From positions 1 through 58,133 of the forward strand of contig JADBKP010000003.1 in the NCBI GenBank assembly GCA_014896315.1: 58,133 bases of DNA, given 5' to 3'. Below, piece by piece: positions 1 through 58,133 of this stretch (position 1 is the first letter of the stretch; each line of letters starts with the position of its first letter). A model generated the notes under the pieces. It was not told the origin of the DNA, searched no databases, and saw nothing but the letters and a program-made list of their open reading frames with translations. The position numbers and the translations under genes are program-made. Source of the DNA: Limnochordales bacterium. Its GTDB lineage: Bacteria > Bacillota > Limnochordia > Limnochordales > DUMU01.

Positions 1-672
1 CCGTAGCCGGCTTGGTAGAGGGTCGCAAAGAGGTGGTAGCGGTTATTCCTGGTTACTGGGAATCAGTGGAGAGTGGGTCGGAGGGATTGCGGGACTTGCG
101 AGACCGGGGGATGAATGCACCCCGTCTGGTGATCGGGGACGGGCACTTGGGGATCTGGGGAGCGCTCCGAGTCTCTGCCGGAGGCCGATGAGCAGCGGTG
201 TTGGAATCACAAGGTGCTCAACGTGCTGGAGCAGCTGCCACAACACCAGCAGGTGGCTGCCAAGGCCAAGCTGCGCGAAATCGTCTACGCTCCGACCCGA
301 GTGGAAGCGGAGCACAAGCGTAAGGAGTTTGAGGCGTGGTGTCGCCAGCACGGGTACGGGAAGGCTGCGGAGACCTTAGGCAGGGATTGGGAACGGATGG
401 TGACGTTTTACCGCTACCCCAGGGAGCACTGGGTGCATCTAAGAACCACGAACGTGGTGGAATCGCCCTTTGCGGCATTGCGGCTACGTACGGATGCCGC
501 CAAGCGGTTCAAGAGAGTGGAGCGAGCGACGGCGGTAATCTGGAAGATGCTGATGGTGGCCGAGAAGAAAAAGTTTCGACGGCTTAATGCGCCAGAACTT
601 CTGGCAAGAGTGTACGCCGGGGCACGGTATGAAGACGGCATTGAGGTCGCATGGGAGGGGACTGCCGCCTGA
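1..672 (+). pseudogene. IS256-family transposase, 5'-truncated and frameshifted
   Basis: This is a Mutator/IS256-type DDE transposase, which would catalyse element transposition. The first frame carries the second catalytic Asp in VIGDGHLGIWGAL and stops at 188-190. Coding resumes one frame over at about 170 (ADEQRCWNHKVLNVL) and runs to TGA 672; it includes the catalytic Glu in NVVESPFAALRL. The break lies at GCGCTCCGAGTCT, and copy B has the identical break. The first 85 bases differ from copy B at about 10 sites and the rest is nearly identical. It is probably inactive unless a +1 frameshift joins the two frames. Confidence 0.85.
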
Positions 673-703
673 TGTACATTTACACACCTATTGACGCAAC
701 CTC
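1..703 (+). mobile_element. IS256-family element, copy A (right part only)
   Basis: The window opens inside this element. From about base 86 it matches copy B at 4135-5507 almost base for base. The two copies part company right after a shared CCTATTGACGNAACCTC tail, which puts the right end near 703. The element sits inside an IS3-type orfB whose 3' part continues at 704. The left half lies outside the window. Confidence 0.85.
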
Positions 704-1178
704 ACGGTTCTTCTTCGTGATGCCTATCCTGGACGTGTACGACCGCTCGGTGGTGGAGTTTCACATTGGCCTGACTTGTCAGGCGGAAGAGGCGGCCAAC
801 GCGCTCAGAGAAGCAGTGCGCCGACGCAAACCGGAGTGGGAGGACACCAAACCAGTGGTCCGAACCGACAAAGGGCCACAATTCATTAGCCAGCTGTTTG
901 AGGAGACGTGTGAGCAATTAGGGCTGGAACACGAACGGATACCGAATGCAACCCCCAACAAGAACGCCCACATCGAAGCGTTCAACGGGATCATGGAGGA
1001 GGAATGCCTAGCCCGCAACGAATTCCATACCTTTGCGGAAGCATATCTGACAGTGATCGACTTCATCGACTTCTACAACGAGCGTAGGTTACACTCCGCC
1101 CTGGGGTATCGTAGCCCTCAGGAGTTCCGGGAAGCATACCGGCAGAATCATACGCGACTCGCCCCGATCAAGGCATAG
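704..1178 (+). pseudogene. IS3-family (IS150-like) transposase OrfB, C-terminal remnant
   Basis: This is the integrase-core (rve) half of an IS3-type transposase. Visible motifs are FVMPILDVYDRSVV, the second catalytic Asp in VVRTDKGPQF, and the catalytic Glu in NAHIEAFNGIMEEE, followed by the family's FYNERRLHSALGYRSP ending. The N-terminal part with the first catalytic Asp is missing because the IS256 copy A end abuts it at 703/704. There is no start codon of its own. A short repeat of the type TTGTCC...GGACA follows the stop and may be the element's right end. Confidence 0.85.
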
Positions 1179-1269
1179 TTGTCCATCGATAGGGAGTCGG
1201 CGCGCTGTCCGCTGGACACGCTTGTAGGCAGACGCCTGCTTAGTGATTGGATAGCTATCAATCATCACT

Positions 1270-1731
1270 TTAGTCATGAGATAGTGGTAACACTACCCAG
1301 AACCCGTACCCCTTCCGTCCCTCAACCTCGAACTCCTGTCTACGGAATCCAAAACCAGCCTTTCTCCAAAGGCCTATCGCCTCTATCCTATCCTCTGTAC
1401 TCCACGCACTTACCTGATAGAGTCTGTGCTGGCGAGCCCATTGAACAGTCCTCTGTAACAGACTACTACCTATCCCTCGTCGCTGATAGCTCGGCCGTAC
1501 AACGATAATGTTGATGAAAGCTTCCGATAAGTCCGCCAATGGCGGCGGCAATGGTCTCCGAAATGCCGATATGAACCCTACAAGATCCTCACCAACGAAG
1601 GCACATATCGAGAAGCAATCTGGCCCAAGACGGATATGTTCACCCGCATTTCCCCACGACTTGTCCGCAATGATCTGATCCCTGAGACTATGGGTGATCT
1701 CCCTATACTCTAGGTCATCCATGCGTTCCAT
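1270..1731 (-). CDS. GNAT-family N-acetyltransferase
   Basis: A 153-residue protein of the GNAT fold, which transfers an acetyl group from acetyl-CoA to an unknown amine. The diagnostic motif A is FINIIVVRPSYQRRGIGSSLLQ: a beta-4 strand followed by the R-R-G-I-G-S pyrophosphate-binding loop. Further on come a helix and the AIGLWRKAGF motif B. The ATG at 1731 was chosen because AAGGAG lies 8 bases upstream; the frame stays open to 1761 without a ribosome site. It looks intact although it stands between transposon remnants. The substrate cannot be told from sequence. Confidence 0.85.
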   Translation of the reverse strand: MERMDDLEYREITHSLRDQIIADKSWGNAGEHIRLGPDCFSICAFVGEDLVGFISAFRRPLPPPLADLSEAFINIIVVRPSYQRRGIGSSLLQRTVQWARQHRLYQVSAWSTEDRIEAIGLWRKAGFGFRRQEFEVEGRKGYGFWVVLPLSHD

Positions 1732-2122
1732 GTTCTCAACTCCTTGAGGCCGGTAGCTCACTACGATGGTTGGACACGCCTAACGGATCTTCCTGTCAGC
1801 GGCGGTTCCCAGCGGTCTTTTCTGAGCCATCGCAAGTCTAGCGTAGCCTCTTGGCAGGCAGTCCCATCGGGAATATCGACGATCGGACCGCCAGAGTTAC
1901 TCCGTTCACTGAGGCCTCCAGGTACAACGCCTCTGGGGTGATCCTGCGCCCCATCAAGTCGCATGCATAGGCGTAAAACTCACAATCTGTTAATCCTGCT
2001 GCCAATATTATATTGACATGGAGTAAAATAGCAAGCAGGCGGTGGCTTGGGTATGAGGGTATCTCGCCGATCTCCGCGCCCATACGGGCTGAACCAAGAT
2101 ACCACGACGAGGTGAGCCCCAG
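1732..2122. other. Intergenic stretch without a recognisable gene
   Basis: About 390 bases between the acetyltransferase and a transposase remnant. Short open frames exist on both strands, but none has a ribosome site or a family motif I recognise. A locally AT-rich patch (about 1995-2030) could hold a promoter, but no clear pair of boxes was found. Confidence 0.4.
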
Positions 2123-2547
2123 ATGGCTGTGACGCTGGTAGTGGTCCATGACCGGTGGGATCAGGAAGAGCCCTACCGCGTGTTGGCAGCCAGCGATCCC
2201 CGGATGCAGGGACTGGGAGTGATTAACTTCTACCTGCTCCGCTGGGAAATGGAGAATATCCGTCGCGAGGCCAAGAGTCAGCTGGGCCTGGCGAAGTTCC
2301 ATGTACGGAAGCTGCATGCAATCAAGGCTCATATTGCTTTCACTTCACTGCCATGTTGGTGGCTGCGCTGTTCCGACGGTACGGCCCAACCCTAAAAGAA
2401 ACCGGCATCACGGCAATCCGCCGTACGATCATTGCCATAGCCGCCTACATGAGGGGTAAACGCAGGCTAAGGCTGCAGGTGGACGAATCGGACCGTCAAG
2501 CAATAGAGGCAATGGGACGGGCTTTAGAGGCCCTCGCCGTTGGCTAG
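2123..2547 (+). pseudogene. DDE transposase (IS4/IS1634-like), C-terminal remnant with frameshift
   Basis: The first frame (2123-2395) encodes YLLRWEMENIRREAKSQLGL. This is the typical Y-x3-W-x-I/M-E...K...LGL end region of DDE transposases, carrying the catalytic Glu. Homology then moves to another frame at about 2340-2355 (AMLVAALFRRYGPTLK) and ends at 2547. The upstream two thirds are absent. The family assignment rests on this one region, so IS4 versus IS1634 is uncertain. It abuts a truncated HAD gene six bases downstream. Confidence 0.6.
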
Positions 2548-2552
2548 AGGCA

Positions 2553-2810
2553 ATGGTAAAGAATGGCACACAATCTCTGTTCCAAATCGATATTCGACGA
2601 AGCTATGTCGTTGGTGATATGGGGGCTAGAGATATGAACCTGGCCAAAAACGTCCAGGCCAAGGCAATTCTGGTTCTCACTGGGGTGGGTAAGGGGAGTA
2701 TTGGGGAATACAGAGACACCTGGTCGGGTTTTGAGCCGGACTATGTGGCCGATAACGTTCTTGCTGCTGTCAACTGGATACTGCTGCAGGAGACGCGGCC
2801 GCGAGTTTAG
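2553..2810 (+). pseudogene. HAD-IIIA phosphatase (GmhB-like), C-terminal fragment
   Basis: 85 residues equivalent to the C-terminal part of HAD-superfamily phosphatases of the histidinol/heptose-bisphosphate type. SYVVGDMGARDMNLAKN is HAD motif IV with the Mg-binding Asp residues, followed by AKAILVLTGVGKG. Motif I (DxDGT, the nucleophile), motif II and the Lys of motif III are all missing, so the fragment cannot be active. It begins directly after a transposase remnant, which suggests transposition or deletion removed the 5' part. Its stop overlaps the convergent Uma2 stop by 4 bases. Confidence 0.7.
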
Positions 2811-3250
2811 GACAAACCCATCAGGCTGACTTCGAAGCCGGGTAGCACGTGGGAGCAGAGGATGTCCTGCCTGCCCAAACGAGTAATCCGCCAGCCCCCG
2901 GCTTCTTGCGCGTGGTGCAGTAGCGTGGTCTCTTCGATGTCGGCGATCCACAGCTCACGAACGCCCTTTGCGAAGCACACGTCTCGTTTGCGGCCAAGGT
3001 CGAAGTGACGGGCAGAAGGTGAGAGCACTTCCACGACCAAGTCGGGAGTCCCCAACACTGCGTGATCGGCGATGATGTGCAGACGATCCTTGGCGATGAA
3101 GATGATGTCGGGTTGCAACGACTGATCGGCTGCGAGTACGACGTCCGGCGGGACGAAGTATACAGCGCTGGGACCGTCGAATCGGGTGTATGTAGAAATC
3201 GCGTACCATATATTACCAGCAACCAATGGAGTCAAGACCTGATGGGGCTT
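2807..3250 (-). pseudogene. Uma2-family (DUF820) restriction-like nuclease, N-terminally truncated
   Basis: The Uma2 fold is a PD-(D/E)XK nuclease-like domain common in accessory regions. Here QPDIIFIAKDRL, GTPDLVVEVLSPS and KRDVCFAKGVRELWIAD give the PD...(D/E)xE...K core in order. Recognisable homology begins at about 3250. The frame stays open to 3415, but that extra part is read through non-homologous DNA including a hairpin, so the usual first 40-60 residues are missing. It is probably dead, though an internal start cannot be excluded. Confidence 0.65.
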
Positions 3251-3268
3251 GCAGGCCCCTGTGAAAAA

Positions 3269-3317
3269 CCCACGAATCATCTTTGGTGACAGAACCAAAG
3301 GAGTGATGATCCGTGGG
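3269..3317. repeat. Long imperfect hairpin
   Basis: CCCACGAATCATC pairs with GATGATCCGTGGG (13 bp, one mismatch), and TTTGGT pairs with ACCAAA inside it. The structure sits between the truncated Uma2 gene and an IS256 fragment and covers the start of a 30-codon open frame (ATG at 3306, TGA at 3398). It may be a transposon sub-terminal structure or a leader hairpin. Confidence 0.5.
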
Positions 3318-3398
3318 CAGATCCAGAATACCATCCCCTCCCGTTCGGGGCAATCTGCAAACGAGCTTGTCCCGATCTTCGTGGAATTTGAGTGGTGA
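3306..3398 (+). other. 30-codon open frame, possible N-terminal remnant of a lost gene
   Basis: An ATG with AAAGGAG just upstream opens a frame reading MIRGQIQNTI...ELVPIFVEFEW before TGA. It looks like the beginning of a protein cut off by the neighbouring IS256-type end. I do not recognise the family with confidence. It lies on the 3' arm of the hairpin at 3269-3317. Confidence 0.25.
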
Positions 3399-3411
3399 CC
3401 CCCCGTGTAAT

Positions 3412-4058
3412 TCACGCTGTTTGGATGGATTCCTCTCGACCTGGGTTTCCCTGTCCCACTTGCTTTCGTAAGGCGTCTTGCAGCACAGCCATCAAGAGAT
3501 AGCCACGAATCCGGCGAAAGCCTTTCTCAGCGGTAAGAAAGGCCACGGCTACCCAACGGTCCACCTGTCTGCCTGACCCCCATTTCTTGACCCGCTTGGC
3601 CTGCGCTGAGAATGTGGAGAAGGGGGATTTAATGGGATTCGTGGTGGCTAGACTCACGCGCAGAGCTCCGGGTAAACCTAGCCGATGTACGGTCAGCGTT
3701 TCCTCCATTCCCTCCCTCAGGCTCCTCGCAGCCCCAGGGTAGTTCTGCTCCAATCGGCCGGCCAACCGCTCCAGATGCTTCTTGGCTGTTTCGTAATCAG
3801 GTTCCAAGTATGCCTGGCGGAGCTCCCGGGCTACAGCCTTCTGCTCGCTGTTGGGCAGATGATCCAGCACGTTCCGCTTCTTGTGAACCTGACACCTTTG
3901 GACCACTGCCTTATTACCAAATACAGCCCCTACAGCAGAGCGTAACGCTTTGGAACCATCAATGACTATCAGTAACCCTTCCTCATACTTCAGCCCCCGC
4001 TGGACCAGGTCCTCCAGGAGCTCTTTGGTCACCGTCGCGTTTTCCGTTGCCCCTTCCC
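3412..4058 (-). pseudogene. Second, different IS256-family transposase, C-terminal half
   Basis: This is an IS256/Mutator transposase unrelated at DNA level to copies A and B. It reads EGATENATV, then EGLLIVIDGSKALRSAV (second catalytic Asp), RCQVHKKRNVLDHLP, and a TNPIKSPFSTF region where IS256 enzymes carry the catalytic Glu (N-x-I-E/V-E-S). The Glu appears as Lys here (NPIKSPF), which would inactivate it. The first catalytic Asp is also missing. The upstream end is replaced at 4059 by an IS21-type terminus, so the apparent N-terminal residues MGQFTAGVD are not part of the gene. Confidence 0.8.
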
Positions 4059-4134
4059 TGTCAACGCCGGCTGTAAATTGACCCACTACGCGCCGGTTTG
4101 GAATTGACCCACCCCCGGGAAAGCAGTCCTAATC
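4059..4134. mobile_element. Orphan IS21-type terminal region
   Basis: TGTCAACGCCGGCTGTAAA begins here, followed by spaced copies of TTGACCCAC with GCGCCGG between them. This is the multiple-repeat arrangement of IS21-family ends. The same layout with a few substitutions occurs at the end of the IS21 relic near 25045-25101. No istA or istB follows. IS256 copy B begins at 4135, so only the terminus survives. It truncates the IS256-type transposase to its left. Confidence 0.65.
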
Positions 4135-5507
4135 GAGCTACCCTCAAAAGGTGTGGAAATGTGCGTAGGCGGTGTACCCTCCTGTTGAGAGAACCAACCG
4201 GGGCAATGGGCCCCAGTAAGGAGGAGAGCCACCGCCATGGACAAGCGCACCACATCGAGCAGCCTGCCGTCAAGTCCCACTTGGGAAGGACTGCATGAAT
4301 GGCTTCGGGATAGGATCCAGGAGCTTATTCAGGAATTGCTGGAGGATGAGGTAACTGAGCTTTTGGGCCGTGTTCGGTATCAGCGCCGGGCCGTCGTTGA
4401 CGGCCCACCCGGCTACCGAAATGGGTATGGCAAGCCGCGGAAGCTAACGACTCCCCTGGGTACCATCACCCTTCGCCGTCCACGAGTGCGAGGCCTGGAG
4501 GAACGGTTCGAGAGCCGGATTCTACCCTTGTTTGTGCGGCGCACGAAAGAGGTTTCCGAGCTCTTGCCAGAGCTGTACCTGCACGGGCTGGCAGAGGGGG
4601 ACTTTGACCTAGCCCTGCGAGGGCTGTTGGGAGAGGGAGCACCTGTGTCGGCCAGCACGGTGGCCCGGCTGAAGGAGCAATGGCAGGCCGAATGGGAAGC
4701 CTGGCGAACACGACGGCTCGACGACCTACGGGTGGTTTACCTTTGGATAGATGGGATCTACGTGAAAGCAGGACTAGAACGAGAACGAGCTGCATTGCTG
4801 GTGGCCGTAGCCGGTTTAGTAGATGGCCGCAAGGAGGTGGTAGCGGTTACTCCTGGTTACCGGGAATCAGTGGAGAATTGGTCGGAGGTATTGCGGGACT
4901 TGCGAGACCGGGGGATGAATGCACCCCGTCTGGTGATCGGGGACGGGCACTTGGGGATCTGGGGAGCGCTCCGAGTCTCTGCCGGAGGCCGATGAGCAGC
5001 GGTGTTGGAATCACAAGGTGCTCAACGTGCTGGAGCAGCTGCCACAACACCAGCAGGTGGCTGCCAAGGCCAAGCTGCGCGAAATCGTCTACGCTCCGAC
5101 CCGAGTGGAAGCGGAGCACAAGCGTAAGGAGTTTGAGGCGTGGTGTCGCCAGCACGGGTACGGGAAGGCTGCGGAGACCTTAGGCAGGGATTGGGAACGG
5201 ATGGTGACGTTTTACCGCTACCCCAGGGAGCACTGGGTGCATCTAAGAACCACGAACGTGGTGGAATCGCCCTTTGCGGCATTGCGGCTACGTACGGATG
5301 CCGCCAAGCGGTTCAAGAGAGTGGAGCGAGCGACGGCGGTAATCTGGAAGATGCTGATGGTGGCCGAGAAGAAAAAGTTTCGACGGCTTAATGCGCCAGA
5401 ACTTCTGGCAAGAGTGTACGCCGGGGCACGGTACGAAGACGGCATTGAGGTCGCATGGGAGGGAACTGCCGCCTGATGCGCATTTACACACCTATTGACG
5501 AAACCTC
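4135..5507 (+). mobile_element. IS256-family element, copy B (complete in length)
   Basis: Left end GAGCTACCCTCAAAAGGTGT and the reverse complement of the right end, GAGGTTTCGTCAATAGGTGT, align as imperfect inverted repeats of about 26 bp, continuing into AAATG...AGGCGG. The length of about 1.37 kb is normal for the family. No clear 8-9 bp target duplication flanks it, consistent with rearrangement after insertion. It interrupts an unidentified gene on the right (5508-5853). Confidence 0.8.
4237..5476 (+). pseudogene. IS256-family transposase, full length but split by a frameshift
   Basis: It begins at ATG 4237 (GGAGAG upstream) with the family N-terminus. ELLEDEVTELLGRVRYQRR is followed by GYRNGYGKPRKLTTPLGTI, then the catalytic Asp in YLWIDGIYVKAG and the second Asp in VIGDGHLGIWGAL. 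The frame is then lost and stops at 4995. From about 4970 the next frame continues with ADEQRCWNHKVLNVL and the Glu of NVVESPFAAL to TGA 5476. One extra base in GCGCTCCGAGTCT explains the break, or a +1 ribosomal slip could bridge it. Apart from this break the transposase looks complete. Confidence 0.85.
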
Positions 5508-5853
5508 GATCCTTCCCGACCTCTGCCGAAGTGGCGCGGAGACGGTCGCGCCTCTGGTAGCCCAGTGGGACTGGTACCAGACCGGCGGGCGTTGGTGCGG
5601 GCGCTTGCTTGTAAGAGATGATGCTGCGTATCAACGAGGTGGAGGTGCGCCAAGTCCCTTGATGAACGTAGAAGAGATTAGCATCGCACGCTGTAGCTCC
5701 TTTGCTACCTTCGCCGTTGTGACCCCCGACGGCCGATCGTATAGCAAAGACGAGGAGGCGGACGAAGAAACGTGGGAGGGGCAGTTCTTTGACCGCTTTC
5801 TCAAAAACGCTGACCTCGAGACCATAATCACTATTGTGGATTGCCATGTCTGA
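5508..5853 (+). pseudogene. Unidentified gene, 3' fragment cut by IS256 copy B
   Basis: The open frame runs in from the IS end and encodes about 115 residues. These include WDWYQTGGRWCGRL, a pattern I associate with hypothetical phage or accessory proteins, and the ending FFDRFLKNADLETIITIVDCHV. It has no start of its own: the 5' part was separated by the insertion and is not seen in the window. The function is unknown. Confidence 0.5.
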
Positions 5854-5921
5854 GGCAAGGAATGCCAAGATCCGTTACCGAGGCAGGACGAACGGGCCGC
5901 CGAAGCGATCAGCAAGACGAC

Positions 5922-5957
5922 AAAGCCCCTCCGGAAACTCACTTCCAGAGGGGCTTT
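5922..5957 (-). terminator. Rho-independent terminator after tRNA-Ala
   Basis: AAAGCCCCTCCGGAA pairs with TTCCAGAGGGGCTTT across a 6-base loop, with A/T tracts on both sides. It lies just downstream of the minus-strand tRNA gene. Confidence 0.8.
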
Positions 5958-5961
5958 AAAC

Positions 5962-6037
5962 TGGTGGACCTGAAGGGATTCGAACCCTCGACCTCTGCGA
6001 TGCGAACGCAGCGCTCTCCCAACTGAGCTACAGGCCC
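5962..6037 (-). tRNA. tRNA-Ala (anticodon CGC)
   Basis: Read on the minus strand, the gene starts GGGCCTGTAGCTCAG and has an anticodon arm CTGCG-TTCGCAT-CGCAG with CGC at positions 34-36, decoding GCG. The T arm carries GGTTCGAATCC and the acceptor closes with CAGGTCC-A plus an encoded CCA. The G3-U70 wobble pair that identifies alanine tRNA is present. It stands alone, just beyond the mobile-element block; tRNA 3' ends are frequent integration targets. Confidence 0.97.
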
Positions 6038-6103
6038 AAAACTTTTGGCCAGGCAACACCCATATTGTACGCGACTGGAGCGCCGCAGGCAAGAGGCATC
6101 AGC

Positions 6104-6481
6104 TCAACTGAGCCCCCCGCGGAAATGCTCATCCAATGGCCGGGAGAAAGCCTCCCCCCATATCTCTTGAGCTGCTTCGACCCCTTGCAGGAGCCTGCGA
6201 GCGACCTCCTGGACCGTGCGAACCTCCCTGGACTCGCGCCCTTGCCCCGTCGACCGCTCCCCCGAGGATCGTACCTTCGCCTCTACCCGCTGCAGGGCCT
6301 GGTGGAGCGTGGCGAGCGCCGCCTGCACCCCTGCATCCAGCTCCTCACAGCCTTCTTTTCCCAGCGTGTCCCAGACCGACTGGTCCAGAATCAGTGTCCG
6401 CAGTGCCTCCTGAGCTTCCTGCAGTGGACGTTGCGCCCGGTGTAATACCGCCCATACCTCTGCCGCCCGTCTGAGCCCCAC
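6104..6481 (-). CDS. Small helical protein of unknown function
   Basis: 125 residues, rich in Glu, Arg, Ala and Leu, with long predicted helical stretches (LQEAQEALRTLILDQ, AALATLHQALQRVEAKV) that may form a coiled coil. No catalytic motif or membrane segment is seen. GTG at 6481 was preferred because GGGGGAGGG lies 6 bases upstream; the frame is open to 6559. It lies about 50 bases downstream of the lipoprotein gene on the same strand and is probably cotranscribed. I do not recognise the family. Confidence 0.55.
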   Translation of the reverse strand: MGLRRAAEVWAVLHRAQRPLQEAQEALRTLILDQSVWDTLGKEGCEELDAGVQAALATLHQALQRVEAKVRSSGERSTGQGRESREVRTVQEVARRLLQGVEAAQEIWGEAFSRPLDEHFRGGLS

Positions 6482-6533
6482 TGGTGGCCCTCCCCCGTCG
6501 TTATTTCTGCACTTCTGTCCGCGACATCCCAGT

Positions 6534-8090
6534 TTATTCTGCCGCTCCTTGCGCGCCACCAGTCAGGGTGAAGCTGCGAACCGGCGAGACAGCAAGGCTC
6601 ACCGCGTCGTACTGAGTCCGCTCGGGCAAAAAGAGCGGCAGCGCTGCTACGGCCACAACCCGCCACCGGTATGTGCCCGCCGGCAACCCGCCGGCAGCCT
6701 GGGTGAGGTCTACCCGTGTACCGGTTGTGAACCCACTCCAGATCACCCGGTTGCTCTGCCCGGCGAGTACCTCGACGATGTACCCGTGTGCCAGGCTGTC
6801 ACCCGCCCACTCGAGCACCGGCAGGGAGCTTGTGACCCTTCCGTCTGCCGGCGAGAGCAGGCGGGGATCGGCGAGATGCGGCAGCACTTCCACCGGACCG
6901 GCCGTGGCTGCCGGACCGCTCGCCCCTCCCCTCGCCGCCGCCAGGGTGTACGTTAACCTGTCGCCGGCCGCCAGTTTGCCCTCGCTATCACTCCAGGAGT
7001 ACTCGCGCCATACTCCGGAGGGGTCAGGCCGTCCGACCGCCGTCGGCACGGTCGCACTCTGCCCCCCGTTGCGTCGTAATAAGAATCCTTCCACCGCCTG
7101 CGCCGTGTCTGCCGGCCACCGCCACCGCAGCCCGACATACACGAGTCCAGTCCCCACCTGCTGCACCCGGACTGCGGGTCTTCCTTGGAGTTTTGCCTTT
7201 CCATCGACCGCAGGCAAGGGGGCCACCGCCCGTATCAGCTGCGCCGCTGCCCGGGCATCACGCCCCGCCATCTGACCCTGCGCCTGCACCGAGCCCGCAG
7301 CGCTTTCTCCATCCTCGGCGAGCCAGGAATAGGCCGCAGGAGTCACCGACACCGCCGTCGCCCTGAAGTCTGCCGGAGCACTGGCCGGAGCCGACCCGCC
7401 CGGAGGGTCGGAAGACGGCCCGATCCGGACCCGCCGTTCGTACACGGTAGCATTCCCCGACACTCCACCCGCGGCCCCGGCCGCGGCCCGGTCCGTCACC
7501 CGCAGCACCAGGCGGTACTCGGCCACCGGCCACATGCCGGCGGGAAGCTCTACAGTTCCTTCCCAGGAGGTCTGACCCTCCAGATCGGCGCGCCAGACCG
7601 CAACAGAACCGGCAATCAGAATCTCGGCCTGCCCCAGCCCCCCATCATCGGTAAACCGCAACTGCCACTTCCGACCGCTGCTGTCGGCGTCCGTCCACGT
7701 AACCTGGGGCGGATTGCGGTCGGCCGAAGGCGAAGACAGCGGGAGAGAGTAAAGTACGATATCCTGCCGTCCGCCGGAGTCGACCCGGCCGAGCCAACGG
7801 GTAGTGGTACGAGAAGGAGCGGAGGCAACCAGCGAGATCTCCCCCGGCTGGACCGCCCCGAAACTGAACCGTCCGGCGGCATCGGTCACCGCCGTAGCCG
7901 TCCCTTTGTCACCATGGGTAATAGCAACGTTCACCCCGGAGACCGGCAATCCGCCCGGTCCCTCGGTGACCCGCCCGCCCACGGCAACACCTGCACTGCC
8001 CGGTGACCCGCCGCCGCAGCCGGCCACCGAAAGACCCAAAACACAAGACAACAGGATTCCTGCCCAAACTCGCAACTGCCGCTGCCGCAT
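6534..8090 (-). CDS. Lipoprotein with carboxypeptidase-regulatory-like domain
   Basis: A 518-residue exported lipoprotein. ATG 8090 follows AGGAGGGG by about 4 bases. A hydrophobic signal peptide ends in the lipobox LSVAGC (Cys 25), then a Gly/Ser linker. Residues 32-105 form a carboxypeptidase-regulatory-like beta domain (GGRVTEGPGGLPVSGVNVAI...TDAAGRFSFGAVQPG). The middle has fibronectin-like strands, and the last about 110 residues contain LLSPADGRVTSSLPVLEWAG...LPAGTYRWRVVA. The same order of modules recurs in the lipoprotein at 22889-24493. It is probably surface or outer-membrane anchored with a structural or binding role; no enzyme motif is visible. Confidence 0.8.
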   Translation of the reverse strand: MRQRQLRVWAGILLSCVLGLSVAGCGGGSPGSAGVAVGGRVTEGPGGLPVSGVNVAITHGDKGTATAVTDAAGRFSFGAVQPGEISLVASAPSRTTTRWLGRVDSGGRQDIVLYSLPLSSPSADRNPPQVTWTDADSSGRKWQLRFTDDGGLGQAEILIAGSVAVWRADLEGQTSWEGTVELPAGMWPVAEYRLVLRVTDRAAAGAAGGVSGNATVYERRVRIGPSSDPPGGSAPASAPADFRATAVSVTPAAYSWLAEDGESAAGSVQAQGQMAGRDARAAAQLIRAVAPLPAVDGKAKLQGRPAVRVQQVGTGLVYVGLRWRWPADTAQAVEGFLLRRNGGQSATVPTAVGRPDPSGVWREYSWSDSEGKLAAGDRLTYTLAAARGGASGPAATAGPVEVLPHLADPRLLSPADGRVTSSLPVLEWAGDSLAHGYIVEVLAGQSNRVIWSGFTTGTRVDLTQAAGGLPAGTYRWRVVAVAALPLFLPERTQYDAVSLAVSPVRSFTLTGGAQGAAE

Positions 8091-8249
8091 CTTTCCCCTC
8101 CTGGTACAGTGCCGGCAACTCAACCCACATTTATCAGACGAATATAAAGGGTGATTCGGCCCCTACGAAAGGTATGCGCCTGGTTCACCCCGAAATCTCT
8201 TGTGAACCAAGCGGCTTCAACTTTACCGCATCTGCAGGTGAAGGCGCAT

Positions 8250-9578
8250 ATGTCGCGACTGAGAAAGTGCTCGGCTAGTCTCCTCCTATTGCTATTGTTT
8301 ATCACCTCCTGGGCCATCTTCCTCCCGCGGCCGGCCCAGGCAGCCTTTCCCGACCTGGACCTGCGGATCACTGGGGAGATCCGGCTGCGGGGCACCTCCT
8401 ACCATGGAGATCTGCCGGCCAGCCCTCCGGGAACGTTACCTGACCCCCTGCGCGAAGAGCAACAGCGGGAAATCGACGCCGGGGCAGGCGGCATCGGCAT
8501 ACGCCAGACTGCTCGCCTGCAACTGTATCTCTACCCATCATCGGGGGTCGCCCTCAAGGTCGGCCTGCGCCACGTGGGATGGTGGGGCATTGACCGCTAC
8601 ACTTCGGGCACGTACGGTGCGCCCCTCTTTCTGAGCGACCCCTTCCACGTAGAGGAGCTCTTTGCTGCCATCCCCGTTGCGGCCGGCACTCTTTACGTCG
8701 GAAACCAGTACCTGCGCTTTGGTGAACTGGGCCTGCTCGTTGCCACACCTCTTTCGCAGGAGATCGACCCAACTCCGCTTGCCGCCGTCCTCTGGGAGTC
8801 AGGCGTCACTCCGACCAACGCCGGGACTGCCAATCGATACGCCTTCGCACTGGCCGCCGGGCGCCTATGGCTACAACCCGTCGCGGACGATGACGGGGAG
8901 AAAAGGTTTCTTGCTCACGACCTCGTCGCCGGTCGTCTCTCAACGACCTCCGCCTTTGAACTTACACCCATCAGACCTGCCACCGCGAGAGAAAAGACGT
9001 ACCCCCTCAGGTTTGGGCTCAACGTGCTGGCCCTCGGCGTCGATCGCGAGCGGGGTCTGAGTATCGATGCTTACCTCCCCTTGGGGGAAGGCGGGTACGC
9101 AGGGTTGGAGGCCGCGGCCATCCGGCTGCCCGACTCCGCAAAGCTGGCACTGGCAGCCGCCGGGCGCCTGTTCTGGCAGTCGCCAGGAGATGGTCAAGCC
9201 GCCAACAGTACCCGGTGGGAGCTAGAGTTTACCGCCGGCGGAGCGCAGGCGGGTTATTCCCCCCTCCTCAGTGAACTGCGCAGCTCAGGCGGCAGGTTGC
9301 CCTTTGGGCCCGCCGAAGTCGGGCTGCAGGTACGCTGGCGGCAGACTCGCGGTTCATTCTCTGCTGAACTGGGCTGGGAGCATCGAACTCCTCTGGCCGG
9401 CACGCCCGCTGCCGCCGCCACGGGTGAGCAATCACCATCCCCGCGCCAGTCGGCCAGTCTCCGCCTCGGCTGGAAGCCCCCAATCCCCGGTCTATCCGCA
9501 CAGGTGGGTTACGATCACTGGTGGGGCGAGGGGAGGGGCTACGGGCGCTGGCTATTGGAGGCCGCCTATGCGTTCTAA
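8250..9578 (+). CDS. Probable outer-membrane beta-barrel protein
   Basis: 442 residues beginning with a signal peptide (MSRLRKCSASLLLLLLF...RPAQAAF) at ATG 8250, with AGGTGAAGG upstream; the frame is open from 8151 but that extension lacks signal character. The mature part is a run of alternating hydrophobic strands separated by polar turns (ARLQLYLYPSSGVALKVGLRHVGWWG, SASLRLGWKP) and ends in AAYAF. A C-terminal aromatic is the usual Bam signal of outer-membrane barrels. No specific porin family is recognised. Its end overlaps the next, similar gene by 11 bases. It is divergent from the lipoprotein gene. Confidence 0.65.
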   Translation: MSRLRKCSASLLLLLLFITSWAIFLPRPAQAAFPDLDLRITGEIRLRGTSYHGDLPASPPGTLPDPLREEQQREIDAGAGGIGIRQTARLQLYLYPSSGVALKVGLRHVGWWGIDRYTSGTYGAPLFLSDPFHVEELFAAIPVAAGTLYVGNQYLRFGELGLLVATPLSQEIDPTPLAAVLWESGVTPTNAGTANRYAFALAAGRLWLQPVADDDGEKRFLAHDLVAGRLSTTSAFELTPIRPATAREKTYPLRFGLNVLALGVDRERGLSIDAYLPLGEGGYAGLEAAAIRLPDSAKLALAAAGRLFWQSPGDGQAANSTRWELEFTAGGAQAGYSPLLSELRSSGGRLPFGPAEVGLQVRWRQTRGSFSAELGWEHRTPLAGTPAAAATGEQSPSPRQSASLRLGWKPPIPGLSAQVGYDHWWGEGRGYGRWLLEAAYAF

Positions 9579-10704
9579 GTCTAAGCCGTTTCTCTTGCTG
9601 GCTGCCGCCCTCTGGGCACTGGCCGCCATCACCACCTGTTCGGCGGCCCAGGCAGACTCCCCGGCAGCCCTGGGACTGTCCGGTCAGTGGACCGCCGGCC
9701 TGTCTTTGCGAATCCCTTCGGAGGCAGGACCGGGGGAAGATGAGCCTCCTCTAAGCCTCTGGCAGGAGCTGCAGCTTGCGCTCTCTGCCCGTCTTCCGGG
9801 TCATCCCAAAGCAGCAGAGTCCGGGTGGCAGAGCTCGTTTTTCGTCAAGACCCGCTACCGCGGCGAAAGCCCGGTCGGTGTGACACCCGACCAGGCATTC
9901 CCGGCCGGCAACACCCTCAACGTTGATGAACTGTGGGTCGGGCTCTCAAGCCCCCGCGGCCTGGCAGCCCGGGCCGGACGTCTGCACTTTCAGTACGGAC
10001 CGGCCGGGCTTCTCGCGGCCAACCCTTTCGACGGGCTGGCGGGGCTGGAGTTGAGCGGCAGTACCCGCCCGCGACTGCGACTCTCCGGTGTGCTCGCCCG
10101 TCTTGATACCAGCTACGTTACCCTGCTTCCGTACGTCTACGACACCGACTCCTACTGGGTGGTGCGAGGGGAATTTGACCCCGTACCCGGGCATACCCTG
10201 GGAGTGACTCTTCTCGGCGACGGCCTGGCCGACGAGCGGGGCGTGGGCGTCGACTGGCAGAGGAAAAGCTCCCGCCACTCATATGCCGCCGAGCTGGCTG
10301 CCTTCCGCGCCAGCCCGGGCGCGGACAACTTCCAGGGCTGGGTGCTAGGAGGTGTTCTCAGCGTCGACCTCTGGCAAGGAGCCGACTTCCTCGTTAACAT
10401 GAACCTGGGTTCTATCCACCCCGGCTTCACTCCTCTGGCCTCTAACCTGGCTTCGGCCGGGGGCGAACTCAACTTCAGCAACGGCACGTCCGGACTGGAG
10501 ATCAACACGAGCTGGCTGGTACGCCGTGATATCCTGATAGAATCGGAGTTCTCACTCCTTTGGCGCTGGCAGCGGCCCGATTTGCGCATTCACGGCCGCA
10601 TGACCTACGGTGCGGCGCCAGGACTCCAGTATCAGGTCGCGGTGACCTGGCGGCAGGCCGGCGCCGGGCTGCAGACCACGGTCTCGGTGAACCAGCGGTT
10701 CTGA
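9568..10704 (+). CDS. Probable outer-membrane beta-barrel protein
   Basis: 378 residues with a clear signal peptide (MRSKSKPFLLLAAALWALAAI...SAAQADS) starting at ATG 9568, preceded by GGAGG at 6 bases. The mature chain shows amphipathic beta strands (SSFFVKTRYRGES, RAGRLHFQYGPAGLLAANPFDGLAGLELSG) and ends VSVNQRF with a terminal Phe, as expected for a Bam substrate. The start lies inside the end of the preceding gene, so the pair is translationally coupled. Residues around 130-170 resemble the upstream protein's VEELFAAIPVAAGTLYVGNQYLRFGELGLLVATP segment, suggesting distant paralogy. Function unknown. Confidence 0.65.
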   Translation: MRSKSKPFLLLAAALWALAAITTCSAAQADSPAALGLSGQWTAGLSLRIPSEAGPGEDEPPLSLWQELQLALSARLPGHPKAAESGWQSSFFVKTRYRGESPVGVTPDQAFPAGNTLNVDELWVGLSSPRGLAARAGRLHFQYGPAGLLAANPFDGLAGLELSGSTRPRLRLSGVLARLDTSYVTLLPYVYDTDSYWVVRGEFDPVPGHTLGVTLLGDGLADERGVGVDWQRKSSRHSYAAELAAFRASPGADNFQGWVLGGVLSVDLWQGADFLVNMNLGSIHPGFTPLASNLASAGGELNFSNGTSGLEINTSWLVRRDILIESEFSLLWRWQRPDLRIHGRMTYGAAPGLQYQVAVTWRQAGAGLQTTVSVNQRF

Positions 10705-10764
10705 AAAGCGTCAAGAGGGGGCAGAAGTTTGATGGAAGTTCGAGGTACGACCGGAGGACTGATC

Positions 10765-11499
10765 ATGGGCCTTATCCCTCGCCGGGCACGAACTGCCTTC
10801 TTTGTCTCCCTCTTTCTTTTGATCTTTCAAGCGCTGGCAGGGGGTCTTCTTGCCCAGCCCGCCCGGGCCGGCGGCCCGTTGACCGGTGTCAAGTTCGTCG
10901 TTGATCCCGGCCATGGCGGGAGTGACCCGGGAGCGGTGGGAGCCGGCGGACTGCGGGAGAAAGATGTAAACCTGCGGGTCGGTCTCGCCTTGCGGGATCT
11001 ACTGGAAGCGTATGGCGGGGCGACCGTCTTCCTTACTCGCGACGACGACACCTACGTCGATCTCGACTCGCGAGCCGCTCTCGCCAACACTCTGGGAGCG
11101 AATATCTTCATATCGGTCCATCACAATGCCGTCTCCAACCCTGCCGTCAACGGAACCGAAACCTACTCCCGACCCGGTTCCGACCCGGTCACCCGGCATC
11201 TGCGGGACTCCGTTCACCAGGAATTGCTGCGTTTTACTCAGTTGCCGGACCGGGGTCAGCATGAAGCAAACTACCGGGTGCTGACCAGGACAACAATGCC
11301 GGCCATTCTGACGGAAGCGTCCTTCATCTCCAACCCTTACCAGGAAGCCCGCTTGCGGCAGGCGGAATATACGTTCCGAGAGGCTCTTGCCATCTACAAG
11401 GGAGTGCTGCTGCACTACGGCCGGAGCGATCTCCTGGTGACACCACCAGATACCCTCAAGCTGCGCGACGCACTCTCCTTCCCGCTTCCGGCCTGGTAG
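10765..11499 (+). CDS. N-acetylmuramoyl-L-alanine amidase (Amidase_3)
   Basis: A zinc amidase that cleaves the lactyl-L-alanine bond of peptidoglycan. It has a signal peptide (to QPARAGG, residue 37) followed by one Amidase_3 domain. Zn ligands His50 (VDPGHGG), Glu65 (GLREKDVN) and His119 (SVHHNA) and the catalytic Glu184 (AILTEASFISN) are all present. No SH3 or SPOR wall-binding domain is attached. ATG 10765 has GGAGG upstream; in-frame starts at 10729 and 10732 are possible. It follows the outer-membrane pair by 60 bases and is probably in the same operon, fitting envelope growth or division. Confidence 0.92.
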   Translation: MGLIPRRARTAFFVSLFLLIFQALAGGLLAQPARAGGPLTGVKFVVDPGHGGSDPGAVGAGGLREKDVNLRVGLALRDLLEAYGGATVFLTRDDDTYVDLDSRAALANTLGANIFISVHHNAVSNPAVNGTETYSRPGSDPVTRHLRDSVHQELLRFTQLPDRGQHEANYRVLTRTTMPAILTEASFISNPYQEARLRQAEYTFREALAIYKGVLLHYGRSDLLVTPPDTLKLRDALSFPLPAW

Positions 11500-11501
11500 G
11501 T

Positions 11502-11537
11502 GCCGGGCGGGCGACCTGCCCGCTCAGCCCGCCCGGC
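11502..11537. terminator. Convergent GC-rich hairpin
   Basis: GCCGGGCGGGC pairs perfectly with GCCCGCCCGGC across a 14-base loop. It lies between the plus-strand amidase and the minus-strand spore protein. There is no U tract, so it is a likely but not classical terminator. Confidence 0.5.
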
Positions 11538-11588
11538 CGCCGCCTGCTGCCTACCCCCGCTACTCTTGCGGAGTTCCGGACGTCGCCG

Positions 11589-11795
11589 CTAGCGCGGAAG
11601 CTCGGGAGGCTTGGGTCCTGGCGATTGCCCCGCCACCATCGCTTCCGCCTTTTCGATCGCCGCCCGTACCAGCAGGCCGGCTTGGCGGGTCGTGATGTTG
11701 CCCCAGTCGCCGTCCTGTACCCTGTCCAGGAAGCCTAGCTCACGTGCGAGCTCGTACTTGAGCTGATCCGACATGACACCACGACGGCGTCCCAT
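11589..11795 (-). CDS. Small acid-soluble spore protein, alpha/beta type
   Basis: A 68-residue protein with the family layout: basic N-terminus ([22 protein letters not shown]), a [21 protein letters not shown] segment, and a short Pro-rich tail. Members bind spore DNA, force it toward an A-like form and protect it from UV and heat; they are degraded by the GPR protease at germination. The middle corresponds to the G-x-[IL]-[ST]-[ST]-R-x2-G-x-L-V-[RK] box of the SspF-like subgroup. GGGGGGAG lies upstream of the ATG. It is single-gene, as usual, and direct evidence that the host sporulates. Confidence 0.8.
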
Positions 11796-11877
11796 CGGTG
11801 CATCACTCCCCCCGTTTAGTCTCGGGTGGCCGTCCGCAGGCTATACCAGGGCATGCTCCTTCGCACCTGCGCCGGTG

Positions 11878-11906
11878 TTGAAGCCGCTTGTGCCGTGTGC
11901 TACTAT
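11878..11906 (+). promoter_or_regulatory. Probable sigma-A promoter for thrC
   Basis: TTGAAG, a 17-base spacer and TACTAT match the -35/-10 layout, 122 bases upstream of the thrC start. The intervening leader shows no T-box or riboswitch that I recognise. Confidence 0.5.
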
Positions 11907-12027
11907 TCCGCCATCTACAGGATCGGAACTTATGCGGTGATTGAGCTGGGCACAGCACTGCAGCACTGATGGAAGCCCGGCCGGAGCACCTTCCCGCTCC
12001 CCGGGCCGCACGAGGAGATGACCAGGA

Positions 12028-13530
12028 TTGTCCGAATACATCAGCACTCGGGGCAATACTGAGGCGGTGGGAGCACTTACCGCCATCCGACGGGGAATCG
12101 CCCCTGACGGCGGGCTCTACTTGCCCGAAAGCCTGCCTTCCCTGAGCCTTGCGCGGATTCTCGCCCTCGCCCCCCTCAGCTATCAGGAGCGGGCCCAAAC
12201 GCTGCTTTCCCTCTTCCTCTCCGAATTGGAAAAGGCAGAGCTGCGCGCCATGGTCGACCTGGCTTATGGCCCGCAGTGGGACACCCCCCGGATTGCTCCG
12301 ATCCGGGCCTTTGACAAGCTTGCGTTCCTGGAGCTGTGGCACGGCCCAACCTGTGCCTTCAAAGACCTGGCCCTGCAACTTCTGCCGCACCTTTTGACCG
12401 CAGCGGCCGCGCGCGCCGGTTCAAGCGCCGAAATCGTCATCCTGGTGGCTACTTCGGGCGATACGGGCAAGGCGGCACTGGCAGGCTTTGCCGACATACC
12501 CGGCACCCGCATCATCGTCTTCTACCCCAAGGAGGGAGTAAGCAGCGTCCAGGAGCGGCAGATGGTGACACAGACGGGCGGCAATGTGCACGTCGTCGCA
12601 GTTCAAGGGAATTTCGACGACGCCCAGGCGGGTGTAAAGGCCATTTTCACTGACGAACGGCTTCTCGCCGCGCTCTCCCGCGCCAACAAGGAGTTCTCCT
12701 CGGCCAACTCCATAAACTGGGGCCGCCTGGTGCCCCAGATCGTCTACTACTTCAGCGGCTATCTCGACATGGTGGCGCAGGGCCTGGTAGCCGCCGGCGA
12801 TTCGATCAACGTTGTCGTTCCCAGCGGCAACTTCGGTAACATCCTGGCCGCCCACTACGCCCGCCGGATGGGCCTGCCCATCGCCCGCCTGATCTGTGCC
12901 TCAAACCGCAACCGGGTGCTGACCGACTTCTTGCGTACCGGAGTCTACGACCGCAACCGCCCTTTCTACCGGACCAGCTCACCTTCCATGGACATCCTGG
13001 TCTCCAGCAACGTGGAGCGTCTCCTATTCGAACTGGCCGACCGCGACAGCAGCCAGGTGCGCGCCTGGCAGGAGTCACTGGCCCGTACCGGCCGTTACGA
13101 ACTGTCGCCCGGGCAGAGAGAACGGCTGCAAGCCGAATTCTGGGGAGGCTTCGCCGATGAGGAAGCAACCCGTGCGGCCATCGCCCGCACCTATCGGGAA
13201 CTGGGCTATGTGGTAGATCCGCACACTGCCGTCGCAGTCCACGTCTTCCGGGAGTACGTGCATACCACGGGCGACAGGAGGCCAACGCTGATCGCCTCTA
13301 CCGCCAGCCCCTTCAAGTTTTCCCGGGTAGTTCTGGAAGCAATATGGGAGGGTGAAACCTTCCCCGAGGACGAGCTCGAGCTCCTGCCAGTTCTGTCTGA
13401 CCGCCTGCAGCTGGAGATTCCCGCAGGCCTGGCAGACCTGGCCCGTCGGCCGGTGCTGCACGATATGGTCTGCGCTCCCGCAGAGATGAAGCAAGTGGTC
13501 GCCGGCCTTCTTGGGCTGACCCAGTCGTAG
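12028..13530 (+). CDS. thrC: Threonine synthase
   Basis: A PLP enzyme converting O-phosphohomoserine to threonine. 500 residues, the long form with the N-terminal cap (STRGNTEAVGALTAIRRGIAPDGGLYLPE). The PLP lysine is Lys112 in GPTCAFKDLALQLL, with ATSGDTGKAAL and the phosphate-binding PSGNFGN loop following. The start is TTG 12028, with GAGGAGATG about 9 bases upstream; no ATG fits better. No hom or thrB adjoins, so the threonine pathway is scattered here. A good promoter lies at 11878-11906. Confidence 0.95.
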   Translation: MSEYISTRGNTEAVGALTAIRRGIAPDGGLYLPESLPSLSLARILALAPLSYQERAQTLLSLFLSELEKAELRAMVDLAYGPQWDTPRIAPIRAFDKLAFLELWHGPTCAFKDLALQLLPHLLTAAAARAGSSAEIVILVATSGDTGKAALAGFADIPGTRIIVFYPKEGVSSVQERQMVTQTGGNVHVVAVQGNFDDAQAGVKAIFTDERLLAALSRANKEFSSANSINWGRLVPQIVYYFSGYLDMVAQGLVAAGDSINVVVPSGNFGNILAAHYARRMGLPIARLICASNRNRVLTDFLRTGVYDRNRPFYRTSSPSMDILVSSNVERLLFELADRDSSQVRAWQESLARTGRYELSPGQRERLQAEFWGGFADEEATRAAIARTYRELGYVVDPHTAVAVHVFREYVHTTGDRRPTLIASTASPFKFSRVVLEAIWEGETFPEDELELLPVLSDRLQLEIPAGLADLARRPVLHDMVCAPAEMKQVVAGLLGLTQS

Positions 13531-13622
13531 CAGCTATACTAATAATAGTTGGGGAGATCAATAAGGAAGAAGACAGGGTGGCAACCAGGGAATAACCCCG
13601 GCGAGCTCAAGGGGGAATGACG

Positions 13623-14372
13623 ATGGCAGGCGAATGGTTGGGCCACCGGTTGACCGATGCTGATCTGGCGTTCATCGCCCGGGTGGGCGCCCCGCATCGT
13701 CCGGACCAGGAGAAGGTAATCCGACTTCTCCGTGAAAACCCCGATTTTGCCGACCCGCTGCTGGAGAAAGAAGAGGTCTTCCAGGCGGTGATGGGTCAGC
13801 GCGAACGACTTCTCCATCTCTCCCCCTTTCTGCTCTTTTACATCCTCTTGCTTCGCGTGCGAGAGGACCTGCGCCGCCACCCGCATACCTTCGATCTGAC
13901 CGACCGCGACTGGCTTCCGCTCTTCGACGGCGCGGCTGTGGCCAAACTCCTCAATGACGAGCCGACCCGCGTCTATCTTGCCGAGATGCTGGCCTCTTTC
14001 GTGCGCGGGCGGCAGTTTACCATTGTTCAGGAGAAAGATGGAAGGGTTACGATCCGGGTCTTGAGCGATATGCGGGTCGACCACCTCATTGAACTGATTC
14101 AGGCCGTTCCCCAGGAGAACCGCTACCCCTTCTACCGGCGACTCGGGGATCTTTGCCTCCTGCTGACCGGCTTCTTTGCCGACTCAACTCCACCTGAGGG
14201 CCGCCTTCCGCTCACAGCGGTCGGGCAGGAGTCATATCGGCAGGCAGCGAAGATGGCCGCCGCCCGGAATACGGGCTATGAGTACGTACTGAATGACCTT
14301 GCCGATAAATTTGAACTTGCGCGCAAGCCACTCCATCTGGTCCGTCATCACTACCTGACCGGGGTCTACTGA
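13623..14372 (+). CDS. Conserved-looking protein of unknown function
   Basis: A 249-residue soluble protein without signal peptide or membrane span. It is mainly helical, with recognisable stretches HLSPFLLFYILLLRVREDLRR and DMRVDHLIELIQAVPQENRYPFYRRLGDLCLLLTGFF. ATG 13623 is preferred over 13617 because GGGGGA then has proper spacing. It lies 92 bases after thrC and 186 before the helicase gene, all on the plus strand. I do not recognise the family; base composition and codon use look native. Confidence 0.7.
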   Translation: MAGEWLGHRLTDADLAFIARVGAPHRPDQEKVIRLLRENPDFADPLLEKEEVFQAVMGQRERLLHLSPFLLFYILLLRVREDLRRHPHTFDLTDRDWLPLFDGAAVAKLLNDEPTRVYLAEMLASFVRGRQFTIVQEKDGRVTIRVLSDMRVDHLIELIQAVPQENRYPFYRRLGDLCLLLTGFFADSTPPEGRLPLTAVGQESYRQAAKMAAARNTGYEYVLNDLADKFELARKPLHLVRHHYLTGVY

Positions 14373-14558
14373 GTCTGTGACTGTGACACCTGGGCTCGGG
14401 CAAGCCCTGCTGCTGCCGACAGGCTGCAGCTGCCACCGGTCTGCAGGCCACACCATCATACACCGGTACCGGATTACCACCAGACCCCAGCACGAAACGG
14501 AACGGGAAAGGGCAAACTAGGTCTGTGTTGGACCTGAGTTGCCCAAGGAGGAGGCCCC

Positions 14559-16592
14559 GTGCCGTTGCCTGTCGACGTTCCCGTAGCCGGCTTCGGCCAA
14601 GCACCGGCACCATCGCCTGAGCCGGGGGCTTCCCCCCTTCTGGTGAGCTGGCCGCCCATCACCGTGCCCATCATGACCTTTGCTCTGCCCGGCTGGGCCC
14701 CTTTTAAGCCGCCCCGCCCGGAGGTTTGGAGCCGCGCCGAACCGGTAGCGGACCGCTGCCCCCTTAAACTCCGCTGGTCCCGTTCACGGTATGCGGAGAT
14801 TCTGAACCAGCTCCGCCACGGCGTCTTCGACTCATGGCGCTGGTGGCAGCTGGGCCTGGAAAGCTACGATTGGGACGCGGCCGCCGTCGGCTGCATGCCC
14901 CACTTTCTGCCTCAGGCAACCCCCGGCGCGTCTGCAGCCAACGCATCCGCAGCCAGCGCGTCCCAGGCCATCACCCCAGTCCCCGCCTCCCTGCCTCCCC
15001 GTCCGTCTCCGCCGTCCCCGCCGCCCTATGCGTTGCGAGCACCGGTCTACCTGGCCGACCGCTTCCGTCAGGCAGGCGTCATCCTGTATCCGCACCAGCT
15101 GGAGACGGCCTGGAGGGTGGTGACCGAACTGGGCGGCCGCGCCCTTCTCGCCGACGAGGTGGGGCTTGGCAAGACAGTCGAGGCAGGTCTGATTCTGAAA
15201 GAGTACCAGCTGCGCGAGGGGCTGCGGCGCATCCTTATCCTGGTTCCCGCCTCGCTGGTCTGGCAGTGGTATCGGGAGCTGCTTGATAAGTTCGGTCTGC
15301 AACCGATCCTGCAGCGAACCACCTTCGACTGGCACCGGGATGGGGTGATTATCGCCTCTCTCGATACCGCCAAACGGCCCGAACACCGGGAGATCCTGCA
15401 CTCGCTCGAATGGGATCTGGTGATCGTCGACGAGGCCCACCGCCTCAAGAACATGCAGACCCACAACTGGCAGCTGGTGAACCGTCTGCCCAAGCGGTAC
15501 CTGCTGCTTCTGACGGCGACGCCGGTTCAGAACAATCTGCGGGAGCTCTTCAGTCTGCTGCACCTGCTTCACCCCGGACGTTTGGGCACCTGGGCCTCCT
15601 TCCGCCGCCGCTACCTTGAGGACGAGCGGACCCCGAAGGATCCTGCCGCGCTGAAGGAACTGCTTGCTGCCGTTATGATCCGCCACCGCCACGGCCCCGA
15701 GACCGTCACTCTGCCGCCCCGGTATGTGTACCGGATCGACGTTCACCTGCGGCCGGACGAGCGAGAGCTTTATGAGTCCGTAGCCGGTTGGGTGCGTCGC
15801 ATCTACCGGGAGCGGGGACGGCTTGACGCCCACGTCTTCTCGCTGCTCACTCTGGAGCGGGAGCTGTGCAGCAGCCCGGCCGCCGCCGCTTTGACCCTGG
15901 CCCGCCTGACCCGTGTCGACGCGGGAGATCCCCGGGTGATAACCGCCCTGCAAGTCCTGCTGCGGCAGGGGTTTGGCAGCAAACTGCAGGCGCTGGTGCG
16001 CCTGATCCGTTCACTCAACCGGCAGCTGATTGTCTTCACCGAGTACGTGGCGACGCAGGCGCAGATCCTGGGGGCGCTACGGCAGGCCGGGATCGTCGCC
16101 TTTCCCTTCGATGGTTCGATGAGCCCGAGCCGGAAGGAGTGGGTCAGGCGCAGTTTTCAGCAGAAAGGGCAGGTCCTGGTCTGCACCGAGGCCGGTGGCG
16201 AAGGTATCAACTTCCAGTTTTGCAACACCTTGATCAACTACGACCTGCCCTGGAACCCCATGCGGGTCGAACAACGCATCGGCCGCCTCCACCGCCTGGG
16301 TCAGACCCGCCCGGTCGAGATCTATAACCTGGTCACGACCGGCACCATCGAGGAACACATTTTCTATCTGCTACACGAGAAGATCCGGCTCTTTCAGTCG
16401 GTCGTGGGTGAACTGGGTGGCATTCTGGGTGACCCGTCCGGGCTCAAGGAGTTCCAGGGCTCACTCATGCGGATCCTGGTGGATTGGCCGGGGGCTCAGG
16501 AGGGGCGGCGGATGCTGGATGAGCTCGCCCAAAGCCTGCTGGAAGCAGGTCGGCAGCGGCAACGCGAGCAGCATCCCATTCTCCAGATATGA
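14559..16592 (+). CDS. SNF2-family (RapA/YqhH-like) helicase/ATPase
   Basis: A 677-residue superfamily 2 ATPase that would translocate on double-stranded nucleic acid. Motif I LADEVGLGKT is at about 198, DEAH at about 290 and LLLTATPVQNN at about 318. The C-terminal RecA lobe carries QLIVFTEYVATQ, CTEAGGEGINFQ and the arginine finger motif QRIGRLHRLGQT at about 573. A Pro/Ala/Ser-rich linker at about 125-158 separates a distinct N-terminal region from the motor. GTG 14559 follows AAGGAGGAGG. The stop overlaps the next start by 4 bases (ATGA). Bacillus carries a comparable yqhH-yqhG pair; a role in transcription recycling or repair is inference. Confidence 0.88.
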   Translation: MPLPVDVPVAGFGQAPAPSPEPGASPLLVSWPPITVPIMTFALPGWAPFKPPRPEVWSRAEPVADRCPLKLRWSRSRYAEILNQLRHGVFDSWRWWQLGLESYDWDAAAVGCMPHFLPQATPGASAANASAASASQAITPVPASLPPRPSPPSPPPYALRAPVYLADRFRQAGVILYPHQLETAWRVVTELGGRALLADEVGLGKTVEAGLILKEYQLREGLRRILILVPASLVWQWYRELLDKFGLQPILQRTTFDWHRDGVIIASLDTAKRPEHREILHSLEWDLVIVDEAHRLKNMQTHNWQLVNRLPKRYLLLLTATPVQNNLRELFSLLHLLHPGRLGTWASFRRRYLEDERTPKDPAALKELLAAVMIRHRHGPETVTLPPRYVYRIDVHLRPDERELYESVAGWVRRIYRERGRLDAHVFSLLTLERELCSSPAAAALTLARLTRVDAGDPRVITALQVLLRQGFGSKLQALVRLIRSLNRQLIVFTEYVATQAQILGALRQAGIVAFPFDGSMSPSRKEWVRRSFQQKGQVLVCTEAGGEGINFQFCNTLINYDLPWNPMRVEQRIGRLHRLGQTRPVEIYNLVTTGTIEEHIFYLLHEKIRLFQSVVGELGGILGDPSGLKEFQGSLMRILVDWPGAQEGRRMLDELAQSLLEAGRQRQREQHPILQI

Positions 16593-17731
16593 CGGCTATG
16601 ACCCCGGAGGGGCGAGGTTACCGTATGGACTTGCCGCAAACACCGCAAACACCATCATCCCCACGCTGGATGAACTGGGTGAAAGAGGTCATCACCCTGC
16701 TTGGCATCTCCTGGCAAGAGGAAGAACCGGGCGTCCTGCGGGTTGTGCTCAAGGATGAGGAGGCGCGCCTCTTTGGCCTCGGCCGCCAGCAGTCGCTGCT
16801 CTGGATTCTCGATCCGGAGAAGATCGGCACCTTCCCCCAGGCCGAGCTGGTTGTCCCGGGCAGCATGCGGTTCACCCAACTGCAGGAAATAGCCCGTCGC
16901 CGCTCCCGCCTGACCCGCCTCTTCCTCGACCCTAGCAAGCTGACCGGTACTGCGGCTATCTCTGACGCGGCCGACAGCCAGGGCGGTATGAATCAGACCA
17001 GCGCTACACTCCCTGATTTCGGAGGCCGCGACGCCAGCTGGCGATTGGCTCCGGCGGCAGTCGTCTTCCTGCTAATAGAGCGGGTATGGCGCGAGCCAAC
17101 AGGCCCATCCAACCTCCTGGTGAACGTCGGGGTCGACCTGCTCTCCGGCGCAACGCTGGTAAACGCCTGGGAGAGGTGGCGATCCCTGCCCTGGCAGGAA
17201 ACAGCACCACCCTGGCCGCCCCGAGAACGCCGCCAGCTGTCCTACAGGGAAGCCTTCAACCGGGCAACTGCCGCCGCCCGGCAACTCCTGGCCGAGCTCT
17301 TTGCCGTGAACGAGCCCGGGTGGGTGGCGCAAGAGGTGCAAAGATACGAAGAGGCCACCGAACAGGTTCACCGCTACTTCGACGGGTTAGCGCGGGAGGA
17401 GCGGGCGCTACGGCGGGAAGAGGAAAGGCAGTTTCACCTGGAAGAAGCAGCCCGCCTCCACCCCCTCACCCTCGACGGGCGGCCTGTTTCCCTGCTGCTG
17501 CTCTTCCGCCCCCTGTTGATCCAGGCGTCGTCGTCTCCTGTCCTCTCTTCGCTTGAGCCTCAACCATCACCCGGGGAGGTAGTCCTCGCAGGTATACCGC
17601 CCGTGCCTTTTACCTCGAGTCTGCCACGACCGGCGCAGGCAGCATGCCAGGGCCAGCCTACCCTACGGCCCACCGCCCCGCCACAGCACCTGGCAATACT
17701 CTGGGATCCGCTGCATGCAGGACTGACATAA
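16589..17731 (+). CDS. Partner protein of the SNF2 helicase (possibly YqhG-like)
   Basis: 380 residues starting inside the helicase stop codon (ATGA overlap), so the two are translationally coupled. Visible parts are a DEEARLFGLGRQQSLLWILD segment near 55-75, a central helical region with a charged coiled-coil-like stretch (EEATEQVHRYFDGLAREERALRREEERQF, about 250-285), and a Pro/Ser-rich C-terminal third. No catalytic motif is seen. The gene order matches the yqhH-yqhG pair of Bacillus, but I see no clear sequence identity to YqhG and treat that as a guess. It probably forms a complex with the helicase. Confidence 0.65.
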   Translation: MTAMTPEGRGYRMDLPQTPQTPSSPRWMNWVKEVITLLGISWQEEEPGVLRVVLKDEEARLFGLGRQQSLLWILDPEKIGTFPQAELVVPGSMRFTQLQEIARRRSRLTRLFLDPSKLTGTAAISDAADSQGGMNQTSATLPDFGGRDASWRLAPAAVVFLLIERVWREPTGPSNLLVNVGVDLLSGATLVNAWERWRSLPWQETAPPWPPRERRQLSYREAFNRATAAARQLLAELFAVNEPGWVAQEVQRYEEATEQVHRYFDGLAREERALRREEERQFHLEEAARLHPLTLDGRPVSLLLLFRPLLIQASSSPVLSSLEPQPSPGEVVLAGIPPVPFTSSLPRPAQAACQGQPTLRPTAPPQHLAILWDPLHAGLT

Positions 17732-17827
17732 CCCTTACGTTACCGGCAGGTGCCCCGAACCCCCACAAACAAATGAGAACGCTGCCGGGCCCGCTGGTGG
17801 TTCGCCTCAGGCTGATCCTCGCCGACT

Positions 17828-19564
17828 CTACCATGTAACCTTGCGCAAAGCCATCCCGTAAATCCCGGAGATACCGTACTCCGAGAACCATGCCGATGAT
17901 GAGTCCGGCCCAAACTGGTGGAAATACCCCGACTCCCAGCTGTACACCACCTCGCCAGTCTGGGAGTCGTAGATCCTTCTGGCCTCGGGGGCAGCCACAA
18001 GTCGCCCGTCGGGAGAGACGGCCTGCACCCGTGACCCGCGAGGAAGCGTAACCGAGGGTGGAGCCGTCAGATCCCCCACCGCGTACCGCGATTCTTCCGC
18101 CCAAAAGTGAAGACCATCAGGTTCAACGATGATCGGCGTCCACGGGAAGTAGATGCTGGAGTCCTGCTCCAGGACGATTTCCCCAGATGACTCGAGACGG
18201 TAACGAGCCAACCTATAATGGTTCGGACTCCGAAGCAGTAGCGACCGGGATCTCGGAACATAAGCCACATAGTACCAGTCGTAGCTGGTGGAAAAACCCT
18301 GGGTAGTGCGGAAGAGTTCTTCACCTGTATTTTCATCGACAACATGCAGCATGTTGGTCTCTCCCGAGAAATACAGCAACAAGTTGGTACCGGTTGGTAT
18401 CACGCGGGCTATTAGCCGCTTCGACGGGATCGCCCGCCATTCCCCCGTTCTGAGATCAAGACGGTGAATGTAGGTGGTCAGCTGGTTACCGAAGTAAAGA
18501 TAATCTCCCTCTGGTGATAGAGCAAAACAGGAGGTGCCTCCGGGCACTGAACGACGTGCAATCAGGCTTTGGTGGTGATCGAGGATTATCAGCTTATATT
18601 CGTCGGTCAGGCCGTATAGTACCCCGCGCTTGGGATCAGGTATCAGTATGCCTGACACCAGATGACCTTCTTCATCTGGATAGTCAACTACATTCGGGAT
18701 TCCTGCCAGGGAATAGGCACCGGCCGAGGTCCACACACCGGTTGCCTCAGCATCGTTACTGAATAGTGCAACGATCGGCTGCACCAAACGACCGTGGCTG
18801 GTAGTCGTAAAAGTAAGTGACAGGCTGATCTCCCCGTCGCGATCATCCACCAAGACCGGTTCCGTTTTGATCGACCGGTCGCTTTCGTCAAACAGCATGA
18901 GTCCGATCGCCCCTTGAGTGCCGGAACGAAGATGGTACTTTACCCGCGCCCGAATCGTAACTTCGGAGTTGCGAGGCAGGGGAGTGCCCGGAGAGGGCGA
19001 AATGACCGGTATGCTCACCGAGTCTATCGACACGGGAGAGTTTGTCCCCTGCGCGGCCACAAAACGAACCGGGGGAATTGTCAATTGCCCGGCCTCCGGC
19101 ATTTGCACCCTCATTTGCACGGTTTCCTGCGGGCCTGCGAGTACGGGCCGGATTCGTCCCCCAGCGGTTTCGACCCACTCCCCATTACGGTCAAGAAGCG
19201 GGTACCGCCCGGCGGGCATGAAGCCGGGTACGGCAATCGCCAAGGTATAGACAGCACCTGGTTGGAGACCGGTGATCCGGTAGTTGCCGCAATCGTCGGC
19301 TGCGGTGACCCGACCGTCTTCCACCACCGTAACGCGGGCCGCGGGGATCGGCTGGCCATCCTGGTCGAGGACGGTGCCGGCTACGGTTACCAAGCCGTCG
19401 AGGGGGGATCGGCCGGTGCCCGTCTGTCCCAAGCTGCAGCCACCAGTGATCAATGCAGCGATGAGAGCCACCGCTAACAGAGTGGGCCGAAGCGGTCCGG
19501 CAGACCCGGCCTTACGGGTACAATGCGCCCTACGGCGCGGGCAGTCTCTGTTCCTTTTGAACAT
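17828..19564 (-). CDS. Lipoprotein with carboxypeptidase-regulatory-like domain and propeller-like repeats
   Basis: A 578-residue lipoprotein with a long Arg-rich n-region and lipobox LITGGC (Cys 43). Residues about 60-125 are a carboxypeptidase-regulatory-like domain (VAGTVLDQDGQPIPAARVTVVEDG...YRITGLQPG). The C-terminal half has repeated beta-rich segments of YVTN/WD-like character (GTSCFALSPEGDYLYFGNQ, IHRLDLRTGEW, VQAVSPDGRLVAAPE). Its ATG directly follows the upstream gene's TGA (TGAATG), and GGGAGGTG lies within that gene's last codons, so translation is coupled. It shares its architecture with the protein at 19565-21361, probably as a tandem duplicate. Function unknown. Confidence 0.75.
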   Translation of the reverse strand: MFKRNRDCPRRRAHCTRKAGSAGPLRPTLLAVALIAALITGGCSLGQTGTGRSPLDGLVTVAGTVLDQDGQPIPAARVTVVEDGRVTAADDCGNYRITGLQPGAVYTLAIAVPGFMPAGRYPLLDRNGEWVETAGGRIRPVLAGPQETVQMRVQMPEAGQLTIPPVRFVAAQGTNSPVSIDSVSIPVISPSPGTPLPRNSEVTIRARVKYHLRSGTQGAIGLMLFDESDRSIKTEPVLVDDRDGEISLSLTFTTTSHGRLVQPIVALFSNDAEATGVWTSAGAYSLAGIPNVVDYPDEEGHLVSGILIPDPKRGVLYGLTDEYKLIILDHHQSLIARRSVPGGTSCFALSPEGDYLYFGNQLTTYIHRLDLRTGEWRAIPSKRLIARVIPTGTNLLLYFSGETNMLHVVDENTGEELFRTTQGFSTSYDWYYVAYVPRSRSLLLRSPNHYRLARYRLESSGEIVLEQDSSIYFPWTPIIVEPDGLHFWAEESRYAVGDLTAPPSVTLPRGSRVQAVSPDGRLVAAPEARRIYDSQTGEVVYSWESGYFHQFGPDSSSAWFSEYGISGIYGMALRKVTW

Positions 19565-21361
19565 TCACTTCACCTCCCAACCAGGAATGCGCCGGGCGAC
19601 TATGCCCCCACCGCTAGCCAACCAGACCAGACCGTCAGGAGTAAACCCCCCGAAATCGGTGCTGACACCAAACGACACAACAGGAAAGAGCCCCTCAGTC
19701 TCATAGACGGTTGTGTCCTTTCCCAACAGCCATCTTCCATTAGGTGCCAAGGCAATGAATCTACGCGACTCAACGGGAGTGTAGGCAATGATGTTACCCA
19801 GGTTATCCCCACTTATCTTGTAACCTCCGTAGAATAGATTTCCGCTCAACCGATCCACGAGGATTCTTCCTTCCGTGTAAGGCATCCACGGACCCTGTTG
19901 CACCAAGATGAGACTCCCTTGTAAGTTATCGTACCGCCATTTCTCCAGGCGTCCATCGCGAGCAGCAAAGACGGTCCGAGACCGTACGCTTCCTGCTATT
20001 TCTGTCTGATACGCAATATCGTCTAACCATGGCGTTTCAGTGCCTGTAGCGATGTTGAGCAGCGATCCTGCATTGCCGTACCCAATATCGAAGGCGTAAG
20101 CAACGATATGGTCAGCGATGGGAGCAATAGATGTTATGTTCCCGTGTTTGACCGAAATCGCCCGAGTGATGCCAGTATCCGTTTCGTAAATTGAGAGCTC
20201 TGGCAAAGATCTGCTGGCCATGTAGACCGTCTTGCCATCGTCAGATATGGCCATTGCTAAAGGGTCGTGCACGGTTGCCAAACTAGTGATCCTTCCGGTA
20301 TCCATATTGATGATTACCAATTTGTCATCATGACCGTCTGGGAGATCGGCAGCAACGTAGACTTCATTTCGCTCCGGGTGAGTCACCAGGTTAGTGATGG
20401 TACCTAGCGGATCTTTGTAGGTGAATACTGTCACCGGATAAGCAGGAGGATACGTCCAGATATAGGTGAGAGTATCATCACCGGAAAACAGAGCAAGAAC
20501 AGGCTGGATCAACGCTACTCCATTGGGAATGGTAACGGTCTGCCGCAAGACCACCTCGCCTTCTCCCGCAGGAATGCTGATGGCCGGGTTCGACGCCGGG
20601 TTAACCGGGTCCAAGCCGAACTCATCCACCAGAAAAAGTGTGATCTTGCCGGTTTCAGAGCTTGCCAGGCGGTACTGTACACGGGTTGTGATAGTAACAA
20701 TAGTCCCAGAAGATAGGGTCTGACCAGGAGCGGGTGTAAGCTCTGCTACAGCTATCCAATCGACGTTAGATGATTTGTCAGTCAAGATCACATCAGGCGC
20801 CCGCACGACCGCATCCGCTATAACAGCGACCCGCGTTCTGCCCACGACGTCGTTGGCCATAGGTTGTACCCGTCCTGCTGTCAAACGCACCAACCCATTG
20901 AGGATATCGTGCCGCAGCGGCAGTGTGGTGGCCGCTGGATATTTGGTTGCGGCACTGTTGGATGGAGTGGCAGCATCTACTGGCTGGCGACCTCGTGTCA
21001 CCAACCGGCCATCAGCGGTAATGGCCATGGTCATAGCTGAGACCATACCTGACTTGACGACCTCGATGGTTTGCCAACCGGCAGGAACGCCGTCCAACCG
21101 ATATTTCCCGGCCCCATCCGTCGCAGTGACCAAGCCAGTCCCGGCCACGGTGACCCGTGCCCCTCCGACGCCTTGCCCATCGATGTTCACCACCAGACCG
21201 GTGACGCTCCCTTTCGGCACTGTGACCCCGCCCCCACCGCCACCACCACCGCACCCGGACAACACCATAGCCAGTGCCGTGGCTAGGCCGGCGACCACGA
21301 AACGGCTGACAACCCGGGCTACGGTCCCCACTCCCAACTGCTCGAGCTCTGTCCATCTCAT
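19565..21361 (-). CDS. Lipoprotein with carboxypeptidase-regulatory-like domain and propeller-like repeats
   Basis: 598 residues with lipobox MVLSGC (Cys 37) and a poly-Gly linker. A carboxypeptidase-regulatory-like domain follows (KGSVTGLVVNIDGQGVGGARVTVAG...YRLDGVPAGWQTIEV, about 48-110). Then come beta-rich segments typical of seven-bladed propellers (LGTITNLVTHPERNEVYVAADLP, LAMAISDDGKTVYMASRSLPELSIYETDTG, FIALAPNGRWLLGKD). ATG 21361 has AAGGAGGGA upstream. It is the first gene of a two-gene unit with the paralogue below. It is probably displayed on the cell surface or in the periplasm; ligand unknown. Confidence 0.75.
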   Translation of the reverse strand: MRWTELEQLGVGTVARVVSRFVVAGLATALAMVLSGCGGGGGGGGVTVPKGSVTGLVVNIDGQGVGGARVTVAGTGLVTATDGAGKYRLDGVPAGWQTIEVVKSGMVSAMTMAITADGRLVTRGRQPVDAATPSNSAATKYPAATTLPLRHDILNGLVRLTAGRVQPMANDVVGRTRVAVIADAVVRAPDVILTDKSSNVDWIAVAELTPAPGQTLSSGTIVTITTRVQYRLASSETGKITLFLVDEFGLDPVNPASNPAISIPAGEGEVVLRQTVTIPNGVALIQPVLALFSGDDTLTYIWTYPPAYPVTVFTYKDPLGTITNLVTHPERNEVYVAADLPDGHDDKLVIINMDTGRITSLATVHDPLAMAISDDGKTVYMASRSLPELSIYETDTGITRAISVKHGNITSIAPIADHIVAYAFDIGYGNAGSLLNIATGTETPWLDDIAYQTEIAGSVRSRTVFAARDGRLEKWRYDNLQGSLILVQQGPWMPYTEGRILVDRLSGNLFYGGYKISGDNLGNIIAYTPVESRRFIALAPNGRWLLGKDTTVYETEGLFPVVSFGVSTDFGGFTPDGLVWLASGGGIVARRIPGWEVK

Positions 21362-22023
21362 CGGATGAGGTCCCTCCTTGCCTCCGTGCCGCTTCCTCCT
21401 CTTGCTTCTTGTCGTCTTCTTTCGACGGCGGCTGCTAGGGGGACGCCCCTAACCTTTATGCCAGGTTTTGTGCTGATCTTCTGATTTGTACATCCGCCCC
21501 TCCAATCTAGTTCATCCTGAAGGGGTGTATTCCTTTCCATCAATCTGCTTGGTATGAGAATCTTGGGAAGATACCGGTAAACACTAACCATCCTTGAGGA
21601 GACCGAGAGAGAAATGATAAGGGCCAGGAGACCAATGGGCATCGCAGGGACCTGGGGGCAAGAGACTTAAGACTCAACGGATCACAGTAGGCCACTACAC
21701 CGCGACGATCAGGTTCACCGGTTGAAAAGCAGGACGGGCAAATCGCTACGGTCGGGTCAGGACGAACCACCACCCATTCTCTTGTCTTCTGAACACATCT
21801 GGGAGGTGAGGTGGACCGTGACCGACCACTCCCGGTACACTCGCGTGAGAGGTATTACTTTGCTCCGAGAGTATGCGGACGGGACCGATGGTCGGTTTCG
21901 ACCGGAGTCTGTGGTCGCTTTGACCGGAATCCGCAGTTAAGGGCAAGGCTGAACGTCCCGAGCAGTCGCCCATGCGAGGTTACTCAGTTTGGCTGAGGGC
22001 CAGCACGAACGAGGTGGCTGAGA
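21362..22023. other. 660-base intergenic region between divergent genes, with a tandem repeat
   Basis: No convincing gene is seen on either strand. The segment separates the lipoprotein pair (minus) from the YdcF-like gene (plus) and so holds both promoters. The plus side has two near-copies of TGGTCGNTTT(C)GACCGGANTC at 21889-21909 and 21912-21931, each containing a GGTC...GACC inverted repeat. These could be operator sites. I tested the minus-strand leader by eye for riboswitch signatures without success. Confidence 0.4.
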
Positions 22024-22614
22024 TTGGCAAGATGGGCACGGGTAGCAGTCTCCCTCGCGATTGTTGACGGTATCGTAATCGTCGGCACGGCGGCCTGGAT
22101 CTCCCACTTCGGAGCCGTGGCGCAACCCAAACCATCCGACTGCATTCTCATACTCGGCTGCGGATCGTATGGCTCCTCTCCCAGCCCGTTCTTGCGTGAC
22201 CGGCTCGAACGCGGCCTGCAGCTCTATCGCGACGGGTATGGCGCAAAGATCATCGTATCGGGTGGCCAAGGACCCGGTGAAACCATCACCGAGGCCGAAG
22301 CCATGCAGAGATACCTGGTTAGCAAGGGAGTGCCGCCGGCGGACATCATCATTGAGGGCCGGTCAACCTCCACCGCCACCAACTTGAGGTATTCGCTGGA
22401 AAAGATGCGGGAGCACAGCCTGCAGAGCGCGGTCATAGTTTCCAACCGGTTCCACCTGGCTCGCGCGGCGATACTGGCAACAAGGCTCGGGTTGGATGCC
22501 ACGTTTCCCGGCACTTACGCGCCCGAGTACTGGGCTGCCGAGACAGCAGGGCTCTTGCGCGAAGTCGCTGCGGTTTGGTGGGCTCTGGCAACAGTCCACG
22601 GCAACTCCCCGTAA
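22024..22614 (+). CDS. YdcF-like protein (DUF218)
   Basis: 196 residues with an N-terminal membrane anchor (about 5-27), then a DUF218 domain: DCILILGCGSYG, RDRLERGLQLYRDGYGAKIIVSGGQG, EAEAMQRYLVSKGVPPADIIIEGRSTSTATN and AVIVSNRFHLARAA. These are the family's ordered motifs. Members such as SanA and YdcF act in envelope or vancomycin-barrier functions in other bacteria, but the biochemical activity is not settled. TTG 22024 follows GAGGTGG by 7 bases. The context between lipoprotein genes again points to the envelope. Confidence 0.88.
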   Translation: MARWARVAVSLAIVDGIVIVGTAAWISHFGAVAQPKPSDCILILGCGSYGSSPSPFLRDRLERGLQLYRDGYGAKIIVSGGQGPGETITEAEAMQRYLVSKGVPPADIIIEGRSTSTATNLRYSLEKMREHSLQSAVIVSNRFHLARAAILATRLGLDATFPGTYAPEYWAAETAGLLREVAAVWWALATVHGNSP

Positions 22615-22888
22615 CCCAATCCGCGTCACCCCAACGCCTCCTGCCAAAGCTAAAACGCAGTGATGGCAAGTTTTTACCCATACCGCCAGCTGCAGTTCCC
22701 CCAACTGCCGCCCACAAGCAGGCGAACGATATTACGGTCACAAGGGCTGTGACACGTCTTACCTTTGTTGCTAATGATGAATTTTGGAACTCGCTTCACA
22801 AGGAGTGTGTTTCCTGCAAGAGAAATACTTGTCTGGTCATCGCCTGTTTTCCAGACCTGGTTGGTCACTCAGAAAGGAGGAGCTTTCG

Positions 22889-24493
22889 GTGCTGCGATCG
22901 GTGCGTGCAAAAGCGATCTCTGGATACGTATCCGTAGCCATTGCCCTGGCATTCCTTCTTGCCGGATGCGGCGGCGGGTCTCCCCCCCCATCGCCGACAG
23001 CCACGATCATCGGTTACGTAGTCGACCAGGCGGGCGGAAGCGCGGTTGAAGGTACTACTGTCGTGCTGCAGGAAATGGGTGCCCCCTCAACCCCCCTCAC
23101 GACCACGACCGGCAATGAAGGGAGATTCCAATTTAGCAACCTACCGCCGGCCCCAGCCGACCGGCATGTCCGATGGTATCAATTGGTTATTTCCCAGCCC
23201 CAGTGGGCCACGGTCAAAATGGAGGTACCTGTTTGGCAAGCGGAGACTGTACGCTTAACCCTGGTCCAACAGCGGCGCGATCCCGCCTTCGCCAGTGACA
23301 CCCAACCGCCCACTCTCACCGCGCAGGGACATACGGGCGATCCGTCCAAGTGGGATATCACGGCCAGCGACGAAGCAGGAGGCAGTGGGCTGAGACTCGT
23401 GGGTTGGCTTATGGACTACGACTGGGGCCACGTGGAAGCGCAGCCACTCAACGGTGTCTCCTCATACTCGGCCACGATCTACACGCCTGCCCTCTGGGAG
23501 CAAAGCTCGGGTGAACACGTTACTATGTTCGTCGCGGTCGACCGGGCCGGCAACATGACGATTGACTCCGTGGGTCACAGCCCCGCTGACAATCCCCCGC
23601 AACTGCTTGATACTGCTCCCACCATGGTCGGGGCTGTTGCCAGCACAATAACCAATTCTTTCCTCGAGCTGCCACCGGTGCTGCCCGCCGCTACCACTGC
23701 TTTGCTGGGATCCAGCGCCACGCAGGTGTTTAGCACTTCCACCCCCAACCTGCTGCAATGGGTGGCCCGGACCGCTCGGCAGGCGGGCAAGGACGCAGGC
23801 AAGCAGCCACGCAGGCAGGCAAATAGCCTAAGCAGCCCCACTGGCAGCCAGCCCGTCCAACCCTCGGCCTTACCCCCCGGCTCCGAAGCCGTCCTTTTCA
23901 CGACGGTTGGCTGGCGCCAAGCCAGCTTGATCGGGGTGACCGGCTTTCGGCTCTACCGCAACGGGCGGTTCGCTTTCGACCACCAGAAGACTACCCCTAA
24001 CGAGAGTCCGGACATCTACCGGACGGACGACTTCGGCGCTGAGCTCGTACCGGGCCAGACAACCACGTACGCCGTTTCTGCCTTCGGCTACGGTAGAGAA
24101 TCGGCCCTGTCGGCTAGCCGTTCCGTCGTGCCTTTGGCTGTCCTGAATAGGCCAGCGGCCGTCTCCCCGGCAGACGGCACAGTACTCACCAGCCTGCCGA
24201 CCTTGCAGTGGACCTCCGTGCCTGGACAGGCGGTCTCCTACGTCGTCGAGATCCTCGCTCCCGGCATGCAGGAGAGCGAGTTCTGGGAGGTCACCGGGAC
24301 GGCGCTCCCCTTGAATATGGCTGAACCGCCGAGTGGCTACACCAGCTGGCCGGCAGGTACTTACGCCTGGCGTCCACTGGCAGCTCGCTCCGCTCCCAAC
24401 CTCGGTACCCTCTTCCGTCCGTGGTATGAGTATCAAGCGGTGACACTGGCTGCCGGCAGTTGGCGTACGTTTACATATAGTCCCGTCCCTTGA
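22889..24493 (+). CDS. Lipoprotein, same architecture as that at 6534-8090
   Basis: 534 residues. GTG 22889 has a perfect AAAGGAGG 8 bases upstream; the frame is open from 22784 but that stretch has no signal character. The signal peptide ends in lipobox FLLAGC (Cys 27) plus Gly/Ser/Pro linker. A carboxypeptidase-regulatory-like domain follows (ATIIGYVVDQAGGSAVEGTTVVLQE...GRFQFSNLPP). Later come a fibronectin-like section (ITGFRLYRNG-type strands) and a C-terminal module VSPADGTVLTSLPTLQW...SWPAGTYAWRPLA. That last module matches SPADGRVTSSLPVLEW...LPAGTYRWRVVA in the other protein. Enzymatic motifs are absent. Confidence 0.8.
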   Translation: MLRSVRAKAISGYVSVAIALAFLLAGCGGGSPPPSPTATIIGYVVDQAGGSAVEGTTVVLQEMGAPSTPLTTTTGNEGRFQFSNLPPAPADRHVRWYQLVISQPQWATVKMEVPVWQAETVRLTLVQQRRDPAFASDTQPPTLTAQGHTGDPSKWDITASDEAGGSGLRLVGWLMDYDWGHVEAQPLNGVSSYSATIYTPALWEQSSGEHVTMFVAVDRAGNMTIDSVGHSPADNPPQLLDTAPTMVGAVASTITNSFLELPPVLPAATTALLGSSATQVFSTSTPNLLQWVARTARQAGKDAGKQPRRQANSLSSPTGSQPVQPSALPPGSEAVLFTTVGWRQASLIGVTGFRLYRNGRFAFDHQKTTPNESPDIYRTDDFGAELVPGQTTTYAVSAFGYGRESALSASRSVVPLAVLNRPAAVSPADGTVLTSLPTLQWTSVPGQAVSYVVEILAPGMQESEFWEVTGTALPLNMAEPPSGYTSWPAGTYAWRPLAARSAPNLGTLFRPWYEYQAVTLAAGSWRTFTYSPVP

Positions 24494-24503
24494 CGATTCG
24501 CTT

Positions 24504-24573
24504 GGGGGCAGAGCAGCCACTCGTACACAAATCCGGCCTGAGATTGCGACGAGGGGCTGCTCTCCCCGCCCCC
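24504..24573 (+). terminator. Long hairpin after the lipoprotein gene
   Basis: GGGGGCAGAGCAGCC pairs with GGCTGCTCTCCCCGCCCCC (small bulge), starting 11 bases after the stop. The roughly 35-base loop and missing T tract make it an unusual terminator. Confidence 0.45.
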
Positions 24574-24617
24574 AGGTCAGAACTCAACCATGCTGCTCCG
24601 CCCCCGCCCGTCCCGAC

Positions 24618-25101
24618 TGTCACACAGGGCTCCACCTAATCTCTCCCCGGTTGCCCTGCTTGTTTTGTGTCCCGTTGGGCTGGTGTTGATGCCGCAATGG
24701 TTTGACGAAGTCCTTGAGTATCGTATAGCCACCCGTATATCCGCAGGCGCGGAGTTCCCGCAGGAGAACCTTGCAGTTCGTCACTCCCTCCGCCCATCGT
24801 TGCATGATAAACTCCTTGTAGGGATCCAGCTTCGAGGGTCTCTTCTGTCGAGGAGCTGGCCTGGGCACTTCTGGGGCCCTCAAATACTTGCGAACCGTGT
24901 TACGCGAGATTCCCAAGGTCCTGGCGATGGCTCGGATGGAGTACCCCTCGCCTTTGAATTCATAGAGCTTTTTCACTTTCCCGCCTCCCAGCACGACAGT
25001 TTCGACACCTCCGACTCGTGGTGGAATCGGCGGTGTCTTTCGCTGGGGGCGGGTCATTTTCATTCCGGCGCTACTGGGTCAGTTTACATCCGGCGCTGAC
25101 A
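24618..25101 (-). mobile_element. Internally deleted IS21-family relic
   Basis: Bounded by TGTCA at 24618 and TGACA at 25101, the usual TG...CA termini of IS21 elements. The istA-side end carries the spaced TGACCC / GCGCCGG repeats also seen at 4059-4116. Only 484 bases remain of an element normally around 2-2.5 kb: the start of istA is joined to a short right end at about 24690. No target duplication is evident. Confidence 0.6.
24620..24976 (-). pseudogene. IstA transposase, N-terminal fragment
   Basis: From GTG 24976 (GGAGGCGGG upstream) it encodes KKLYEFKGEGYSIRAIARTLGISRNTVRKYL, the N-terminal helix-turn-helix of IS21 IstA proteins, then YKEFIMQRWAEGVTNCKVLLRELRACGYTGGYTILKDFV. Homology stops at about residue 95 and the remaining residues are read through foreign DNA. 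The DDE integrase core and istB are missing, so it is inactive. Confidence 0.8.
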
Positions 25102-25107
25102 ATGCCA

Positions 25108-25332
25108 TTACTTAGGCGGCGCCATAGGCTTCTCGCCAACCCATTCGTCGTTCACGATCAAACCCTGCTCCACTGCGAACTGGTACTTAGGCAGCTTACG
25201 GAAGTCGTCGAGCGTCATCCCGAGGAGCTTCAGGTGTTCCATGAACTCCGCAGACTTATACGGTGGCAGGTTCCACCGCCATTTTATCCAGTCTGCATTC
25301 ATGTCATCTTCAAGGCACAGCTGAGCTCCCAT
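25108..25332 (-). CDS. Short protein of unknown function
   Basis: 74 residues from ATG 25332, with CGAGGA upstream. The sequence DWIKWRWNLPPYKSAEFMEHLKLLGMTLDDFRKLPKYQFAV has the look of a folded helical domain with a conserved-type Trp-rich start, unlike the random frames around it. The frame remains open to 25503, but upstream codons look unlike protein. It begins right beside the IS21 relic end. I do not recognise the family; it could be a fragment. Confidence 0.4.
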   Translation of the reverse strand: MGAQLCLEDDMNADWIKWRWNLPPYKSAEFMEHLKLLGMTLDDFRKLPKYQFAVEQGLIVNDEWVGEKPMAPPK

Positions 25333-25910
25333 CTTCGTTCCTCGTTCCCCATATATGGTCGAAGCGATGGCTTCGGCCAACTTGTGATATCCAGGCTGTC
25401 TCCCAGCTGTAACAATCCTACCACCCTGCTTGTGCCAGGAGGATTGCCAAGAAACGCCACGGGAGCATGGTGGAACTGCCCCGAGGAAACCAGTGCAGAA
25501 CACTTACCGAAAATTTCGGGAACTGAACCACGGCGACGCCATGTGTGTTGAGCCCGGGCCAGGGACACGTTTCGGCAAACGTTAGGTATGGTCTTAACCC
25601 GACCGTGAGCGCAGGAAATTTTTCCTGCACTCAAAAGGGGCGTTACTTGGGCTGGCTCAAACGCCAGGGACTCCAGGAAAGCTCTCTGCCAACTGACAAG
25701 GGACATAGCTTTACCCAAAGTTTGGGTAAAGCTGATCGCCACGCGCGCGAGACCTCGAGGCGGATCGCTCGGTGTGCAGCAGGCGTCTGGCCAGGGAGTT
25801 TTGACAGTTTCGACAGGCAGTCAAAAGGCAGTCCCCGCATTTTTGCGAGTTTTTCGAGGTGGAAACGGACGTTTACCAGGCCGTCGGGGGCCTCTGCCAG
25901 CGAGGACGGA
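25333..25910. other. Non-coding stretch with a cluster of AT-rich palindromes
   Basis: No credible gene is found. The stretch holds several perfect inverted repeats, unusual in this GC-rich window. CCGAAA-A-TTTCGG is at 25507-25519. GCAGGAAA-TT-TTTCCTGC is at 25611-25628. A 27-base palindrome is at 25707-25733, with arms AGCTTTACCCAAA and TTTGGGTAAAGCT around one G. TTTTGAC...GTCAAAA is at 25797-25824. They precede a ParB remnant and may be operators, partition sites or parts of a former replication origin. Confidence 0.5.
25707..25733. repeat. Perfect 13-bp-arm palindrome
   Basis: AGCTTTACCCAAA and TTTGGGTAAAGCT flank a single central G. This is the longest perfect palindrome noticed in the window; it lies about 180 bases upstream of the parB remnant. 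Confidence 0.85.
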
Positions 25911-26158
25911 CTACGCGCTGAGCTTGCGGAGATCGACGAGAACCTGATCCGCAACGAGCTGACGGTCCTCGAGCGAGGCGAGCATCTGGCAGGCGAAAGG
26001 AGATTTACGAGGCGCTACATCCGGAAGCAAAGGCATACAGCAGTGAAAAGCAACGGCAACGACGCACAGGACAACCGAGGGAAACAGTTTCCCCCGGTTT
26101 TGCTCTTGATACCGCTGCCAAAACAGGTCTGACCCCCCGGACTATTCAGCAGGACGTG
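25911..26158 (+). pseudogene. ParB/Spo0J-like protein remnant, frameshifted
   Basis: The frame from 25911 reads LRAELAEIDENLIRNELTVLERGEHLA, the end of the ParB N-terminal domain as found in plasmid and prophage ParB proteins. At about 25990 the homology moves to another frame, which continues RKEIYEALHPEAKAYSSEKQ... and then DTAAKTGLTPRTIQQDV, the family's helix-turn-helix entry. Both ends are missing, so this is an internal piece of about 83 codons. A palindrome GGGAAAC-A-GTTTCCC (26079-26093) lies within it. It marks a former plasmid, phage or integrative element. Confidence 0.7.
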
Positions 26159-26220
26159 CGGAACCCATGCGTCGCGACGGGAGGCCCCCGTGGAGATGGG
26201 AGGGGACATGAGGAGGCCGA

Positions 26221-26475
26221 TCACTTGCCATACTGAGTCGGTTCCCCGCGTTCAAAGCGAATGCCATGATCGCCGGGGTAGGGTTTGGTATGGTCGTTCT
26301 GCCCGAACCAGATGGCATCCGGGATACCCTCGGGGAATGCAGCACAAACCCGACGCTCCTTTGGATATCCAAACGTATCAGCGCGCCGATGTCGGCACGC
26401 CATACACACAGGGCTGTACAGCGGGTCTCCCCAGCCTGGTCCGTCCAGGCGAGTTCTTTCGGCCATGCTTGTCAC
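26221..26475 (-). CDS. Small Cys/His-containing conserved-type protein
   Basis: 84 residues with CMACRHRRADTFGYPKERRVCAAFPEGIPDAIWFGQNDHTKPYPGDHGIRFE. I associate the pattern CxxCxH/R...C-x-AFP-x-GIP...H...PGD-x-G-x-F-E with a widespread small protein family without assigned function; the Cys and His residues could bind a metal. A start at GTG 26475 or ATG 26466 is possible (AAGGAACG upstream). It stands alone on the minus strand between the parB remnant and the toxin-antitoxin genes. Confidence 0.6.
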   Translation of the reverse strand: MTSMAERTRLDGPGWGDPLYSPVCMACRHRRADTFGYPKERRVCAAFPEGIPDAIWFGQNDHTKPYPGDHGIRFERGEPTQYGK

Positions 26476-26597
26476 CGTTCCTTACGTTCTCTTCGCTCAT
26501 ATTTGAGCCCCATCTTGTTTATCACTCGTGTCCAGACCTCATAGGGTTCCTAGGTAGCCAGGGGATTTCCAAGGGCCCGAGAGCCGGTTATGCTGGA

Positions 26598-26612
26598 TGT
26601 GGGAATATCCCA
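26598..26612 (+). promoter_or_regulatory. Candidate operator of the toxin-antitoxin operon
   Basis: GTGGGA-ATA-TCCCAC, a perfect 6-bp-arm inverted repeat, lies 28 bases upstream of the antitoxin start. AbrB-type antitoxins usually repress their own promoter through such sites, so this is a reasonable candidate. Confidence 0.4.
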
Positions 26613-26640
26613 CGCCCGGGCGGTGAACACTATGGTTGCT

Positions 26641-26901
26641 ATGCCTGAGCCCAGACCCATTTCGGTGCATGTGGACGAGAAGGGGCGCATCACCCTGCCG
26701 GCCAAGCTACGGAAGGCCCTCTCCCTGGAGTCGGGGGACACCCTCTTCGTACGCCTACGGGGGGACATCCTCGAGCTGACAAAGGCCGAGAACCCCTTCG
26801 ATGCCCTGGCCCGTCATGCCTTAAAAGAGTACCGGGAGGGGCGCACTCGGGACCTGCGGGAGATCGCCCGGAACTGGGGCGTAGACCCGGACCGTGAGTG
26901 A
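26641..26901 (+). CDS. AbrB/SpoVT-type antitoxin
   Basis: 86 residues. The N-terminus PISVHVDEKGRITLPAKLRKALSLESGDTLFVRLRGDILELTKA is a swapped-hairpin AbrB DNA-binding domain with the diagnostic G-R-I-T-L-P-x2-L-R-K core. The C-terminal tail (RHALKEYREGRTRDLREIARNWG) is the likely toxin-binding part. ATG 26641 or the in-frame ATG 26632 could be the start; neither has a strong ribosome site. It overlaps the toxin gene by 8 bases, the standard layout of a type II module. Confidence 0.85.
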   Translation: MPEPRPISVHVDEKGRITLPAKLRKALSLESGDTLFVRLRGDILELTKAENPFDALARHALKEYREGRTRDLREIARNWGVDPDRE

Positions 26902-27208
26902 GCTCTACCGGGTTCGGCTGACCCGCCAGGCCGAGAAGGACCTTGCGCGCCTGCGGAGCTTCCGGGACAAGGCCGTGCGGGCACTGCTGGCTCTGGAACG
27001 GGACCCGTACAAGGGCCACATCCTGACCGGCTCCTTGTGCGGCGCCAGGTTCCTCGAGTTTTCGCTGCCGGGCGGGGCCTACCGAGCCGCCTACGTGGTT
27101 CTGGAGGAGGAGCGGACCTGCCTGGTGTTTCTGGTAGGCCCCCTCGAGGGGTTCTACCATAAGGCTGAGAGAAGAATGGAGGCCCTGCGCAGGTTGGGGG
27201 AGATCTAA
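26894..27208 (+). CDS. RelE/ParE-family toxin
   Basis: 104 residues of the RelE/ParE fold: YRVRLTRQAEKDLARLRSFRDKAVRALLALERDPYKG, a GARFLEFSLPGGAYRAAYVVLEEERTCLVFLVGPLEGFYHKAERRM strand-rich core, and a Lys/Arg-rich end. RelE members cut mRNA in the ribosome and ParE members poison gyrase; this sequence does not decide between them. GTG 26894 lies inside the antitoxin's end. The pair sits in the second decayed mobile zone and may stabilise it. Confidence 0.85.
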   Translation: MSELYRVRLTRQAEKDLARLRSFRDKAVRALLALERDPYKGHILTGSLCGARFLEFSLPGGAYRAAYVVLEEERTCLVFLVGPLEGFYHKAERRMEALRRLGEI

Positions 27209-27429
27209 CGAAAGGCCTTCGAGGCGGCTACTCCATCGGACGTGCATAGACCTAGGAAAACAGTACGGGGTGGACTTACAGGAGGATAGGTCCGGATGGC
27301 CGAGAAGACTAGAGAACGTGAAACTGCCCTGGGTGTTGACCTAGTGCCGCCCCCGAATTGCAAGGTTCGTTGTAGGAGGAAAGAGGAATTCTGAACTGCC
27401 GCGCGAATTGTCGCAGCAATACCCAACGG

Positions 27430-27873
27430 TTGCTGGCAAGGGTGAGCGCGGCGCTTTGGTTGGAAGAGGTGCCTCGAGAGATCAGGAAGACGTTGGAGAA
27501 GGTGGCTCGGCGCGCTCGAGACGGGGCCGCGCGGACCAGGGCTCGGGTGATCGTCTCCATGCTTCGATTTCAGAACATACCGCGGGCGGCACGCGAAGCT
27601 GGGGTTAGTGAAAGCTATGCTCGTAGAGTGGTACGAGAGTTCCGGGAGAGGAAGTTGGAGGTCCTTCCTCCTAAGCACGGCGGGGGTAGACCTCGGGCGG
27701 TGTCTGAAGATCAGGCAAAGGCCTTGGCCGACCTGGTACGTACACCTCCCACGGTACTGAACCTGCCCTGGACTCAATGGTCGCTGAGCAAGATCCACCT
27801 CTATGCCACGAAAGCGGGAATCATCCCGAAGATCTCGCTTGAAACCCTCCGGACCACTCTGAGCCGACCCTGA
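27430..27873 (+). pseudogene. IS630-type transposase, N-terminal helix-turn-helix part
   Basis: 147 residues. TRARVIVSMLRFQNIPRAAREAGVSESYARRVVREFRERKLEVLPPKHGGGRPRAVSEDQ is the paired-type HTH and linker of IS630/Tc1 transposases, followed by PWTQWSLSKIHLYATKAGIIPKISLETLRTTLSR. The DDE catalytic domain that should follow is absent; the frame stops at 27873 and nothing resembling it appears downstream. It could also be a stand-alone OrfA of a two-frame IS630 element, but no OrfB is present. Confidence 0.7.
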
Positions 27874-28123
27874 AGTCATCGAAAAGCTTCTGGCCCAGCA
27901 TTCGCATTGAGCATCCACCCTCACGTTCTGTGGCTTCCAGAATTGTCTGACATCGCGCGTGTCAATCCGGGAGCGGCACTAGGTCGCGTGCGAGGAGGCG
28001 GTCGCCCAGACGTAATAGGTTCCTACAAAGAGTGACGCAACCAGCCTTACTCCAACGCGAATCCAGTATGCCAGAGGCACTGCTAGCACCTCCTCTGCTA
28101 CAAACTCCTGGAGGAATGAACCC

Positions 28124-29116
28124 GTGGCTCAAAGCAAATCAAAACCGGCCCGCCTCCCGCGACCACTCCGCCCGGGCGATAAGGTGGCGGTGGTCGCTCC
28201 CGCAAGCCCCGTCGACCCAATCGCCTTGGAACGGGGACTCACCCTGCTGACCGCCTGGGGACTGCAGCCCGTCCTCGGGGAGGCCATCTACCTGCAGCAC
28301 GGCTACCTGGCCGGCCCCGACCATCTCCGGGCGGCCGACCTCAACCGTTTCCTCGCCGACCCCTCGATCGCGGCAATCCTCTGCGCTCGCGGAGGATACG
28401 GTTCACTGAGAATACTGCCCCTCATAGACTGGGCGGCCGCCCGCCGGAATCCCAAGATCCTGGTCGGTTTCAGCGACATCACCGCTCTGCATCTGGCCTT
28501 CTGGAAAGAAGCGGGCTGGCGCACCTTTCACGGGCCGATGGTCGAAATCCACGATCCTTCCGGCCAGATGCACGCCTACAACGTACGCAACCTCCATGCC
28601 GCCCTTTTCGGTCAGGCCTTCCCCGGAGTGATCCCCTGGCCGGACGCCTCCGAAGCTCCGGACGCGCCCGTACCCCTGACCATCGTCCCCGGCCGGGCGG
28701 AGGGCCGGCTCCTCGGCGGCAATCTGGAAGTGCTGACCCGACTGATCGGCACACGCTGGCAACCCGATTTCCGCGGCGCCATCCTGGTCCTCGAAGACGT
28801 AGACGAAGCACCCTACCGTATCGACCGCATGCTGGTACAGTTGAAGCTCGCCGGCCTGCTCGATGGGGTGGCGGGCATCCTCTTCGGGCACTCCCCCACC
28901 TGCGAGAAGGCAAGCAACGACCGGCCCAGCCTCACCCTCATCGAGATTCTGCGTGAACTGCTGACGCCCCTCGCTATCCCGGTGCTCTACGGTTTCCCCT
29001 GCGGCCACAGCCGGTACCGGGCGACGCTGCCGCTCGGAACACTGGCCCGCCTGGATTCCGAATCAGCCACCCTCACCGTGCTTGAACCGGCAACCGAAGA
29101 CGCAGTGAATGGCTGA
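28124..29116 (+). CDS. ldcA: LD-carboxypeptidase (muramoyltetrapeptide carboxypeptidase, peptidase S66)
   Basis: A 330-residue serine peptidase that removes the terminal D-Ala from tetrapeptide stems during peptidoglycan recycling. The S66 triad is visible: Ser117 (VGFSDITAL), Glu224 (LVLEDVDEAPYRIDR) and His295 (GFPCGHSRY). The oxyanion loop CARGGYGSLRILPLID (88-102) is intact. It has no signal peptide, so it acts in the cytoplasm. GTG 28124 follows GGAGGA by 7 bases. Neighbours upstream are IS debris; it is convergent with glpK. Confidence 0.92.
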   Translation: MAQSKSKPARLPRPLRPGDKVAVVAPASPVDPIALERGLTLLTAWGLQPVLGEAIYLQHGYLAGPDHLRAADLNRFLADPSIAAILCARGGYGSLRILPLIDWAAARRNPKILVGFSDITALHLAFWKEAGWRTFHGPMVEIHDPSGQMHAYNVRNLHAALFGQAFPGVIPWPDASEAPDAPVPLTIVPGRAEGRLLGGNLEVLTRLIGTRWQPDFRGAILVLEDVDEAPYRIDRMLVQLKLAGLLDGVAGILFGHSPTCEKASNDRPSLTLIEILRELLTPLAIPVLYGFPCGHSRYRATLPLGTLARLDSESATLTVLEPATEDAVNG

Positions 29117-29169
29117 AGATGCCGCCACCGACTACGGACAGTGGCCAGCGACACGACGTATGTAGAAGC

Positions 29170-30750
29170 TTAGCACTCCTGGCCGTCGTCCCGGGCCCAC
29201 CCCCGCGCCCGGGCCACAGCCCGCCGCCAACCCCGGTACAGCCTCTCCCGCTCCTCCTCGTCCAGTCTTGGCTCAAACACCCGGTCTACCCGGAAACCGC
29301 CGGCCCGCGGCTTATCCCCCTCGCAGCCTGCTCCGACCGCTTCTGTCGCTCCCGCCCCGTGCGCCTGCTCCGGCGCCGGCAACAATCCCGCACCGACTCC
29401 TGCAAGCAGCGCCGCTCCCAGCGCCGTCGTCTCCGTCACCTGCGGGCGCATCACCCGCACGCCGAGCAGATCCGCCTGAAACTGCATCAGGAAATTGTTG
29501 GCAGCAGCGCCGCCGTCCACACGCAGTTCACGCAGGGTAAGTCCTGAATCCTCCTGCATGGCTGCCAGAACGTCGCGGGTCTGATAGGCTATGGCTTCCA
29601 GCGTCGCCCGAACCAGGTGTGCCCGGGTGGTTCCCCTGGTGATACCGACGATCGTGCCCCGGGCATAAGGATCCCAGTAGGGGGTGCCGAGCCCGGACAG
29701 GGCCGGAACGAAGTAGACTCTTCCCGTATCCGCCACCGAGCCCGCCAGCGTCTCGCTCTCGGCCGAACTGCTGATGATCCCCAGCCCATCCCGCAGCCAC
29801 TGCACGGCCGCTCCGGCAATAAATACCGACCCCTCCAGGGCGTAGACGGCCGGTTGCGCCGCAAGCTGCCAGGCCACCGTGGTCAAGAGGCCTGACTTGG
29901 AGCTGACCGGCCGTTCACCGGTGTTCATTAAAAGGAAGCACCCGGTCCCGTAGGTGTTTTTCGCCATCCCGGGCTGCACGCATCCTTGACCGAAGAGCGC
30001 CGCCTGCTGGTCACCGGCCACCCCGGTGATGGGAATCGGCCGGCCGAAGATGGCCGGATCGGTAGCTCCGAAGTGCGAGGCCGACGGCTGTACCCGGGGC
30101 AGCCAGGCTGTCGGAAGGTCCAGAAGCTCAAGCATCTCCTCATCCCAGTCCAGAGTCCTGAGATTGAAGAGCATAGTCCGGGAGGCGTTGCTCACGTCGG
30201 TGGCATGCACCCGCCCGCCCGTCAGGTTGAAAATGAGCCACGAGTCGACCGTACCGAAGCAGAGATCACCGGCGGCCGCCTTCTCGCGCAGGCCCGGAAT
30301 GTGGTCCACCAGCCACTTCGCCTTGCTGCCGGAAAAGTACGGGTCGATCACAAGGCCGGTCACCTGGCGCACCCGGTCGACGACACCAGCCTGCCCCCGC
30401 AGCTCCTCGCACCAGTCCGCCGTGCGCCGGTCCTGCCAGACGATGGCATTGTAAACCGGCCGGCCCGTTTTCCGCTCCCAGACAACCAGCGTCTCCCGCT
30501 GGTTGGTGATGCCGAGCGCGGCCACCGCCTCTGCGCCCACCCCCGCCTGCTGCAACACCGCGTGTGCCGTAGCCAGCTGGCTTGCGTAGATCTCGACCGG
30601 ATCGTGCTCAACCCAACCCGGTTGGGGGTAGATCTGGGTGAACTGCTGCTTCGCGACGGCGACCGGCCGTCCCTCAAGGTCGAAGAGAATGCTGCGGCTG
30701 CTCGTGGTGCCCTGGTCAAAGGCGAGTAAGAAGTATCGCGACCGTGCCAT
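29170..30750 (-). CDS. glpK: Glycerol kinase
   Basis: An FGGY-family kinase forming sn-glycerol 3-phosphate from glycerol and ATP. It shows [15 protein letters not shown] at 10-24, [42 protein letters not shown] at about 265, and [17 protein letters not shown]. At 526 residues it is longer than the usual about 500: an Ala/Gly-rich insertion ([21 protein letters not shown]) sits before the conserved VFEP end. ATG 30750 has GAGGAGG upstream; the frame is open to 31089 but that part would overlap the divergent gene. No glpF or glpD is adjacent. Confidence 0.95.
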
Positions 30751-30868
30751 ACCGTACCGGTCCTCCTCTTTCCCTGTGCCGGTTTTCCTTCGATACGCCC
30801 TCTTTGCTTTTACTTCGCCCGCGTGGAGGAAAGTACCTTCCCCGCCACGAATAACATGGCAGAGGTGT

Positions 30869-30887
30869 CCCGACCTGCAGGGTCGGG
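30869..30887. promoter_or_regulatory. Palindrome between glpK and a sugar-binding-protein gene
   Basis: CCCGACC-TGCAG-GGTCGGG, 7-bp perfect arms, lies in the divergent intergenic region 42 bases before the plus-strand start and 119 bases before glpK. It is a plausible operator for a sugar-responsive repressor. Confidence 0.4.
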
Positions 30888-30928
30888 TTCGCACGTGAGA
30901 TCTCATCCGGTCAGGAGGTTGGTATCTC

Positions 30929-32188
30929 GTGCGGCATCTACTCACGGGGCGGGTTAGCCAGGCGGCCGTCCTTGCCCTCGCCGGCTTCGGACTGTTGCTC
31001 GCCAGCGTGCAAGTACCTGCAGATGCCAAGACTACTATTACGTGGGGGGTAATGGCCGGACCGCAGTGGGAGGAGCGGTACAACCGCATTGTGGCTGCCT
31101 TCGAAAAGGCTCACCCCAACATCGATGTGAAATGGGTCGGGCTGGAAGGACAGTTCCAGGAGAAGCTGCTGACCCTAGTGGCAGCGGGAGAAGCGCCCGA
31201 TGTGATCCGCATCGACGTGGAGAACCTCCCCGAATACGTGGAGGGGGGCATTTTGGAGAACCTCAGTGCCTACATGGAGCGAGATAAGACGTTCTCCACA
31301 AAAGGCATCTTCCCCGCCGCCCTGGCTGGTTTCACCTATAAAGGCAAGGTGTGGGGGATTCCCCAGAGCGTAACAGTGAGTTCAACCTACTACAACGTCG
31401 ATATGTTCGAGGCCGCCGGTCTAAGCCGTCCCGCCGACTCCTGGACCTGGCAGGACATGGTCAGCATCGGCAAGCGACTCACCCGGGATCTAAACGGTGA
31501 CGGCAAGCTCGATCAGTTCGGACTTTTTCAGACTACAGATTTCGTGGAGTGGCTACCGCTCATCTACTCCCACGGCGGCGCGGTCCTGGACGAGGATGGC
31601 CGGGTCGTCTTCGACTCCCCGGCGAATCTGGCCGCCTTTACCCTCTACCAGACCTGGCGGAACTCAGCACACATAGCCCCGCGTCCTGGCGAGTCGACCT
31701 CGGTCTTCCAGGACGGGCGCTTTGGCATGATCATGATGGCTGACTGGGTGCGCCAGATCTACCGGAATATCAAGTCGTTCAAGTGGGACATCGCTACGAT
31801 ACCGGCCGGCCCCAAGGGACAGTACGCCTTTATCGGCGGCGGTGCAATGGGTATAAGCGCTCAGTCCAGGAACAAGCAGGCAGCCTGGGAGTTCGTCAAG
31901 TTCTTCGCCTCCGAGGACGTCCAGAACATAATCGTGGACTTGAACGTCGGAGTCCCCATCCTCGAGAAGATCGCCATCGAACGATACGTGGGCCAAAACC
32001 CCAATCCGCCGCACCTGATTACGGTGATCCAAATGCTGCGGGTCGCCCGGGGTGCACCCCAGCACCCGCGCTGGCGCGACATGCTGCGGGCAATCAACGC
32101 CCAGCTACCGGGACTGGTGAACGGCCAGACAAGCCCCAGCCACTTCATCTCCCGGGTAGCAGATGAACTGCGCAAGCTGGTCAGATAG
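30929..32188 (+). CDS. ABC transporter substrate-binding protein, sugar type (family 1)
   Basis: 419 residues with a cleavable signal peptide (to VPADAKT, residue 35; no lipobox, as expected for a periplasm). The mature part is a cluster B binding protein: [94 protein letters not shown], and [31 protein letters not shown] 30929 follows GGAGG. No permease or ATPase genes follow, so it must work with components encoded elsewhere. The ligand is unknown. Confidence 0.9.
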
Positions 32189-32236
32189 CTATTGCTGAAG
32201 CCTGTAAAGGTGATGGAGCTGGCTATGGAGCAGCGA

Positions 32237-32290
32237 AAGGGGAGCGGAGATCCGAGCTGCTGTGCTGTTAGCGGCCCGGCTGCTCCCCTT
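32237..32290 (+). terminator. Hairpin downstream of the sugar-binding-protein gene
   Basis: AAGGGGAGC pairs with GCTCCCCTT, with further partial pairing inside (AGCTGC/GCGGC). It lies about 50 bases after the stop and 30 bases from the convergent glycosidase stop. Confidence 0.45.
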
Positions 32291-32319
32291 CCCACCACCT
32301 CCCCTCCTCACGCTCCCGG

Positions 32320-34176
32320 TCAACTCCGACGCCGGTAGACCTCAACCTCCCAGACGGAATAGCCCCAGCGGGGGTCGGCCCGTTCCTCGAGGTAAAGCCG
32401 CAGGAAGCGGGCGGTCACCGCCGGGAACTCAATCTCATCCCGGCCACCATCCCCGCTCTCGATCCGGGCCACGGTACGCCACTTCTGCCCGTCTTCGGAA
32501 ACCTGCACCTGGTAGCGGCGGGCGTAGGTTGCCTCCCACTCAACGGCCACCCGGGCCAGTTCGTAGGAAAAGCCGAGGTCAAGTTCGAGCCACTGCGGAT
32601 CGGTCCCGCTCCCCATCACCGAACACCACCGGGTATCACGCCGCAGATCGGCCGCCTTGTCTGCTTCGTATCCGGGAAGCACAGACGAGGCCCGCTGGCT
32701 GATGACAAAGGCCCGGTCGAGATTCCCGGCCTGGGCCTGGCGAACGGCCTCCACCACCACTATGCTGTAGGGCGGCAGTTGCACCTCGCCCTCCCCGGAT
32801 ACCTCCCACCGCTCAATCTTCTTACCTTCCGCCAGGATCCAGGCACGATAGGTTGCGCCGGTCAACTCCACTGCGCTCAGGCGGACTGTCTCAGTGCGGG
32901 TCGCGCTCAAGTTAACGAGGAAAACCGAGACCCGCTGCATGGCGATTACCCCTGTTCCGACGTCCCGGTCGGACACGGTGGCGTAGGCCTTGACGTGAGC
33001 AGCTGTGCTTGAAGTCGCAACGACGGTGTCGCCCCAGTGCTCCTTGAAGAGCTTGAAGACATACCACGGATAGGTGGGTTCATGCGTGGCGGCCTTGAGA
33101 AAGCCGTACTCGCCGCCGCGCTTGCCCGCCGGGTTGTAGACCGCCCAGTAGTTCGCCCCGTCTACATCCAGCGTCTGCATCTCCGCCAGCATGCGAGCGA
33201 CGAAGATCGCGTTCGGCATCGCTTCCACGAGCGGCGTCGGGTTGTAACTGACCGTATTCCAGCCGCCGATCATCACCAGGATCTCATCGGCCCGATCGGG
33301 CTGCTCTTCCCGGAGGATCCGGTGGATGTAGTCAAGCTGCGGACGCAGCTTGGCAGAGGCTTGGACAAACGCAGCCGGGCTCTCCTGCCCGGGCTCGAGC
33401 GGGTAGAAAGAGAAGACGACCATGTCGATCACATCACCCGCCCGGCGGATCACCTGGCGCGTCCAATCGTCGTATCCGGCAAACCCCACCACCGAGATAC
33501 CGACTTTGATGGTCGGATCCTTGGCTTTCATGGCCTGGATGAACTGCCGTGCTTTGGCCGCATACACCTCGGGTGGTGCGTGCCCCTTCGCCCAGTCCCC
33601 GTACTCCTCGTCGCCTAGTTCCCAGTACTTAACATTATAATGATGTAAGTTATTCACGTAATCGACCCAGGCCGCCGCCACCTCCGGCCCTGCCGGGATA
33701 TTCACTTGAATCCAGGGCTCGGCACCAACCGCCCGGCAGAAGGCAATAAACTCGTCGGTGTCCATCTCGCTGGCGGGATTGCGAGGGTTGTTCCACACGT
33801 ACGAGTCGGCGGCCGTCCCGCCGGGGTACTTCAGGATCGTAACCCCCGCCTCCCGCACGCGCCCGATAACTTCCCGATTGGCGGAGAGCAGCATGTCGCT
33901 GGCTGGTCCCGGGAAGATGGTCTCGTCCCAATGGGCCGTGTTGATGCCAAACAGCAACGGATTGGTGCGCGCGAACTTCCGAGCGGTCTCCACCGTGACG
34001 GTTACGGTCGACGTTCCCGGGCTGACGGAGCCGCCGGTGCTGCCCTCACCCCATACACCCGGGGCAAGCGCGAGGAACATGCCGCCGAACACGCTGGCCG
34101 CAGCCACGACCGCCAGCGCCGCCGGCGCCAGGCCGAACACCGCCCGCGAGGAGAACCTCCTCGTGAGTCTGTTCAT
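32320..34176 (-). CDS. Secreted GH51/GH39-like glycoside hydrolase with C-terminal F5/8-type domain
   Basis: 618 residues. A signal peptide or anchor covers 1-43. A (beta/alpha)8 region at about 60-390 includes LLFGINTAHWDE, ILKYPGGTAADSYVWNN and KYWELGDEEYGDW, whose Glu190 matches the acid/base position (GNE in relatives, GDE here). Where GH51-type enzymes carry the nucleophile (T-E-W/Y-N), this protein has ILVMIGGWNTVSYNP, Gly at 304-305, so activity is doubtful. A beta-sandwich follows, then a F5/8-type C (CBM32-like) domain at about 485-618 (WLELDLGFSYELARVAVEWE...YQVQVSEDG). GGGAGGGG precedes ATG 34176. Confidence 0.8.
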   Translation of the reverse strand: MNRLTRRFSSRAVFGLAPAALAVVAAASVFGGMFLALAPGVWGEGSTGGSVSPGTSTVTVTVETARKFARTNPLLFGINTAHWDETIFPGPASDMLLSANREVIGRVREAGVTILKYPGGTAADSYVWNNPRNPASEMDTDEFIAFCRAVGAEPWIQVNIPAGPEVAAAWVDYVNNLHHYNVKYWELGDEEYGDWAKGHAPPEVYAAKARQFIQAMKAKDPTIKVGISVVGFAGYDDWTRQVIRRAGDVIDMVVFSFYPLEPGQESPAAFVQASAKLRPQLDYIHRILREEQPDRADEILVMIGGWNTVSYNPTPLVEAMPNAIFVARMLAEMQTLDVDGANYWAVYNPAGKRGGEYGFLKAATHEPTYPWYVFKLFKEHWGDTVVATSSTAAHVKAYATVSDRDVGTGVIAMQRVSVFLVNLSATRTETVRLSAVELTGATYRAWILAEGKKIERWEVSGEGEVQLPPYSIVVVEAVRQAQAGNLDRAFVISQRASSVLPGYEADKAADLRRDTRWCSVMGSGTDPQWLELDLGFSYELARVAVEWEATYARRYQVQVSEDGQKWRTVARIESGDGGRDEIEFPAVTARFLRLYLEERADPRWGYSVWEVEVYRRRS

Positions 34177-34272
34177 CTTTACCCCTCCCGCTGGGACGGA
34201 GATACCGCCGGCGCCCTACCCGGCGTTCCCGTCCTGGGAAAGGATTCGAGCAGGAAGGTTTTGTTCCTGCCG

Positions 34273-35565
34273 TTAGGGGTTGGAAGCTTGCGGCAGCAAC
34301 CGGATACTCGCACTCACCGCCTGGAAGGTCGGATAGAGGATGTCAAAACGGTCCGCCACGGAACGGGCTTCGAGAACCAGCAAATGCCGCGCCGCTCCGG
34401 GCGCAGCGGGCGTCACGAGCTGGACCAGGAGCCATCCGGCTGCCGGGCCGACCTGCGGATCTTCATAGGTGAAGATTGCCTCAAACCGGGCCGGATCCGC
34501 ACCCGTCAGCCCGGCTGCCTTCACGTCGATGGCAGCCAGGCCCTCACCCCCCTGCTCTGCCGGAACCGTCAGGATGGCCAGGTACGCCCGCCCTAACAGC
34601 TCAACTGCCTCCGTATCGGTACTCTCTTCACTCAGGCTGAGGGAGGAGTAGTCAATCAGGTGAATCAGAATCAGAGCTTTGCCGTCAGCAGCCGCCAGCT
34701 GCACCAGGCTTTCCACGCCCTGCCGGCCGGCGTATGCTTCCCAACCGCGGGGCTGTTTGAGCGCCAACTGCACCTCCGGCAGTTCAAGCGGCGCGAGCAG
34801 ATCGTCTGCAGGATTGGCGCGGGCATCGTGGGTGACGGCTCCGGGAACGGTCGCCGCCAGAGGCCGGAAGGTAGCGACAATAGCTTTGAACAGCCCCAGC
34901 TCTGCTTCCACCTCTCTGGACGGTCCCCCGGCAATGACCAGATACCCCGGGGCAGCTGTTGGTTGGGCACTCTCCTTTTCACCTGGCCCGGCAAAGACCC
35001 ACAGGTGCAGTTGCACCCTGGCACCGGTGCTATCCATCCCCTCGCCGCTGGCGTACGCGACCGGCCTGCTGCCTGCGGCAGCAGGCCCATCACTCCCTGG
35101 CAGGCGGGTGTCAGCTGTTCGCAGATCAACCAACCAGCGCCAGGCATAGTACGAACCCGACAACCAACTCGCCAGCGCGTTCTGCTCCTCTGCCGCCAGC
35201 TTCCCGGTAGCAGAATCCAGCTGCAGCGGGATGCGGATCACGCGAATCCACAGGCTTGCTCCCGTCCCCGCTCCGCTCGGGCGAAATTCGCACCAGGCCG
35301 CTTCCCCACCAGCCCCGGCACTTCCAGACTCGTGCGCCACCACCTGCCAGTGGCCAGGGAGGAGCAACTCGAAGCCTAGCTCGGCGTCAGTGTAGAGGCG
35401 GGTCGGGCCGGCAGCGACCGCCCCCGGTAGCGGGGGCAGTGCTGATACCGCCGGCAGGGCAGACGCCTTAGCACCTGCGGTAGCGGGCAGAAGAGACGCC
35501 CACACCCCTGCGCCAATGGCCAGCAAAACTCTCCACGGAAACCCGGCAACTCCCGGCTTCTGCAC
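34273..35565 (-). CDS. Secreted protein with two PsbP/DcrB-like domains (unknown function)
   Basis: 430 residues with a signal peptide (VLLAIGAGVWASLLPATAGAKA). Two halves look alike. Each has a lipid- or ligand-type beta start (LGFELLLPGHWQVV; LALKQPRGWEAYAGR), an acidic middle, and an ending of the form FKAIVATFRPL / FQAVSASIRLL, as in PsbP/DcrB-like folds. No catalytic residues are evident. GTG 35565 was chosen: AAGGAG lies 7 bases upstream and the signal peptide begins there; the frame is open to 35724. It lies 96 bases upstream of the glycosidase on the same strand, so it is probably cotranscribed. Confidence 0.6.
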   Translation of the reverse strand: MQKPGVAGFPWRVLLAIGAGVWASLLPATAGAKASALPAVSALPPLPGAVAAGPTRLYTDAELGFELLLPGHWQVVAHESGSAGAGGEAAWCEFRPSGAGTGASLWIRVIRIPLQLDSATGKLAAEEQNALASWLSGSYYAWRWLVDLRTADTRLPGSDGPAAAGSRPVAYASGEGMDSTGARVQLHLWVFAGPGEKESAQPTAAPGYLVIAGGPSREVEAELGLFKAIVATFRPLAATVPGAVTHDARANPADDLLAPLELPEVQLALKQPRGWEAYAGRQGVESLVQLAAADGKALILIHLIDYSSLSLSEESTDTEAVELLGRAYLAILTVPAEQGGEGLAAIDVKAAGLTGADPARFEAIFTYEDPQVGPAAGWLLVQLVTPAAPGAARHLLVLEARSVADRFDILYPTFQAVSASIRLLPQASNP

Positions 35566-35800
35566 AGACAGCTCTCCTTGTCTTGGACATGGTCGACAAC
35601 AACGGGACACAAGCTCGCTATCAGCAGATAAAAGAGGGTCTTCATGAACTTTCGGCACGCGTGCCATCTGCTCCTTCCCGCGGTAAATCTGGCCGGGGAG
35701 GCAGGAAAACGTTCGGCCGTTCACTAATATAAGAGATGGCTAGACGGATCGGGCCAGGTCAGGGCCTGATCACATTGGCTCTCCGTGGAGGGGTTTTACT

Positions 35801-36856
35801 GTGGCCATTCGTAGCGACGGCAAGATACGGATAGGAATCATCGGTGTCGGAAACATCGCCCAGAATGCTCATATTCCCGCCTATCTGCGTCAGCCCGATG
35901 TGGAACTGGTGGCTGTCTGCGATATCAAGGCGGAACGGGCAGAAGAGGTTGCCCGGCGGTACAACATCAAGCATGTCTTCACCGATTTCAACGAGATGGT
36001 AAAGCTGGCGGACCTGGATGCGGTCAGCGTCTGCACCTGGAATAACTCCCATGCCGCCGCCACCATCGCTGCCCTGGAGGCGGGCAAGCACGTCCTATGC
36101 GAAAAGCCGATGGCCATGAATGTCGCCGAAGCGGAAGCGATGCGGGATGCCGCCCGCCGCACGGGAAATGTTTTGCAGATCGGCTTCGTCAACCGCTTCC
36201 GCACGGAAGTTCAGGTTGCCAAGGAGATGGCCGCCAGCGGCAAGTTCGGTGAGATCTACTTCGGCAAGGCAACGATTCTCCGCCGGCGTGGCACACCACT
36301 GGGGTGGTTTACTGATCCGGCCAAGTCGGGCGGCGGGCCGGTGATTGACATCGGCGTTCATATAATCGATCTCACCCGCTACCTGATGGGTAATCCGGAG
36401 CCGGTGCGGGTAAGCGCTGGCGTCTTCGCTAAGTTCGGCGACTACAAGACCAAGGCCGTCAGCCGCTGGAAGGCGCTGGACACGGATAACCTGGTCTTTG
36501 GAGTAGAGGATCTTGCCGGTGGCGTGATTCATTTCGCCAACGGAGCCTGCATGATCTTCGACGTAAGCTGGGCGGCCAACATCAAAGAGGTACCCCTCCT
36601 GAGCCAGGTCTTTGGCACGAAGGCGGGCCTCAACCTCGATCCCTTCACCATCTACACCGAAGACGAAGGATATCTGGTCGATGAAACGCCCGTAGTCGAA
36701 CGCGGCAATATGTGGGATGCCCAGATCCGTCACTTCCTCGACTGCATTAAGACGGGCCGCACTCCGCTCGCCAGCGCCGACGACGGTGTGGCCGTACAGA
36801 AGATCCTCAACGGAATCTACGACTCGGCCCGCCTCGGCAAGGAAGTTACGCTGTGA
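35801..36856 (+). CDS. Gfo/Idh/MocA-family oxidoreductase
   Basis: 351 residues. An N-terminal Rossmann fold binds NAD(P): RIGIIGVGNIAQNAHIPAYL at 9-28 and the Asp of AVCDIKAERAEEVARRYN. The family motif CEKPMAMNVAEAEAM is near residue 98. The C-terminal alpha/beta domain has GGGPVIDIGVHIIDLTRYLMG with the catalytic-type Asp and His. Substrates in the family are usually sugars, sugar acids or inositols; which one is not visible. GTG 35801 follows GGAGGGG. The setting among sugar-binding proteins and a glycosidase suggests carbohydrate catabolism. Confidence 0.92.
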   Translation: MAIRSDGKIRIGIIGVGNIAQNAHIPAYLRQPDVELVAVCDIKAERAEEVARRYNIKHVFTDFNEMVKLADLDAVSVCTWNNSHAAATIAALEAGKHVLCEKPMAMNVAEAEAMRDAARRTGNVLQIGFVNRFRTEVQVAKEMAASGKFGEIYFGKATILRRRGTPLGWFTDPAKSGGGPVIDIGVHIIDLTRYLMGNPEPVRVSAGVFAKFGDYKTKAVSRWKALDTDNLVFGVEDLAGGVIHFANGACMIFDVSWAANIKEVPLLSQVFGTKAGLNLDPFTIYTEDEGYLVDETPVVERGNMWDAQIRHFLDCIKTGRTPLASADDGVAVQKILNGIYDSARLGKEVTL

Positions 36857-36988
36857 CGGGTCCCAAGCGGCTGCCGGCAGCCGGCCGCGAAGGGTGGTAA
36901 AGCCTTTCGATCGGTCGGCTGTGTAAGGCCCGCCAGGCCCCCGCCCGGCCCGGGTATGACGCACCTGCAACGAAGCGGAAAAGCGGCC

Positions 36989-37756
36989 TTATCGGCTGTT
37001 GCTGGCGTCAGCAGGGGCGCCGAGGCCGCCCATACCCGGGCCGGGCTTGCGGGGCGGCTCAGAAACGTACGGATTGTCCTTCCAGAGGAACCGCCAGGGG
37101 CGCTTGGCCCATTCCCCAGCGTAATCCACATTGATACGGGTTGTGGCCACGATCTCGTCCGGCCCCGGTAGCCTGTCGCCGGGTAGGATGCAAAGCGGCG
37201 GGCGACACAGGTCCCAACCGTTATGGCTGCGGTCAAGACCAAAGGCGGCGGCCAGGCGACCCGGCCCCGAGGCCAGGAGCCGGCGGGCCCGCCGGCCTGC
37301 GGCGGTCTCGGCCGCAGGCAGCGGCCAGGCTAGATGCCGCCTGAGGGCCATAAGCTCCAGACCGGCTATGGGTTCGACCGCACGTAGCAGCACCGCCTGC
37401 GGCAGCCCCGGTGCGGCCACGACCACGTTCACGCAGTAGTACATGCCGTAGATGAAGTATATGTAGGCATGGCCCGCCGGCCCGTACATCACTTCATTGC
37501 GTGGGGTGCGCAGTCCACGACGGGCATGACAGGCCAGGTCCTCCGGTCCGCAGTACGCCTCCGTTTCGACAATCCTGCCGGCAACCAGCCCCTCTTCCCG
37601 CTCGTGAACAAGGATCTGGCCGATCAAAGCACGGGCTACCGAAACCGCATCCCGTTCATAGAACGAACGGGGCAGCGGTTCTACTCCCTTCGGCCATCGC
37701 CACTCGTCTTCCCCTTTGAGTTCCAACAGCACGGGTGCCTGTACCTCCTGGAGCAT
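36989..37756 (-). CDS. 3-methyladenine DNA glycosylase (AAG/MPG family)
   Basis: A 255-residue base-excision enzyme that removes alkylated and deaminated purines. Hallmarks are SFYERDAVSVARALIGQILVHE, GRIVETEAYCGPEDLACHA (catalytic Glu in V-E-T-E-A-Y), RNEVMYGPAGHAYIYFIYGMYYCVNVV and VLLRAVEP. A C-terminal tail rich in Pro and Gly extends past the domain. ATG 37756 has GGGAG 9 bases upstream; the frame is open to 37837. It is divergent from the sugar-binding-protein gene at 37870 and convergent with the oxidoreductase. Confidence 0.93.
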   Translation of the reverse strand: MLQEVQAPVLLELKGEDEWRWPKGVEPLPRSFYERDAVSVARALIGQILVHEREEGLVAGRIVETEAYCGPEDLACHARRGLRTPRNEVMYGPAGHAYIYFIYGMYYCVNVVVAAPGLPQAVLLRAVEPIAGLELMALRRHLAWPLPAAETAAGRRARRLLASGPGRLAAAFGLDRSHNGWDLCRPPLCILPGDRLPGPDEIVATTRINVDYAGEWAKRPWRFLWKDNPYVSEPPRKPGPGMGGLGAPADASNSR

Positions 37757-37869
37757 TATTTTCAACTCCCACAATAGGCAGGAAAAATACTCCGAACGTT
37801 GTACCAGTAGGGGGAAAAGATCCCGCTTTAGACTCACGGTCAGTATACCAGGGTAGGAGGGTCAGTCTC

Positions 37870-39252
37870 ATGTTATCCCGGAGAGTACAGCCATCTTCAC
37901 GTACACCCGCGGTAAACCGCTGGCCTTTGTACCCTGCCGCGGCCACCGGTTTTCTTACCCTGATCGCCTTGCTTGTTTTGCTGAGTACCTGGGGGGTGGT
38001 CCTTTCGGCCCGCGCCGCCTCGTCCCGCATCACGCTCCGATTCTCCGAGTATCCGCGTCCGTATGAAAACGAAATGCTGGCCGAGCTGATTCCGCTTTTC
38101 GAGAAGCAGAACCCCGACATAAAAATCGTGTATGAACCGATCACCGATCCGATAAAGATGACCACCAGCATGGTAGGAGGGACCGCGCCCGACATCGTCT
38201 GCTGGTGGAGCCCCGACCTCCACTTCTGGGCCAAACAAGGCCTGCTCCTGGATCTCAACCCGTACATCCAGAAAGGCCTCTTCGCAGATGACATTGCTGA
38301 CATGGCTCTCGGACAGGTGCGGGGCTTCCAGGTGAATGGCGTTCAATATGCTCTTCCCCAGTACCTGGGTACGGTAGCCCTCTACTACAACCAGGACGCA
38401 GTGGAACGTGCCGGCGTCGTGGAGCCCTCCAACGATATGGACTGGGACGACTTCCTTATGCTGGCTCGAAAGCTCACCGTCAGACAGGGCAACAGTGTCA
38501 AGCAGTGGGGTTTCTACCTCTTCCACGAGATTGACCGCGTGGCCTACTGGGTGCGGCAAAACGGCGGGGAGATGATGTCGCCCACCGACGACACCCTCTG
38601 CCTGCTCGACCAGCCCGCCGCCATAAAGGCGATCCAGTACTGGGCCGATTTTATCCACCGCTGGAAGGTCTCTCCCACCTCCGCTCAGATATCCGGGACA
38701 ACCCTGCGCGATGCCTTTGCCGGTGAACTGGCCGCCACCGCTGCTGACGGCTCGTGGAGTCTGGCTTTCATGCTGCCCAACACCCGGTTTAAGCTGGGTA
38801 TCGCTCACTTGCCGAAGGGGCCCGTAGCACGATCGACCCTGGCCAATCTGGATGGTTATGCGATCTACGCCGGCTCCCCCCACAAGGAAGCAGCTGTCCG
38901 CTTCCTCAAGTTCCTGGTGAGCCCGGAAGCCAACAGATTGCGCGCCCGCTACCAGGGTCTACAGCCGGCTCGTCGGTCGGTCGCCCGTGAGTGGGTCGAA
39001 CTACTGCTCAAGCAGTACCCGAACGCCCGTACAGCCGGTTCACAGATCCTGATCTTCGCCCTGGCCGCCGAGTACGCCGCCCCCGAGCCCATGTTCTACA
39101 ACCCAAACACAGCCAAGACCATGCTCAACCAGGCCCTATACCGCATCTTCCAGCAGGGCGAACCGGCCGAGAAAGTGCTGAAAGAAGTGGTGCCGGCGCT
39201 CAACCAGAAGCTGCGCACCGAAAAGCAGGCGGCAGGCAAAGCGCGCAGGTAA
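37870..39252 (+). CDS. ABC transporter substrate-binding protein, sugar type (family 1)
   Basis: 460 residues. A long n-region leads to the signal peptide core (GFLTLIALLVLLSTWGVVLSARAAS), with no lipobox. The mature part has ITLRFSEYPRPYENEMLAELIPLFEKQNPDIKIVYEPI, GTAPDIVCWWSPDLHFWAKQGLLLDLNPYI, VQYALPQYLGTVALYYNQDAVERAGV, and LDGYAIYAGSPHKEAAVRFLKFLVSPEA. ATG 37870 follows AGGAGG by 8 bases; the frame is open upstream to 37735 but would overlap the glycosylase gene. As with the protein at 30929, no permease or ATPase genes are nearby. Ligand unknown. Confidence 0.9.
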   Translation: MLSRRVQPSSRTPAVNRWPLYPAAATGFLTLIALLVLLSTWGVVLSARAASSRITLRFSEYPRPYENEMLAELIPLFEKQNPDIKIVYEPITDPIKMTTSMVGGTAPDIVCWWSPDLHFWAKQGLLLDLNPYIQKGLFADDIADMALGQVRGFQVNGVQYALPQYLGTVALYYNQDAVERAGVVEPSNDMDWDDFLMLARKLTVRQGNSVKQWGFYLFHEIDRVAYWVRQNGGEMMSPTDDTLCLLDQPAAIKAIQYWADFIHRWKVSPTSAQISGTTLRDAFAGELAATAADGSWSLAFMLPNTRFKLGIAHLPKGPVARSTLANLDGYAIYAGSPHKEAAVRFLKFLVSPEANRLRARYQGLQPARRSVAREWVELLLKQYPNARTAGSQILIFALAAEYAAPEPMFYNPNTAKTMLNQALYRIFQQGEPAEKVLKEVVPALNQKLRTEKQAAGKARR

Positions 39253-39289
39253 GACCGAAAAAGCAATCGGTGAAAGCAAACCACAAGAC

Positions 39290-39319
39290 AAGGGAGGGGG
39301 CGTTCCTGTTCCCTCCCTT
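39290..39319 (+). terminator. Rho-independent terminator
   Basis: AAGGGAGGG pairs with CCCTCCCTT, followed by a short T run; 37 bases after the binding-protein stop and upstream of the convergent SIS gene end. Confidence 0.7.
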
Positions 39320-39393
39320 TACTGTGTTGGCCATGCTTTGGCTCTTTGGCTCTTTGGCTCTGTCGCGATTTTGCCCGCGACTGATCTGCTTTC

Positions 39394-40149
39394 TCAATCC
39401 AGATAATAAATGTGCTGGCGATACCGCTCAATCCGCCGGCGGTTGATCTCATCTGCCCCATCCAGGTTGGCGCTGACGAAGACCGGAGGATCCTCCTCTC
39501 CCTGCTCCAGCAGGAAGAAGACCGTCTCCGTCAGGATGCAGTTGAGAATCACCGTGCCCGTCACAGTCGACGTCGGTCCGAAACGGGTCTCACTGTTGGG
39601 AAGCTGGACCACGGCATCACCGGGGATGCCGGCGTTGTCAATCACAAGGTCGGCCACCTCAAAGAGGCGCAACCCCGATGGCAGACGCGAGGAGACGGAA
39701 CTGCTGTAAGCGAGCGAGGTTATGGCGATCACCGTAGCCTGCCGGCGTCGTGCCTCGATGGCCATCTCCACCGGCACGGCATTCCTACCCGAAGTTGAGT
39801 GAATGATCAACACATCACCGGCGCCGAGCCGGGTCGACCTCAGGATGACAGCTGCATACCCCGGCATCCTCTCCATCTCGGTGGTCATCGTCACGGGACG
39901 CACATTCAGAGAAAGCCCCGGAGCAAAGATGGGGTTGGCCAACATGAGGCCACCAGCGCGGTAGAACGACTCTTCGGCCACGATGCCGGCATGTCCCGCG
40001 CCGAAGACGTACAGATCATGCCCCCGGAGGATCGCGTCGGCAATCCGCCGGGCGGCTTCGCGAATCTTCTCCTTCTGAGTGAGACGAATGGTCTCTATCT
40101 GCTGAATTACGGCTTCGAGGTATTCCTCAAACAGGGCCAGCACCTCCAT
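39394..40149 (-). CDS. SIS-domain phosphosugar-binding protein (UPF0309-like)
   Basis: 251 residues with one SIS domain, the fold that binds phosphosugars in isomerases and regulators. Visible parts are RIADAILRGHDLYVFGAGHAGIVAEESFYRAGGL (35-68), GDVLIIHSTSGRNAVPVEMAIEARRRQATVIAITSL with the Ser/Thr phosphate loop, and FGPTSTVTGTVILNCILTETVFFLLEQG. The length and C-terminal ending match the UPF0309 group. It is 55 bases downstream of signal peptidase and probably cotranscribed. The ribosome site is weak. The substrate may be an amino-sugar phosphate, which is inference. Confidence 0.85.
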   Translation of the reverse strand: MEVLALFEEYLEAVIQQIETIRLTQKEKIREAARRIADAILRGHDLYVFGAGHAGIVAEESFYRAGGLMLANPIFAPGLSLNVRPVTMTTEMERMPGYAAVILRSTRLGAGDVLIIHSTSGRNAVPVEMAIEARRRQATVIAITSLAYSSSVSSRLPSGLRLFEVADLVIDNAGIPGDAVVQLPNSETRFGPTSTVTGTVILNCILTETVFFLLEQGEEDPPVFVSANLDGADEINRRRIERYRQHIYYLD

Positions 40150-40204
40150 GTACGATGTACGGTATCCCGGGTCGTACCGTCACCGCGCCCGGCTTCGCTT
40201 CTGC

Positions 40205-40855
40205 TCAGGGATGGGCCAATGCCCGCCACTCGCTGGGGGCACGTAGCACGCTGGCCCGTTCGAGGGGCCAGTATCGCCATATCGCCCGCCCCACCACCAG
40301 CTTGCGGGGAATGAAGCCCACCCGCGGATCACGGCTATCGGCGCTGTTGTTGCGGTTGTCCCCCAGAACGAAGTAGTGATCCTCGGGAACAACGACCGGG
40401 CCGAATTCGCCCCATGTCTCCTCCGGCAGGTAATCCTCGGGCAGGGGTTGACCGTTAACCCAGACCTGGCCGTCACGGATGGCCACCACCTCTCCGGGCA
40501 GCGCCACCAACCGCTTGACGAAGAACTGCCTGGGGTTGGACGGATAACGGAAAACTATGACATCGCCCCGTTCGGGTGAACCGAAACGGTAACTCAATTC
40601 GTCGACGATCAGCCTTTCGCCGCTACGCAAGGTGGGGTACATGGACGGGCCCTCCACAGTGAAGGGCCTGCCGACAAAATGGACGATGAAGAAGGCAAGC
40701 AGCAAGGAGCTCCCAAGGACGTGCACTACCTCGAGGATTACCGGCACTGCCGACCGCCGGGTCGTGTCGCTTGCCGCCGCCGGTTGCATCCCCTGGTCTG
40801 CTGCGGCTGCGGGCAATTCTAGCTGCCCTCGCTCTATCACACCCATCCCTCGCAT
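40205..40855 (-). CDS. lepB: Signal peptidase I
   Basis: The membrane serine protease that removes signal peptides from exported proteins. One transmembrane span near residues 38-62 (AVPVILEVVHVLGSSLLLAFFIVHFVG), then the Ser/Lys dyad: Ser71 in VEGPSMYPTL and Lys114 in FFVKRLVALPGE. The family ending GDNRNNSADSRDPRVGFIPRKLVVGRA is intact. An Ala/Pro-rich cytosolic tail precedes the span. The start is uncertain: ATG 40855 has AGGTGCAGG upstream, while ATG 40846 or GTG 40840 are alternatives. Confidence 0.93.
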   Translation of the reverse strand: MRGMGVIERGQLELPAAAADQGMQPAAASDTTRRSAVPVILEVVHVLGSSLLLAFFIVHFVGRPFTVEGPSMYPTLRSGERLIVDELSYRFGSPERGDVIVFRYPSNPRQFFVKRLVALPGEVVAIRDGQVWVNGQPLPEDYLPEETWGEFGPVVVPEDHYFVLGDNRNNSADSRDPRVGFIPRKLVVGRAIWRYWPLERASVLRAPSEWRALAHP

Positions 40856-40944
40856 CCTGCACCTGCCTGCGGCCAACAATTCAAGCTAGCCGTGGGGAAT
40901 CCTGCTGCCATCGGTTTACTGGGCGTTGGAGGAATCCCCGAACC

Positions 40945-42009
<1,065 letters not shown>

Positions 42010-42093
42010 TTATAGACATCCAATCGCGCAAAGACCAGGGGCGCCTCCCCCGGTCCTCGTTACTCGTCAGCCTGTTTTCAGCAGCTAGTCCAT

Positions 42094-42705
42094 CTACTCC
42101 ACGTCGATCAGGCACCGCTCGCGCAACTGGTTGTATAGTCGTGCAGCCCGGGCAAACCGCTCGCGGTCGCCTTCCCGCAAAGCCTCTTCCACCTCGTATC
42201 GGCTCAAGATCGCATGCAAAGCCAGATCCAGCTGATCCCTGACTATCTGCCGTAAGACGCTGTCAATGCTCTGGCGGGCCTCAGATGTGACCGGTAGCGC
42301 CGGATTGGGCTCCGCTACCAGACGGTACCAGGCGGGCGTCTCCTGTGCAAAGACCAGCATCACGTAGAGCCGCCCCTGAAAGAGCTGCAGCGGGCGGATA
42401 GCACGGGTGGGTTCGTGAATACAGAGCGTGCGCGTCTTGTGGACGTGTCGGACCAGATGACCGTTGACCAGCGAAACCTCTTCCCGCTGCACTGCCCCAA
42501 GCTCGAGCTCGAAGGGGATAGCATCGCTCCCTGCTTCAGCAACCAGCAGGGTGTTAGGCAACAGGTCGCGGTTGGTCACAAATGAAAGCCGGGATAGGTA
42601 GCTGTCATCCTGAAGCAGGCGTAACACGGCCCTGCTGCGCGGATCCTTCAGCGGCAGGCTGCTGAACCGAATGAGGACTTCCCTTTTCGCATTCACCACC
42701 CTCAC
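42094..42705 (-). CDS. YpiB-like protein (UPF0302/IDEAL-like)
   Basis: 203 residues, no signal or membrane span. The N-terminal half (DPRSRAVLRLLQDDSYLSRLSFVTNRDLLPNTLLVAE...IPFELELG) and the end (LSRYEVEEALREGDRERFARAARLYNQL) resemble the UPF0302 plus IDEAL-motif layout of Bacillus YpiB. The match is by pattern only and could be wrong. It lies about 105 bases upstream of namA on the same strand and is divergent from the mutasome operon. Confidence 0.45.
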   Translation of the reverse strand: MRVVNAKREVLIRFSSLPLKDPRSRAVLRLLQDDSYLSRLSFVTNRDLLPNTLLVAEAGSDAIPFELELGAVQREEVSLVNGHLVRHVHKTRTLCIHEPTRAIRPLQLFQGRLYVMLVFAQETPAWYRLVAEPNPALPVTSEARQSIDSVLRQIVRDQLDLALHAILSRYEVEEALREGDRERFARAARLYNQLRERCLIDVE

Positions 42706-43018
42706 CTCTTTCGCAGTGGGTTGCGTCCAGGGTGTGGTCTACCGTTTGTTAGCCGCTGAGCCTCAAGCCGTCCGTAGCTGCTTTCGTGAACTGTGCAAGC
42801 AGGTAACGGTAAACGGGCTGGAAAGACGGGGTGGAAGGTCTGTAAGAAACTGGCGTCGTATCTGCTATCCCTGCTGTTAAGTTCGTCACCCGCACCGCTT
42901 CTCCTGCCAAACAAGAGCGTATTCCTGCAAATGCATCTGCGCTTTCCAGGGTTTCCAGAAGAGTGCCGGTTTAGTCATGGTGGGGAAAAGTTCCTCCTGA
43001 ATCCCCATCCGGAATCCG
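42706..43018. other. Upstream part of the divergent intergenic region; no gene seen
   Basis: About 310 bases between the YpiB-like gene and the imuB promoter. Short frames occur on both strands without ribosome sites or recognisable motifs. The promoter for the minus-strand gene should lie here, but no clear boxes were found. Confidence 0.4.
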
Positions 43019-43046
43019 TTGCGCCTGCAGGTCAGCCAATTATAAT
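43019..43046 (+). promoter_or_regulatory. Promoter of the imuB-dnaE2 operon
   Basis: TTGCGC, a 16-base spacer and TATAAT form a good sigma-A promoter 72 bases before the imuB start. The LexA boxes begin 6 bases after the -10 element, an ideal position for repression. Confidence 0.7.
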
Positions 43047-43051
43047 ATAAG

Positions 43052-43078
43052 CGAACACCAGTTTCGAACAACAGTTCG
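43052..43078. promoter_or_regulatory. Tandem LexA (DinR/SOS) boxes
   Basis: CGAACAACAGTTCG at 43065-43078 matches the Firmicute LexA consensus CGAAC-N4-GTTCG exactly. A second, weaker site CGAACACCAGTTTC at 43052-43065 shares one base with it. Both sit over the transcription start region of the polymerase operon, so the operon should be induced by DNA damage. Confidence 0.85.
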
Positions 43079-43117
43079 CAAGCAGCATTCCGGCGGCCAA
43101 CGGTAAGGTGACTGCTG

Positions 43118-44230
43118 ATGTCCCAGGTAGCCTGTATCCTCCTGCCTCATTACTATGTGCCGGCCGTTCCTAAAGTAGCAGTACAGGCCGATCAATCATT
43201 ATTGAGAGTTTGTATCAAGTACACTGAGGTAGTGGAAGTTTCCCATTCTGGGCAAATCTTCCTCGATCTATCTAGGCTTCCCGGCAGCAGCAGCATAATG
43301 CCTTCGCTGCTCAAGGAGATTGTCCTGGTCACCGGCCTGCAGCCTGCACTGGGCTGGGGAGTCAACCGCTGGATTGCCAAGCTGGCTGCCCGCCACGCCA
43401 GTACCCGCCAGTTGCCGGCACTGACCATAGTCCCTCCCGGCCATGAAATGGCGTTCTTGCAACCTTTGCCGATACGCTGGGCAGATGAGATTCCGGAAGA
43501 GGTTTGCCTTCGCCTGGAGCAACTGGGTATTCGCACCTGGGGCCAGGTCCTCTCTGTGCCCCCCCACCACTTGTTGGCCCAGGCGGGCCTGGAAGCCGGA
43601 AATCTGCTTTTGCGCCTGGCACGGAACGAAGACCGGCGTCCTCTGCAAACCTGGCCCTGTCCTCCCTGGCTTGAAGTCAGCCAAATCGGGGAGTTCACCC
43701 AGGAGATCATGCCAGTGGCCACAGAACTTGCCCGTTCCCTGGCAACCCGGCTCGCAGCCGGAGATTGGGCGGCGGGCAGATTGGTCCTGATAACGGCCGG
43801 ACGCGAGGATCTTAAGCCGCTCCCGGCTCTCAAGGACACCGGCCCGGAAAGGAGACAACCACACCGCAGGAAAGAGTACAAAGCGGTGCTGAATCCCCCT
43901 TCTCCTGTTCCTGGAGACTTCGATCGCCTCAACCTTATCACCCGCCAGCTTTTCACCCGGCTTCTCGCCCGCCTGCAACAAGACGATCCGACCGGGGAAT
44001 GGGAGATTACCTTACGGGCGGAAAACCTCACACGGGCGCGGCAGCAACAAACCCGCCTTCCCTTTGCCGCTCGCGGCGATGAAAGGGATAGGGAAAAACG
44101 CCTTATATCGCTGCTCAACTCCTTACAAGCTCGTTTTGGCCCCGACACCGTCCGGGTGGCCGGGGAGTACGCACCCGACCGCCGGGAGAAGGTGCACCAG
44201 CTGTTGAGGGAGGCTTACGAACTCTTATGA
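43118..44230 (+). CDS. imuB: ImuB-like Y-family polymerase homologue (non-catalytic)
   Basis: 370 residues of the UmuC/DinB fold. The palm should carry D-x-D and D-E metal ligands, but the corresponding places read ACILLPHYYVPAV and EVVEVSHSGQIFLDLSRL, with the acidic pair absent, as in ImuB proteins. Thumb or helix-hairpin-helix features follow (EEVCLRLEQLGIRTWGQVLSVPPHHLLAQAG) and a little-finger-like part with DRLNLITRQLFTRLLARLQ. ImuB acts as a scaffold linking the beta clamp and the DnaE2 polymerase in error-prone translesion synthesis. It is first in an SOS operon; its stop overlaps the next start (ATGA). Confidence 0.85.
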   Translation: MSQVACILLPHYYVPAVPKVAVQADQSLLRVCIKYTEVVEVSHSGQIFLDLSRLPGSSSIMPSLLKEIVLVTGLQPALGWGVNRWIAKLAARHASTRQLPALTIVPPGHEMAFLQPLPIRWADEIPEEVCLRLEQLGIRTWGQVLSVPPHHLLAQAGLEAGNLLLRLARNEDRRPLQTWPCPPWLEVSQIGEFTQEIMPVATELARSLATRLAAGDWAAGRLVLITAGREDLKPLPALKDTGPERRQPHRRKEYKAVLNPPSPVPGDFDRLNLITRQLFTRLLARLQQDDPTGEWEITLRAENLTRARQQQTRLPFAARGDERDREKRLISLLNSLQARFGPDTVRVAGEYAPDRREKVHQLLREAYELL

Positions 44231-44475
44231 GCCATCTGGTCAAGCAAAAGGTGACCGTCCGGTGTGACGCGCACGGACTCCCTCTCTCCTTCCGCTGGCA
44301 GAACCTCTCCCGTGAGATCCAGGAGATCATCGACTTCTGGCTGGAGATAGGGAGCTGGTGGCGAAACGAACCGCCCAAGGCCTTCTTCCAGGTGCGCGCC
44401 GCCCTGGCCGACCGCTACACGCTCTACCGGGAGCTGCCCGAGGGAGATTGGTACCTATACCGGATAGAGGACTGA
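44227..44475 (+). CDS. DUF6504-like small protein of the mutasome operon
   Basis: 82 residues: VTVRCDAHGLPLSFRWQNLSREIQEIIDFWLEIGSWW...PKAFFQVRAALADRYTLYRELPEGDWYLYRIED. The W-x-G/N...W-W...Y...W-Y-L-x-R order resembles the DUF6504 proteins found beside imuB and dnaE2 in Actinobacteria. It overlaps imuB by 4 bases and precedes dnaE2 by 12, so the three are one translational unit. It may be an accessory subunit; that is inference. Confidence 0.7.
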   Translation: MSHLVKQKVTVRCDAHGLPLSFRWQNLSREIQEIIDFWLEIGSWWRNEPPKAFFQVRAALADRYTLYRELPEGDWYLYRIED

Positions 44476-44487
44476 GGATATGAGGAT

Positions 44488-47400
44488 ATGAGTTTCGTTC
44501 ATCTGCACGTACACTCACCCTACTCCTTCCTTTCCGCCACCGCCGCTCTGGAGGAATTGGTGGCCAAAGCCGCCGCCCTGGGAATGCCGGCCCTGGCGCT
44601 GACCGACCGGATGAATGTGAGTGGAGCACTGGCCTTCCATAAGCTGGCATGCGCCGCCGGCCTTAAACCGATCCAAGGGGTGGAACTGGTGGTACCTTGC
44701 CTCTTCCCCCAGTTTGCCCCCCACCATTGCTGTTCCCCGGACCAGCCGCAAGCAACAGCCATTCTCATCCTGCTGGCACAGAATCCCCGCGGGTATGCCA
44801 ATATCTGCCGGCTTCTGACCCTGGCCTACCAAAACAGCCCCCGCCAGAATCCGTGCCTTCCCCGCTTCGCCCTGCCGGACAGAGTCCCCGAACTTTGGGA
44901 AGATGTGATCGTTCTCTCCGGCGGACGGGAAGGGGAGATCAGCCGGCTGCTGTTGGCCGGCCGGCGGGAGGAAGCTGCGACGGTTGCCCGGCTCTTCCAA
45001 GAAAATCTTGCTCTTTTCTATCTTGAACTGGAAAACCGGCTGCTTCCCCGCAGCATCTGGCTCAACCAGGCATTGGTGGAGCTGGGAGAATACTTGCACC
45101 TTCCGGTGGTGGCGACGAATCCCGTTCACCAGCTGGAGCGGGCTGACTTTCCTCTTTATGACGTGCTGACCTGCGTACGCACCGGCACGACACTGGAGGA
45201 AGTCCACCCGGCACGTCCCCTCAATGGCGAGAGCTACTTCAAGTCTGCCGAAGAGATGGCCGCACTCTTTGCCCAACATCCCCGAGCCCTGGCCGCCACC
45301 CTGGAGATAGCCGCACGCTGCCAGCCCGCACTTGACCTTTCCCGGCCCCGCTTTCCTTCTTTTCCCCTGCCCCCGGGCGAGATCTCGGCAGCCGCCTTCC
45401 TCCGTCGGCTGGTGGAAGCCGGGGCAAGGCAGCGGTACGGCGAGCTCACCCCGCCGCTCGCCGCCCGTATCGAACATGAGTTAAATGTGATCACCCGGCT
45501 GGGGGTGGAGGATTACTTCCTGGTCGTTTGGGATCTGGTGCAGTTTGCCCGGACCCGGGGCATTCGCCTGGCCGGCCGCGGCTCGGCAGCCGACTCCGTC
45601 GTCGCCTACTGTCTGGGACTGACGGAGGTCGACGCCTTCAAGCGGGGGTTGCTCTTCGAGCGCTTCCTCAGCCTGGAGCGGGCACAAAAGCCCGATATCG
45701 ACATCGACTTCGCCGCCGAGCACCGGGACCGGGTGGCGGCTTACGTCTACGAAAAGTACGGGCGGGAGCACGTGGCTTCCGTCTGCACCTTTTCCACCTA
45801 CCACGCCCGCTCCGCGCTGCGAGAAATCGGAAAGGTGTTGGGGTTTCCGGAGGCGGAGATGGACCGGCTGGCCAAGAAGTTTCCCCACATTCCGGCCGAC
45901 GCCATCGAGAAAGCCGTAGCCACGCTGCCGGAAATCCGTGACAGCCACTTCCCGCTGGAACGTTATCAACTGCTCTTCCGGCTGGCGGCCCGTGTCGCCG
46001 GTTTCCCGCGGTTCATCGGCACACATCTGGGAGGGCTGGTAATCAGCCGCGATCCGATCACCGAGATATCGCCGCTGCAGGTGGCAGCCAAAGGGGTTGA
46101 AATCATCCAGTTCGACAAGGATGCCGTCGAGGATCTGGGGCTGATCAAACTCGACCTGCTCAGCCTGCGTACTCTCTCGGCCCTGGACCAGGCTGTTCAA
46201 ACCGTCCGGCAGGTCTCTCCGGCATTTTCGGAAGCGGAGATACCGGATGAAGATCCTGCCACTTACAGGCGGATCAGGCGTGGCGAGACGGTGGGCATGT
46301 TCCAGCTGGAGAGCCCGGCCCAGCGGGCGCTGCAGGCCCGCCTGGGGGCGGATCACTTTGAAGACCTGGTGGCCAGCGTCGCCCTCATCCGCCCCGGGCC
46401 GATCAAGGGCGACATGGTCGAGCCTTTCCTGGCCCGCCGCCATGGCCGTGAGCCGGTAACCTACTTGCTGCCTGAGCTTGAGCCCATCCTTGCCAAAACC
46501 TATGGAGTAGTGCTCTATCAGGAACAGGTGATTGCCGTCGCCACCCGGGTGGCCGGCTTCACGCCCGGAGAAGCTGACCGCCTGCGCCGGGTGATGACCC
46601 ACTACCGTTCCCAAAAAGAGATGGATGCCATCGGTGAAGAGTTCATTGCCCGAGCCATTGCCCGCGGCATCGACCCCCAGATTGCCCGTACCATTTTCTC
46701 CTACATTGTGGGTTATGCCGGTTACGGCTTCTGCGAGGCCCATGCGGCTGCTTTCGCCAATACTGCCTACAAGACTGCCTATCTGCTCGAGCATTATCCG
46801 GCAGCCTTTTACGCCGCTCTCTTCAGCTGTCAACCGATGGGGTTCTATCCGCCCCACGCGCTGGCGGTGGAGGCAGCCCGGCGGGGCATCAAGATATTAA
46901 ACCCCGATGTGAATAAGAGCGATGGTTGGCGATTTACGGTGGAGGATGAACACACCATCCGCCCAAGCCTTTTTCAGGTCGAGGGCTTGAAAGAGGCAGG
47001 AGTCCGGAAGATTCTTGCGGCCCGCGAGGAGGGTGGGAGTTTCCGCAGCTTCACCGACTTTGTCCGCCGCGTCGACCTGCCCCGGGACGTGCTGGCCAAC
47101 CTGATCCTGGCGGGGGCCTTCGACTCTCTTACCCCCAACCCGCACCGGCGCGCCCTGCTCTTCCAGCTCCCCGACCTTCTTGGCGCAAGGCCCGAGGCTG
47201 CGGGAACCGGCCAGCAGTTGCGTCTGGCACTGGAGATGCCGGAAGAACAAGCCTGGCCGGACTTCACCCCCCTTGAGAAAAGCCTGCGGGAGTTTGCGGT
47301 CCTGGGCTTCAGCCCCAGCGGCCACCCGCTCTCTTTCTACAGGGAACAGTTGCGAACGCTCGGGATAGTCACCAACGAGGAAGTACAGGCCCGAGCCGAG

Positions 47401-47700
47401 GGAGAGCGAGTACGGGTGGCCGGCCTGCTGATCCGTCCCCACCGCCCCCCGACCCGCAGTGGCCGGGTGGTCGTCTTCTTCACGCTGGAAGATGAGACGG
47501 GCCTGCTGGACCTGACCGCGTTCGCACCCGTCTACCAGCGCTACGGCAAGTTCCTCTTCGGGGCGCCGGCCCTGGTCGTAACCGGCCGGGTACAGCGCCG
47601 GGGAGCACGCGCCAGCGTGCTGGCACAGGAGATCGCCCCTCTCAATCTGGGGTCAATGCCGTCCCCGTTCCTATCCTCGCTCCCGTCTCCGCCACCTTGA
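44488..47700 (+). CDS. dnaE2: Error-prone DNA polymerase III alpha subunit (DnaE2/ImuC-like)
   Basis: 1070 residues, the catalytic polymerase of the mutasome. Order: PHP domain (about 1-220), palm with PDIDIDF aspartates at about 402-408, fingers (SRKE...EEFIARAIARGID and YAGYGFCEAHAAAFANTAY near 740-760), helix-hairpin-helix region, and an OB fold at about 970-1045 (VRVAGLLIRPHRPPTRSGRVVVFFTLEDETGLLD). The PHP metal site looks altered: ALTDRMN replaces the usual TDH-G/N. A Pro/Ser tail (SPFLSSLPSPPP) ends the protein inside the convergent lipA gene. No separate imuA is seen. Confidence 0.92.
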   Translation: MSFVHLHVHSPYSFLSATAALEELVAKAAALGMPALALTDRMNVSGALAFHKLACAAGLKPIQGVELVVPCLFPQFAPHHCCSPDQPQATAILILLAQNPRGYANICRLLTLAYQNSPRQNPCLPRFALPDRVPELWEDVIVLSGGREGEISRLLLAGRREEAATVARLFQENLALFYLELENRLLPRSIWLNQALVELGEYLHLPVVATNPVHQLERADFPLYDVLTCVRTGTTLEEVHPARPLNGESYFKSAEEMAALFAQHPRALAATLEIAARCQPALDLSRPRFPSFPLPPGEISAAAFLRRLVEAGARQRYGELTPPLAARIEHELNVITRLGVEDYFLVVWDLVQFARTRGIRLAGRGSAADSVVAYCLGLTEVDAFKRGLLFERFLSLERAQKPDIDIDFAAEHRDRVAAYVYEKYGREHVASVCTFSTYHARSALREIGKVLGFPEAEMDRLAKKFPHIPADAIEKAVATLPEIRDSHFPLERYQLLFRLAARVAGFPRFIGTHLGGLVISRDPITEISPLQVAAKGVEIIQFDKDAVEDLGLIKLDLLSLRTLSALDQAVQTVRQVSPAFSEAEIPDEDPATYRRIRRGETVGMFQLESPAQRALQARLGADHFEDLVASVALIRPGPIKGDMVEPFLARRHGREPVTYLLPELEPILAKTYGVVLYQEQVIAVATRVAGFTPGEADRLRRVMTHYRSQKEMDAIGEEFIARAIARGIDPQIARTIFSYIVGYAGYGFCEAHAAAFANTAYKTAYLLEHYPAAFYAALFSCQPMGFYPPHALAVEAARRGIKILNPDVNKSDGWRFTVEDEHTIRPSLFQVEGLKEAGVRKILAAREEGGSFRSFTDFVRRVDLPRDVLANLILAGAFDSLTPNPHRRALLFQLPDLLGARPEAAGTGQQLRLALEMPEEQAWPDFTPLEKSLREFAVLGFSPSGHPLSFYREQLRTLGIVTNEEVQARAEGERVRVAGLLIRPHRPPTRSGRVVVFFTLEDETGLLDLTAFAPVYQRYGKFLFGAPALVVTGRVQRRGARASVLAQEIAPLNLGSMPSPFLSSLPSPPP

Positions 47701-48553
47701 AATCGGCCGCGTGCAAAGCTCTGGCCGCATCGTAGCTGCTGCGAACCAGGGGCCCGGCCGCCACGTGTTTGAAGCCGATCTCAAGACCAAACCGGCGGTA
47801 CTCTTCAAACTCTTCAGGAGGAACGTATCTTTCTACGGGAAGGTGGTCCTTGGACGGGCGCAGGTACTGACCGATGGTGAAGAAATCGACCCCCTGCTCA
47901 CGCACGGCTACCATCGCCTCCCGGACCTCTTCCGGCGTCTCACCCAGCCCCAGCATGATACTGGACTTGGTCAGCACCCCGGGGCGGAACTCCTTGGCCC
48001 GTCGCAAAACCTCAAGGGAGCGACCGAACCGTCCCTGTGGGCGTACCCGACGCTGCAGTCGCTCCACAGTCTCAATATTGTGGGCGAGAACCTCCGGCCC
48101 CGCCTCCAGTACCGTCTTGAGCGGCCCGGCCTCACCTTTGAAGTCTGGGATCAACACTTCGACGCTGGTTTCGGGATTCAGCTGGTGAACGGCGCGGATC
48201 GTGGCAGCAAAATGCGCCGCACCTCCGTCTTCCAAATCATCGCGGGTCACCGAGGTGATCACCGCATGGCGTAGCTTGAGCTGGCGGACCGCTTGCGCCA
48301 CGTTCCAGGGTTCGAAGGGATCTAGTACGTCCCCCCGGCCGGTAAGAACTTTACAGAAGCCGCAGCGGCGGGTGCAGTGCTTGCCCAGGATCATGAACGT
48401 TGCCGTACGCTGTGCCCAGCACTCCCCGAGATTGGGGCAACCGGCGTCCACACATACAGTTCGTAGATTAAGACGTGCCACCAGCTGCCTTACTTCGGCG
48501 GTGGCTTTGGCATCGGGAAGTGGCCGCAAAAGCCAGAGGGGTTTTCCAGCCAT
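47642..48553 (-). CDS. lipA: Lipoyl synthase
   Basis: A 303-residue radical SAM enzyme inserting two sulfurs into octanoyl groups on carrier proteins. Auxiliary cluster ligands are in CVDAGCPNLGEC (C-x4-C-x5-C) and radical SAM ligands in CTRRCGFCK (C-x3-C-x2-C). ITSVTRDDLEDGGAAHFA and the ending AAGPLVRSSYDAARALHAADF fit the family, whose last Ser of RSSY binds the auxiliary cluster. The tail runs about 20 residues past the usual end. ATG 48553 follows AAAAGGAG. Its 3' end overlaps dnaE2 by 59 bases on the opposite strand. lipB and gcvH are not nearby. Confidence 0.95.
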   Translation of the reverse strand: MAGKPLWLLRPLPDAKATAEVRQLVARLNLRTVCVDAGCPNLGECWAQRTATFMILGKHCTRRCGFCKVLTGRGDVLDPFEPWNVAQAVRQLKLRHAVITSVTRDDLEDGGAAHFAATIRAVHQLNPETSVEVLIPDFKGEAGPLKTVLEAGPEVLAHNIETVERLQRRVRPQGRFGRSLEVLRRAKEFRPGVLTKSSIMLGLGETPEEVREAMVAVREQGVDFFTIGQYLRPSKDHLPVERYVPPEEFEEYRRFGLEIGFKHVAAGPLVRSSYDAARALHAADFKVAETGARIGTGTALTPD

Positions 48554-48579
48554 AGCGAATACTCCTTTTTCATGCAACC

Positions 48580-48600
48580 GCCGACTGGAACGAAGTCGGC
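48580..48600 (-). promoter_or_regulatory. Hairpin in the lipA leader
   Basis: GCCGACT and AGTCGGC pair across a 7-base loop, ending about 11 bases upstream of the lipA ribosome site. It could influence translation or be an attenuator; nothing else supports a role. Confidence 0.35.
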
Positions 48601-48770
48601 CGCCATAGTATCTTAACTCTATCACATGCCTGCGTCCGCTCATAAGAGCACGCTCTGGCTCGGGAACGCCGCGGAGAAGAACGGAAGACTGGAGAAGGAA
48701 ACCCCGGCCTTGTCTAGAATCCGATCCCGGGCGTCCCCTGTGCTCGCGGTCGTGGAAGGAGTGGTTCAGC

Positions 48771-49571
48771 ATGCACTCAGTCCAGGTCACCCCCAGTTCA
48801 TTCTCCACGCTCGACACCGGTAAATACCAACGACGCAGCCTCCGGAAGCTTGTGATTCTCATCGCTACTCTGGCCACGGTTGGCGGCTTCGCGAGGCTTT
48901 TCCCCGATCGGGGCCACCTGTATGCGGCTGCTACCGCTTCTAATGAACCTCTGGCCGAACTGGTAGCCCGGGTCGAAAAGAACACCCGCTCTCTGCAGGA
49001 TATCACCATGAGCATCGAAATCGAGCAGTACCATCCCCAGACGAAAGAAAAGGCAGTCATAACCGGAAAAGTCCAGATGAAGCTCCCTGACATCCTGCGT
49101 TTGAACTATCTCTCCCCCGATTTCGTCGCTGGTCAGGTGATGGTCATCAACCGGGCCGCCGGCGAGCTGCGAGTATACTTGCCTGTAACCCATGAGATCG
49201 TAGTGCAGGACCTGAAAACGCTCATGAGCAAGCAAGGATTGGATGTAGCTCTCGGCCTGGACAGCCTGGTGGGCTTACCCCCTACCAGTCTGTTCCATCT
49301 GACCTATCTGGGTGAGGAGATTCGCGACGGTAAGAAGTATCACGTGGTCAAAGCTGTGCCCCGCACCGCCGAGGGCACGCTGGGCTGGGAGAAGATCTGG
49401 CTGAGCGCGCAAGAGCTCATAGCTCACCGCCTGGAGGTCTACAACCAGGAAGGCCAGCTAAGCTACGTTCTGACCGTAAAGGAAACCAAAATCAACTCCG
49501 GCTTACAGCCTTCCACCCTGCTGAGCCTGCCGCGCGATGCCAAGGTGGTAACGGCCGGGTCCGGATCGTGA
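48771..49571 (+). CDS. LolA-like outer-membrane lipoprotein carrier/sorting protein
   Basis: 266 residues with an unusually long n-region before a signal peptide or anchor (LRKLVILIATLATVGGFARL). The domain reads LAELVARVEKNTRSLQDITMSIEIEQYHPQTKEKAVITGKVQMKLPDILRLNYLSPD, the half-barrel start of LolA/LppX-like folds, then VMVINRAAGELRVYLPVTHEIVVQDL and GEEIRDGKKYHVVKAVPR. Members carry lipoproteins or lipids across the periplasm. ATG 48771 follows AAGGAG by 9 bases. It is first of a three-gene operon with an RND pump and an outer-membrane protein. Confidence 0.8.
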   Translation: MHSVQVTPSSFSTLDTGKYQRRSLRKLVILIATLATVGGFARLFPDRGHLYAAATASNEPLAELVARVEKNTRSLQDITMSIEIEQYHPQTKEKAVITGKVQMKLPDILRLNYLSPDFVAGQVMVINRAAGELRVYLPVTHEIVVQDLKTLMSKQGLDVALGLDSLVGLPPTSLFHLTYLGEEIRDGKKYHVVKAVPRTAEGTLGWEKIWLSAQELIAHRLEVYNQEGQLSYVLTVKETKINSGLQPSTLLSLPRDAKVVTAGSGS

Positions 49572-49624
49572 CCGTGAGTTATTCGTGACTCTTTCTGGCA
49601 AAGGAGAACACGAGCAGGACTGCC

Positions 49625-52600
49625 ATGCAGATAATCAAATGGGCGGTGGCGCGGCCAATAGGCACCTTTATGATCACCCTCACCTTGCTCGTCTTTGGGG
49701 CAGTCACGCTACCCCAGCTGTCGGTAGATCTCTTTCCGCAAATCGATTACCCGGTCGCCTCAGTAGCCGTTATATATCCCGGAGCGACCCCCGAGACTAT
49801 TCAGGAGAAGGTAACCAACCCGCTGCAGGCTGCCCTGGCCGGTCTGCCGGACGTGAGGCACACTACCTCCTACAGCCTCGAGAACGTAGGCGTGGTCATC
49901 CTGGAGTTCGAGTGGGGGACGAATATCACCCAGCGCTTGAACGAAATGCAGGCGCAGGTCTCACGCCTTTCCCTCACCCTGCCTGAAGATATTGAGCCTC
50001 CTCTCGTCCTTGCTACCGATCCCAGGCAGTACCCGGTACTTCTGCTCGCCCTTCAGAGTGAGAAGCTCGACCTCGAGACTCTCACTCAGAAGGCTGAGCT
50101 GGAGATTGCCCCCGCCCTCCGGCAGGTACCTGATGTAGTGCAGGTAGCAGTGGAGGGAGGCGCCCGTCCGCGCCTCGAAATCCGCTACGATCAGGAACGC
50201 TTGCGCGAGCTTGGCCTCAACCATGAGTTGCTAAGTCAACTCCTTGTCGCCGCCAATACCTACGTGCCGGCCAACCCGATCGAAGAAGGCGGCCGTCTCT
50301 ACCAGATCCGCACCGGCTACAGCCTGCAAACCGTAGACGACCTGGCCGACGTGGTGGTTGGTGTCAAGACACCGCAGGCCAATCCTCTTTTCCCTTTCAT
50401 GGCCTCCGTGCCCCAGCTTGTCCGGCTGAAGGATATTGCCACCATTACCCGGATTGCTGCTGATGAGCAAGCGGCTACCACCCGTGTGAACGGGAAGCCC
50501 ACCGTGCTCTTGCGCATCCAGAAACGTTCGGATGCCAACACGGTCAAGGTGGTGGATGCGGTCAACGCCCGCCTGCAGCAGTTGCGGCTTGAAGAGCAAG
50601 GAATCAAGATCTATCCCTTAATCGACCAGTCGCTGCTGGTCCGACGCTCGCTCGATTCGCTCACGGAGGCAGGCGTTGTCGCGGCGCTGCTGACGGTCCT
50701 CTCGCTCTATCCCTTCCTGCGCCGCCGCTGGGTGGAACTGCTCCTCATCACCTTCAGTATCCCGCTTTCCGTCAGCATCACCCTTATCGTGATGAGATGG
50801 CTGGGACAGACCCTCAACCTGATGACGCTGGCAGGTATCGCTCTCGCGCTGGGCATGGTGGTTGACAACGCCATCGTAGTAACCGAGAACTTCTCCCGCT
50901 TGCGTGATCAAGGACTTAGCGCGGAGGAAGCAGCCATGACCGGCGCCGGGGAAGTGGCCGGGGCGATCACAGCTTCGACGCTAACCACGATCGCCGTCTT
51001 CTTGCCCGTAGTTTTCGTGCGCGGCCTGGCCAGCACCCTCTTCGGCCCACTCGGACTGACGGTCACTCTGGCCTTGCTGGCCTCCCTCGCCGTCGCATTG
51101 ACCGTGGTGCCGGCGACAGCCGCCCGCATCCTGCGTGGCAGAAGCTTTCATCCCGCTCTCACGTCGGCAACTGCCGCTGCCAATGGCGCCGGGCTTGCCA
51201 GCCTGGATGGGACGTCCGAGGCGGCGTCAGCTCTTGCCGAACCGGAACAGGATTGGCTCCATCGTATACACATGCGGATCCTCACCTGGTCTCTGCAGCA
51301 CCGGCTGGCCGTCGCTGCGTTTGCTCTCCTTGCTTTCGCTGCCTCACTGACGGTGCTGCCAGGGCTGGGAATTGAGCTGATTCCCGTTCCCGATGAGGAC
51401 GTGGTGACCGTCAAGGCCAGCCTGCCCGCGGGTACTGCGTCCAGCCGCACTCTGCAACTGGTGGAAAAACTCGAGGCAGCCCTGCAAGGGCTCCCCGATA
51501 TTGAGTGGGTAGCCGCCCAGGTCGGCTCCGGCAGTACTACCGACGTATCATCGTTGCTCAATGGCGGTACGCACCGGGCCCAGCTCACCATCCGCCTGCG
51601 AGCCGCCGCCCGTCGTCAAAGAAGTAACGAAGCCCTCCTGGAAGAGCTGACAGCACGGCTGAGCCGGGCCGCCAGCTCCTTCAGCCCGGATGCTTCCGTC
51701 ACGGTTGTCCAGGGCGGAGGTTATGGCTCCCTGGCGATGCTCCAGGAAGGAGCCATCATTACCGAAGTGCGCGGTCCGGATAAGGACAAGGTCGAACTCC
51801 TGGCCAAGACCCTTGCCGAGCGGCTGCGGTCCGCCGGTGCCTTCAGCAGTGTAGATACAGATCTTCAGCAGGGCCTGCCGGAACTGCGTTATACGATCAG
51901 CCCGGCACGGGCCGCCATGGCTTCAGCATTGCCGGGACAGATCGGCCTTACCGTTCGCCAGGCCCTGGCCAATGACCCGATACTCTACATCAAAGACGCT
52001 CAGGGTCATACTCTCCCGGTGGAACTGCACCCCGACCTCACCGCCGACAGCCCCCGGCAGGAGGCTGCCTCCGGTTCTCTCGATAGGAAGCGGCTGGCGG
52101 CTCTCGAGATACCTGGCCTTATCGCCCGGCCGGACGGGACCCGCTCGGTAACCACGCTCGGGCGGGTGGCCACACCCGAAGAGACCGTCGGTCCTGCAAT
52201 CCTGCGCCAGGTAGATGGGCTACCTGCAGTGCAGGTCCGGGCGTTCCTGGGGCGGCTTTCCCAGGCGGAAGGGGTCAGAATCGTCCGCTCGGTTATGGCT
52301 CAACTGCAGTCAGGCAATGTGATGCCCGAGGGATATGAGATAAGCATCGTCGGCACGCAGGAGCTCATCGACGAGTCCCTGGGAGAGCTCTGGCTCGTCC
52401 TGCTCCTTTCGATCTTCCTCATCTACGTCGTGATGGCGGTGCAGTTCGAATCGATCAGCAAACCGCTCCTCATCATGCTGACCATCCCGCTGGGCGCCAC
52501 GGGTAGTCTCGTCGCCCTGGCACTGACCCGGACTCCCCTTGGCCTCTCGTCGGGAATGGGATTGGTCATGCTGGGCGGCATCATTGTCAACAACGCCATC

Positions 52601-52933
52601 GTACTGATCGATCGCATTCAGCAATTGCGTCAGCAAGGGATTGCCCTGCGCCCGGCCGTGCTTCTTGCCACCAGCACGCGGCTGCGCCCGATCCTGATGA
52701 CCGCAATAACCACCATCGTCGGACTGTTCCCGCTGATTGTCGGCCCCTACGCCCGTGATACGCTGCAAACACCGCTCGCAATAGCACTACTCGGTGGCCT
52801 GGTGGTCGGCACAAGCCTGACGCTGGTCGTTATACCCGTGCTTTATGAGTGGCTGGAGAGCTGGCGGGCCAGGCGGGAAAATTCTACATTAGTAAGCAGG
52901 AAGTCCCGGACTAAGGAAGAATTGCAGGTATAG
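49625..52933 (+). CDS. RND-family transporter (HAE1/AcrB type)
   Basis: 1102 residues with the classical duplicated layout: TM1 (MQIIKWAVARPIGTFMITLTLLVFG), a large periplasmic loop, TM2-6 with GMVVDNAIVVTENFSRLRDQG in TM4, TM7, a second loop, and TM8-12 with GMGLVMLGGIIVNNAIVLIDRIQQLRQQG. Such pumps use the proton gradient to export lipids, detergents or drugs from the periplasm or outer leaflet. No membrane-fusion protein or TolC gene is present; instead the neighbours are a LolA-like protein and a barrel protein, which favours a lipid or lipoprotein role. That is inference. The ribosome site before ATG 49625 is weak. Confidence 0.93.
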   Translation: MQIIKWAVARPIGTFMITLTLLVFGAVTLPQLSVDLFPQIDYPVASVAVIYPGATPETIQEKVTNPLQAALAGLPDVRHTTSYSLENVGVVILEFEWGTNITQRLNEMQAQVSRLSLTLPEDIEPPLVLATDPRQYPVLLLALQSEKLDLETLTQKAELEIAPALRQVPDVVQVAVEGGARPRLEIRYDQERLRELGLNHELLSQLLVAANTYVPANPIEEGGRLYQIRTGYSLQTVDDLADVVVGVKTPQANPLFPFMASVPQLVRLKDIATITRIAADEQAATTRVNGKPTVLLRIQKRSDANTVKVVDAVNARLQQLRLEEQGIKIYPLIDQSLLVRRSLDSLTEAGVVAALLTVLSLYPFLRRRWVELLLITFSIPLSVSITLIVMRWLGQTLNLMTLAGIALALGMVVDNAIVVTENFSRLRDQGLSAEEAAMTGAGEVAGAITASTLTTIAVFLPVVFVRGLASTLFGPLGLTVTLALLASLAVALTVVPATAARILRGRSFHPALTSATAAANGAGLASLDGTSEAASALAEPEQDWLHRIHMRILTWSLQHRLAVAAFALLAFAASLTVLPGLGIELIPVPDEDVVTVKASLPAGTASSRTLQLVEKLEAALQGLPDIEWVAAQVGSGSTTDVSSLLNGGTHRAQLTIRLRAAARRQRSNEALLEELTARLSRAASSFSPDASVTVVQGGGYGSLAMLQEGAIITEVRGPDKDKVELLAKTLAERLRSAGAFSSVDTDLQQGLPELRYTISPARAAMASALPGQIGLTVRQALANDPILYIKDAQGHTLPVELHPDLTADSPRQEAASGSLDRKRLAALEIPGLIARPDGTRSVTTLGRVATPEETVGPAILRQVDGLPAVQVRAFLGRLSQAEGVRIVRSVMAQLQSGNVMPEGYEISIVGTQELIDESLGELWLVLLLSIFLIYVVMAVQFESISKPLLIMLTIPLGATGSLVALALTRTPLGLSSGMGLVMLGGIIVNNAIVLIDRIQQLRQQGIALRPAVLLATSTRLRPILMTAITTIVGLFPLIVGPYARDTLQTPLAIALLGGLVVGTSLTLVVIPVLYEWLESWRARRENSTLVSRKSRTKEELQV

Positions 52934-52970
52934 TTTTGCGCAAAACCGCGGGGGCAATGGGGGATGCGCG

Positions 52971-53987
52971 ATGCTCAGGTTCATGCCGTTCCGTCTTAGT
53001 ATCATACTTTGCCTTGCTGTGGTAGCTCTGGGCATCAGTACTTTATCCGCGTCTGCCGCGAGCGCCTCTCCGCCCTGGCATCTCACGCTCGAGCAAGGCA
53101 TCGTAACCCCCGGCTCCTCCGCTGCCCTCCCCTGGCAGGGCACCACCTACCGTCTGGGCATCACCGCCCAGCAGCTTGGCAGCAGCGAGCAGTTGACTCT
53201 GGCCTGGGGCCACCTCTCGGCCCTGGAGACGGGCGAGAGCCTGGAGACCCTTGCTCTCGATTACACCTACCGGCAAATGCTGCTGGTCTTCGGTTACGTG
53301 CGGTTCGCCAGCCACCTGGCGCTGCAGGTTGCGCCCGACCGTACCGATTCTGTCGGGGCAGAGCTGCAACTCAGGGGCGAAGCTGTTGTGGGAAATCTCG
53401 GCGGTTTCTTCCGGGTCGCGTATCGCTCGCCCACCTTCGCAGAGCCGCTCTTTCTGCCCGCGCCGGACCTCTTTCCGGCCTGGCCGCTCGGTTCGCAGTA
53501 CGCGGGTGCTGTAGCAGAGACAGAATTCCGGTCCCGCCTGAACTCGCGCACCACCTGGGTCGGCAATATCGCCTGGCGTTGGCCGCCAGCAGAAAGCCCC
53601 CAGGTCGGCCTGGCATTCGGCCCTGAGCTGAGCCTGGGAGATTGGGGTCGTATTGCCGGCAAGATTGGCTTCCGGTCCCAGAGCCGGGCTACGCACGGCA
53701 TCCTCGGACTTTCAACCCGCCTCTACCCCGCCCCCTCCTTCCTGGTCCGGCTCGATGCCACAGCTGACAGTACCGGCAGGATTGACTGGTCAGGAGGGGT
53801 TGGTTTTGACCTGGAGATTCCGGGCTTCCGGGGCACGGCCAGCCTGGTAGCGACGCAACGCGAGGGTGACCCCACCGCCACGTTCGGTACCTCCCTCACG
53901 GCCTCTCTGCCGTTGCGGCATACGGAGATCAGTCTCGATTATCAGCTGAGCGGTGCGGCCTGCCTGACGTTCCGCTACCAATTCTGA
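52971..53987 (+). CDS. Probable outer-membrane beta-barrel protein
   Basis: 338 residues with a signal peptide (LSIILCLAVVALGISTLSASAASA). The mature chain alternates amphipathic strands and turns (TYRLGITAQQLGSSEQLTLAWGHLS, LALDYTYRQMLLVFGYVRFASHLALQV, STRLYPAPSFLVRLDATADS) and closes with LTFRYQF, a C-terminal Phe typical of Bam substrates. It lacks TolC-type helices. It follows the RND gene by 37 bases and is followed by a strong terminator, so it ends the operon. Function unknown; it may be the outer-membrane acceptor or channel. Confidence 0.65.
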   Translation: MLRFMPFRLSIILCLAVVALGISTLSASAASASPPWHLTLEQGIVTPGSSAALPWQGTTYRLGITAQQLGSSEQLTLAWGHLSALETGESLETLALDYTYRQMLLVFGYVRFASHLALQVAPDRTDSVGAELQLRGEAVVGNLGGFFRVAYRSPTFAEPLFLPAPDLFPAWPLGSQYAGAVAETEFRSRLNSRTTWVGNIAWRWPPAESPQVGLAFGPELSLGDWGRIAGKIGFRSQSRATHGILGLSTRLYPAPSFLVRLDATADSTGRIDWSGGVGFDLEIPGFRGTASLVATQREGDPTATFGTSLTASLPLRHTEISLDYQLSGAACLTFRYQF

Positions 53988-53998
53988 AGCAGAATAAT

Positions 53999-54034
53999 AA
54001 GGGGCAAGAGCAATCGAAAGCTCTTGCCCCTTTT
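53999..54034. terminator. Bidirectional rho-independent terminator
   Basis: GGGGCAAGAGC pairs perfectly with GCTCTTGCCCC around an 8-base loop, followed by TTTT on the plus strand and an A/T-rich run on the other. It separates the transport operon from the convergent pgi gene. Confidence 0.9.
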
Positions 54035-54105
54035 GCTTAGTGATATCCTCATTCAGGCCCGGTCTTGCGCCTCAACTTGAAAAGCCTCATGCCTGCGTGT
54101 GGGGC

Positions 54106-55422
54106 TTATATCCCCGGCTTGCCCAGCAGTCGGAACATGTTCCGCTTGTACGCCTCCACTCCCGGTTGGTCGAAAGGATTGACTCCCAGCAGGTAGCCAC
54201 TGATTGCGCAGGCAACCTCGAAGAAGAAGACAAGCTGCCCGAAGACGGGTGCACTGCGCTCGGCCAGGTGGAGCTGGATTACGGGGACACCACCAGCTAC
54301 GTGGGCCTCAACGGTTCCCCGGAAGGCCATCTCGTTGACATGCCCCAGAGTGCGCCCGGCCAGGTACTCAAGGCCGTCGATATCGGTGGCTTCCGCGGGT
54401 ATGACTAGATCCGGCCCCTGGTTTTCCAGGTGCAGGACGGTTTCGATGAGAATTCGCGCTCCCTCCTGGATGTACTGCCCGAGGGAATGCAGATCGGTGG
54501 TAAAGTCGGCCGAGGCCGGGTAGAGGCCCTTGCCGTCCTTGCCCTCACTCTCGCCAAAGAGCTGCTTCCACCATTCGCCAAAGGTGTGAAGGTGAGGATC
54601 GAAGTTCACGAGAAGCTCTATCTGGCGCCCTTTGCGGGCGAGAATGTTCCGTAAGGCCGCGTACTGGTAGGCTTCGTTGTTGCCCACCCCCGGTCTGGTC
54701 CACCACTCCGCCGCGGCTGCCGCTCCCGCCAGAACCGCCTCCACATCGATTCCCGCCACCGCCATCGGCAGCAGACCCACGGGTGTCAGTACCGAGTAAC
54801 GGCCGCCTACGTCGTCGGGAATGGTGAAGGTCTCATACCCTTCCTCGGCGGCGAGCTTACGCAATGCCCCCTTCTCCCGGTCCGTAGTCACCAGAATCCG
54901 CCGGCGGGCCTCTTCCCGGCCATAACGGCGGAGCAGCTGCTCCCGCAACAGGCGAAAGGACAGCGCCGGCTCGGTGGTGGTGCCTGACTTGGAAATGACG
55001 TTGACGACCACTTCTTCCTGCTCCAGGAGCGCCAGGATCTCCGCAGTCACGGCAGGAGAGAGGTGATTGCCCAGGAAGTAGATGCGCGGCCCGTTACGCT
55101 TGGGCAGCGCCATCTCATTGCGGTGGAGGGGGAGAAGCATCTCAATAGCTGCCCGGGCGCCGAGATACGATCCGCCGATGCCCACCACCACGAACGCCGT
55201 GGCCTTCTCCCGCACCCGCCGGGCAGCCGCCAGGATCCTTTCTAATTCCTGGCGGTCAGCCCGGCGTGCCAGCTCCAACCATCCGCGAAAGTCAGCTCCT
55301 GCGCCCGTTCCCTGTCGGAGCAGATCGTGCGCGGTCCGAACAAAGGGATCAAGCCGATCCAGTTCACCGGAGGAGACAAAGCTGGAAAGAGCCGTTGTGT
55401 CCAACCGGACCATCTTTTCCAT
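54106..55422 (-). CDS. pgi: Glucose-6-phosphate isomerase
   Basis: A 438-residue enzyme interconverting glucose 6-phosphate and fructose 6-phosphate in glycolysis. Motifs include FVVVGIGGSYLGARAAIEMLLP, the phosphate-binding NVISKSGTTTEPALSFRLLRE, the signature region GGRYSVLTPVGLLPMAVAGID, and GESEGKDGKGLYPASADFTTDLHSLGQYIQ. The length is close to Bacillus Pgi (about 450). The start is ATG 55422, GGGAGG upstream at 11 bases; ATG 55413 is also possible, and the open frame to 55569 is not supported. It is divergent from the gal genes. Confidence 0.96.
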   Translation of the reverse strand: MEKMVRLDTTALSSFVSSGELDRLDPFVRTAHDLLRQGTGAGADFRGWLELARRADRQELERILAAARRVREKATAFVVVGIGGSYLGARAAIEMLLPLHRNEMALPKRNGPRIYFLGNHLSPAVTAEILALLEQEEVVVNVISKSGTTTEPALSFRLLREQLLRRYGREEARRRILVTTDREKGALRKLAAEEGYETFTIPDDVGGRYSVLTPVGLLPMAVAGIDVEAVLAGAAAAAEWWTRPGVGNNEAYQYAALRNILARKGRQIELLVNFDPHLHTFGEWWKQLFGESEGKDGKGLYPASADFTTDLHSLGQYIQEGARILIETVLHLENQGPDLVIPAEATDIDGLEYLAGRTLGHVNEMAFRGTVEAHVAGGVPVIQLHLAERSAPVFGQLVFFFEVACAISGYLLGVNPFDQPGVEAYKRNMFRLLGKPGI

Positions 55423-55634
55423 GTCCGCACGTGCCTCCCTACTGTTGGCGCTCGGCGGGAAACCCGCCCCGCACTTCCGCCGGCGCGCACGGGGCAATCC
55501 CGTGTACCCGCGGCTATCATGTACCTCCAGGATAAACCGGCACAAGCCATGTGGAAAGGCATGAATCATTTGACGCCGGCAGGAACGAAGCTGCGTCTCG
55601 TCGAAGTCGCCAACGTCTGATCTTGGAAACGGAG

Positions 55635-55853
55635 ATGGCTCCCTTGGCTAATAGCAAACCCGAGTTCCTGAATCCCCAGGCTATCAATGTTGCTCCGGCT
55701 TCCGCTGGCCCGGACGATCCGGCCTCCGACCGGGATCCTTATCCGAACTGCCCTTTGCCCGATCCTCCCGGGCTGGTGAAAGAGCGACGGATCAAGGATG
55801 ATGGGCGTTACATCATCTTCTACTGGGAGGAGGGGAGCCGGCCGCATGTCTGA
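55635..55853 (+). CDS. Short conserved-looking protein upstream of galT
   Basis: 72 residues from ATG 55635: a Pro/Asp-rich first half and the ending RRIKDDGRYIIFYWEEG. It has no signal or membrane span. Its stop overlaps the galT start by 8 bases (ATG 55846), so the two are translationally coupled and it probably belongs to the gal operon. I do not recognise the family. The last 20 residues look like a beta hairpin. Confidence 0.5.
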   Translation: MAPLANSKPEFLNPQAINVAPASAGPDDPASDRDPYPNCPLPDPPGLVKERRIKDDGRYIIFYWEEGSRPHV

Positions 55854-56844
55854 GCTGCGATGGAATCCCATCCTGCGCGAATGGGTGGTGACCGCCACTC
55901 ACCGGCAGGAGCGCACTTACAAACCTCCGGCGGACTTCTGTCCCCTCTGCCCCACCCGTCCGGGCGAGCATCCCACCGAAGTCCCGGCACCGACCTACGA
56001 CATAGTAGTCTTTGAAAATAAGTTCCCATCCTTTCGCCGTCAGCCACCCGCCCCTGCCGTTGCCGGAGATGAGTTGAATCCGGTCGCTCCCGCCAGCGGG
56101 ATCTGCGAGGTAGTGCTCTACTCTCCGGAGCATAAGGGAAGCCTTGCGACCTCACCCCTCTCCCGGCTGCGCCGTCTTGTACGCGTCTGGACCGACAGGT
56201 ATCGAGAGCTGGGAAGCCGCCCGTTTATTAAATACGTGTTGATCTTCGAGAACAAGGGCGATGTGATCGGTGTAACCCTGGAGCATCCCCACGGACAGAT
56301 CTACGGCTTCCCCTTCATTCCTCCCCGACCGGGGATAGAGCTCGAGGCTGCCAACGATTACTGGCAGGAGAAGCAGCGCTGTCTCTTCTGCGATCTTCTC
56401 GCCCGGGACCTGGAGGACGGTCGCCGGATCGTAGCGGCAAGCAAACAGTACGTCGCGTTTGTTCCCTTCGCTGCCCGCTATCCTTATGAGGTTCACATAA
56501 TGCCCCGGCGGCATCTGGGTAGTCTGGCTGACCTGACATTGTCGGAAAGCGACGAGCTGGCGGCCATGTTGAAACTGGTGACGCAGAAGTACGACAATCT
56601 TTTCGGCTTTTCGCTCCCTTACATGATGATCATGCACCAGAGCCCTACCGACGGAAAGGAGTATCCTGGCTACCATTTCCACATCGAGTTCTACCCTCCC
56701 CACCGGACGGCAACCAGGCTCAAGTATCTGGCCGGCTGTGAATCGGGGGCGGGCACGTTCATCAACGATACTCTGCCAGAAGAGAAGGCAGCCGAGCTGC
56801 GCAACCTTGCGCCGCATACCGTAGAGGAGCTGCCCGATGCATAA
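55846..56844 (+). CDS. galT: Galactose-1-phosphate uridylyltransferase
   Basis: 332 residues. This Leloir enzyme swaps UMP between UDP-glucose and galactose 1-phosphate. Order: MSELRWNPILREWVVTATHRQ, the zinc pair CPLC near residue 28, GVTLEHPHGQIYGFPFIP, then in the second half CLFCDLLARD, HIMPRRHLGSLADL and the catalytic H-x-H-type motif GYHFHIEFYPP. It is a class I HIT-superfamily protein. ATG 55846 follows GGGAGGAGGGG; the open frame to 55798 is not needed. galK follows by 35 bases. Confidence 0.95.
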   Translation: MSELRWNPILREWVVTATHRQERTYKPPADFCPLCPTRPGEHPTEVPAPTYDIVVFENKFPSFRRQPPAPAVAGDELNPVAPASGICEVVLYSPEHKGSLATSPLSRLRRLVRVWTDRYRELGSRPFIKYVLIFENKGDVIGVTLEHPHGQIYGFPFIPPRPGIELEAANDYWQEKQRCLFCDLLARDLEDGRRIVAASKQYVAFVPFAARYPYEVHIMPRRHLGSLADLTLSESDELAAMLKLVTQKYDNLFGFSLPYMMIMHQSPTDGKEYPGYHFHIEFYPPHRTATRLKYLAGCESGAGTFINDTLPEEKAAELRNLAPHTVEELPDA

Positions 56845-56879
56845 CAGAGTACCCGTACAGAAAAGGAAGGAGCGTACCC

Positions 56880-58100
56880 ATGTCGCAGGCAGAGACCAAC
56901 CCTCCGGTCCGTCACGAGCGGCTCACCTGCCTCTATGAGGAGTTCCATCGCCGCTTCGGAGATGCCCCCGCCGCCGACTTCCCGATACGGGCGGTACGAG
57001 CCCCGGGGCGGGTCAATCTCATTGGCGAGCATACCGACTACAATGGCGGCTTTGTGTTGCCGGCGGCCATCGACCGGGAAGTTATCATGGTCGGGCGCCG
57101 CCGTCCCGACCACGAGGTCCGCCTCTACTCCCTGGACTACCAGGAGGAGGCGGCCGGTGATGTCCGGACGCCGGATCGGACCGCGCACCCGACCTGGTCC
57201 CGCTATGTGCACGGGGTGGTCTGGGCCTTGCAGCAGCGGGGCTTCAAACCCGGCGGTTTTGAGGCCGTACTTACCGGCAACGTTCCGCAGGGGGCAGGGC
57301 TCTCCTCCTCCGCAGCCCTCGAAGTCGCCACCGCCATGTTGCTGCAAACCCTCTTTGACCTCCCGCTCTCCGGTCCGGAGATGGCCGCCCTCTGCCAGGA
57401 AGCGGAGAACCGTTTCGTCGGTGTCAACTGTGGCATCATGGACCAGTTTATCTCCCGAATGGGCAGGCAGGGTACCGCGCTGTTGCTCGACTGCCGTTCA
57501 CTGGAGTACAGATGGGTACCGCTGCCGGATGAGCGGGTCCGAATCGTGATTGCCAATACCGCCGTGGTGCGGGGGCTTGTGGCATCCGCCTACAACGTGC
57601 GGCGGGCCGAGTGTGAGGAAGGTGTAAGGCTGATCCGTCAATGGGAGCCGACCGTCTCCCAGCTGCGGGATGTGACGCCGGAAATGCTGGAGAAGTATGC
57701 ATCGCACCTGCCCGAGCCGGTTCGCCGGAGGGTGACCCACGTGGTAGCGGAAAACCAGCGCGTGCTTGAGACCGTGGCTGCCCTGGAAGAAGGAGACTGG
57801 CAGCGTTGCGGCGAGCTCCTTGTCGCATCACATGCGAGCTTGAGGGACCTCTACGAGGTGAGTTCGCCCGCTCTCGATCTGATGGTGGAGCTTGCCCTTT
57901 CGGTGCCCGGCGTCCTGGGATCGCGGATGACAGGTGCCGGCTTTGGTGGTTGCACCGTCAGCCTGGTGCGGGAGGAGGCTGTGGAGCAGTTTCTGGCGAC
58001 GGTGATTCCTGAATACCGGCGACGGGCTACCTGGCAACTGGCGGGTGAACCGGAAGCTTATGTGTGCCGGGCCGCCGACGGTGCGACGGTGATCTCCTGA
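56880..58100 (+). CDS. galK: Galactokinase
   Basis: A 406-residue GHMP kinase phosphorylating galactose at C1. The galactokinase signature GRVNLIGEHTDYNGGFVLP is near residue 42; the ATP loop GNVPQGAGLSSSAALEVATAML is near 138; CGIMDQFISRMGRQGTALLLDCRSL carries the catalytic Asp; the third motif is SRMTGAGFGGCTVSLV. ATG 56880 follows AAGGAAGGAG. With galT it forms the Leloir pair; galE and a galactose transporter are not in the window. The window ends 33 bases after the stop. Confidence 0.96.
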   Translation: MSQAETNPPVRHERLTCLYEEFHRRFGDAPAADFPIRAVRAPGRVNLIGEHTDYNGGFVLPAAIDREVIMVGRRRPDHEVRLYSLDYQEEAAGDVRTPDRTAHPTWSRYVHGVVWALQQRGFKPGGFEAVLTGNVPQGAGLSSSAALEVATAMLLQTLFDLPLSGPEMAALCQEAENRFVGVNCGIMDQFISRMGRQGTALLLDCRSLEYRWVPLPDERVRIVIANTAVVRGLVASAYNVRRAECEEGVRLIRQWEPTVSQLRDVTPEMLEKYASHLPEPVRRRVTHVVAENQRVLETVAALEEGDWQRCGELLVASHASLRDLYEVSSPALDLMVELALSVPGVLGSRMTGAGFGGCTVSLVREEAVEQFLATVIPEYRRRATWQLAGEPEAYVCRAADGATVIS

Positions 58101-58133
58101 GTTACTCCGGTTCGGAGGTGCGGGGTATGTGGG

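What the first reader, a model, noticed from the sequence alone, without database searches (positions are those of the whole stretch)
43019..47700. SOS-controlled ImuB / DUF6504-like / DnaE2 mutasome with tandem LexA boxes and no ImuA
An exact CGAAC-N4-GTTCG box and an overlapping second box lie on a clear promoter. Behind it come a Y-family protein without catalytic acids, an 82-residue linker protein and a DnaE-type polymerase, all overlapping or nearly so. In Proteobacteria and Actinobacteria this set normally includes ImuA or ImuA'. Here the small protein may stand in for it. This is a compact form of the translesion machinery in a spore-forming diderm.
Basis: partly seen in the sequence, partly recalled or inferred. 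Interest (0 to 1): 0.75.

Follow-up and report, generated by a model that had tools for sequence, protein, structure and literature searches.

The report
Split-ImuB/DnaE2 error-prone repair operon
This is a DNA-damage-inducible set of three genes for an error-prone repair polymerase, a variant without ImuA that others described in 2013-2026 and that proves to be widespread in this bacterial class, so it is real but mostly ordinary.

Summary
Three abutting genes lie behind a TATAAT promoter with two LexA-type boxes: a Y-family protein without its catalytic acids (iPolY, 370 aa), an 82-aa DUF6504 protein and a 1070-aa DnaE2-type polymerase. No ImuA was found in the genome; PolC, a separate DnaE1, one RecA and LexA are present.

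It is the detached C-terminal domain of ImuB (profile-profile E 9e-10 to proteobacterial ImuB tails). The iPolY carries a C-terminal RecA-N-terminus-like motif (0 of 2000 shuffles reach its score), so the likelier stand-in is RecA itself.

This matches the 'iPolY + standalone ImuB-C + DnaE2, RecA instead of ImuA' module already published (Aravind 2013; Timinskas & Venclovas 2019; Nucleic Acids Res. 2026). It is not an oddity of one genome: most DUF6504 loci read in the class (Limnochordia) have it, and so do 68 of the 80 closest DnaE2 loci in public genomes. Verdict: a new member of a known kind, low interest. One side observation may be new: a sub-lineage keeps the operon but its iPolY lacks the RecA-like motif.

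The parts
43019..43046 (+). Promoter: weak -35 TTGCGC (43019-43024), 16-bp spacer, -10 TATAAT (43041-43046)
   Evidence: Read from sequence; -10 and the following TATAAGCGAACA conserved in G001 and G002; -35 too weak for the consensus scan
43052..43065 (+). First LexA-type box, CGAACACCAGTTTC
   Evidence: 2 mismatches to CGAACN4GTTCG; counterpart at the same promoter position in both same-family genomes
43065..43078 (+). Second LexA-type box, CGAACAACAGTTCG, exact palindrome
   Evidence: tandem second box also in the same-genus genome; operon-start boxes class-wide
43118..44230 (+). iPolY: catalytically dead Y-family polymerase homologue (ImuB body without ImuB-C)
   Evidence: NCBIfam Pol IV models E down to 2.9e-16; catalytic motifs lost; Y-family PDB structures best fold matches, E 6e-18
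44048..44065 (+). Putative beta-clamp motif QTRLPF in iPolY (aa 311-316)
   Evidence: Sequence; Q311 nearly invariant in 50 relatives
44087..44167 (+). RecA-N-terminus-like motif DREKRLISLLNSLQARFGPDTVRVAGE in iPolY (aa 324-350)
   Evidence: PSSM from RecA N-termini: score 37.9, 0/2000 shuffles; own DinB shows none; predicted helix 322-340
44227..44475 (+). Standalone ImuB-C (DUF6504), 82 aa
   Evidence: PF20114 E 7.8e-7; hhalign to proteobacterial ImuB C-termini 96.5%, E 8.9e-10; six-strand beta-barrel-like model, pLDDT 90
44488..47700 (+). DnaE2-type error-prone polymerase (DnaE2X-like), 1070 aa, no CTD after the OB domain
   Evidence: PHP/Pol3/finger/HHH/OB domains; catalytic Asp triad conserved; groups with module DnaE2s 100/98, apart from DnaE1

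Best explanation
The operon encodes an SOS-inducible error-prone translesion polymerase in which ImuB is split in two: iPolY (dead Y-family scaffold) and ImuB-C (small beta-barrel). DnaE2 is the catalytic subunit. LexA sits on boxes over the transcription start; damage and RecA filaments inactivate LexA and the three proteins are made together. iPolY would dock on the beta clamp through QTRLPF and on RecA through its RecA-N-terminus-like motif. ImuB-C would bridge iPolY and the PHP domain of DnaE2, which then copies past the lesion. RecA itself would do the job that ImuA does in the classical mutasome. Shown here: genes, dead catalytic site, ImuB-C homology, RecA-like motif, boxes, no ImuA detected. 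Inferred from published work on homologues: complex formation, RecA and clamp contacts, mutagenesis.
For: Gene order, overlap and promoter. iPolY lacks the catalytic acids, as does every module PolY readable in the class and in the public loci. RecA-NT motif, 0/2000 shuffles. ImuB-C homology, E 8.9e-10 against at best 0.09 for column-shuffled controls. DnaE groups with module DnaE2s, apart from DnaE1, with its active-site triad. PolC and DnaE1 are present. ImuA family NF033429 gives only RecA in this genome and none over cut-off in 73 class genomes, although the model finds three real ImuAs at 30-154 bits. 68 of 80 closest DnaE2 loci have iPolY plus standalone ImuB-C and none has an adjacent ImuA or RecA paralogue. 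Published: PMC3765255, PMC6511836, PMC12926913.
Against: No wet data for this module type. The LexA motif is not enriched genome-wide, and recA and dinB have no box within 2 mismatches in their promoters. The RecA-like motif of the window protein is missed by a RecA-N-terminus HMM (one search returned no hit; the PSSM test was positive), and a sister lineage does without it. The two DnaE1 rows have long branches and the tree is midpoint-rooted.
Confidence: 0.82

Rival explanations
1. The 82-aa protein stands in for ImuA: it would regulate iPolY/DnaE2 in place of a RecA-like subunit.
For: It is the only extra small protein in an operon without ImuA. Some related operons lack the RecA-NT motif yet keep ImuB-C.
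Against: It is homologous to the C-terminal domain of ImuB itself and is predicted all-beta, unlike a RecA fold. Classical systems have both ImuA and ImuB-C.
Confidence: 0.06
2. A true ImuA is present but unseen: highly diverged, or in the unassembled part of the genome.
For: Genome is 96.8% complete in 20 contigs. Pfam RecA misses proteobacterial ImuAs.
Against: NF033429 detects three different ImuA types at 30-154 bits yet finds only RecA here and nothing over its cut-off in 73 class genomes. None of the 80 closest DnaE2 loci has an adjacent ImuA.
Confidence: 0.05
3. The DnaE here is a second replicative or gap-filling DnaE1 rather than a mutagenic DnaE2.
For: Its best single NCBIfam score is the DnaE1 model, 887 bits against 876 for the error-prone model.
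Against: Tree places it with module DnaE2s (100/98) and not with DnaE1; no CTD; a separate DnaE1 and PolC exist; SOS-type promoter.
Confidence: 0.05

Closest known systems
DnaE2X-iPolY-ImuBC-RecA module (Timinskas & Venclovas 2019, Kyrpidia tusciae operon; Nucleic Acids Res. 2026, PMC12926913)
   Same: Dead Y-family protein with RecA-NT motif, standalone ImuB-C and DnaE2 in one operon, no ImuA, in a PolC+DnaE1 genome
   Different: Nothing essential; this family has tandem LexA boxes and a shortened iPolY N-terminus. DnaE2X assignment is by module and tree, not against the authors' own tree
ImuA-ImuB-DnaE2 mutasome (M. tuberculosis, Pseudomonas, Caulobacter)
   Same: LexA-type control, dead Y-family scaffold, ImuB-C domain, DnaE2 catalysis
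   Different: No ImuA; ImuB split into two genes
Geobacter lexA-imuB-C-polY operon
   Same: Standalone ImuB-C next to a Y-family protein under SOS control
   Different: There the Y-family protein is active and DnaE2 is absent
[quoted passage not shown]
   Same: Y-family subunit docks on RecA through the same motif and works with a small beta subunit
   Different: There the Y-family subunit is the catalytic polymerase

Membership tests
DnaE2X-iPolY-ImuBC-RecA module | Y-family homologue with disrupted active site | tested here: met
   Both catalytic motifs lost
DnaE2X-iPolY-ImuBC-RecA module | RecA-NT motif in the iPolY C-tail | tested here: met
   PSSM 0/2000 shuffles at aa 324-350; hhalign of class C-tails to RecA N-terminus E 4.4e-4
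DnaE2X-iPolY-ImuBC-RecA module | Standalone ImuB-C in the operon | tested here: met
   PF20114 and hhalign to ImuB C-termini, E 8.9e-10
DnaE2X-iPolY-ImuBC-RecA module | DnaE2 of the X group | tested here: inconclusive
   Groups with other module DnaE2s and next to DnaE2A; published X/B reference sequences not available here
DnaE2X-iPolY-ImuBC-RecA module | No imuA in the genome | tested here: met
   NF033429: only RecA found; model validated on three ImuAs
DnaE2X-iPolY-ImuBC-RecA module | Physical complex with RecA | not testable with these tools
ImuA-ImuB-DnaE2 mutasome | ImuA subunit | tested here: not met
ImuA-ImuB-DnaE2 mutasome | Full-length ImuB with fused ImuB-C | tested here: not met
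   Two separate ORFs with a 4-nt ATGA overlap
LexA (SOS) regulon | LexA box over the promoter | tested here: met
   Exact box 43065-43078 and second box, conserved
LexA (SOS) regulon | LexA binding and damage induction | not testable with these tools
   Needs footprinting and expression data

The most novel reading that the evidence does not exclude
In this class the split-ImuB/DnaE2 machine may be able to work without ImuA and without RecA docking: a sister lineage keeps iPolY, ImuB-C and DnaE2 under LexA-type boxes but has lost the RecA-like motif, so ImuB-C or DnaE2 would carry the activation step. The window's own iPolY, which keeps the motif, would then use it only optionally.
Probability: 0.1. 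Interest if true: 0.5.

Novelty: new member of a known kind. Interest (0 to 1): 0.22.

Why it matters
It shows that the ImuA-less split-ImuB/DnaE2 module is the usual form in a PolC-containing Bacillota class and not a curiosity of one genome. [quoted passage not shown] The natural series in the class, with and without the RecA-like motif, would allow the RecA-docking idea to be tested.

Tried and rejected
Pfam RecA as an ImuA detector: rejected because it misses two of three known ImuAs; NF033429 used instead. Genome-wide LexA-box counts as evidence of a regulon: rejected, at control level. RecA-NT HMM search: too specific, missed the window protein; replaced by a PSSM with shuffles. An extra gene between ImuB-C and DnaE2 was checked as a possible ImuA: in the six loci read it is trpS on the opposite strand; one other locus (L123) instead has two peptidase-like ORFs between iPolY and ImuB-C. 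Foldseek of ImuB-C against PDB: no significant match, in line with the 2026 paper's 'novel fold'. Apparent absence of a box in the same-genus genome was a start-codon error; the boxes are there.

Full report
Observation. The first two overlap by ATGA and the third follows after 12 nt. Upstream lie TATAAT (43041-43046), a 2-mismatch box (43052-43065) and an exact CGAACAACAGTTCG box (43065-43078). The -35 TTGCGC is weak. The boxes would cover about +1 to +25, a usual repressor position (inference).

Is the LexA box more than chance? Counting alone says little: the degenerate motif occurs 12 times in the 2.59-Mb genome against 13 for a reversed control. Position and conservation say more. In the two same-family genomes the promoter TATAATATA(A/G)GCGAACA is conserved, and the same-genus genome also has tandem boxes. 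Across the class most operon starts have a box within one mismatch, many of them perfect matches to CRAACN4GTTYG; a few show none. The lexA gene has its own palindrome CAAACGGTAGTTTG about 100 nt upstream.

Proteins. The Y-family protein has lost both catalytic motifs, as has every module relative readable. Its predicted fold (mean pLDDT 85) best matches Y-family polymerases in the PDB (E 6e-18). Near its C-terminus it has a clamp-like QTRLPF and then DREKRLISLLNSLQARFGPDTVRVAGE, which resembles the RecA N-terminus (own RecA: [27 protein letters not shown]). A RecA-derived PSSM scores it above all 2000 shuffles, and the genome's own DinB shows nothing. The 82-aa protein is DUF6504 (E 7.8e-7) and matches proteobacterial ImuB C-termini over 79 of 82 columns (E 8.9e-10; five column-shuffled controls 0.09 or worse). 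Its model is an all-beta barrel-like fold with pLDDT 90 and no PDB match. The DnaE has PHP, polymerase, finger, HhH and OB domains and the three catalytic aspartates. In a tree it lies with other module DnaE2s (100/98), next to ImuA-associated DnaE2s and apart from DnaE1 (midpoint-rooted, long DnaE1 branches).

Genome context. The genome also has PolC and a separate DnaE1, one RecA, one active DinB and one LexA. ImuA was sought with NF033429, which recognises three ImuA types (Rhodanobacter 154 bits, Agrobacterium 52, Thermomicrobium 30). In this genome it hits only RecA, and in none of 73 class genomes does it pass cut-off.

Distribution. The genome belongs with Limnochordia: its family includes the Limnochordaceae MAG Bu26. 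DUF6504 matches occur in 47 of 73 class genomes, 40 over the cut-off. The loci read span 42 class genomes with a DnaE2 and/or standalone ImuB-C locus, and 33 loci have both by a simple phmmer criterion. In public genomes 68 of the 80 closest DnaE2 loci have iPolY plus standalone ImuB-C, in Bacillota, Armatimonadota and candidate lineages; none has an adjacent ImuA or RecA paralogue.

Mechanism. Most likely this is a split-ImuB mutasome: LexA-controlled, iPolY as the scaffold on clamp and RecA, ImuB-C as the bridge to DnaE2, DnaE2 as the polymerase. Gene content, dead active site, motifs and boxes are shown; complex formation, RecA docking and mutagenesis are inferred from published work on homologues.

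Comparison with what is known. Aravind et al. 2013 (PMC3765255) described standalone ImuB-C with DnaE2 and an inactive DinB. Timinskas & Venclovas 2019 (PMC6511836) described the Kyrpidia operon of inactive PolY, ImuB-C and DnaE2 without ImuA and proposed RecA as substitute. The 2026 survey (PMC12926913) named DnaE2X-iPolY-ImuBC-RecA, modelled it, and reported it in all three replication-system types. This locus fits that description.

Side finding. In part of the class (families f8/f13 and several MAGs) the iPolY tail keeps the clamp motif and the RRE end but lacks the RecA-like helix and FG; hhalign to the RecA N-terminus falls from 65% to 2% in the group without the FG-type motif, a group that also includes some merely diverged tails. 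I did not find this variant in the main-text passages read. It is the only point here that might be new, and it does not concern the window's own protein.

Noticed in passing
L132, L137, L140, L141, L142; public loci L168, L175, L177, L178, L192, L227, L229, L230: Sister lineage of Limnochordia with the iPolY/ImuB-C/DnaE2 operon whose iPolY tail lacks the RecA-like motif while keeping the clamp motif. Possibly a RecA-docking-free variant.
   Followed up: partly
L081, L106, L111, L114, L119, L129: A trpS gene on the opposite strand sits between imuB-C and dnaE2 in six loci of two class families, so the operon is split there.
   Followed up: yes
L008 (G000:C5:73713-76397): The genome's own DnaE1 is only about 1023 aa and Pfam finds no OB domain in it.
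   Followed up: no
L089, L093 and similar loci: A second DUF6504 group of about 105-190 aa lies away from any polymerase gene, between unrelated genes; function unclear.
   Followed up: no
L005 (G000:C14:213463): Another exact LexA-type box lies between an XRE regulator and an ImmA-like metallopeptidase gene, suggesting an SOS-responsive mobile element.
   Followed up: no
window 47642-47700: The 3' ends of dnaE2 and of a convergent radical SAM gene (probably lipA) overlap by 59 nt.
   Followed up: no
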